Part shown: piece by piece, positions 1-33,393 of the stretch
Layout: each line of letters begins with the position of its first letter
Numbering within the stretch: position 1 is the first letter of the stretch
Origin: Patescibacteria group bacterium
GTDB taxonomy: Bacteria > Patescibacteriota > Patescibacteriia > UBA2591 > JAQUPP01
Reading direction: 5' to 3'
Assembly: GCA_028717225.1 (NCBI GenBank)
Contig: JAQUOF010000006.1
Coordinates: 1 to 33,393 of the forward strand
DNA: 33,393 bases
Position numbers and translations under genes: made by a program
Notes under the pieces: generated by a model
The model's input: the letters and a program-made list of their open reading frames with translations, nothing else
Databases searched by the model: none
What the model was told of the DNA's origin: nothing

Positions 1-123
1 TAATCCCAATAATAAAATAATGGCCAAAGTAAACAAAACTATGGCCAAAACCAGCCGACGCGTCGGCGATAAAGATGAAAAATTAAGTTTTTCTTTTGAT
101 TTTTTCAGTTCTTTTTTCTTCAT
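1..123 (-). CDS. N-terminal fragment of a membrane protein, possibly FtsK-like (partial)
   Basis: Reading leftward from the ATG at 123, the frame stays open to the window edge (41 codons). It encodes a Lys-rich head, a short SPTRR linker, and one hydrophobic segment (LVLAIVLFTLAIILLLG) that looks like a first membrane helix. A basic head, then S-P-x-R-R, then a transmembrane helix is how many FtsK/SpoIIIE DNA translocases begin, but the motor domain lies outside the window, so this identity is a guess. An in-frame ATG at 132 would add three residues. An extended -10 (TGG-TATAAT) at 134-142 would start transcription at about 127, which favours the inner ATG and a nearly leaderless message. No SD is visible. 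A perfect 14-bp palindrome lies inside the linker codons. Confidence 0.45.
   Translation of the reverse strand, partial: MKKKELKKSKEKLNFSSLSPTRRLVLAIVLFTLAIILLLGL
54..67. repeat. 14-bp perfect palindrome GCCGACGCGTCGGC
   Basis: A GC-rich perfect palindrome in AT-rich surroundings, located in the linker codons (S-P-T-R-R) just before the first membrane helix of the partial CDS. Its composition resembles the other GC-rich palindromes in this window (cores at 5236-5247 and 5897-5908, and the one inside pth at 14919-14934). Confidence 0.6.
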
Positions 124-133
124 ATTACTCATT

Positions 134-142
134 ATTATACCA
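134..142 (-). promoter_or_regulatory. Extended -10 promoter for the left-edge membrane protein
   Basis: On the minus strand the sequence reads TGG-TATAAT. No good -35 is visible at 16-18 bp. The predicted start is around 127, just before the ATG at 123. Confidence 0.35.
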
Positions 143-215
143 CAAAAATCGCGAAATTGCTAGCACTCTTTCAATTCTTCTATTGAGACTCTGGCTAAGA
201 TTATGGCTTTTATTT

Positions 216-608
216 TTAAAAATTAAAAAGATCATTTATTCTATTGCTATTTTTTAAGGCGTGCTCCCATATTCTTATAATTTTCCATCCAGCCTTTTTA
301 TAATACAGACTGACTAATTTATCCCTCTTTTTATTATTATTTATTTTATTAACCCAATAATCACGATTTGATTCTGGTATTCTGTAATGTTTTTTGCACC
401 CGTGCCAAAAACAAGAATCAACAAATATAACTATTTTCTTTGATGCTATAATTATATCGGGCTTGCCAAAATATTTAGAGCTGTTTTTTCTGTATTTTAT
501 GCCCTTTCCAGATAAAATTTTCCTAACGCTTTTTTCAAGTTTAGTGTCTTTGCTTTTTATCTTGCTCATTAAAGAGCTTCTAGCACTTTTAGTTATCTTA
601 TCTGTCAT
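216..608 (-). CDS. vsr: Very short patch repair (Vsr) endonuclease
   Basis: The 130-aa protein is full length for the family. Vsr nicks 5' of the T in T:G mismatches produced when 5-methylcytosine deaminates, which protects the genome at sites of its own C5 methyltransferase. Visible motifs are MSKIKSKDT near residue 14, GKPDI with Asp51 (catalytic Asp in E. coli Vsr), and DSCFWHGC with Phe67, Trp68 and His69 in the same numbering as E. coli, where the aromatic pair intercalates next to the mismatch. Asp64 replaces E. coli His64, which is common in family members with the VDGCFWHG form. The C-terminal W-x-x-x-x-I-W-E is also typical. The gene overlaps the end of the HinP1I-like gene by 4 bp, so it is probably co-translated with the restriction-modification unit. 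Confidence 0.93.
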   Translation of the reverse strand: MTDKITKSARSSLMSKIKSKDTKLEKSVRKILSGKGIKYRKNSSKYFGKPDIIIASKKIVIFVDSCFWHGCKKHYRIPESNRDYWVNKINNNKKRDKLVSLYYKKAGWKIIRIWEHALKNSNRINDLFNF

Positions 609-1378
609 TTTTTAATTTGATTAACTATTTCGGCTGGATTTATTTTAAATTGAAGCATATTTGCTGTTGGCCTGCCGTTATCCCCGCCTTTTCTTTGCAT
701 TGTTATTCTGCCTATTTTAATGCTTCCTTTGTCGGTTATTCTAACTTCGCCATTGCCATAAAAATTGATTATCACAGACATAGGCAATAAAGTCCACAAG
801 TTCTCTGGTTTTATATAAATTAGCATCCAGGAAGCAGAAAGTTTATCTCTGCCTTTTAAAATATCCGCTATAACTAAAAATTTATTGCTTTCAAAAAATT
901 CAATAATATCTTTTTTGGCCCGACTATCCATTTCGTCAAAAAACATCCTGCGAGAGTCTTTAAGTTTCTTTTTGTCTGGTCTTATTTCGCCAGTAAAAAG
1001 CTTTAAAGATTCAACTATATTTTTTGGCATCTTCCATAATTCAACGTATTTATCAACCCACCTCTTATCAATTTGATTGAATCCAGTCGGATTGCTAACT
1101 AATTTCACGGAAATATTTTCTGCGGCAATGACATCTTTTAAGTATATTTTTATTTTTACCTGAACATCTGTTTTATGAGAACCAGTTATTTTTATTGCTT
1201 CAACTTTTTCAATCTTGTCTAAATCATAATCCATTATCTTAAGCCAATCCTGAGCGTCTTTGTCTTTTTTCCAGTTATTGAATTTTTTAACAACATCGTC
1301 TTCATTTCTAAATCCCCCCTTTGCTGTTGAAGAACCTCTTTTTATTAATTCTTTGATATTGTTTAATTTTTGAGTCAT
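605..1378 (-). CDS. Type II restriction endonuclease, HinP1I family (predicted G^CGC)
   Basis: The 257-aa protein aligns along its full length with R.HinP1I as I remember it. Near-identical blocks are GSSTAKGGFRNE (15-26), SVKLVSNPTGFNQID (90-104), and the C-terminal KGGDNGRPTANMLQFKI (230-246). HinP1I cuts G^CGC as a type IIP enzyme; the adjacent methyltransferase is M.HhaI-like, which independently predicts GCGC. HinP1I's active site is described as S-D-x18-Q-x-K. Here the equivalent is Thr70-Asp71-x18-Ser90-x-Lys92, so spacing, Asp and Lys are kept but the Gln is replaced by Ser. Activity is therefore likely but not certain. The gene lies 4 bp downstream of the methyltransferase and overlaps vsr. 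No SD is seen. Confidence 0.92.
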   Translation of the reverse strand: MTQKLNNIKELIKRGSSTAKGGFRNEDDVVKKFNNWKKDKDAQDWLKIMDYDLDKIEKVEAIKITGSHKTDVQVKIKIYLKDVIAAENISVKLVSNPTGFNQIDKRWVDKYVELWKMPKNIVESLKLFTGEIRPDKKKLKDSRRMFFDEMDSRAKKDIIEFFESNKFLVIADILKGRDKLSASWMLIYIKPENLWTLLPMSVIINFYGNGEVRITDKGSIKIGRITMQRKGGDNGRPTANMLQFKINPAEIVNQIKK

Positions 1379-1382
1379 AAAT

Positions 1383-2429
1383 TTAAATTAGATTAACTTG
1401 TTTTAACTGAATTGTTTTTTTATTTATCGAAGACAACTTTCTTTTATTTTTTAATTTGGGATATTTTTTAATAATTTTAGCGAATATCGCTTTCAAAACT
1501 GGCACAGAAACGCTATCGCCAAATTGCTTATAGGCAATATTACGATTTTGGGGGAGTATAAAATTTTCTGGAAAACCTTGCATTCTCGCGCATTCTCTTG
1601 GGGTCAATTTGCGAACTTTGCCATCAATAAAATAAGCCCCAGTTTTGCTTGCCGCTCCGCCGCCATAAGCAGATAAGGTGATACCAGACGCATAAATTGA
1701 ATATACCCTTTCGCCCTGCCCGCCTTTGTTTAATTTGCCTATTTGCAAAGGTTTGCGAGGATTTTTCACCCCTTTTTCATTGCCATAGATGTCTATATCT
1801 GATCTATTTATATAACATTCTTTTGGCACAATTTGCTCATTTTCAAGAATATCATTTACAATTTTAATTTCATCTGTTTGGTTTGGGAATTTAAAACTAT
1901 TAACTCCCAAACTCTTTTTAAAAGCTACTATGTATATTCTTTCTCTTGCCTGCGATAATCCATAGTCGCTGGATTTTAAAATCTTAAAAAATGGCTTATA
2001 ACCTATATCATCTAAAACATTTAAAACGGCTTTAAGCGTATTGCCATTATCGTGTTTCGCGAAATTTTTAACATTTTCAAGAAATAGTATGTCTGGTTTA
2101 TGATGTTTAGCGATTCTCGCGACATCAAAAAACAAAGACCCTCTAATATCTTTAAACCCCAACCTTTTCCCAGATATACTAAATGCTTGACAGGGAAACC
2201 CAGCACATAAAATATCGTGCTCAGGAATATCCTTCTCTTTTATTTTAGTTATGTCTCCGTCGGGCAACTCACTAAAATTTTTTGAATAAATATCTTGAGA
2301 GTTTTTATCCCATTCAGAGCTAAAAACGCAAGTGCCGCCAAAATCTTCCAATGCCAACCTAAAACCGCCTATCCCAGCGAAGAGGTCTATAAAAGAAAAA
2401 GTTTTTTTGTTTAATTTTTGTTTTGGCAT
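1383..2429 (-). CDS. DNA (cytosine-5) methyltransferase, M.HhaI-like (predicted GCGC)
   Basis: The 348-aa protein carries all C5-MTase landmarks: motif I FIDLFAGIGGF (13-23, SAM binding), motif IV AGFPCQAFS with catalytic Cys80, motif VI ENVKNF (118-123), motif VIII QARERIYIV (160-168), motif IX RECARMQGFP (278-287) and motif X QFGDSVSVPV. The target-recognition region is diagnostic: KGGQGERVYS (235-244) then TLSAYGGG and KTGAYFIDGK match M.HhaI closely, including residues equivalent to HhaI Gln237 and Arg240. It should methylate the inner C of GCGC and protect against the downstream HinP1I-like nuclease. The start gives a HhaI-like N-terminal length. No SD is present; a promoter lies at 2488-2515. 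Confidence 0.95.
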   Translation of the reverse strand: MPKQKLNKKTFSFIDLFAGIGGFRLALEDFGGTCVFSSEWDKNSQDIYSKNFSELPDGDITKIKEKDIPEHDILCAGFPCQAFSISGKRLGFKDIRGSLFFDVARIAKHHKPDILFLENVKNFAKHDNGNTLKAVLNVLDDIGYKPFFKILKSSDYGLSQARERIYIVAFKKSLGVNSFKFPNQTDEIKIVNDILENEQIVPKECYINRSDIDIYGNEKGVKNPRKPLQIGKLNKGGQGERVYSIYASGITLSAYGGGAASKTGAYFIDGKVRKLTPRECARMQGFPENFILPQNRNIAYKQFGDSVSVPVLKAIFAKIIKKYPKLKNKRKLSSINKKTIQLKQVNLI

Positions 2430-2487
2430 TTTTTGGGAAATTTATTAAATTCTTCTTTATTAATTCTAAATTTTTTGCCTAATTTAT

Positions 2488-2515
2488 ATTATATCACATT
2501 TTCAACAATATTCAA
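2488..2515 (-). promoter_or_regulatory. Promoter of the restriction-modification operon
   Basis: Minus strand TTGAAT (-35), 16-bp spacer, TGA-TATAAT extended -10. The predicted start at about 2481 leaves a leader of about 50 nt before the methyltransferase ATG. No operator repeat for a controller protein is evident. Confidence 0.5.
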
Positions 2516-2600
2516 ACAAAAAAATCGCCATTTTAGATAACGATTTCCAACCTTTCATACTAACACCATTTGTTGCGAATATAGATAGAAAACCTATATA

Positions 2601-4493
2601 TTACAAAGGTAATTTATTTAGTCTGTTTATTTCTTTTCCTCTTTTTAACAATTCTTCATTTTTTTTGGTTTTCTCTATCTGCCTAAACATATTTATTCTA
2701 TAACTACCAGTAGGTGAAGAAATTTTCACATTTTTATCTCTAATTAAAAAATTATCTTTTTCTAAACTATTACATTTGAGTCTAACTTTTCTTTTAATAT
2801 CATCTGATAATTTTTCTTCTGGTGTATTTGGATATAAAAGATTGGCAATTTTACTAGCCGAGAAAGGTACTTTATTTCTTTCAAACATCATCCCAAAAGA
2901 TAAAATTTGTATGCTTTGAGCATCTAAATTAATAGATTCATCACCAAATAATTCCAATAATTCATTGGTAAAATCATTTTTTAACAATTCTTTGTTTAAT
3001 TTAAATATTTTTGTGCTACCACACAGTTCTTCACGTATTAAATCATTTGTCTTTAATTTTTCTAGTGAAATAATTTGTTGACTATTTAAAAATTCTTCTG
3101 ATAAATTAATCGCAAAAAAACCTTTTTTAATTAAATCACTTGCTTTACACAAATAAGCTAAAATTGCTTTATCGTAATCATTGAGATGTATGGAGATATA
3201 ATATTTTTTTGCCGCTAACCAAATTTCTATTTCTTTATTTATTAGTTTGTTATTAGATAACTCAACAGTAACCCGACCATTAAAATCGACTTCAATTTTC
3301 GGTATATCTGTCATTCTCGACAAACAAGCTTTTAATAATGTACTGAAACCCTTACCTTCACCTTCCGCTCTCAAGTACCTAAATAAATATTTAGCTATAA
3401 GTGGATTCGGATGTTTAGTATAGCCTGGCATTATAAAACCATCCTTATAAATTTCATTATTTATAATACCTGGATTTTGAATTGATATTTGATTATCATT
3501 TTTGATCTTTAAAAATATTTTTTCGTTTGCATCATAATCTCTATGACAAAAAGCATTAACAACAATCTCTCTTAAAACAGATGAATGAATGATTGTTTCT
3601 TCTTCGGTTATGCCCTCTTTAGAAATCAATCTTTCTTTGGCCAGATTTTGATTAAGCCATTCCAGAGTTTTTTTGATAGTTTGCCTTAAATTACCTTCAA
3701 ATAATTCTTTATTTTTTCCTCGTTCTCCAATTAAAAGATCTATATTACGTTCATCTGAAACTTGGATAGATGAAAGATAGTGTAAATATTTATCTGGATT
3801 ATCTGAAAAAGCCAGTAAACCAAATTTTGTTATTTTACCGTCTTGAAGTATTTTTTTAGTCTCTAAAAAATTTATTAAATTCGTCTCATTTAAATTATTT
3901 GTTTGAATATCAATTTTTAATAAATTAGCATATTCTTTTACAAACTCAATATTTAAATCTTTAATAGAAGAATCTTTAACGGGCTGTTCTTCTGGTGAAG
4001 GAAGTTCACCATTTTTTATCATTTTATCTTTTCTGCATTTATCAATCATGTATTTTGGCATCTTTTCGTCTCTTTGACCTATTCTTATAAAACTACCCCC
4101 ATCCTCTCCTCGTTCCGTAATATAAACAGGTAAAAAATTTATGTCTTCTACTTTATTAATATACACGAAAATCAACGGAAGCTTATAGTCGTTAAAATTT
4201 TCAATTGATATCTCGTAATTTAATTCATAGAGATTAGTCATTTTTTGTCTAAGAAAATCTCTTACTTTACTTTCATAACTTTGAGCCTCATTAATACCAA
4301 TATAATTTAAATAACCATCTGTAGCTTGATGAATTCCAAGAATAATATCCCCGCCCTTTGTATTGGCAAATGCTGATACTGTTTCTAAAAAACTACTGGA
4401 AATATCCTCAGCTTTTTTAAAATCTAAAATATCCGGTTCAAAATATGGTTTTTGTTCCTTTATGTAATTAATTATTTTTTCTTTATCTATCAT
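2601..4493 (-). CDS. AlbA_2 (Schlafen-like) domain ATP-binding protein, putative regulator or defence factor
   Basis: The 630-aa protein starts with an AlbA_2/SLFN-like domain (about 1-135), recognisable from E-T-V-S-A-F-A-N-T-K-G-G-D-I-I-L-G-I near residues 37-54. A GHKL-type ATPase-like segment with REIVVNAFCHRDY (about 308-320) follows. The remaining 300 residues are likely winged-helix and other modules that I cannot name. Such proteins are usually labelled ATP-binding or HTH transcriptional regulators, and the family is repeatedly found near restriction-modification and other defence genes; the exact activity is not known from sequence. The neighbouring GCGC system supports a defence-island context. 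Length is normal for the family and the frame is intact. It has its own promoter at 4572-4600 and no SD. Confidence 0.82.
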   Translation of the reverse strand: MIDKEKIINYIKEQKPYFEPDILDFKKAEDISSSFLETVSAFANTKGGDIILGIHQATDGYLNYIGINEAQSYESKVRDFLRQKMTNLYELNYEISIENFNDYKLPLIFVYINKVEDINFLPVYITERGEDGGSFIRIGQRDEKMPKYMIDKCRKDKMIKNGELPSPEEQPVKDSSIKDLNIEFVKEYANLLKIDIQTNNLNETNLINFLETKKILQDGKITKFGLLAFSDNPDKYLHYLSSIQVSDERNIDLLIGERGKNKELFEGNLRQTIKKTLEWLNQNLAKERLISKEGITEEETIIHSSVLREIVVNAFCHRDYDANEKIFLKIKNDNQISIQNPGIINNEIYKDGFIMPGYTKHPNPLIAKYLFRYLRAEGEGKGFSTLLKACLSRMTDIPKIEVDFNGRVTVELSNNKLINKEIEIWLAAKKYYISIHLNDYDKAILAYLCKASDLIKKGFFAINLSEEFLNSQQIISLEKLKTNDLIREELCGSTKIFKLNKELLKNDFTNELLELFGDESINLDAQSIQILSFGMMFERNKVPFSASKIANLLYPNTPEEKLSDDIKRKVRLKCNSLEKDNFLIRDKNVKISSPTGSYRINMFRQIEKTKKNEELLKRGKEINRLNKLPL

Positions 4494-4571
4494 AATAACT
4501 AGCTATTTTTAACATAAAATCTATTAGAATTTTAATCATCTATAAATTTTTATAAGACTACATTTATTATA

Positions 4572-4600
4572 ATAGTATTCAAAAATTAAAATTCTGTCAA
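4572..4600 (-). promoter_or_regulatory. Promoter of the AlbA_2 gene
   Basis: Minus strand TTGACA, 17-bp spacer, TACTAT. The -35 overlaps the stop codon of the preceding gene (4597). The leader would be about 70 nt. Confidence 0.4.
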
Positions 4601-5073
4601 TCAATTTTAGGTAAAGAATGATAAAAACAATAATCCCCCCTACTATCCTCCTGTAATACCGCCACAAAAATTTCTGAATTAGTAATATCTTTTCTAAAAT
4701 GCATTTGCATGGCTTTAGCGTATTGCAAAGCGCCTGAACGAATTTTGGCTGAATCCGGATAGAGCTTAAAAATAGCCAATTCCGCGTCATCACGAATGCC
4801 ATTGCGATTAGCGTCAATACCTTCCAATGTTGAGTTGTTTAATTTTGAATCTGGCTCAGGAGGCAAATATTTTCCCATCACATCGTCCATTGTCAATTTT
4901 TGGTTATGAATCTGAGGTACAATTTTCTCCGCTCTTTGACGTTCAACGGCCACTGGAATTCTATAAATCACCACGCCAATATAGAGAATAAGAATAATTA
5001 AAAAAAATATCGTAATCGTTTTTACAATATATCTCAACCCCTTATTTTTTATTTTATTTATATTCTTAAACAT
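4597..5073 (-). CDS. Membrane-anchored protein of unknown function with an EF-hand-like calcium loop
   Basis: 158 aa. Residues about 18-38 form one hydrophobic helix (an uncleaved anchor or signal), after a basic N-terminus, so the rest is probably outside the membrane. The motif G-I-D-A-N-R-N-G-I-R-D-D-A-E (about 84-97) has the D-x-N-x-N-G-x-x-D-D-x-E spacing of a calcium-binding loop as in EF-hand or dockerin-like repeats; only one copy is present. Similar loops occur in other hypothetical envelope proteins, but I recognise no family. A promoter with good -35 and extended -10 precedes it at 5118-5146. It is followed by the AlbA_2 gene with about 100 bp between. Confidence 0.7.
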   Translation of the reverse strand: MFKNINKIKNKGLRYIVKTITIFFLIILILYIGVVIYRIPVAVERQRAEKIVPQIHNQKLTMDDVMGKYLPPEPDSKLNNSTLEGIDANRNGIRDDAELAIFKLYPDSAKIRSGALQYAKAMQMHFRKDITNSEIFVAVLQEDSRGDYCFYHSLPKID

Positions 5074-5117
5074 ATTATTTAGTTTTAGTTTATTAAATCT
5101 ACTTTTTAATTAACATA

Positions 5118-5146
5118 ATAATATCAAATTCTCTAAAAGCGGTCAA
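5118..5146 (-). promoter_or_regulatory. Promoter of the calcium-loop membrane protein gene
   Basis: Minus strand TTGACC, 17-bp spacer ending in TGA, then TATTAT. It has the same TTGAC(A/C)-N14-TGN-TWWWWT architecture as several promoters further right in the window. Confidence 0.5.
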
Positions 5147-5175
5147 TTTAATTTTGATATTTTATTTACCAAGGA

Positions 5176-5184
5176 TGTGGATAA
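5176..5184 (-). promoter_or_regulatory. Isolated DnaA-box match (TTATCCACA)
   Basis: A perfect nine-base match on the minus strand in the intergenic region between the calcium-loop gene and the PaaX-like gene. There is no cluster here, so it may be chance. Confidence 0.25.
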
Positions 5185-5217
5185 ATCTCAATTACAATTC
5201 AAAACAATTATTAAGCC

Positions 5218-5265
5218 TTTTCACTCGCTTATTTTCGACGGCCGTCGAAAATGAGCGAGTGAAAA
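5218..5265. repeat. 48-bp palindrome, downstream flank of the PaaX-like gene
   Basis: 24-bp arms centred at 5241/5242 with a single T-G mismatch (5230/5253). The inner 38 bp (5223-5260) are the same as in the palindrome at 5873-5932 except for two G/A differences. The outer arms (TTTTC here) differ from the other copy but are still self-complementary. No U-run follows on either strand, so it is not a standard intrinsic terminator. Confidence 0.85.
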
Positions 5266-5300
5266 TAAAATTCGGAATACTAATACTTTAAAATTAAAAG

Positions 5301-5846
5301 TTAAAATCCTCCAAATTCTTTAACTTTTAAAACCTTAACATATTGTTTAAGATTAAAATTATTTACTATCGCCTTTAATTCATCATAAACTTCATAAGGC
5401 GAGACCCAGACGCTTTGCTGAATTTTTTGAAATCCCAAAGTGTGTAAAAAACTCCTTAGAGTATTCCTGTCTCTTCTCCTTGTTTCAGGAATATCAAAAA
5501 TAATCATTATCCACTCGTCTTTAGAGTTTTTCTTTCTCTCCAAATTACGGATATTGATTGTTAAAATTTTCTTCTCACCTTTTGGGGTTAATAAATATCC
5601 CTCTCCTTCTTGATTAGTTTTTGTCTTCAAATAACCACCTGCTTTTAAATGATAAATTGCTGAATATAAATTTTTATTTTTCTTATCTCTAAAATATTTT
5701 TCAAACCAAATTTTAGTCGGCCGAACTCGCGGATCATCATCCAACCAAGATTGCATTTTTTTAATTGTAATAGGCTGAAGATTTAAATCTATAAAATCAG
5801 CAAATAATAAAAGTATTTTTTCGCCAATGGATTGTTTCTGTTTCAT
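5301..5846 (-). CDS. PaaX-like transcriptional regulator with Cas2-like C-terminal domain
   Basis: The 181-aa protein has an N-terminal winged-helix-like half (about 1-95) and a C-terminal ferredoxin-like half beginning at DEWIMIIFDIPETRRRDRNTL (about 108-128), followed by LHTLGFQKIQQSVWVSPYEV. The second half closely resembles both the PaaX C-terminal domain and Cas2, and in CPR genomes such genes are often mislabelled as Cas2. There is no CRISPR array, cas1 or other cas gene here, and a DNA-binding head is present, so a regulator is more likely. The gene sits exactly between two long palindromes with a common core (5218-5265 and 5873-5932), which could be its operators or the ends of a small mobile unit. 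Confidence 0.78.
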   Translation of the reverse strand: MKQKQSIGEKILLLFADFIDLNLQPITIKKMQSWLDDDPRVRPTKIWFEKYFRDKKNKNLYSAIYHLKAGGYLKTKTNQEGEGYLLTPKGEKKILTINIRNLERKKNSKDEWIMIIFDIPETRRRDRNTLRSFLHTLGFQKIQQSVWVSPYEVYDELKAIVNNFNLKQYVKVLKVKEFGGF

Positions 5847-5872
5847 AAATAAAAATATAATAATTTTCTAAG

Positions 5873-5932
5873 ATAGAACAATTACTCGCTTATTTTCGAC
5901 GGCCGTCAAAAATAAGCGAGTAATTGTTCTAT
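5873..5932. repeat. 60-bp palindrome, upstream flank of the PaaX-like gene
   Basis: 30-bp arms centred at 5902/5903 with one C-A mismatch (5897/5908), which would be a G-U pair in minus-strand RNA. It begins at the stop codon of the downstream-ending glycosyltransferase gene (5929) and lies 27 bp upstream of the PaaX-like ATG. The inner 38 bp are shared with 5223-5260. As RNA it could end the envelope operon transcript, although no U-run follows. Confidence 0.85.
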
Positions 5933-6735
5933 TCCATACTTTTCGTAAATAAGATCAAGATTTTATACGGCCAGCGGATAAGGCGCATTAGAACGCTTTT
6001 AAAAAATCCATAATGTTTTCGCCAAAAATAATTTTGCGATTGGTAATATAATTTTTTGCGTTGTTTATCCCCGCCTGAACTTTTTCCGCCGAAATGAATA
6101 ATTTTTGCATCCGGTAAAACCGCTATTTTATAATCCAATTTTTTGACTCTTAAACACAAATCTTTGTCTTCAAAATACATAAAAAATTTCTCGTCAAAGC
6201 CGTTTATTTTTTCAAAAATATCGCGCCGAATGGCCAAGGCCGCGCCGGAAACCCAGTCAAATTCAGCAGATAAGTTGGCAAGTTGATGAGCTGATAAGTT
6301 ATTTTTAAACTTATTCTTGATTATTCCCATTATTCCCTCTTCTTTCCCATACGCCCAAGGTTGAAGCGAATTGTCGGGCAGAACCAACTGCGGGGCGACA
6401 ATGCCGATTTTGGAATCTTGTTCAAAAGCATTAATAATTTTTTGAAAAATATTTTCCTGAATTAAAGTGTCGGGATTCAGGAAAAATAAAATATCGCCGG
6501 TTGCGATTTCAGCTGCTTGATTATTGGCTTGTCCAAAACCTGAATTTTTATCACTTTCAATCAGTTTAATGGTAGAAAATTTTTCTCTGATAAACTTTTT
6601 TGATTCATCGGTGGAGTTATTATCAATTACTATGATCTCCAACTTAATATCCGCTGAATATTTTAAAATTGACCTAAGGCAATCCTCAAGCCAATCTTGG
6701 GCATTATAATTAACGATAATAATAGAAATATTCAT
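5929..6735 (-). CDS. GT2 family glycosyltransferase (WbbL-like)
   Basis: The 268-aa protein has the GT-A start ISIIIVNYNAQDWLEDCLRS (3-22), the nucleotide-binding V-I-D-N-N-S-T-D near residue 41, and F-L-N-P-D-T at about 89-94, the N-P-D form of the metal-binding motif found in rhamnosyltransferase-like GT2 enzymes. G-F-D-E-K-F-F-M-Y-F-E-D-K-D-L-C (about 178-193) is the acceptor-side acidic motif. It probably transfers a sugar from a nucleotide donor to an envelope polysaccharide on the cytoplasmic face. It is the last gene of the minus-strand envelope operon, 2 bp after the next glycosyltransferase, and its stop codon lies in the arm of the 5873-5932 palindrome. Confidence 0.9.
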   Translation of the reverse strand: MNISIIIVNYNAQDWLEDCLRSILKYSADIKLEIIVIDNNSTDESKKFIREKFSTIKLIESDKNSGFGQANNQAAEIATGDILFFLNPDTLIQENIFQKIINAFEQDSKIGIVAPQLVLPDNSLQPWAYGKEEGIMGIIKNKFKNNLSAHQLANLSAEFDWVSGAALAIRRDIFEKINGFDEKFFMYFEDKDLCLRVKKLDYKIAVLPDAKIIHFGGKSSGGDKQRKKLYYQSQNYFWRKHYGFFKSVLMRLIRWPYKILILFTKSME

Positions 6736-6737
6736 AT

Positions 6738-7565
6738 TTATTTCTTAAAATGTTTTAACTTCCATAAATTCCAACAAAGAAAAAATTGATAGAAAACACC
6801 ATCAAGAATTAATTTTTGCAGTCCAATTGTCGGATTCTTAAGAATATGTTCTTTGAAAATTCTCTCAAAAATAGTTTTAAATATCTTTAAAGGAAGAAAA
6901 AATAAAGGCGCTTTAAGATAAACAGGCCGTTTTTTCAGCCAGTCTTCTCTCTGGGTTTGATAAGCGGGTAACTCATTAAAATCTTTTAATAAATATTCTG
7001 CGTGAATTTTTGCCCAACGATAATTATTTTTAAACCAGATTCTGAAAGATTGCTTTCTATAAACATGTCCTAAAATTAAATTATTTTTTTTAAGACTACC
7101 TTTGGTTAAAAGAGGATTATGGGGCAATCCCAAAAAATACATTTTTTCTTTTCTGAGAAAACAAGTTTTATAACGATTTTCTTTTCTGAAATATCGCTGA
7201 TTCAGAGAATTATACCATACCCATAAAAAAGCATATGCATCAACCTTATTTTGATCGGCTAAATTCATTAATTCTTTTTTAAGATTTACAGACAGGAATT
7301 CATCAGCATCAATTTTTAAAATCCAATCACCACTGGCTTTTTGAAAAACAAACGGATAATGTAATTCGCATATTCCCGCGTATTCGCGAATAAAAATAAG
7401 ATCCGTGTATTCTTGGGATATCTCTATGGTTTTGTCTTGACATGGCCCATCATGAACAATAATAATCTCAGCAACCACTGTCTTGATACTATCAAGACAT
7501 TTTCTAATATTCTTTTCTTCGTTTCTCACTACCAAACAAGCAGAAATTTTAAAATTTTTCAACAT
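6738..7565 (-). CDS. GT2 family glycosyltransferase (WaaE/KdtX-like)
   Basis: 275 aa. The N-terminus ISACLVVRNEEKNIRKCLDS is the fold start seen in the WaaE/KdtX branch of GT2. V-H-D-G (about 37-40) binds the nucleotide and K-I-D-A-D-E-F (about 93-99) carries the D-x-D metal site. The remainder, rich in aromatic and basic residues, is typical of the acceptor-binding half. It probably works on the same surface glycan as its neighbours. Its start overlaps the end of the upstream methyltransferase gene by 7 bp, indicating translational coupling. No SD is visible. Confidence 0.87.
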   Translation of the reverse strand: MLKNFKISACLVVRNEEKNIRKCLDSIKTVVAEIIIVHDGPCQDKTIEISQEYTDLIFIREYAGICELHYPFVFQKASGDWILKIDADEFLSVNLKKELMNLADQNKVDAYAFLWVWYNSLNQRYFRKENRYKTCFLRKEKMYFLGLPHNPLLTKGSLKKNNLILGHVYRKQSFRIWFKNNYRWAKIHAEYLLKDFNELPAYQTQREDWLKKRPVYLKAPLFFLPLKIFKTIFERIFKEHILKNPTIGLQKLILDGVFYQFFLCWNLWKLKHFKK

Positions 7566-8368
7566 TTTTTAGCGATAATAATTAAATCATCTCCTTTTCT
7601 AAATATATAAGCTAACATAGAAACTACTGATTTTATCAAACCCACAATACTAAAATTTAAACGATGATACATATTGTGGCGAGTATTTATTTTTAATACA
7701 AAAAAATTATTTCTTTCTAAAATATTTTTTAAAGATTTTTTTTCAAACTGCCAAATATGCTGTTTAAGGCTAAAACTATACCATCGCTGACGCAATAATA
7801 TTCGCCAGAAACTGTCAAAATTCGGCACTTCAACCAGAATAATACCGTCTTTTTTTAAAATAAAATATATTTTTTCTAAAATAGAATTCAAATCACTGAT
7901 ATGCTCAAGACAATGAATTAAGGTAACAACATCAAAAGAAGCTTCGGAGAAATTAAGAGTCGTTAAATTTCCGGTCATCAAATATTCATCCAGATTAAAA
8001 ATATTCTTTCCTTCTTTAATGGCTGGGCCACAAGGGTCTATCCCGTAAGCGTTAAAACCGAGTGTTTGCGCTTCTTTAACCAAAACACCCAGATTGCATC
8101 CGACATCCAACAGCTTGCCCGATTTTTTATATTTTTTAAGCCCTGATAAAGAAAATTTCGCAAATGATCGCCAAAGACAAAGACTGGCTTTTCGTTCCAA
8201 ATAATCATCTTGTTTCTGATAAAAATCTTCATCCCCTTCAAGCGGGACGGGCCAAGTGCGAGATAATCCGCATTTTTTACAAATTAAAATTTTATAATTT
8301 TTTCCTTCTTTTGTAAGATTTAAAATTATTTTATAGTCAGTTGCCCCGCAAACACATTGTGCATACAT
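7559..8368 (-). CDS. Class I SAM-dependent methyltransferase with N-terminal zinc-ribbon-like motif
   Basis: 269 aa. Cys5, Cys7, Cys30 and Cys33 form a small zinc-ribbon-like head. The methyltransferase fold follows with motif I LLDVGCNLGVL (about 87-97), acidic Y-G-I-D-P at the end of strand 2, and F-D-V-V-T-L-I-H-C-L-E-H (about 146-157). This arrangement is common for sugar or lipid-linked-intermediate methyltransferases in polysaccharide clusters; the substrate cannot be read from the sequence. It lies 10 bp after the TPR gene and overlaps the following glycosyltransferase. Confidence 0.85.
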   Translation of the reverse strand: MYAQCVCGATDYKIILNLTKEGKNYKILICKKCGLSRTWPVPLEGDEDFYQKQDDYLERKASLCLWRSFAKFSLSGLKKYKKSGKLLDVGCNLGVLVKEAQTLGFNAYGIDPCGPAIKEGKNIFNLDEYLMTGNLTTLNFSEASFDVVTLIHCLEHISDLNSILEKIYFILKKDGIILVEVPNFDSFWRILLRQRWYSFSLKQHIWQFEKKSLKNILERNNFFVLKINTRHNMYHRLNFSIVGLIKSVVSMLAYIFRKGDDLIIIAKKC

Positions 8369-8378
8369 AAATTACTTT

Positions 8379-9326
8379 TTACTTAAGGTTTTCTAAAAAG
8401 TTTTTAATCTGAACATTATCAGGACTAAGTTTCAATGCTTTTTGGCCGTATTGGCGGGCCATTTCCAGATTGCCCTTTTCCTGATAAAGTACGGCGATTG
8501 CCAATGGCCAAGTCAGGTCTTTCGGATTTAAATCATAGCCGTGCATATTTTTTTGAATAGCCGTGTCTAAGTCGCCCTGAATATAATAAATATCGGCAAT
8601 TTTTTTCCAAACATCGGGCCGAGATAAGGGTACAAGTTCTAAAACCTGAACATACATTTCTTCTGACTTTTTATAATCTTTCAAGCTAAAATAAATTTGG
8701 CCGAATTTATCATAAAGGGTGGACAATTCCGATTTTACCATCTCTCGATGCAGATTGTTCATTTGAGGATTATTTAAATCAGGATATAAAGAAAATGATT
8801 TTTCGCACATTTCCAAAGCCTGAGGCCAATTTTCCTGATAAATTTTTAATTGGCACCAGTCATTATAAATTGCCGCCATTTTCGGCGATATTTCTGCCGC
8901 TTGTTTAAAGGCATTCTCGGCCAGTAAAAAATCATTTTGATTTTTGGTTAAATTGGCTTTTTGAGAATATATCCTGGCCAAATAAGTTTTAACTTCAAAA
9001 ACCTGGTCTCTTTCAGGAATTTTTTTCATCTGACTGATTGCCAAATCAAGAATTTTAATTTTTGAATCATTACTTTTGTAAAAATCCAACCCGCTTAATA
9101 AATTATTTGCAAAAGACTGCTGATAGTACGGTTCTTTGGGTTGATAAAATAAAACTTTTTCATAATTTACCAGAGAAACCGGCCAACTGTTTCCCTTGCG
9201 ATAAGCAATCGCCTCTTTTAGATAATGGTCGGCCAATAAAATTTTAATATTCAAAAACCAGACAGCGCTGATGAATAAAACTGTCAGAATAATTATTAAA
9301 ATAATTTTATTGATTCGCATAATCAT
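8379..9326 (-). CDS. Membrane-anchored TPR-repeat protein
   Basis: 315 aa. One N-terminal membrane helix (about 5-27) precedes repeated tetratricopeptide-like helices, clearest at AEKNAF-type segments around 130-170 and the consecutive units near 205-305 (for example YKKSEEMYVQVLELVP, GDLDTAIQKNMHGYDLNP, GNLEMARQYGQKALKLSP). TPR proteins next to O-antigen ligases often help polymerise or ligate the glycan, and here the start overlaps the ligase-like gene by 20 bp, so the two are probably partners. The second Met (residue 3) is an equally good start. Confidence 0.87.
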   Translation of the reverse strand: MIMRINKIILIIILTVLFISAVWFLNIKILLADHYLKEAIAYRKGNSWPVSLVNYEKVLFYQPKEPYYQQSFANNLLSGLDFYKSNDSKIKILDLAISQMKKIPERDQVFEVKTYLARIYSQKANLTKNQNDFLLAENAFKQAAEISPKMAAIYNDWCQLKIYQENWPQALEMCEKSFSLYPDLNNPQMNNLHREMVKSELSTLYDKFGQIYFSLKDYKKSEEMYVQVLELVPLSRPDVWKKIADIYYIQGDLDTAIQKNMHGYDLNPKDLTWPLAIAVLYQEKGNLEMARQYGQKALKLSPDNVQIKNFLENLK

Positions 9327-10707
9327 TATTTGCTTCTTCCGGTAATAAAGAAATTTTCAATACAATTGCCAGATAACCCCAAAAATAAACAGCCGTAGGA
9401 ATAACGTGAAAAGAAAATTGGATGGAAACGAGATAGCCGATTAGGCCTGTGAGTAAAACTAAAATTTCTAATTTTGATTTAAAAACAGATTTCAAACCTA
9501 AACAAAAAGCACTGATGATTAAAAATAAATAACTGATTAGACCCAAAATTCCGCCAATAAGCAATGTGTCTAAAATATCATTATGCGCCCGATCCGGATA
9601 ACTGTTAATCGCTTCCAAAACCGCGAAATCAGGCTGATAATATGGAATAAAAAGAAATCTTTGAATTTCCGGTCCATATCCAAAGATCGGCGCTTGCTTG
9701 ATTAAATCCAAACTGTTTCCCCACCAGATTAATCTGAGCTTGCCCGTCTCATTAAAATTAGTCAGAGTTTTTAAACGAGCGATTAAAAAAGAATCGCCTT
9801 TTTGCGGAGCGATAGGATTAAAATTCAAATAAATAACAAAGAGAATGATTACTGCCAATAAAATCAACAAAAGCAATGATAAGCGTTTTTGTTTTTTGAA
9901 ATAAGCCCAAATAATGATGAAAAAGAAAAAAGCGATAAAAAATCCAATCCATCCGCTTCTGCTTTGGGTTAGAACCAAAGAAATAATTGTTCCAAATAAT
10001 AAACAAGCGATTAAAGGTCTTTTAAAAATTCTATTAAAAAAATTATTCTTACTGGTCCAATGCCTCGCGACTTTAAATAATGCCCAAAAAATTATCGGTA
10101 TAATCAATAAAAGCCAAGAAGCCAAAAAATTCGGTTGTCCCAAAGTTGAAAAAATTCTTGAATTGAAGAATGGCGATTCGCTCCAAGGGAATGGGTCAAG
10201 TCCGAAAATTTGCAAAAAACCGTAAACAACCACAACAACCGAAGAACCGATAATGGCGTAGAAAATTCTGATAATCTGTTTTTTATCTTTAAGATTGAAA
10301 AACAAAATAGAAAAAAAAGCAAAAAAATGGAGCCAGATAATATACCCCATTTTGCGCTGATAATAACCCCAAAAACTATGATAAGGAGATTTGGAGAAAA
10401 TCGTAGCCAGACCAAGAATAACAATAAAAATAATTGCCGGCAGAATGAATTTAAGTTTTTCTTTAAATGCTAAAATGCTAAAATGTTTCCATGTTATAAT
10501 AGTTCTTGCCAGCCAAACAAATAAAATAATTTCGGTTAAAACTTGAAATAAAAAATACTCTCCAATTTGCCAAGTGCCATAAACCCATGGACAAAAAAAT
10601 ATCGGACTTAAACCAAAAATTAGAAGCCAGCCGGCTTCTATAATTTTATCCAATGTCTTTGGCAAATTTGTAAAATTAATAACCATATTCTTGCAAATTA
10701 GCGACAT
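9307..10707 (-). CDS. O-antigen ligase/polymerase-like membrane protein (Wzy_C)
   Basis: 466 aa with about ten hydrophobic helices. The large loop between later helices contains LRLIWWGNSLDLIKQAPIFG followed by Y-G-P-E, the signature of Wzy_C/RfaL-type proteins. These transfer or polymerise lipid-linked glycans on the outer face of the membrane. The start codon overlaps the stop of the upstream pilin-like gene as TAATG, showing tight coupling. Met8 is an alternative start. Codons for residues around the second and third helices contain four tandem octamer repeats (10467-10498). Confidence 0.85.
   Translation of the reverse strand: MSLICKNMVINFTNLPKTLDKIIEAGWLLIFGLSPIFFCPWVYGTWQIGEYFLFQVLTEIILFVWLARTIITWKHFSILAFKEKLKFILPAIIFIVILGLATIFSKSPYHSFWGYYQRKMGYIIWLHFFAFFSILFFNLKDKKQIIRIFYAIIGSSVVVVVYGFLQIFGLDPFPWSESPFFNSRIFSTLGQPNFLASWLLLIIPIIFWALFKVARHWTSKNNFFNRIFKRPLIACLLFGTIISLVLTQSRSGWIGFFIAFFFFIIIWAYFKKQKRLSLLLLILLAVIILFVIYLNFNPIAPQKGDSFLIARLKTLTNFNETGKLRLIWWGNSLDLIKQAPIFGYGPEIQRFLFIPYYQPDFAVLEAINSYPDRAHNDILDTLLIGGILGLISYLFLIISAFCLGLKSVFKSKLEILVLLTGLIGYLVSIQFSFHVIPTAVYFWGYLAIVLKISLLPEEANNDYANQ
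10467..10498. repeat. Tandem octamer array A (4 units), inside the O-antigen ligase-like gene
   Basis: Plus-strand units in exact 8-bp register: ATGCTAAA twice, then ATGTTTCC and ATGTTATA. This fits the ATGYTRNN consensus of the arrays at 11806, 32232, 32313, 32941 and 33346. It encodes part of a loop (TWKHFSILAFK on the minus strand). Confidence 0.7.
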
Positions 10708-11183
10708 TACGGATCAGCAATATTTTGAGGCGTTGCCCAGTGCAAACCGGCTTTCATATTAGCCACTCTTTTCGCCAAACAATATCTAATTGCATAACTT
10801 GAGCCGTCTAATTGGGCAAAATAAGTATAATCTTGATCGTAAAAACTATTTTCCTGACTGCAAACTCCTTCGGCTCTTGGCAAGGGAGCGGTTGGAACTA
10901 TTGTCATATAAACAACTTGTCCGCAAGATTCATTAAAACCTTGCGGACTGTTGTCTAAACATTTTCCACTTAAACCTTGAGGAATATTATTAATTGGATA
11001 TCTTCCTTGATCTAAATAATAAAGTTGTAAAGCATTTCTAACACGCCTGATGTCAGAAAGACGTTCCGCATCCCTAAGTCCAATTTCACCGCCAAGAAAC
11101 ATTTTAGCGACAACAACAATTAAACCGATTATAACAAGAATAACAATCAATGCTTCCCAAAAACCAAATCCGCCTTTTTTCAT
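10707..11183 (-). CDS. Type IV pilin-like protein with atypical prepilin leader
   Basis: 158 aa. The leader is MKKGG followed by FGFWEALIVILVIIGLIVVV. Cleavage after Gly5 leaves Glu at mature position +5 and a hydrophobic helix, as in class III/IV pilins, but the usual FTLIE is replaced by FGFWE. After the helix comes D-I-R-R-V-R-N-A-L-Q-L-Y-Y-L-D-Q-G-R-Y-P, the same pattern as the neighbour's R-V-A-D-I-K-Q-I-Q-T-A-L-E-L-Y-Y. Cysteines and a C-terminal LHWATPQ block match the neighbour's IHRATPA. The two are paralogues in tandem, 37 bp apart. Probably a pseudopilin or pilin of a type IV pilus or secretion machine. Confidence 0.82.
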   Translation of the reverse strand: MKKGGFGFWEALIVILVIIGLIVVVAKMFLGGEIGLRDAERLSDIRRVRNALQLYYLDQGRYPINNIPQGLSGKCLDNSPQGFNESCGQVVYMTIVPTAPLPRAEGVCSQENSFYDQDYTYFAQLDGSSYAIRYCLAKRVANMKAGLHWATPQNIADP

Positions 11184-11220
11184 GATAAAAAATTTAAGCG
11201 TGCTTTATTTTATGAACTTA

Positions 11221-11697
11221 TTAATCAATCAAACCTGCCGGGGTAGCACGATGAATTCCAGATCCCAATTCGCCGGTTTTAGCGCCAAGACACCAAGTAA
11301 TATGATAACTGGTATTAACACCATTTGTGGCAGTAACTGCATAAGTATAATTTGTATCAGCGCAAGCACCATCAGCGCGCGGCGAAGGATTTGAAGGAAC
11401 CAAACCCATATAAACAGGAGCTCCACAAGAACTAGGTGCGCCAAAACCACCTCCTCCCAAACACAAAGCTCCATCAATAACACCGGTCGCAGGAGCATCG
11501 GGATATTTATTCTGATCCATATAATACAACTCTAAAGCGGTTTGAATTTGTTTAATATCCGCTACGCGGCGAGCATCACGAGCTTTAGCTCTGGCTTGGT
11601 TTAAAGAGACAATTGCCAAGGCGGCCATTAAACCCATAATCGCCACGACCACTAACAACTCAATTAAGGTAAAACCTTTTTTATTTTTCTTTTCCAT
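11221..11697 (-). CDS. Type IV pilin / GspG-like pseudopilin
   Basis: 158 aa with a classical prepilin leader: MEKKNKKG then FTLIELLVVVAIMGLM, cleavage after Gly8 and Glu +5. The first helix continues into S-L-N-Q-A-R-A-K-A-R-D-A-R-R-V-A-D-I-K, typical of CPR and GspG-like pilins. Four cysteines in the C-terminal half may form two disulfides. It is the first gene of the envelope operon. The link between pilins and glycan genes is unusual but both are surface functions. No SD; promoter at 11754-11781. Confidence 0.9.
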   Translation of the reverse strand: MEKKNKKGFTLIELLVVVAIMGLMAALAIVSLNQARAKARDARRVADIKQIQTALELYYMDQNKYPDAPATGVIDGALCLGGGGFGAPSSCGAPVYMGLVPSNPSPRADGACADTNYTYAVTATNGVNTSYHITWCLGAKTGELGSGIHRATPAGLID

Positions 11698-11753
11698 AGT
11701 ATAGATGATATAAAATTAAAAACCTTTTATTAAAATAGGACTCTTTAAATATT

Positions 11754-11781
11754 ATTATAAGCTTATTCACGATTTAAACAA
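11754..11781 (-). promoter_or_regulatory. Promoter of the pilin-envelope operon
   Basis: Minus strand TTGTTT, 16-bp spacer, TATAAT. Predicted leader about 50 nt. Confidence 0.4.
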
Positions 11782-11795
11782 CAGGGTTATCCACA
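11763..11795 (+). promoter_or_regulatory. Two DnaA-box-like sites in the divergent intergenic region
   Basis: TTATTCACG (11763-11771, one mismatch) and TTATCCACA (11787-11795, perfect) lie 24 bp apart on the plus strand between the divergent pilin and LCP genes, next to an AT-rich octamer array. DnaA could regulate here. The sites are too few to call an origin. Confidence 0.3.
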
Positions 11796-11805
11796 AGCTC
11801 AAAAA

Positions 11806-11840
11806 CATGGTAACATTATAGCATGTTAACATTTTAACAT
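11806..11840. repeat. Tandem octamer array B (4 units plus ATG)
   Basis: On the minus strand: ATGTTAAA, ATGTTAAC, ATGCTATA, ATGTTACC, then ATG, in exact 8-bp register. It is intergenic, just upstream of the LCP promoter and behind the pilin promoter. Confidence 0.75.
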
Positions 11841-11864
11841 AAAATTATAAAATCTTTACATTCC

Positions 11865-11892
11865 TTGCTCAATTTTGATTTTTTGCTATAAT
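11865..11892 (+). promoter_or_regulatory. Promoter of the LCP-der-pth run
   Basis: TTGCTC, 16-bp spacer ending in TGC, TATAAT at 11887-11892 (extended -10). Predicted start about 11899, leader about 30 nt. Confidence 0.45.
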
Positions 11893-11927
11893 ATTACTAC
11901 TGTTATTATGTTAAAAAATGATTCGCG

Positions 11928-13334
11928 ATGACAAGCCATAAAATTGATTTAATTAAAAATTTTGAGGATGATCAAGTTGCTCCTCAAATCAAAATCCAAC
12001 CTGAAAAAATCAGACTGCATCGTCCGATTTTTAGAATATTGGCAGTACTGGCGGTAATTATTGTTTTATTTTCAACCAATACCATTATTTCGCAAAACAG
12101 TTCAATCGGCGATTTGGGACGAATTTCTTTCTGGAAAAACGCAGTTAATCTGATTATCAGCAGAGATCAAATACTCCAAGGAGAACTTTCAAACAGAGTT
12201 AATATTTTAATTTTGGGCATTGGCGGAGAAAATCATGACGGGCCTTATTTAACAGATACTATGATTTTGGCCAGCTACAAGCCGTCAACAAAACAACTGG
12301 CTCTTTTGTCAATCCCCCGCGATTTATACGTGCCGATCCCCGGTTATGATTGGCAAAAAATCAATGCCGCCAATTCATTGGGGATGAAAAAAGGAAATGG
12401 AGGCAAGTTGGCTTCGCAAGTCGTGAGCAATGTATTCAATATTCCCATTCATTATTGGGTAAGAGTTGATTTTAATATTTTCAAAAAAATCGTTGACGAA
12501 TTGGGGGGTGTTGAAGTGAATGTTGATAAAACTTTTGTTGATTATCAATTTCCCGGCGCGGGATACAATTATCGGATAGTGAAATTTGAAAAAGGACTGC
12601 AAATAATGGATGGCGACAGAGCTCTGGTATTCGCCCGTTCAAGACACGGATCAAATAATGAAGGTTCTGATTTCGCCCGTTCCAAGCGGCAGCAAAAAAT
12701 AATTTCCGCCATCAAGCAAAAAGTGGAAAAATTAAATTTATTGTCCCAGCCGGCGAAAATTTTGAGATTTTATAATCTTTTTAAAAATAATGTCAGTTCA
12801 AATCTCAGTTTTAATGAAACCGTCAAATTGGCTAAATTGCTTTTAGCCGTGGAACAGGGAAATATCAGCAGTCAAATAATTGAGATTGAACCGAAAGGAC
12901 CGCTGAAAAATGAAATTGCTTCAAACGGCGCTTATATTTTAAAAACAAGAACCGGAGATTTTAAAGAATTGGCCGCAATGGCTAAAAATATTTTCAATCC
13001 GGAAACATTTGTTTCCAATACGTCTCCCGAAACACCAGCGATTATCACTATTCCTAAAATTGTTATTTTAAACGGCACCACTATCAATAATTTGGCTAAA
13101 GAAATCGGCGACACTCTTTTATCCGATAGTTATGAAGTTGTTTTCACCGGCAATACGCCAACTCAAGATTGGACAAAAACCGTTATTTTCCCGAAAAAAT
13201 CCAATCAACCGGGAGCACTCAGCCAGCTTCAAGATAATTTAAATGCCGAAATTATTCAAGAAATACCGGCTAATTTAGAAACTCTTACCAGTAGTTATGA
13301 TTATGACTTTTTAATTGTTCTGGGGGAAAAATAA
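11928..13334 (+). CDS. LytR-CpsA-Psr (LCP) family glycopolymer transferase with LytR_C domain
   Basis: 468 aa. Residues about 33-55 are one membrane helix after a cytoplasmic tail. The LCP domain (about 93-290) is clear: LILGIGGENHDGPYLTDTMI, LLSIPRDLYVPIP with its Arg, the D-x-F and G-G-V-E-V segments, and F-A-R-S-R-H near residue 237. These bind a polyprenyl-phosphate lipid. A LytR_C domain (about 375-468) follows. LCP enzymes attach lipid-linked glycopolymers to the cell wall on the outer face, which fits the glycan operon diverging from this gene. No SD. Start at 11928 is the first ATG in frame after the promoter. Confidence 0.92.
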   Translation: MTSHKIDLIKNFEDDQVAPQIKIQPEKIRLHRPIFRILAVLAVIIVLFSTNTIISQNSSIGDLGRISFWKNAVNLIISRDQILQGELSNRVNILILGIGGENHDGPYLTDTMILASYKPSTKQLALLSIPRDLYVPIPGYDWQKINAANSLGMKKGNGGKLASQVVSNVFNIPIHYWVRVDFNIFKKIVDELGGVEVNVDKTFVDYQFPGAGYNYRIVKFEKGLQIMDGDRALVFARSRHGSNNEGSDFARSKRQQKIISAIKQKVEKLNLLSQPAKILRFYNLFKNNVSSNLSFNETVKLAKLLLAVEQGNISSQIIEIEPKGPLKNEIASNGAYILKTRTGDFKELAAMAKNIFNPETFVSNTSPETPAIITIPKIVILNGTTINNLAKEIGDTLLSDSYEVVFTGNTPTQDWTKTVIFPKKSNQPGALSQLQDNLNAEIIQEIPANLETLTSSYDYDFLIVLGEK

Positions 13335-13343
13335 AAAAATATT

Positions 13344-14675
13344 ATGTATAAAGTTGCTTTAGTAGGCCAAGTCAACGTCGGAAAATCAAGTTTATTTAAT
13401 CGCCTGATTTCAAAATCAAAGGCGCTTGTTTCGTCAATGCCCGGAACAACCAGGGACAGAAATTACGATATCTGTTCTTGGCAAACCAAAAAATTCATTC
13501 TTATTGACACCGGCGGATTAATTAATGAAAAATCAGAACCGTCAAGTTTGGAAAGAGAAGTTGAAAAACAAGTTTCCATCGCAATTAAAGAAGCGGATTT
13601 ACTTCTTTTCGTTTTGGATGTTAATGAAAAAATTTCCCACTTTGAATTAAAACTCAGCCAAATAATAAAAAAATCAAAAAAACCATTTTTCGTGGTTTTT
13701 AATAAAGCGGATTCTTTGAAAAAAAGAAATTTTCTTGATGAACTCAAATGGCAAAGATTGGGTACCAATCAGGCCTATCCTGTTTCGGCTGTTACCGGCA
13801 TCGGAACCGGAGATTTATTGGACGAAATTATAAAAACACTGGAATCTTTCGGCAGCCAACCGGAAAAATTTGAAACATCCGCGCCATCCAGTACTAAAGT
13901 GGCGATTTTTGGCAAACCGAATGTCGGAAAATCAACTTTGATAAACAGATTAATCGGAGAAGAACGGGTAATTGTTTCCAATATCCCCCATACCACCCGC
14001 GAACCGCAAGATATTTTAATTTGCCATAATGAAAAATTCATTACTTTGGTTGACACGGCCGGCGTCCGCAGAAAAAGAAAAATTCAATCCGAACTTGAAC
14101 AAACCGGCGTTAAAAAATCAATTTTTGCCGCTCAAAAAGCAGATATTATTATTGATGTTTTTGATGTTAAGGAAACTATCAGCCATCAAGACAAATCTTT
14201 ATTAAATTTGGCCACGGAAACAGGTAAAGGATTAATTTTGGTTATTAATAAATGCGATGAAATCTCCAATTTTGAAGCTAAATTTGACAAGTTTATCAGA
14301 TATTACCAGCAAGTTTTCGCCCAAGCCAGTTTCGCGCCAATTGTCTTTATCTCGGCTAAAACGGGAAAAAATGTAAACATAATTTTCAATCTTATTGAGC
14401 AAGTGGAAAAAAATTCCAACCGCTTGATTGAGAAAGAAGAACTTACTGAATTCTTTAAAAAAGTTATCAGCGATAAAAAATTTGATCAAAAAATTTGGAA
14501 AAAAATCAAAATCAGCCAAAACTTGGCAAAACCGCCGACCTTCAATTTAAAAGCTTCCCGCAACACGTTGAAAAGAAAATTAATCAATCCGGCTCAAATA
14601 AATATTCTGGAAAAAGAAATAAGAAAACACTGGCAATTTGAAGGAACTCCCATTAGAATAAATTTAATAGGTTAA
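13344..14675 (+). CDS. der: Ribosome-associated GTPase Der (EngA)
   Basis: The 443-aa protein has two tandem G domains and a KH-like C-terminus, the unique Der layout. Domain 1: GQVNVGKSS (8-16), DTGG, and NKAD (about 117-120). Domain 2: GKPNVGKST (about 190-198), DTAGV, and NKCD (about 300-303). The last 80 residues are the KH-like domain. Der is an essential 50S assembly factor. It starts 9 bp after the LCP stop and is followed by pth 10 bp later, so the three probably form one transcript. No SD. Confidence 0.97.
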   Translation: MYKVALVGQVNVGKSSLFNRLISKSKALVSSMPGTTRDRNYDICSWQTKKFILIDTGGLINEKSEPSSLEREVEKQVSIAIKEADLLLFVLDVNEKISHFELKLSQIIKKSKKPFFVVFNKADSLKKRNFLDELKWQRLGTNQAYPVSAVTGIGTGDLLDEIIKTLESFGSQPEKFETSAPSSTKVAIFGKPNVGKSTLINRLIGEERVIVSNIPHTTREPQDILICHNEKFITLVDTAGVRRKRKIQSELEQTGVKKSIFAAQKADIIIDVFDVKETISHQDKSLLNLATETGKGLILVINKCDEISNFEAKFDKFIRYYQQVFAQASFAPIVFISAKTGKNVNIIFNLIEQVEKNSNRLIEKEELTEFFKKVISDKKFDQKIWKKIKISQNLAKPPTFNLKASRNTLKRKLINPAQINILEKEIRKHWQFEGTPIRINLIG

Positions 14676-14685
14676 TAATATTATT

Positions 14686-15264
14686 ATGATTTTTATCATC
14701 GGTCTGGGAAATCCCGGAGAACAATATAAAAATACCCGCCATAATATCGGGCAAAAAATAGTAATGAATTTTGCCAAAAATTTTAATTTTCCTTCTTTCA
14801 AATTAAACAAAAACTTCAAAGCTGAAATTTCAAAAAAGGGAGAAGTTTGCTTGGTTATTCCAACCACTTTTATGAATGAATCCGGATTGGCGGTAAAAAT
14901 TCTAAATTCCAAATTCCATCCGCCAGCTGGCGGACCAAATTCCAATTTGTGGGTTGTCCACGATGATATTGATTTGCCGTTGGGCAAAATTCGGATTTCC
15001 ATAAATCGATCGTCCGCCGGCCACAATGGCGTTCAATCAATTATTGATAATTTAAAAACACAAGATTTTATCAGATTCAGAATCGGCATTAAACCTCAAA
15101 TAAATAATCCGACCAGAGCGTCAAAGAAAGCCATGGATTTGGTTTTAAAAAATTTCTCCGTTGGCGAAAAAAAACTTCTTAAACAAGCAGAAGAATCAGC
15201 CATCAAAGCAATTTCTCTTGCCTTGGAACAAGGAATAGAAAAAACCATGAGTTTATACAATTAA
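14686..15264 (+). CDS. pth: Peptidyl-tRNA hydrolase, with a palindromic insertion
   Basis: The 192-aa protein recycles peptidyl-tRNA by cutting the ester bond. Conserved residues are visible: GLGNPG (5-10), NTRHNIG with catalytic His (about 21), TTFMNESG with Asn (about 64), HDDID with Asp (about 87-91) and GHNG (about 107-110). Between the FMN and HDD motifs there are 27 residues instead of 23 in E. coli. The extra part encodes HPPAGG and coincides with a 16-bp perfect palindrome. Terminator at 15278-15332. No SD. Confidence 0.95.
   Translation: MIFIIGLGNPGEQYKNTRHNIGQKIVMNFAKNFNFPSFKLNKNFKAEISKKGEVCLVIPTTFMNESGLAVKILNSKFHPPAGGPNSNLWVVHDDIDLPLGKIRISINRSSAGHNGVQSIIDNLKTQDFIRFRIGIKPQINNPTRASKKAMDLVLKNFSVGEKKLLKQAEESAIKAISLALEQGIEKTMSLYN
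14919..14934. repeat. 16-bp perfect palindrome inserted in pth
   Basis: TCCGCCAGCTGGCGGA within the codons for H-P-P-A-G-G, flanked on both sides by AATTCCAAATTCC-like AT-rich sequence. Reading frame is preserved. It is similar in kind to in-gene palindromic elements known from Rickettsia. Confidence 0.75.
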
Positions 15265-15277
15265 TTTTTGTAAGAAA

Positions 15278-15332
15278 AAAGAGCTCTCAATTTTAATCTT
15301 ACTTGATTAAAATCTTGAGCTCTTTATTTTTT
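15278..15332. terminator. Bidirectional intrinsic terminator between pth and the lipoprotein gene
   Basis: Stem AAAGAGCTC (15278-15286) with GAGCTCTTT (15317-15325), continued after three mismatches by another 9 bp (ATTTTAATC with GATTAAAAT), loop TTACTT. T-rich sequence follows on the plus strand and A-rich sequence precedes, so it can serve both convergent genes. Confidence 0.85.
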
Positions 15333-15765
15333 AAGGAATCTTCCATCCGTCTGTGTCTGTTACATCAATATTGCCTATTCTAAGACGGTGTTGTAGCCAG
15401 TCGCCGTGATCAAAACAGGCATTAACCGTAACTGATTTTCCATCTTCAACATTTCCTTCCCAGACCACCAACCATTTTGTTCCACCTTCTGCATAACCCG
15501 CAGATCTTTTAATTGAAATCCAAAGATCGTTTCCATTATTATTTTGAACTTTCATGGTTTGGACTTCTCCTGCTGTTGCTGGAAAAGTATATATAACCTT
15601 GACATTTAACTTCAACTTCGGATATTCATATATCGCCTGGTTGTCCACTAATGGTGCCGTCGGAGTCTTAGTACAGCCTGTTAAAGAAAATGCTAACAGA
15701 ATAACTAAACCTAATACAATCTTTGTGATGACTGCCTTTATCCGGATTGTTAAAATTTTATTCAT
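15331..15765 (-). CDS. Small secreted lipoprotein of unknown function
   Basis: 144 aa. A signal peptide with hydrophobic core IVLGLVILLAFS ends in lipobox L-T-G-C (Cys31), so the protein is lipid-anchored after cleavage. The mature part is a compact, beta-rich domain (V-W-E-G-N-V-E-D-G-K-S-V-T-V-N-A near residues 104-119) that I cannot assign. A strong SD (GGGGGAG, 5 nt before the ATG) is unlike the SD-less genes around it and matches the two secreted proteins at 18380 and 21086, suggesting common foreign origin. The tRNA-like gene lies 65 bp upstream on the same strand. Confidence 0.75.
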   Translation of the reverse strand: MNKILTIRIKAVITKIVLGLVILLAFSLTGCTKTPTAPLVDNQAIYEYPKLKLNVKVIYTFPATAGEVQTMKVQNNNGNDLWISIKRSAGYAEGGTKWLVVWEGNVEDGKSVTVNACFDHGDWLQHRLRIGNIDVTDTDGWKIP

Positions 15766-15829
15766 CTTCTCCCCCTCTTTTTTTAACTACTTTTTTTGTT
15801 TTTAATTTTATCAACGAACTTCGTACAAA

Positions 15830-15909
15830 TACCCGCCATTGGATTTGAACCAATGAACCTCCCTCCTCATATACGGGCAGGGTGCTCTTCCGGACTGAGC
15901 TAGGCGGGC
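15830..15909 (-). tRNA. tRNA-like gene with enlarged anticodon loop; anticodon not assignable
   Basis: Minus strand. The acceptor stem has 7 pairs, GCCCGCC (15909-15903) with GGCGGGT (15837-15831), one of them G-U. D arm GCTC-AGTCCGGAA-GAGC is canonical, including the GG of the D loop. T arm ATTGG-TTCAAAT-CCAAT is canonical. Between them are 29 nt instead of about 23. The best anticodon stem is CCCT/AGGG followed by a G-G mismatch, with a 12-nt loop (CCCGTATATGAG, 15877-15866) instead of 7. No U33-NNN-purine arrangement fits, so no amino acid can be assigned. CCA is not encoded. It may be a degenerate, processed or specialised tRNA. Confidence 0.65.
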
Positions 15910-15927
15910 AATTTTTTTTCAATTAAA

Positions 15928-16053
15928 TCCTCCACTTTTATGTCTATCAGCCCAAGGCCTACGCTTGACAAACAAGATCAACCTTGAATTACGACTACTT
16001 CCCAGTTAGGAGGGATGACTGGTTTTGTCGCTGATAGACAGAAAAGTGAAGAA
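15928..16053 (-). ncRNA. Structured RNA element upstream of the tRNA-like gene (unassigned)
   Basis: A long terminal stem pairs 15930-15951 with 16030-16051: 11 bp (15941-15951 with 16030-16040), one mismatch, then 7 bp (15933-15939 with 16042-16048) and two more. Within the 78-nt interior are CAAGG/CCTTG (15953-15957/15982-15986) around CTTG/CAAG, and CCAGT/ACTGG (16002-16006/16018-16022). On the minus strand it starts about 15 nt after the predicted start of the 16075-16103 promoter and ends 18 nt before the tRNA-like gene, so minus-strand transcription is favoured. I match it to no known RNA family. It could be a free small RNA or a leader of the tRNA/lipoprotein transcript. Confidence 0.55.
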
Positions 16054-16074
16054 TTTATTTTATTTTCTATATAA

Positions 16075-16103
16075 ATATTAGCATATTTTTTGCTTTTTGT
16101 CAA
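16075..16103 (-). promoter_or_regulatory. Near-consensus promoter for the structured RNA and tRNA-like gene
   Basis: Minus strand TTGACA, 17-bp spacer ending in TGC, TAATAT. Predicted start about 16068. It is the same architecture as the promoters at 18126-18154 and 21160-21188. Confidence 0.6.
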
Positions 16104-16167
16104 CCCCCTCGCCTATAACACTGATGAATACTATGTTTTATATTTTAATAATTTTAATATAATTTTC

Positions 16168-16223
16168 TTAAATTAAAAAATAGAGAACATACTTTTTGAC
16201 ATGTTCTCTATTTTTTAATTTAA
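16168..16223 (-). terminator. Intrinsic terminator of the 593-aa surface protein gene
   Basis: A 23-bp perfect hairpin (16168-16190 with 16201-16223, loop of 10) whose 3' arm on the minus strand contains a T6 run. It overlaps the stop codon at 16220-16222. Confidence 0.85.
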
Positions 16224-18001
16224 ATATTAGACAATCTTATCCAATTCGCCCCATCTGAAACCATTGTTCTTGTCTGCCATTGAGTGCCTAATTGATAAGT
16301 CATTGCGGCTCCATCTATTGTCTGGCCTGATGTTGTGGTATAGCCACACTGATTTGCCGAGCTGTCTATTTTTTTTATTGTGTATTCTCTTCCGGCAATA
16401 CCCACTGCCGTAGGAAGAGTAATTACAAAACCTCCTCCTGATGCATCACATAATATAATATCATCCGAAGCTGTTGCCGTGTAAGTTGAAGTTTTAGTTA
16501 TTATTGCTCTCGTAAAAGAACCATTGATATGAAGTGTAGAATTTGGCGCAGTCGTCCCAATGCCGACCTTGCCGGTATTTGCTATGGTTAAATTGGAAGT
16601 ATAAGCTGAAACCGTTGCACCGGCCGTGCCGCTTGATGCGGTTTGTATTCGCCAGGACCCATCTGATTTAAAATAAAGGCGTCCCGCATAACCATCCGCC
16701 ATATACATATCTCCGTTTGTACTATAATTTGCATTTGCCATTAACAATAATTCTTTATTAGTACTGAGTGTCATTCTTCCATTTACCTGTAATGCTGTAT
16801 ATACTCCGGGATTTGCTGTTCCGATTCCGACATTGCCGGCAAAATAATTTTTATCTGTTCCTGAAGCATAAACAGAACCATTGGAGTATAATCCCCAACC
16901 CGTACCGCCTACACCGGGATTAATAAAATAATTTGCATCATCACGGTCATAATAAGCGCCCGCCTGAATATTACTATTAACATCTAGTTTGGTGGCTGGT
17001 AATGTTGATCCAATACCAATGTTGCCTTCAAAATAATTTTTACTTAAATTTCCCTGAGAATAAATGCCATACCCCTCAACATCGGTTAATACTGTTGCTC
17101 TTATCGCTACTCCGGAATTACCTGACGAGCAATTAGTCACACCGACTATCGCGCCACCCGTTGCTGTTGAATTATCCCAAGAACAACCGCCGCTTCCCAT
17201 TTCTCCCAAAATACCATAGCCGCTTCCTCCATTGGCTCGCGCTACTCCCCAAACGCCCCGAGTAAAACCCTCGCCATAAAGACCGGCTGAATTAACATTG
17301 CTAGCTTGAATAAAAACACCTGCCGGTTGAAAAGGAAGAACCCCGTGACTCCAATCTCCATATCCGTCATTTTTTTCAATAACTTCCAAATGATGCGTTG
17401 GTTCTGTTGTCCCAATACCGAGATTATAATTAAAATAACCAATTCCTCCTACTTCCAATTTACCGACAACTGCCAGATCATCTGCGGAACTTGCGATGCT
17501 TGGAGAAAAACCGGTCGGACCGATTCGTGTATAGGTATTGGCCGTCTCGGGATATAAAATCGCAATGCCCTCATTTTGAGTATTTACGACAAAACTTGAA
17601 ATTCCTTTTGAACGAATATCTCCTGCAACATCCAGTTTGACAGAAGGTATTGTTGATCCGATACCGACATTGCCGGAATTATTATTATAAATATTAGCGC
17701 CGTTGGACATCCAAAGACCAATTGAGCCCGTACCCGTGGCAATGGAATCAACATATTGTTTTGTCGCCGCATCCGTGGATTCTTCCGGAGTACCTAAATT
17801 AAAAATTTTTAAAGGCGTAGTATTTCCCATTTTTATCGCTTTATCGGAAAGAATATATTGGCTTGGTACGGTTGCTCCCGCCCTTTCTATTCCCAAACAA
17901 ATAAAAAATAAAAAAATCAGAAAATAAACAATTTTTAAAGAAAATATTTGTTTTTTCCCACCTTCGCCAAAAACTTTGGCGGACTTCATTTTATTGCCCA
18001 T
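16220..18001 (-). CDS. Secreted modular tail-fibre-like surface protein (593 aa, five GNVGIGTT-type repeats)
   Basis: The signal sequence shares KKQIFS-x-KI-x-YF-x-IFL with the 1176-aa paralogue. A segment STDAATKQYVDSIATGTGS (about 77-95) is the linker seen in phage tail fibres and CPR surface proteins. Five G-N-V-G-I-G-T-T-type repeats (for example near residues 112, 196, 328) mark beta-rich modules. Residues about 220-327 form a module (GLYGEGFTRGVWG to GYGIYSQGN) near-duplicated in the 1176-aa protein. The C-terminus (about 490-593) is a separate beta domain with DIILCDASGGGFVITLP and SDGANW; no S74 chaperone domain is present. Probably a trimeric or fibrous adhesin, but no partner is known. 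No SD; own promoter and terminator. Confidence 0.82.
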   Translation of the reverse strand: MGNKMKSAKVFGEGGKKQIFSLKIVYFLIFLFFICLGIERAGATVPSQYILSDKAIKMGNTTPLKIFNLGTPEESTDAATKQYVDSIATGTGSIGLWMSNGANIYNNNSGNVGIGSTIPSVKLDVAGDIRSKGISSFVVNTQNEGIAILYPETANTYTRIGPTGFSPSIASSADDLAVVGKLEVGGIGYFNYNLGIGTTEPTHHLEVIEKNDGYGDWSHGVLPFQPAGVFIQASNVNSAGLYGEGFTRGVWGVARANGGSGYGILGEMGSGGCSWDNSTATGGAIVGVTNCSSGNSGVAIRATVLTDVEGYGIYSQGNLSKNYFEGNIGIGSTLPATKLDVNSNIQAGAYYDRDDANYFINPGVGGTGWGLYSNGSVYASGTDKNYFAGNVGIGTANPGVYTALQVNGRMTLSTNKELLLMANANYSTNGDMYMADGYAGRLYFKSDGSWRIQTASSGTAGATVSAYTSNLTIANTGKVGIGTTAPNSTLHINGSFTRAIITKTSTYTATASDDIILCDASGGGFVITLPTAVGIAGREYTIKKIDSSANQCGYTTTSGQTIDGAAMTYQLGTQWQTRTMVSDGANWIRLSNI

Positions 18002-18042
18002 AATATTTTTATAAAATAATAATTAAAGTTTAACTATTATTT

Positions 18043-18071
18043 ATTTAAGCATATTTTAAGGGTTCTGTCAG
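18043..18071 (-). promoter_or_regulatory. Promoter of the 593-aa surface protein gene
   Basis: Minus strand CTGACA, 17-bp spacer ending in TGC, TTAAAT. Predicted start about 18036. Confidence 0.58.
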
Positions 18072-18125
18072 CCCCCTTTGCCATTTTTGACTCTAAAAAG
18101 GCTTTATTATCGGTCTTTTAAGGGA

Positions 18126-18154
18126 TTGACAAAATCAAAATTTTATGCTAATAT
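18126..18154 (+). promoter_or_regulatory. Promoter of the clostripain-like gene
   Basis: TTGACA, 17-bp spacer ending in TGC, TAATAT. Predicted start about 18161, giving a 220-nt structured leader. Confidence 0.65.
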
Positions 18155-18162
18155 TAATTTAT

Positions 18163-18191
18163 AAATGACTCGAAATAGAAGTCATTTTTTT
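18163..18191 (+). terminator. Terminator-like hairpin at the start of the clostripain-like leader (possible attenuator)
   Basis: AAATGACT (18163-18170) pairs with AGTCATTT (18180-18187), loop of 9, followed by a T run to 18191. The T run can alternatively pair with AAAAAA at 18192-18197. It lies at the very start of the predicted transcript, so it could attenuate transcription or stabilise the 5' end. Confidence 0.5.
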
Positions 18192-18322
18192 AAAAAACAA
18201 ACATACCCACGCAGCAAATCCGAATAAAGTATAATCAAAAATAGAAAGCCATTTTCACGGTACACGCCTTCGGCTTAATCTATTTTAAAACTTAATTACT
18301 TAATGGATTTGTACGGGGTGCT

Positions 18323-18362
18323 CCAATTTGTAATGAAATTTTTTAAAATTTCGACAAATTGG
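18323..18362 (+). promoter_or_regulatory. Long hairpin directly upstream of the clostripain-like gene SD
   Basis: CCAATTTGT (18323-18331) pairs with ACAAATTGG (18354-18362); inside, GAAATTTT pairs with AAAATTTC (18335-18342/18345-18352). It ends 6 nt before the SD (GGGAGG, 18369-18374). Confidence 0.55.
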
Positions 18363-18379
18363 GCAAAAGGGAGGAAAAA

Positions 18380-20050
18380 ATGTTTATAGCTCTTTACATT
18401 TTATTAGTTTCTGCAATTTCAACAAAAGCAGCAGTTCCTTGGACAATGTTTTTTTACTTGTCCGGAGACAATGATTTACAGGAAGGGACGGAAAAATATG
18501 TTAAATCAATTATTGCCAATTTGGATTCCATATCTAAACCATATCCGATAAATATTGCCATAGAAGTAGATGCGTTTGATGACAGCATCCCAACCCGAAG
18601 ATATTTTTTCTTCGGAGATTCTATGATAAAAGAAAATATTGACGGAGAGGTTAATATGGCAGACGAAAAGGAATTAATTGGTTTCACTCAGGCGGCTATT
18701 CAGAGAATGGGTGCCACGTCTAAGTATGCCTTGATTATTTACGGCCACGGCTGTAATTGGAAAGGAATAATCCAAGACAAAAATCCATTTGATTGGATGG
18801 GAATTCCTAATCAACGTTTCCAAACAGCAATTAGTGGAATCAAGGAGATAATCGGCCAGAACATTAATGTTCTGGGGTTATTGGCCTGTGAAATGCAAAT
18901 ATGGGAAGTTCAGATGGAATTACAGGGCAAGGTGGATCTAACAGTAGGTTGTTGGCAGTCCGCTTTTGCGCCGGAAAAAACCGGTTACTTTACCGGGTTT
19001 TTGAAAAATTCTACTTGGACACCGGAAAGCTTGGCTGTAGCAATATCTAAAACATACGGTTTCTCGGCCATCCGAACTCCTATGATTTCCAATTTGACTC
19101 AAGATGTAAATCAGTTGGGACTGATTCTCAAATCAGCCCCGGATAGTGTCAAGAAAAGAATTATTGACAATGAAATTATTGTCAGTAAATCAAGATCTTG
19201 GACCAGACAGATAGATCTTGGAGCTTTTGTTACTAAAATAGAAGGAGATTCTTTGTTGGATAATTCTGTTAGAGCAATAGCTGCTGATATAAAAAGTGAT
19301 ATTCAAAAAATGACTATCTACAGCCCTGATTCATTATTAGTTAAATCGGCCATAGGTATTTATTTCCCTCAAATTGCAAGAAACTATGAAGCTGATTATG
19401 GTAAAATTCTTGCAAGCACAACTTGCTGGGATGAATATCTGAATACCAATGACTTCCCATATTATTGGTGTTATGGTTGGCAGACCGGTTATCCTTTGTG
19501 GAAACCAAGTATTAATGATACAACTCGAAAAAATTACTGGCGATTTTCCGGAGGCGGAGTGAAACAGACAAAAATTCATTTTGCTTATCTCAATCTGTCA
19601 GACGGAGACACGCTATTAATCTATGATAGCAAAGACACCGTCCGATATACCGGAAAAAAAGAAAGTTTTTTTACTCCGATAATGGAAGCTAATTTCACGG
19701 TTGAATATAAGGGGCAATCCCTTATACCGGCGGATTGTTTTTTTCTGGATAATCTTGCTTGGACAACCGACGCGAAATTGGCAATTGAGGAGGAGAAAAT
19801 TACGCCCAAACCCGCTGATATTTCCGTTTGGCCAAATCCTTTCAGGAATGAATTAAACATTACGGCAAGTTTAGAATCGGAAGCCATTATCTATGACATA
19901 TCCGGAAGGGTTATTAAGAAATTATCTTTGAAAGGAAAATCTACTTGTTGGAATGGAAAAGATGGATTTGGGAAAACAGTTAATTCGGGAATATATTTCC
20001 TTAAAATCGGAAATAAATCTCCGAAAAAAATTGTTAAATTAACAAATTAA
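18380..20050 (+). CDS. Clostripain-like (C11 family) secreted protease with C-terminal T9SS-type sorting-like domain
   Basis: I place the start at 18380, not the upstream TTG at 18359, because GGGAGG at 18369-18374 gives a good SD spacing and the protein then begins with a clean signal peptide (MFIALYILLVSAISTKA). This gives 556 aa. The C11 catalytic pair is visible: His123 in IIYGHGCNW and Cys170 in NVLGLLACEMQ. The early F-Y-L-S-G-D-N-D-L block is also typical. The last 75 residues (SVWPNPFRNELNI, YDISGRVIKK, WNGKDGFGKTVNSGIYFLK) match Por_Secre_tail/FlgD_ig-like sorting domains. A C11 protease would cut after basic residues outside the cell. A strong SD and this tail suggest transfer from a Bacteroidetes- or FCB-like donor. 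Confidence 0.85.
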   Translation: MFIALYILLVSAISTKAAVPWTMFFYLSGDNDLQEGTEKYVKSIIANLDSISKPYPINIAIEVDAFDDSIPTRRYFFFGDSMIKENIDGEVNMADEKELIGFTQAAIQRMGATSKYALIIYGHGCNWKGIIQDKNPFDWMGIPNQRFQTAISGIKEIIGQNINVLGLLACEMQIWEVQMELQGKVDLTVGCWQSAFAPEKTGYFTGFLKNSTWTPESLAVAISKTYGFSAIRTPMISNLTQDVNQLGLILKSAPDSVKKRIIDNEIIVSKSRSWTRQIDLGAFVTKIEGDSLLDNSVRAIAADIKSDIQKMTIYSPDSLLVKSAIGIYFPQIARNYEADYGKILASTTCWDEYLNTNDFPYYWCYGWQTGYPLWKPSINDTTRKNYWRFSGGGVKQTKIHFAYLNLSDGDTLLIYDSKDTVRYTGKKESFFTPIMEANFTVEYKGQSLIPADCFFLDNLAWTTDAKLAIEEEKITPKPADISVWPNPFRNELNITASLESEAIIYDISGRVIKKLSLKGKSTCWNGKDGFGKTVNSGIYFLKIGNKSPKKIVKLTN

Positions 20051-20064
20051 TTTTAAACAAAAAC

Positions 20065-20095
20065 AAAGCCCTCACTTGTTACGTGAGGGCTTTTT
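20065..20095 (+). terminator. Intrinsic terminator of the clostripain-like gene
   Basis: AAAGCCCTCAC (20065-20075) with GTGAGGGCTTT (20083-20093), loop of 7, then T5. Confidence 0.92.
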
Positions 20096-20100
20096 AAAAT

Positions 20101-20127
20101 AAAAAAGGGCAGGTTTTTAGCCTGCCC
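20101..20127 (-). terminator. Intrinsic terminator of the 312-aa secreted protein gene
   Basis: On the minus strand GGGCAGG-CTAAAAA-CCTGCCC (20127-20107), followed by T6 (20106-20101). Confidence 0.9.
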
Positions 20128-20147
20128 GTAATAGAAATCGTATTCGA

Positions 20148-21086
20148 TTATTTCAACAAAATTATTTTCTTTTGAGTCGTAGTTTGTCCGGTTCTAAATT
20201 TCAGAAAATATATTCCGTTCGGCATTTGCTGACCCTTTTCGTCTTTTCCATCCCAATGAGTGGTAACCTTTTTGATCGTTCGACCACTGATGTCAATAAT
20301 TTCACCTTTGAAATTTTTTGACGCATTAATTTGGAAATAAGACGTGGATGGATTTGGAAAAACCGAGACCTGAATCAGATCCTTAACCTTGGCTTCTTCT
20401 GCAGCAACTGAACTTTCACCGCAAGAATCAATGATAGTGGTGTCCCCGTCTGTAGTGATACATCTTATATTGTCAAGATAAAAACCATCGAGACCCTTGC
20501 CCTGATCGTTCAAACGAACAAATATCAATAAAGTGTCCAATCTCACACTACAGACAGAATCAGAATTTTGAACCCAGACAAATTTTCCTCCATGTTTATC
20601 TTCCCATTTTGATGTGTCAAAACCACTGATTCCATTCTTCTCTGCAAAAATTTTCCCATTAGAAATTATAAAGAACTGCGCTAATACATAAGGATATTCA
20701 TACTCAAATGGTGAATTTGAAAATGCTTTTCTTTCTCTGGCAAAAGAGCAAGAATCTTCAAGATTAGAATTGTAGGCTTTCATCACCAAAAAATATCCCC
20801 TTCTAGTATTATAATTACTAATATCCATAATTCTAATGGATTTAATACTATTAAAAAGATTCCCATGATTTAGTGAGGTATCCACAACAATTGTATCTTT
20901 ATAACAACCTGATAAAAAAATATCTTTAACGCATTGAGGCGCCATGTCATAAGTCATCTGCTTCCATTCACCGGCAAAGCTTAAACCAGATATAACCGTT
21001 AAAACTATCACCGCTATAGCGGGATCCCATCTTCGAAATTTTTTAATGAGTGATGGGACAACTGAAAATAATTTGTTAAAGAACAT
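20148..21086 (-). CDS. Secreted protein with C-terminal T9SS-type sorting-like domain (312 aa)
   Basis: An N-terminal hydrophobic segment (about 23-38, IAVIVLTVISGLSFAG) suggests export. The middle (about 45-235) looks like a beta-sandwich with six or more cysteines (K-D-I-F-L-S-G-C-Y-K, I-R-C-I-T-T, I-D-S-C-G-E); I recognise no catalytic motif, and a carbohydrate-binding-like or adhesin role is possible. The tail (about 242-312) has SVFPNPSTSYFQIN, IDISGRTIKK, WDGKDEKGQQMPNGIYFLK, the same sorting-like domain as the clostripain-like protein convergent to it. Strong SD (GGGGG) 5 nt from the ATG, unlike native genes. Confidence 0.8.
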   Translation of the reverse strand: MFFNKLFSVVPSLIKKFRRWDPAIAVIVLTVISGLSFAGEWKQMTYDMAPQCVKDIFLSGCYKDTIVVDTSLNHGNLFNSIKSIRIMDISNYNTRRGYFLVMKAYNSNLEDSCSFARERKAFSNSPFEYEYPYVLAQFFIISNGKIFAEKNGISGFDTSKWEDKHGGKFVWVQNSDSVCSVRLDTLLIFVRLNDQGKGLDGFYLDNIRCITTDGDTTIIDSCGESSVAAEEAKVKDLIQVSVFPNPSTSYFQINASKNFKGEIIDISGRTIKKVTTHWDGKDEKGQQMPNGIYFLKFRTGQTTTQKKIILLK

Positions 21087-21090
21087 TGTT

Positions 21091-21114
21091 CCCCCTTTTC
21101 TGCCTATCAGCAGA
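21091..21114 (-). promoter_or_regulatory. Leader hairpin and strong SD of the 312-aa protein gene
   Basis: Minus-strand TCTGC-TGATAG-GCAGA hairpin (21114-21099) followed by AAAAGGGGGA as SD. The GCTGATAG-R-CA-N-AAAAG string resembles the 3' arm of the structured RNA near 15933-15951. Confidence 0.5.
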
Positions 21115-21159
21115 TTTTTTTAAGCTAACATTATTGTTTAGCTATTACTACTTACTATT

Positions 21160-21188
21160 ATTAAAGCATATTTTAGCGAAAATGTCAA
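21160..21188 (-). promoter_or_regulatory. Promoter of the 312-aa secreted protein gene
   Basis: Minus strand TTGACA, 17-bp spacer ending in TGC, TTTAAT. The leader is about 65 nt and contains AGCTAA/TTAGCT and TCTGC/GCAGA hairpins. Confidence 0.6.
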
Positions 21189-21302
21189 GGGCATTATTAG
21201 CTTGTAGCTTATTAGCTTCTTAGGCTTTGGGAATTTTCTCCAGAGACGGATAGGTGAATAAGTAAATAAGCTAACTAAGTTGATAAGTGAATAAACTAAA
21301 AT
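21189..21302. repeat. Gene-free AT-rich tract with inverted GCTTATT/AATAAGC elements
   Basis: The tract between the 312-aa gene's promoter and the cupredoxin terminator repeats short words such as TAGCTTATTAGCTT on one side and AATAAGCTAACTAAG on the other, giving imperfect inverted symmetry. No gene or known element was recognised. Confidence 0.35.
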
Positions 21303-21341
21303 AAAATAGAGGACGAGTTTTTAAGCTATATCCTCTATTTT
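21303..21341 (-). terminator. Intrinsic terminator of the cupredoxin gene
   Basis: AAAATAGAGGA (21303-21313) with TCCTCTATTTT (21331-21341), loop of 17, and a T-rich continuation on the minus strand. Confidence 0.75.
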
Positions 21342-21394
21342 GTTTCCACCAATGGCGGAATATTCTTAGTAAGCTTATTAACTTACCAGCTTCT

Positions 21395-21997
21395 TTATTT
21401 CACGTGCATCACGCCCTTCTCGCCTCTTTGAGAATGACCGGGAACATCACAGAAAAAAGAATAATCTCCTTTAGACGGCGCTTTAAAAGTAATTGCTCTG
21501 GTTTCGTGTCCGGCAATACCGATTGCCACAGCGGATAAGCTGGGGTCGTCAAATTTAAAAACGTGAGTTTTTTCATCACCGGCAGTAACGGTTAAAGTGA
21601 CGACTTGGCCGGCTTTAATGGAAAATTCATTCGGAGTAAAACCGCTGGCAGTTACGTTTAATTGAACTGCTCCAGCCGGAATTTCTTCCGCGGTCAAAGA
21701 CTTTGATGGTTTGGGCGCTTCAGGCGAACCGGGTAAAACGTCTTGCTTGACCGGTGTTCCTTCCGGAGTAACAACTTCACCTTTCGGGGTAACAAAACTT
21801 GTCCCGGGCGCGGCTTGCTTGGCTCCTTCTACCGGAACATTTGGAGTTTCAACAGCGGGATTGGTTATTCCCGGCGTAACTGTTTCTTTTGGAACAGTTG
21901 TTTTAGTGGTTTTTTGCGCAGGCATATTCTTTACAAGAATAATACCGACCACCACGAGTATCACGATAATGACGATTGTCAAAATTGTTTTTTTCAT
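21395..21997 (-). CDS. Membrane-anchored cupredoxin (plastocyanin-like) protein
   Basis: 200 aa. Membrane helix at about 5-22, a Pro/Thr-rich linker (about 25-105) with T-P-K-G-E-V-V-T-P-E-G, and a C-terminal cupredoxin domain (about 108-200). Type 1 copper ligands are visible as His145, Cys183, His188 and Met197 in FFCDVPGHSQRGEKGVM. This C-x4-H-x8-M spacing is intact, so it can probably bind copper. It would sit on the outer face of the membrane, perhaps carrying electrons or buffering copper. It starts 32 bp after the 1176-aa gene, so it probably shares its transcript. No SD. Confidence 0.9.
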   Translation of the reverse strand: MKKTILTIVIIVILVVVGIILVKNMPAQKTTKTTVPKETVTPGITNPAVETPNVPVEGAKQAAPGTSFVTPKGEVVTPEGTPVKQDVLPGSPEAPKPSKSLTAEEIPAGAVQLNVTASGFTPNEFSIKAGQVVTLTVTAGDEKTHVFKFDDPSLSAVAIGIAGHETRAITFKAPSKGDYSFFCDVPGHSQRGEKGVMHVK

Positions 21998-22029
21998 AAT
22001 TTCAATTAGATTATTAATTTATAAATTAA

Positions 22030-25000
22030 TTATTTTTTACAAACATCCGCATCCGGTTTTAATTGGCAGACAATATTTTTCAAATCTTCGACTTGTCCCG
22101 CCAAGGCAGTGATTTCTTTTTGTTGTTCTTTAATGGCATTTACGGTCAGTGCAGTGATTGATGTATCGTCTAAACTCCAATAACCGCTATCCTGCAAGGC
22201 GCTGGCTTCCGGCAAAACACTTTTTACATTCTGCGCCGAGAATCCCACATGAACAAAATCTTCTCCTTTGTAAGAAAATCTTATCGGATTGATTGCGGAA
22301 AGCGCGGCTAATCCGCCTTGATAATATCCATAAATATTTTTTAATCGCTCATCTGATGTACAAATTATATCACCTGAAGTATTTGCAGAGAGTGTACCGG
22401 CTGTTTTACAAGTTGATTGGCGAATAGTTCCGGTAACATCCAGTGCCTGTCCCGGAGTAGTCTGTCCAACGCCGACTTGACCATTATTTATTGTCAAACC
22501 CAAGACAGCATTTGTAGGGAAAACACCACTAGCAGTACCATCTGAAGTATAAAAATCAATAGCATTATTGGCCGCACCGGAGCCATTATGACGAGTATGA
22601 ATAAAATTTGAATATTGTCCGGTTGTGCTCCAGCCCAAAGCAATAGTTGCCCTTGTAAAAGCTGTCGCATTATCTCCATTAATTAAATGTAATTTAGTTG
22701 TTGGATTAGTTGTCCCAATACCGACATTGCCTGTAGATGCAATTCTCATTCTTTCTTTTATATAATCTCCAGTTGCTCTGGTTCCAAATGCAAGATATCC
22801 ACTGTCATTACTATCCGTTGAATTTTCTTTTGCTCCTAAAATACCAGCCCATGTTACAACTGTATTTGATGCTGAATTATATTTACCGGCAAATCCGATT
22901 CCTCCGCCAACATTTATTGCCGATGCATTTTCAGAAGCAACTAACAATGGAACAACATCAGTTGCACCGCCGCCAAATAAATACCCGCCGCTTGCCGCAG
23001 TCATTGTTGAAGAGAATACGCCTCTTGCAGCAGTATTTAAGGCAATAGCACCTCCATTACCCCTAACATCTAAAGGTGAAGCCGGGCTTGTTGTCCCAAT
23101 ACCGACGTTACCAGTTTGTTCTTTTATTACTAATCGTTGTGTCCATGCGGCGGAATTATACCTAGTGGCAATACCAAAATAATCACCTGAATTGTTGGTG
23201 TAAAATTTAGTGGCATATCCAGAGTAATTACTTGTCATTTCAATACCATTAACAGCTTCGGGGCCATTTGAAGCATCTGGAACGCTAAGTAAAATGTAAC
23301 CGCTATTAGTAGCTGCCTGGGTTTGACCTTGACTTCCGATTGTAAGTTGAGCAGCCGGATTTGTCGTTCCAATGCCGACTTTGCCGTCAGAGGCAATTCT
23401 TATTCTTTCTGAATTATTGGTCATTATTTTTAAATTTCCATCACTCTCCCAATCTAAACCGGTATCAGTATCGCCAATGGCTAATTTTATTCCGGGATCT
23501 GTTGTCCCAATACCAATAGGTCCTTCAAAATAATTTTTACTATCCTCTCCTTGAGAATAAATACCATAACCACTAACATTCTCTGGTAATATTGCTCTTA
23601 TTGCTACAGAATTTCCCTGTGTACAACCTTTTGCCCAGCCAACTACTGCACCGCCACTACCACCAGTCATATAACACATTCCATCATCTGATCCCATTGT
23701 TCCTAAGACACCATAACCAGACATATTGGCAGCTCTACTGTGTCCCCAAACACCTCGAGTAAGACCCTCACCATAAAGCCCTGTTGACATTGAAGGATGA
23801 ATATTATTAAAATAACCCGCGGGAGAAGCAAAAACTCCAGGAACAAGATCATCGGCAGATCCATGTACATCTGATATAACCTCCAATCTATGAGTTGGGG
23901 CAGTTGTTCCAATTCCAACCATGCCATCCTGGGTTTCCTGTCCTACAACTTCGTCATTAGATAAAGTTAAAAGATCTCCATCAGTAACACCCTCAACACT
24001 ATTGTTCCAAAAACGCAAAGAATCTGTGCCGGAATCATGATAAATCGCCCAATGTTTATTTGCTCCAGCCACGCTTTGAATATCAATTTCAGCATTTACA
24101 CTGGTATTATAAACATGTAATTTTTTATTTGGACTTGATGTTCCAATACCAACATTGCCATCATTATGTAAAACCAATTGATTTGTATTTAACGCAGAGC
24201 TACCCGATGTATATAAAAATAAATTAGTCGGAACTTTTGTTCCAGATGCACCATCTTGAGTTGCCTGGATTACAGCGCCCCAATCTGAATTATTTCCATT
24301 ATCCACTCCTTTAAATTCAACACCTCCAAGCTCTTCTGAAGTTGCTGTTTGTGACATTGATCCAATAGTATTACTTGCAGATTTTCTAAATACCATTTGT
24401 ATCCTATTAGCCGCTGTTGATGAATAAGTATCCCAATATACCATTCCATCCGCTACAGCTGTATGAAGAATTCCTGCCGGGATTGTTGTTCCAATACCGA
24501 CATAGCCACCTGCTTTTATTCTCATTGCCTCAGCGCCTTCTGGCACAAAAACAATATCATGATCTCCAACCCCAGAACCACCGGTGGTAAAAATAATCGG
24601 ATTTGCACCTGTATTATCATTATTTGTTATACTTCCATCATGACTAATAACAGCATAACGGCCTGCGTCATATTCAATTTTTAATTGAGGACTGGATGTG
24701 CTTTTTATATGCAACGGATTACTCGGAATTGTTGTTCCGATACCGATGTAACCACTTGTGTTAATCACCATGTCATCAGTGGTACCCGCTCGTCTGAATA
24801 CTAAATTATCACTTCCGGTAGTATCATTTAAGCCCACAAACCATTTTTCACTTGCTTGACGATCTAACCGCAAGCCTGTGTAACGGCGAGTTGCGCTGTC
24901 ATTATTAATTCTTGATATAGCCGTGGTTCCGGAATCCCAGACATCAAACTTGTATCCGGGTATTGTTATTCCAATACCGACATAGCCGGTGGCATTTTGA

Positions 25001-25560
25001 TATAAACCAAGAGTAGCGCCGGCATTAGTATATATTCCTAATTCGCCAGTATTTGTATTCCATCCTACTATTTGAGAACCCAATGCGCGGTTTGCTTGCG
25101 TGTAAAAATCAAGAGAAGCAGATCCTGCTGATGTTGGCGAATATGTCATAATGCCTACGCCCCGCTGACTGGAATTAGCCACAACTTGTAACGGCTGACT
25201 AGGAGCTGAGCTTCCAATGCCCACATTACCTGTATCCAAAATAACAAAACTATTAGCCGGTACATTGGTTGGATAAATATAAGTAGTGCCGTCCATCCAG
25301 AGACCGACTGCACTTGTACCCGTACCTAATACACTGGACTTAACATAGTCAATTGTTGCGGCATTTGAACCAATACCAGCGCCAATAGTAAGATTAGTGA
25401 TTTCGCCTCCACCCGATTTCAAAAAATTAATACCATCAATAGTAGTATCAAAATTAGTGGTTTTCGCTCCCACATTTTTTATTCCCCAAAAACTGAAACA
25501 AATAAAAATTAAAAAAATAGAAAAATAAATAATTTTTGAAGAAAATATTTGTTTTTTCAT
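22030..25560 (-). CDS. Giant secreted tail-fibre-like protein with S74 endosialidase-chaperone domain (1176 aa)
   Basis: Signal peptide homologous to that of the 593-aa paralogue (KKQIFSSKIIYFSIFLIFIC). About eleven G-x-V-G-I-G-T-T repeats spread from residue 114 to 1035 head beta-rich modules. Residues about 197-275 (IPGYKFDVWDSGTTA to TTDDMVI) are almost duplicated in the 1103-aa protein; residues about 568-680 are shared with the 593-aa protein. The C-terminus 1069-1176 is an S74 intramolecular chaperone: S-D-E-R-L-K with the autocleavage Ser1069, VGFSAQNVKSVLPEA, and a final coiled coil (KEQQKEITALAGQVEDLKN). In phage fibres this domain drives trimerisation and is then cleaved off. Probably a trimeric surface fibre. 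No SD; promoter at 25609-25637. Confidence 0.87.
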   Translation of the reverse strand: MKKQIFSSKIIYFSIFLIFICFSFWGIKNVGAKTTNFDTTIDGINFLKSGGGEITNLTIGAGIGSNAATIDYVKSSVLGTGTSAVGLWMDGTTYIYPTNVPANSFVILDTGNVGIGSSAPSQPLQVVANSSQRGVGIMTYSPTSAGSASLDFYTQANRALGSQIVGWNTNTGELGIYTNAGATLGLYQNATGYVGIGITIPGYKFDVWDSGTTAISRINNDSATRRYTGLRLDRQASEKWFVGLNDTTGSDNLVFRRAGTTDDMVINTSGYIGIGTTIPSNPLHIKSTSSPQLKIEYDAGRYAVISHDGSITNNDNTGANPIIFTTGGSGVGDHDIVFVPEGAEAMRIKAGGYVGIGTTIPAGILHTAVADGMVYWDTYSSTAANRIQMVFRKSASNTIGSMSQTATSEELGGVEFKGVDNGNNSDWGAVIQATQDGASGTKVPTNLFLYTSGSSALNTNQLVLHNDGNVGIGTSSPNKKLHVYNTSVNAEIDIQSVAGANKHWAIYHDSGTDSLRFWNNSVEGVTDGDLLTLSNDEVVGQETQDGMVGIGTTAPTHRLEVISDVHGSADDLVPGVFASPAGYFNNIHPSMSTGLYGEGLTRGVWGHSRAANMSGYGVLGTMGSDDGMCYMTGGSGGAVVGWAKGCTQGNSVAIRAILPENVSGYGIYSQGEDSKNYFEGPIGIGTTDPGIKLAIGDTDTGLDWESDGNLKIMTNNSERIRIASDGKVGIGTTNPAAQLTIGSQGQTQAATNSGYILLSVPDASNGPEAVNGIEMTSNYSGYATKFYTNNSGDYFGIATRYNSAAWTQRLVIKEQTGNVGIGTTSPASPLDVRGNGGAIALNTAARGVFSSTMTAASGGYLFGGGATDVVPLLVASENASAINVGGGIGFAGKYNSASNTVVTWAGILGAKENSTDSNDSGYLAFGTRATGDYIKERMRIASTGNVGIGTTNPTTKLHLINGDNATAFTRATIALGWSTTGQYSNFIHTRHNGSGAANNAIDFYTSDGTASGVFPTNAVLGLTINNGQVGVGQTTPGQALDVTGTIRQSTCKTAGTLSANTSGDIICTSDERLKNIYGYYQGGLAALSAINPIRFSYKGEDFVHVGFSAQNVKSVLPEASALQDSGYWSLDDTSITALTVNAIKEQQKEITALAGQVEDLKNIVCQLKPDADVCKK

Positions 25561-25608
25561 ATATTTAAATAATCAATTTTATACTTAAAATACTAACTTT
25601 ACTCTTAT

Positions 25609-25637
25609 ATTGTATCCCCTTTTTATGGGTGGGTCAA
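25609..25637 (-). promoter_or_regulatory. Promoter of the 1176-aa surface protein gene
   Basis: Minus strand TTGACC, 17-bp spacer, TACAAT. Predicted leader about 40 nt. Confidence 0.55.
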
Positions 25638-25680
25638 TAATATAAAGTGGATAATTGAAATGTAAATATCTATTATGAAA

Positions 25681-25740
25681 TTTCTAATTCCTAATTTCTA
25701 ATTAACCTAAATAAATCCCAAATTATAAAATTTCTAATTA
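25681..25740 (+). repeat. AT-rich dispersed repeat, downstream flank of the four-helix-bundle gene
   Basis: CTAATTTCTAATTAACC followed by TAAATAAATCCCAA (25691-25721) recurs at 27981-28013 with one change. A related inverted copy lies at 26105-26158, so the small gene 25738-26103 is bracketed. Confidence 0.65.
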
Positions 25741-26103
25741 TTTAACTTTCTGGTAAATCGCGTTAAAAATAAGGTTTATTTCTTGAGCTTCTTTCCATAA
25801 TATTCTGGCTGTATCTTTCATATCGGGTACGGCTACTGTTGACATTCTAAGAAAATGTTTACATTCTCGCGATTCTTTTTTGCAAATACCAATCTTGTGT
25901 CTGAAATCCGCCTTGCTTTCTGCGTCATCAGCTTCGCTATAATTAGCACCAACTGAAGTTCCACATTTAACTAATTGATTGATAATAGGTTTCGTAATCT
26001 CATTTTTGGGAATATCCATACAAAACTTAATAATTTCCTCGCCAAATTTGGCGGTTCTTTCTTCAAGATCGTATTTTGATTTGGGATTTTGAGTTTGGGC
26101 CAT
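25738..26103 (-). CDS. Four-helix-bundle protein (23S rRNA intervening-sequence-like family)
   Basis: 121 aa. The layout is standard: YDLEERTAKFGEEIIKF (about 11-27), Q-L-V-K-C-G-T-S-V-G-A-N-Y-S-E-A (45-60), then KKESRECKHFLRM and W-K-E-A-Q-E-I-N-L-I-F. These proteins form small helical bundles; many are encoded in rRNA intervening sequences or scattered as single genes in CPR genomes. Their role is not established. This copy is bracketed by AT-rich inverted repeats, consistent with mobility. A CGCCAAATTTGGCG palindrome lies in the codons for T-A-K-F-G-E, but that peptide is normal for the family. Confidence 0.9.
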   Translation of the reverse strand: MAQTQNPKSKYDLEERTAKFGEEIIKFCMDIPKNEITKPIINQLVKCGTSVGANYSEADDAESKADFRHKIGICKKESRECKHFLRMSTVAVPDMKDTARILWKEAQEINLIFNAIYQKVK

Positions 26104-26104
26104 T

Positions 26105-26158
26105 GTTTAGGAATTAGAAATTAGGTTAATTTTATATTATTTAGAATTTGTAATTATA
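26105..26158 (-). repeat. AT-rich dispersed repeat, upstream inverted flank of the four-helix-bundle gene
   Basis: On the minus strand it reads AATTAACCTAATTTCTAATT then CCTAAAC, sharing CCTAATTTCTAATT with the downstream flank at 25690-25703. Confidence 0.55.
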
Positions 26159-27967
26159 TCATTTATACCAGTACCAAAGATAAATTGAATTTAAAACAGG
26201 AGTAATAAAAGAATCGCCGGAGTTTGGTGTTAGAATAATTTTATAGCGGAGGTCATTGCCAATTGTTGTAAAAATTACCGGTTTGCCCATTTCCGCTTTT
26301 TGCCAACCCTTCCCACCGTCATTTGAAAGCCAATATTCCCTTTTGGCACTATCTATTTTCCCTTGTAAATTGGTGATTTGGGCCGCTTTAATTTCTGCCA
26401 CGGAAAAATTAATTTTGGCGGAAACAACTTGACGGGGTTCAGATAAATCAAAACCCAAATCATTAAATTGATAAATTTTTGTTCCGCCTGATGGCACGCC
26501 GGCAATAAGATAGCCTGAATCAGAATTCTCAGGATTGGCCTGCCCACCTAAATTTTGTGAAACAAAATTTTGGCGGGGAATAATTTTCAAAAAATCGGGG
26601 TTAAAAGTAAACCAAAATTTCGGATCAATTCTGATATTTGTTCCGCCTCCCCAACGAATAATAGAGCGGTCTTCATTTTTTATATAAATTGAGCGAGATA
26701 ATTGATAAAGATGAAAAAGTTTATTGGCGGAAATTCGCCAACCGAAATCACCGGATAAATCAATCAGTTTGTTTTGCGGAGTAATTTCGTAGGCCTGAGT
26801 AAAATAACTTCCCCAAAAAAGAAAAATATTTTTATTTTTTAGAACCATCAACGATGGCCGACCAGGATATTCAGCCGTGAGAATATGACCCTTATTATTT
26901 AGAATTTCACCTTTAATTTCATCAACTTCAAATTGATACATAAACGCGGACTCACGCGGAACTTTTTTTGACCAAGCCACTAACCAATTTTCCGCTGATA
27001 ATCCTTTTGCTATTACCACTTGATCAGGATTTTTTTCTTTTAAAGATTTTGTTAAATTTTCTAAAACTGTTAAATTGCCATTGGCATCAACCTTAAAAAT
27101 AGTTAATGGTTCGCCAGTGGCGATCAAGCAATTTTTTTCGCCGCATTCTATTTGAATGTCATTAAATGACTGCATTGGCCAAAATTTTTCGGCAATTGAT
27201 TCAATTTGCAAATGATTGGTTTCCGAGTTAGTAATTTTTAAAATATTAATTTTAAGATTGTCATCAGCTCGGCTGAAAAGCAGCCAACTTGAAGATGAAG
27301 AAATTTTCTCCAAACCAAGAATTGGCGTTTCACTAAGGCCTATGGTTGAAAAATCAACCCGTTCGGTGGACTCAGGGTTGATGTTGAGTAAAGTCGAAAC
27401 ATCAAATTTTGACCAGCCTGTTCCGACTTTTGCGTCGGAATTATTTTGTTTATTCATTTGCCAAATCAGCAATTGTTTTTTATGGCTGATGCGATGAGTG
27501 CCGATAAATAAAGCAAGACCACCTTCAGAATTGACTTTTTCCGGAATAAAATTAGTTAAAAAATCACCGGTAGAAACTTCTTTAGTGTCTAAAACCGGCG
27601 GAAAAAGAAGATTTTCACTTGTCCAATCAAAATATAAATTAGTTTGAGTCGTATCCAACCAGGCTTGGCCGGAAAATAAATCAGTAAAACTGGCTGAAGA
27701 ATATTCAGAAAAAGAATTATCAACAATGGGTTCAACTGGCTTTAGAGTTTCAATCGGTTTCACGGGCTCAGGGTTAACTCCTTCGACAGGCTCAGGGCTA
27801 GGTTTTGTTTCCGGTTGCGGTTCAATATTATAAAAAAATCCCGGCGCTTGAGCATTTTTGGTAAGCAAAATAATTACAGCCAAGATAATAAAAATTGCCG
27901 TGAGTATTGTTAAAACCGGCAAAAAATGCTTTTTTCTAAAAAATTGTTTATTCCTTTTTTGAGACAT
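26159..27967 (-). CDS. Membrane-anchored extracellular protein of unknown function (602 aa, probable beta-propeller-like)
   Basis: A basic start and one membrane helix (about 15-36) lead to a Pro/Glu-rich linker (about 47-85, with P-E-P-V-E-G and P-E-P-V-K-P), then about 500 residues rich in short beta-strand patterns and W/F, such as NWLVAWSKK and FLFWGSYF, suggestive of a propeller but not assignable. The last 60 residues (YWLSNDGGKGWQKAEMGKPV, D-L-R-Y-K, ITPVLNSIYLWY) look like a beta-sandwich often ending CPR surface proteins. It is probably an extracellular partner of its surface-protein neighbours. The linker contains a widespread short DNA repeat (27780-27796). No SD. Confidence 0.68.
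   Translation of the reverse strand: MSQKRNKQFFRKKHFLPVLTILTAIFIILAVIILLTKNAQAPGFFYNIEPQPETKPSPEPVEGVNPEPVKPIETLKPVEPIVDNSFSEYSSASFTDLFSGQAWLDTTQTNLYFDWTSENLLFPPVLDTKEVSTGDFLTNFIPEKVNSEGGLALFIGTHRISHKKQLLIWQMNKQNNSDAKVGTGWSKFDVSTLLNINPESTERVDFSTIGLSETPILGLEKISSSSSWLLFSRADDNLKINILKITNSETNHLQIESIAEKFWPMQSFNDIQIECGEKNCLIATGEPLTIFKVDANGNLTVLENLTKSLKEKNPDQVVIAKGLSAENWLVAWSKKVPRESAFMYQFEVDEIKGEILNNKGHILTAEYPGRPSLMVLKNKNIFLFWGSYFTQAYEITPQNKLIDLSGDFGWRISANKLFHLYQLSRSIYIKNEDRSIIRWGGGTNIRIDPKFWFTFNPDFLKIIPRQNFVSQNLGGQANPENSDSGYLIAGVPSGGTKIYQFNDLGFDLSEPRQVVSAKINFSVAEIKAAQITNLQGKIDSAKREYWLSNDGGKGWQKAEMGKPVIFTTIGNDLRYKIILTPNSGDSFITPVLNSIYLWYWYK
27780..27796. repeat. CCTTCGACAGGCTCAGG repeat within the 602-aa gene linker
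   Basis: The minus strand encodes P-E-P-V-E-G. The string belongs to a short dispersed repeat that I recall from many bacterial genomes; a diverged ACGGGCTCAGGGTTAAC lies just upstream in plus coordinates and encodes the neighbouring P-E-P-V. Confidence 0.55.
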
Positions 27968-27980
27968 CTTTAATTTTCAA

Positions 27981-28070
27981 TTTCTAATTTCTAATTGACC
28001 TAAATAAATCCCAATGACCCAAATTTTAATTATTTAGAAATTAAAAATTAGGTCAATTTTATTTAGATAC
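27981..28070. repeat. AT-rich repeat with inverted arms between the 602-aa and 1103-aa genes
   Basis: TTTCTAATTTCTAATTGACC starts a stretch equal to 25691-25721 with one change. AATTGACCTAA (27994-28004) is complementary to TTAGGTCAATT (28048-28058), so it can fold as a hairpin and may end the 1103-aa gene transcript. Confidence 0.65.
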
Positions 28071-28072
28071 TT

Positions 28073-31000
28073 TTAATCTTTAACAAAATTCGTCCAATCT
28101 TGATAATCTTTTCTCGGCGCGGTTAAGCGATAAGAAATTTCTCCAAATTGATCGCCATAAATTGTCAATTGATTGCCTGATTTTTCATACCAAACCTTGC
28201 CATTAAAATTCGGAGTTAACATAACAACTGTATCATCTAAATTTTTAGATGAGCTTTGCCAGAAAAGCCATAAATCAGAACCTGTTTTTAAATTATCAAA
28301 ATCAATTTCGTATTTTGTATTTTGAATTTTTATCACGCCCGTGGTTTCAGTCCGAACACCTCCGGCAAAATCAGAAACATAAGTCGCATATTTTATTCCA
28401 TCAATTTCATAAACCGGATCAATTGTGCTGACAGTAAGTTTATTAACACCAATAATACTGGCTCCATTCATATTTAGTTGACCATCTATTTGCGCAGTAC
28501 CATTAACATATAATTTTGTTACCGGATTTGTCGTCCCAATGCCGACATTGCCGGCAAAATAGTCATAAGTTTCTCCTGTATTATAAATACCATATTTTGT
28601 ATAACTACCTCCCGCATTAGCTAAATTGGAATAAAAACCAAAAGCACTGCCGCTGCCGGCTCCTCGCGGAATTGAAACCACACCAACCACATTACTGCCA
28701 GCCTCTACTCCTCCATTAGCATCAGCCCAAAGACCTATATAGCCGCCGTAACCGCCATTCCATGCTGATTGCGCCACGGGAATATCGGCCGCATAATTAT
28801 TTCCTGACATTATTCCCAATCCCAAACTTCTTGGATAAGAAGTCCCGGTAGTGGTAAAATCATAGCCTATTTGTGTTGACCAGCCATTTTTAATAACATT
28901 TAAACCAATAGCACTACTATAACTTTTTACTTCTAGAAGATGCGTTGGCCCGGTTGTCCCGATACCGACATTGCCACCCATAAAAATTCCGGCATAACCA
29001 GAAGTAGTAGTGCCATGAATAGCTGTGCCCGCGTTACTAATTCCATAAAGACCATAACCGCCACTGCCGCTGGTACTTTCGCCATAAACTCCAGACCCGG
29101 TGCTTGAACTGGTTACACCGTAAACGCCCCTGGCCGCTCCTGTATCACTAATACCATAAATTCCATATTTACCAGAACCGGTTGAAACACCATTAATGGC
29201 ATGGTTTGTACTTGTCGCATAAAGATCTCCACTAACATCTAATTTATACAATGGCACGGTTGTCCCGATGCCGACATTACCGGAATTAGCAGCATAAATA
29301 TTACCAGTCATACTGCCTCGCCAAAGACCAACACTGCCCGTACCTGTTGCGATAGCATCAACATAACCTTTATTAGCAGCATAAGTATCCGGATCGCCGG
29401 CTCCCAGTGGCGTTAAACCGGTAACATAATGAGAACCGCCGCCTTGGAAAGTAAGTCCGCCGCCATCAATAACTAATTTATTAGCACTTGGTCCGGTTGT
29501 CCCAATACCGACATTGCCGGTATTCGGTTGAAGAATTAAATTTCCGCCATAAGCCGAACCGCTGTCGCTAGTTTGTAAAATCGCCGCTCGATTAGATGTG
29601 GTAGCCGCGCCTATAATTGAAAAATTAAGTTTAAAAGGATATGACGCATCATTAGTCACCATGGAAATTCCGTCCCGTTCCGTGGTATCTGTTTTTGCGT
29701 ATGGTATGGCTACGGATAATTGCGATATCGGCGCGGTTGTTCCGATACCAACATAACCGCTCGTGCTAATCACCATATCATCAGTAGTACCTGCTCGTCT
29801 GAATACTAAATTATCATTACCGGCAGTAGCGTTCATGCCCATAAACCATTTCTCTGAAGCTTCTCTGTCTAATCGCAAACCGGTATAGTAATGGGTTGCA
29901 CTATTATTATTAATTCTAGCCATAGCCGTGGTCCCGGAATCCCAAACATCAAATTTATATCCGGGTATTGTCGTTCCAATGCCGACATTACCACCTGCCG
30001 GATTAAGAGCTAAATTTGAAACACCAGCGCCGGCCATTGCATATAATGAAGCAATAGTATTGCCATATAAATAATTAAGGTTAACAGAATAACTAGCGGT
30101 TGATGATCTTACGTCCAGGCCTGAATCTGAATAAACCGTAAGGGGTCGTTGCGGAATAGATGTTCCAATGCCGACATAGCCCGCGCTTGAAATACGCATT
30201 CGTTCTGTCGGGACTCCGCCGTTAATTCTTGTGCCGAAAAGCAATGCTCCGGCATAATCGTTATCGTTTACGTTTTCTTTAATACCCCAAATATTGGAAA
30301 AATCTTGAGTGGCAGAACCTGCGGCCGCATATTTGCCGCCGAAAGATACTCCGCCGCCAACACCTTGAGCTGCGGTCGCGGAATCCTGAAGAACGAGATT
30401 TCTTCTCGCACTAGTACCATCAACAACCGACACTCCTAAAACATGAAGCAAGGCCAAAGGTGTTGCGGTTGTGCCAATTCCGACATTGCCGGAATTATTG
30501 TTATAAATATGATTGCCGGTAGCTGTTTGAGTCCAATAATTAGTACCTCCCACAAGATTGGTATAAGCGCCATTATTTTCTGAAACTTTAAATGCATTGG
30601 CTGTTGAATCGAAATATATTCTGCCCTGGCCGGCAGGAGAAGTTGCCGGAGCAGCCATGCCACGAGTTGTTAAAGCGCCATTAATATCTAAAATCGTATC
30701 GGGAGCTGTTGTCCCGATACCTAAATTCGCGCCCGTCAATCTCATCATTTCACGATTTGTGCCATCATTGCCATAAAATGAAATAAATCCTGATCCCCCA
30801 AGACTTTTAATACTCACTTCATTCCCTGAGGAATAAATTAATTTTGTTGTTCCACTATTCAAATACAAATTACTGCCAATTTGAACATTACCATTAACTG
30901 TTAAGGGATATACTGGGATCGCAGTCCCGATACCGACATTGCCACCCATAAAAATACCAGAATAACCAGAACTAGTACTCCCGTAAATACCCGTCCCGGA

Positions 31001-31384
31001 GCTACTAACACCATAAACACCATAGCTATTACTACCCGTACTTTCACCATAAACTCCTACTCCATTACTTGCACCGGTTAAACCGTATACCCCTCTAGAG
31101 GTATCAGAATAACCATAAACACCATAGCTTCCTGAATTATAAGTATATCCTGTAAACGCATTCCCGCTAATAGGTGTTATTGTACCAATACTTAAATCAC
31201 CCTCCTTACTTTGGCTGGTTGTACCGATATTAATCGGCGCTGAAGCGTTTCCGTCCGGCGGATATAAAGTAGGTTCCGTCCAAGCAGCAAAAACTACCAT
31301 TGCGCTGGCGCCAATAATTAAAATAGCGATAAAAAAACTTTTTATCAAAAATTTATTAGTTATCGCTTTACGGGAAATTTTCAT
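28073..31384 (-). CDS. Giant secreted tail-fibre-like surface protein without S74 domain (1103 aa)
   Basis: Signal segment FLIKSFFIAILIIGASAMVVFAAW, then P-P-D-G-N-A-S-A-P-I-N-I-G-T-T (about 41-55), a motif familiar from CPR surface proteins. About ten G-N-V-G-I-G-T-T repeats follow. A Gly/Ser/Tyr-rich module (YGVYGYSDTSRGVYG to GIFMGGNVGIG) occurs at about residues 80-153 and again at about 735-812. Residues about 472-546 match the 1176-aa protein's 197-275. The C-terminus (about 990-1103) is a different beta domain ending ISYRLTAPRKDYQDWTNF; no autocleaving chaperone is present. Probably a surface fibre or adhesin. It is next to minor-pilin-like genes. No convincing SD. Confidence 0.83.
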   Translation of the reverse strand: MKISRKAITNKFLIKSFFIAILIIGASAMVVFAAWTEPTLYPPDGNASAPINIGTTSQSKEGDLSIGTITPISGNAFTGYTYNSGSYGVYGYSDTSRGVYGLTGASNGVGVYGESTGSNSYGVYGVSSSGTGIYGSTSSGYSGIFMGGNVGIGTAIPVYPLTVNGNVQIGSNLYLNSGTTKLIYSSGNEVSIKSLGGSGFISFYGNDGTNREMMRLTGANLGIGTTAPDTILDINGALTTRGMAAPATSPAGQGRIYFDSTANAFKVSENNGAYTNLVGGTNYWTQTATGNHIYNNNSGNVGIGTTATPLALLHVLGVSVVDGTSARRNLVLQDSATAAQGVGGGVSFGGKYAAAGSATQDFSNIWGIKENVNDNDYAGALLFGTRINGGVPTERMRISSAGYVGIGTSIPQRPLTVYSDSGLDVRSSTASYSVNLNYLYGNTIASLYAMAGAGVSNLALNPAGGNVGIGTTIPGYKFDVWDSGTTAMARINNNSATHYYTGLRLDREASEKWFMGMNATAGNDNLVFRRAGTTDDMVISTSGYVGIGTTAPISQLSVAIPYAKTDTTERDGISMVTNDASYPFKLNFSIIGAATTSNRAAILQTSDSGSAYGGNLILQPNTGNVGIGTTGPSANKLVIDGGGLTFQGGGSHYVTGLTPLGAGDPDTYAANKGYVDAIATGTGSVGLWRGSMTGNIYAANSGNVGIGTTVPLYKLDVSGDLYATSTNHAINGVSTGSGKYGIYGISDTGAARGVYGVTSSSTGSGVYGESTSGSGGYGLYGISNAGTAIHGTTTSGYAGIFMGGNVGIGTTGPTHLLEVKSYSSAIGLNVIKNGWSTQIGYDFTTTGTSYPRSLGLGIMSGNNYAADIPVAQSAWNGGYGGYIGLWADANGGVEAGSNVVGVVSIPRGAGSGSAFGFYSNLANAGGSYTKYGIYNTGETYDYFAGNVGIGTTNPVTKLYVNGTAQIDGQLNMNGASIIGVNKLTVSTIDPVYEIDGIKYATYVSDFAGGVRTETTGVIKIQNTKYEIDFDNLKTGSDLWLFWQSSSKNLDDTVVMLTPNFNGKVWYEKSGNQLTIYGDQFGEISYRLTAPRKDYQDWTNFVKD

Positions 31385-31484
31385 AATTTTTTATTAAAAA
31401 TTCCTTTTGAGAATTTCAATTATTATACTATTCATTATATTCCTAATTATAGAATTTACAATTCTTCAAGGGTGGATAAAACAT

Positions 31485-32330
31485 TTAAATCCCGAATTTC
31501 TGCCACTTTGGATAATTGTCATTTATTTGCCGTTCATAACCTTGATAAGATCCCTTAGCGGTAATACTTACGCCAATCGGCAAAGCGGTAGAGATTGGTT
31601 TTAAAGTATAAGTACCGACTGCTCCGAAATTATTTATTCTAATCCGATAAAAATCTGTCGGAACAGTAGAAACGTCAATATTTTGTGCTGTAAAATTCGG
31701 ATTAAAAAGCTGACTCGTGGAAGTGCATATTCCTGTGCCGGCAGCAGGAGCTATGCATTGATAAACAATCAAATCGCCGGAGCTACCGTCGCCGGTTCGT
31801 TCAATGCGCAAGGTGTCGGGATAATCCACTCCATTCAAATCTAAATTTAATTGGAAAGATTCGCCTATGCCAAGATCAAAAGACCAAGGATTCTCACCCT
31901 CGCCATCACAATCCGTGTCAGCACAAATAATTGGCAGTCCTCCGATGGGATCGGCAGTATCCGCCACTACTCCACCAACTGCAATGTTATATTGAGCACC
32001 ATTTGAAAGTTCGCCGTCTATAATAGAATAAGTGGAAATATTCGTATAATTTTTCAATACCTGATAAATCGCTTTTTCAACCGCAGTTTCGGCGGCAAAA
32101 AAAGCTTTTTCTGAAACTTCCGCCCCTTTAACTATCTGAGTGTGCCTGATGAGGGTTTCACCAACAATAACCGTGCCGGTTAAAATGGAAGAAATAATCA
32201 AGAGAATTAAAATTATGGAAAGGCCCTGATTCATTTTAGCATTGTAACATTTTAGCATTGTAACATTAAATAAAAAATCTTTGCGAAGTTTTTTTATTAT
32301 TTTATTAATATTATGTTGCATTGTTGCCAT
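31485..32330 (-). CDS. Minor-pilin-like (PilX-type) protein; start ambiguous
   Basis: Up to 281 aa. The functional leader is probably the end of MLKCYNAKMNQG followed by LSIILILLIISSILTGTVIV, a pilin-type helix without the usual Glu+5, then AEVSEKAFFAAETAVEKAIY, where A-F-x-A-A-E-x-x-x-E is the hallmark of PilX-like proteins. The rest is beta-rich with paired cysteines (C-A-D-T-D-C-D-G-E-G and C-I-A-P-A-A-G-T-G-I-C) and a pre-peptidase-like GESFQLNLDLNGVDY stretch. Possible starts are 32330, 32258 (MLKCYNAK) and 32234 (MNQG); the last two lie in octamer array C and the first in array D. Likely a minor component of a type IV pilus. Confidence 0.75.
   Translation of the reverse strand: MATMQHNINKIIKKLRKDFLFNVTMLKCYNAKMNQGLSIILILLIISSILTGTVIVGETLIRHTQIVKGAEVSEKAFFAAETAVEKAIYQVLKNYTNISTYSIIDGELSNGAQYNIAVGGVVADTADPIGGLPIICADTDCDGEGENPWSFDLGIGESFQLNLDLNGVDYPDTLRIERTGDGSSGDLIVYQCIAPAAGTGICTSTSQLFNPNFTAQNIDVSTVPTDFYRIRINNFGAVGTYTLKPISTALPIGVSITAKGSYQGYERQINDNYPKWQKFGI
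32232..32271. repeat. Tandem octamer array C (4-5 units) at the start of the PilX-like gene
   Basis: Minus strand: ATGTTACA, ATGCTAAA, ATGTTACA, ATGCTAAA, then ATG, which is the candidate start codon at 32234. Translates as MLKCYNAKM. Confidence 0.85.
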
Positions 32331-32376
32331 ATTATTATGTTAAAATGTTATCATGTTGCCATGTTATAATGTTACT
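32313..32376. repeat. Tandem octamer array D (8 units) between the two minor pilin genes
   Basis: Plus-strand units in unbroken 8-bp register, including ATGTTAAA, ATGTTATC, ATGTTGCC, ATGTTATA and ATGTTACT (32337-32376), with three more diverged units upstream (from 32313). It covers the stop of the PilW-like gene (32372) and the first possible start of the PilX-like gene (32330). Confidence 0.88.
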
Positions 32377-32992
32377 TCTTAAGTTCATATCTCTGAGGAA
32401 TCGTTTGTTCAAGAATTATTTGTTTTTCGCCCGGTTTTTCAATTAAAGATTTTAATTTTAAAATTATAGTAACGCGAGGATGAATATAAGTGGTGGAACC
32501 GGCCGTAAAAGGATTGGCGGACGGATTGATATAAAAATCAAGACGCTCAACACCCAAATTGATCATAGTAATGGTTTGATAATCAGAACAAGGATTTCCG
32601 GTGCATTTTTCAAAAACTCCCCGGCCGTCAATTATATCTTTTTTAAATCTGATTTTATTACCGCTTGAATCCAATAAACATAATTGCGGCGCCGGACTAA
32701 CGATGCTTCCGCAAGTATCATCTCCTCCACCACCAATATAATTTGCATAATCTATTCTCCCGGCCCGGATATCTTTAACAATCAAACTCATAATATATTG
32801 CCCGTCTTCCTGAAGATTCAATTGCCCCAAACTTTTACTGCGCGTACCGATAATATTAATATAAATGCCGATCGCCGACAAAACCACTACTATTAAAATA
32901 CTTAAAGAAACTAAAAGCTCAATAAGAGTGAAGCCCTTGGCATTATAACATTTTAGCATTTTAACATTGTAACATTTATTTTTTAATATCAT
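32372..32992 (-). CDS. Minor-pilin-like (PilW/PilV-type) protein
   Basis: 206 aa. The prepilin leader is canonical: ...MLKCYNAKG cleaved before FTLIELLVSLSILIVVVLSA, with Glu +5. After the helix, D-G-Q-Y-I-M-S-L-I-V-K-D-I-R-A-G-R-I-D-Y is typical of PilW-like minor pilins, followed by a beta domain with four cysteines (D-D-T-C-G-S, L-C-L-L, K-C-T-G-N-P-C-S). The likely start is Met12 at 32959, within octamer array E, giving leader MLKCYNAKG; the ATG at 32992 adds 11 residues also made of octamer-type codons. The neighbour PilX-like gene has the identical MLKCYNAK leader. Confidence 0.85.
   Translation of the reverse strand: MILKNKCYNVKMLKCYNAKGFTLIELLVSLSILIVVVLSAIGIYINIIGTRSKSLGQLNLQEDGQYIMSLIVKDIRAGRIDYANYIGGGGDDTCGSIVSPAPQLCLLDSSGNKIRFKKDIIDGRGVFEKCTGNPCSDYQTITMINLGVERLDFYINPSANPFTAGSTTYIHPRVTIILKLKSLIEKPGEKQIILEQTIPQRYELKK
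32941..32980. repeat. Tandem octamer array E (4-5 units) encoding the PilW-like leader peptide
   Basis: Minus strand: ATGTTACA, ATGTTAAA, ATGCTAAA, ATGTTATA, then ATG. Three octamers equal eight codons, which yields the repeated leader words CYNVKMLKCYNAK. Confidence 0.85.
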
Positions 32993-33344
32993 TTTTTAAA
33001 CCCCTTATTATTGACCATAACATGGCACCGATTTCATCTGCCATCTTTGTGCCTTTATTATATTCTTCTTTTAAAATATATTTTTCAACCAAAGAAAAAT
33101 GTAAAAGATATTTTGATTCTTTCAATGATCCGTAAGAAATTTCAAAAAAATTATATTGAACAGTCTTGCGAAAACGCGCGAATCCTTCAATAAAATTTAA
33201 AATAACAGACAAAGATGCTCTCCTAATCTGCGAAGTCATACCATATAATTCATCTGATGGAAATTTACGACTTATTTGATAAATAAAATGAGCATACTCA
33301 TCCATTTTTTCTTTGAGTTTTTCGTAAAATTCTTTACTATTCAT
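32976..33344 (-). CDS. Four-helix-bundle protein (23S IVS-like family)
   Basis: 122 aa. Family marks are YEKLKEKMDEYAHFIYQISR at the start, S-D-E-L-Y-G-M-T-S-Q-I-R-R-A-S-L-S-V-I-L-N-F-I-E-G-F (about 30-55) with the conserved Q-I-R-R-A and N-x-x-E-G, and Y-x-S-L-x-E-S-K-Y-L-L-H-F (about 71-83). It is a different subtype from the copy at 25738-26103. It overlaps the PilW-like gene by 17 bp if the latter starts at 32992, but not if it starts at 32959. Octamer array F lies 1 bp upstream of its ATG. Function unknown. Confidence 0.88.
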   Translation of the reverse strand: MNSKEFYEKLKEKMDEYAHFIYQISRKFPSDELYGMTSQIRRASLSVILNFIEGFARFRKTVQYNFFEISYGSLKESKYLLHFSLVEKYILKEEYNKGTKMADEIGAMLWSIIRGLKNDIKK

Positions 33345-33345
33345 A

Positions 33346-33377
33346 ATGCTATAATGTTAAAATGTTATCATGTTGCC
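33346..33377. repeat. Tandem octamer array F (4 units)
   Basis: Plus strand ATGCTATA, ATGTTAAA, ATGTTATC, ATGTTGCC, then ATG. The string from ATGTTAAA through the last ATG (33354-33380) is identical to 32337-32363 in array D. Between array and window edge a minus-strand frame is open for 12 codons ending at 33357, possibly the tail of another gene. Confidence 0.8.
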
Positions 33378-33393
33378 ATGATTTTTACCTCCA

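Follow-up and report, generated by a model that had tools for sequence, protein, structure and literature searches.

The window, i.e., the whole 33,393-nt stretch of DNA analysed here, is contig C6 of an 864-kb genome (G000; 41 contigs, 96.6% complete, 1.7% estimated contamination), assigned to the CPR/Patescibacteria on the basis of its markers and of the 0.5-1.4-Mb genomes with which it groups. A strong SD sequence is confirmed before three of its genes, which encode a 144-aa lipoprotein, a C11 protease and a 312-aa protein. These sites had been reported in a first-pass annotation, which described nearly all other window genes as SD-less. That description holds as well: none of the remaining 24 called genes has a strong, properly spaced SD, EngA and a 206-aa gene being preceded by just weak G-rich stretches. 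The three genes and their surrounding elements are the following:

15279..15328, minus strand: long terminator-like hairpin 3' of the lipoprotein gene (sequence reading; class-level terminator enrichment after SD genes)
15331..15765, minus strand: 144-aa lipoprotein, a gene of the SD class, with a lipobox-like LAFSLTGC
15769..15777, minus strand: SD of the lipoprotein gene, GAGGGGGAG, in the start context GAGGGGGA-GAAG-ATG (start 15765)
16075..16103, minus strand: promoter TTGACA-17-TAATAT, 5' of tRNA-Tyr (15829-15910) and the lipoprotein gene (sequence reading)
16104..16186, minus strand: repeat copy of ~75 nt (..ATCAGTGTTATAGGCGAGGGGG) that runs up to the -35 box (pattern matching)
18126..18154, plus strand: promoter TTGACA-17-TAATAT of the C11 protease gene, with a long leader (sequence reading)
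18323..18362, plus strand: leader hairpin CCAATTTGT...ACAAATTGG, immediately 5' of the protease SD (sequence reading)
18368..18374, plus strand: SD AGGGAGG of the protease gene, in AGGGAGG-AAAAA-ATG (start 18380)
18380..20050, plus strand: 556-aa clostripain-family (C11) protease with a T9SS-type tail (PF03415 4.9e-11, PF18962 8e-8)
19826..20038, plus strand: T9SS-type-A-like C-terminal domain of the protease (TIGR04183 32 bits, cut-off 23)
20065..20097, plus strand: intrinsic terminator of the protease gene (sequence reading)
20100..20128, minus strand: intrinsic terminator of the 312-aa gene, GGGCAGGCTAAAAACCTGCCCTTTTTT (sequence reading)
20148..21086, minus strand: 312-aa predicted exported protein with a T9SS-type tail (PF18962 6e-11)
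20160..20363, minus strand: T9SS-type-A-like C-terminal domain of the 312-aa protein (TIGR04183 46.5 bits)
21090..21099, minus strand: SD of the 312-aa gene, AAAAGGGGGA, in AAAAGGGGGA-ACA-ATG (start 21086)
21098-21114, minus strand: hairpin TCTGC..GCAGA, 5' of the SD of the 312-aa gene (sequence reading)
21160..21188, minus strand: promoter TTGACA-17-TTTAAT of the 312-aa gene (sequence reading)

The lipoprotein has no match among Pfam and NCBIfam profiles, and in codon usage its gene ranks at the 0.7 percentile relative to non-SD genes. The protease matches PF03415 with 43 bits (cut-off 26), which places it in the C11 family; its candidate catalytic residues, His123 (YGHGCNW) and Cys170 (LxACxMQ), are kept in the aligned congener protein. 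The T9SS-type tails annotated on the protease and the 312-aa protein are borne out, both scoring above the TIGR04183 cut-off. Single-sequence structure prediction yields no confident fold for the 312-aa protein (pLDDT 34) or the 144-aa lipoprotein (pLDDT 49).

Further structured elements lie in the leaders. Between the repeat/promoter and tRNA-Tyr, a structured leader (GTCTATCAGC...GCTGATAGAC, 15930-16060, minus strand) is conserved in the congener; it has no Rfam match, the tRNA alone scoring above threshold in the Rfam scan. Directly 3' of the protease promoter, a hairpin is followed by T's (AAATGACT...AGTCATTTTTTT, 18160-18195, plus strand) and may serve as an attenuator; the congener has a comparable hairpin next to the SD.

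The congener, a sister species with a genome in 2 contigs (G001), harbors at the same locus LCP, EngA, Pth, the lipoprotein, a 291-aa relative of the 312-aa protein, a tail-fibre-like protein, the C11 protease and a cupredoxin. All three window SD genes have SD-led counterparts there, among syntenic neighbours, the 291/312-aa gene having moved to the opposite side of the protease. In view of this synteny, recent transfer of the block, which the first-pass annotation had proposed, is not supported and was rejected, as was assembly chimerism, which it had raised and against which the synteny also speaks. Identity between the two genomes amounts to 98% for EngA and 94% for LCP, and to about 32% (31.5%) for the lipoprotein, 33% for the 312-aa protein and 59% for the protease. 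A scan for the protease in named genomes, viral contigs and plasmids retrieved no true relative, and none outside the genus; this one scan thus pointed to no donor.

A genome-wide class of SD-led genes

SD-led genes were surveyed among 330 genes of the host genome (21 stretches, ~416 kb sampled) and 800 genes of the congener (~970 kb). They number 27/330 and 89/800, respectively, and form one class, scattered and clustered genome-wide; the SD sites first noted in the window are thus real, but they do not form a local block. Two further members of the same order display 0 SD-led genes out of 154 (G453) and 5 out of 75 (G426). GGAGG is found at -18..-4 in 14/330 genes of the host genome vs 1/330 at the control position -50..-36, and in 65/800 vs 3/800 genes of the congener. 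This positional excess indicates that the SD sites are not due to chance. Their spacing is tight (4-6 nt before ATG), and neighbouring SD genes form 31 adjacent pairs in the congener, against 9.2 expected.

The content of the class is mixed and includes tail proteins, lipoproteins, SLT and SPFH proteins, nucleotide enzymes, acyl carrier proteins and many small unknowns. Since many of these genes look cytosolic, the class is not simply that of exported proteins, as had been suggested from the window. A phage origin was considered and rejected, as the family listing of 110 SD proteins reveals no phage structural-gene pattern. In both genomes, stem-loops precede many of the SDs. A boxA-like leader motif (GTTCTTTAAAA/GTACCTTAAAA), A-rich and unmatched to any rRNA leader, occurs in 17/73 SD leaders vs 12/574 others.

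Many SD genes resemble self-contained units. A consensus promoter lies within 150 nt of 37% (host genome) and 52% (congener) of them, vs 4% and 6.5% of other genes; terminator-like hairpins follow 30% and 44%, vs 6% and 7%; and the upstream gap spans 134-155 nt, vs 44-50 nt. Some SD genes have no recognisable promoter or terminator. The promoters of SD genes resemble those of non-SD genes, which implies either CPR-like donors or promoters that have adapted. The core motif of the ~75-nt repeat recurs 5' of several SD genes in the genus, including the tRNA-Tyr/lipoprotein unit of the window; 11 of 12 pattern matches in the samples of the two genomes are credible copies, and 938 kb of other class genomes contain 0 copies.

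This architecture might by itself dictate the presence of an SD, which would be needed by monocistronic mRNAs with long leaders and dispensable for operon-internal or leaderless genes, thus marking transcript type and not origin. The long leaders, wide upstream gaps and far more frequent promoters of SD genes fit such a rule, which we nonetheless consider quite improbable in view of the gene distribution. Relative to other genomes, which were sampled in part (a sister-family sample and the 938 kb of class genomes), SD genes are overwhelmingly accessory. Homologues in the sister-family sample exist for 0/27 SD genes vs 82/303 others (27%; p=7e-4) of the host genome, and for 3/89 vs 178/711 (25%; p=2e-7) of the congener. 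SDs precede 8/349 genes with a homologue in the 938-kb class sample and 81/451 genes without one. Even when first-of-unit genes alone are compared, SDs remain tied to accessory genes (56/204, vs 6/145 conserved; p=4e-9), and behind a strict promoter and a 22-90-nt leader the SD-led count is 37:13 for accessory and 1:9 for class-conserved genes, in small numbers. An architecture rule also leaves the codon dialect of the class unexplained.

Codon usage, which the first-pass annotation had recommended comparing, sets the class apart. SD genes differ from the core (p=8e-7) and from non-SD accessory genes (p=2e-20), the latter being indistinguishable from the core (p=0.8). The deviation is common to both species (r=0.82) and ~3-4x sampling noise. 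No GC shift was found in SD genes: their GC and GC3 equal those of the rest of the genes, which speaks against a recent compositional jump.

Alien-looking codon usage, together with the 1.7% contamination estimate, is also what an assembly or binning artefact joining foreign contig pieces to a CPR genome would produce. The chance of this is very slight, given that the homologous arrangement exists in the independent 2-contig genome and that SD genes are interleaved with core genes on many contigs.

Reciprocal pairs between the two species have a median identity of 43% for SD genes vs 92% for others (p=1e-5), and the SD is kept in 14/16 pairs. That the SD persists while the coding sequences diverge is compatible both with selection on the SD and with repeated import. 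At 4-fold sites, most low-identity SD pairs are 0.35-0.58 identical vs 0.71 for the rest, a difference to which poor alignment may contribute and which suggests older coalescence or replacement.

T9SS-type tails in the CPR class

TIGR04183 tails above cut-off are carried by four proteins in the host genome and four in the congener, all with a strong SD. They are found in 97/381 genomes of the CPR class vs 10/380 across the phylum. Across 20 regions sampled in 17 further class genomes, 15/21 tail genes are SD-led vs 20/252 of their neighbours (p=6e-11); among neighbours with a signal-peptide-like start, the count is 8/59. The order member G453 has two tail genes as well. In genome G047 (L031, L049, L052), tail proteins have no SD and display typical Bacteroidota tails; they probably lie on contaminant contigs and were left out. 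A correlation between tails and an altered anti-SD was considered, as four tail-bearing genomes first seemed altered, and was rejected: G022 is canonical, and the 97/381 distribution needs no such link.

The tails had been assigned to bacteria with an outer membrane. This assignment does not hold for the present lineage, given their frequency in the class and the profile searches: SprA is undetected in the host genome, the congener, G204 and G022, with a Bacteroidota positive control at 2463 bits, and Omp85/BamA is undetected in these four and in G090, while present in a Bacteroidota genome and 7 controls. As in the T9SS type-A proteins of Bacteroidota/FCB (TIGR04183, PF18962), the C-terminal domain scores above curated cut-offs on predicted exported proteins; here, in contrast, neither SprA nor Omp85 is detected in the host genome and its congener. 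We infer that the tails are T9SS-type domains separated from their secretion system, with a surface or adhesive role. Since they are common in the CPR class, and no T9SS core is detected in the members checked, such tails should be taken as proof of neither a T9SS nor contamination.

The 16S rRNA 3' end and the origin of the SD class

The 16S rRNA of the congener ends in CACCUCA, not CACCUCC (GGAACACCTCATTTAGAGG instead of GGATCACCTCCTTT; anti-SD CACCUCAUUU). The 3' ends of G426 and G453 likewise read CCUCA, with flanking changes across the three genomes (L075, which is the congener, L106 and L107). In the class, 91/115 genomes match the 16S pattern, and nearly all among the matches listed read CCTCC. 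Further 3'-end variants in CPR 16S genes are TATCTCC (L111) and CACTTCT (L113). The 16S gene is absent from the assembly of the host genome, for which we infer the altered tail, as we do the donor origin, the timing and the SD function in the host proposed below. No publication linking the anti-SD to Patescibacteria turned up in a literature search.

At the base opposite the changed 16S position, SD genes of the congener carry G (GGAGG) in 65 cases and T (TGAGG) in 3. Their mean pairing energy is -12.6 kcal/mol with the canonical tail vs -6.9 with their own, and non-SD genes display no preference for either. The SDs thus fit canonical ribosomes best, and a core of 4-6 bp is left with the own tail.

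Several features speak for a foreign origin of the SD class: its accessory distribution, its clustering, its codon dialect, and SDs that fit the canonical anti-SD better than the own one. The reading that we regard as probable is that of a pool of self-contained cassettes, derived from SD-using donors, which has long resided and turns over fast in a lineage that has moved past SD pairing. In many members, a cassette comprises its own consensus promoter, a leader of ~30-60 nt, a perfect canonical SD spaced 4-6 nt from ATG, a single ORF and an intrinsic terminator. The host order otherwise makes little use of SD pairing, and in those members that were examined its 16S 3' end has changed from CACCUCC to CACCUCA. 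Acquisition of the class probably dates from before, or from about the time of, the separation of the two known species, and may have recurred afterwards. With about 4-6 bp formed with the remaining CCUC core, the SDs likely still recruit ribosomes and would be retained, with rapid turnover or swapping of the coding parts.

Alternatively, the class might be native, with SD pairing retained in a regulated gene subset, for instance by a 16S tail exposed in some states. This would be analogous to the bS21-free ribosomes of Flavobacterium, a precedent documented in PMC9976891, with codon dialect and SD both reflecting the translation regime. It would explain the SD conservation in diverging orthologs equally well, and the tight spacing, the codon deviation coherent in two species and the SD-led tail genes of 17 other class genomes agree with it. 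We nevertheless hold it to be unlikely, as the SDs match the canonical and not the own anti-SD, and the genes are overwhelmingly accessory and clustered. Moreover, the F. johnsoniae mechanism is essentially limited to rpsU (PMC9976891), and the rpsU studied here has no spaced SD: its upstream sequence is TATTATAATATAAGGT-ATG, with TATAAT a few bases 5' of the start, so that the gene (L029 1480, minus strand) appears leaderless, unlike in Bacteroidia. The special translation class envisaged in the first-pass annotation therefore stands as a coherent genome-wide SD class, and not as a regulated system.

The bS21/SD control of Bacteroidia, with an SD-scarce genome and a strong SD mainly on rpsU (PMC9976891), is akin to the present case in that few genes carry strong SDs in an SD-scarce genome. 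It differs in that about 8-11% of genes are concerned here, strong SD on rpsU is not found, and the anti-SD core is changed in the lineage. Category iv of PMC10783764 gathers SD-scarce organisms lacking CCUCC, and CCUCA is listed there among the variants of archaea still using SD. The present lineage shares with that category the scarcity of SDs and the altered 16S core; what sets it apart is the sharply separate SD-rich accessory minority.

The cassette reading also invites comparison with mobile genes elsewhere, likened here by description. The SD class may be likened to the horizontally acquired "Class III" genes of E. coli, defined by codon usage, in being accessory and in having a codon dialect distinct from the core. 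In the present case, the dialect is accompanied by a canonical SD, although SDs are scarce in the lineage, and often by a promoter and a terminator, and GC is unshifted. Integron gene cassettes, usually devoid of their own promoters, are likewise single-gene units in an accessory pool. Here, a ~75-nt repeat precedes some units.

Taken more broadly, a single CPR genus may house two translation dialects, an SD-less core with a changed anti-SD and coherent, fast-turning canonical-SD cassettes (a large class, either of portable genes under selection for expression in many hosts, or of genes regulated as a second class), including T9SS-type-tail surface proteins without a T9SS; we advance this only tentatively, and rather doubt it in this full form. 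In a lineage with scarce SDs and an altered anti-SD, the canonical SD is a simple sequence mark for a coherent accessory gene pool of Patescibacteria, a group about whose gene exchange and host-interaction proteins little is known. With this mark, one can test whether the anti-SD change isolates the genome from imports, or whether imports work via residual pairing.

Other variable regions of the window lie outside the SD class. At 216-2429 (minus strand), a Vsr-like endonuclease, a probable restriction enzyme and a cytosine methyltransferase are encoded, the two larger genes having no match in the congener; this is probably a restriction-modification island. Fast divergence is also observed in some non-SD exported proteins. 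Two large tail-fibre-like proteins with NVGIGTT repeats (22030-25560 and 28073-31384, minus strand), one of them with an S74 chaperone, are 34-36% identical to their congener counterparts and have no SD. They are fast-evolving surface proteins outside the class.
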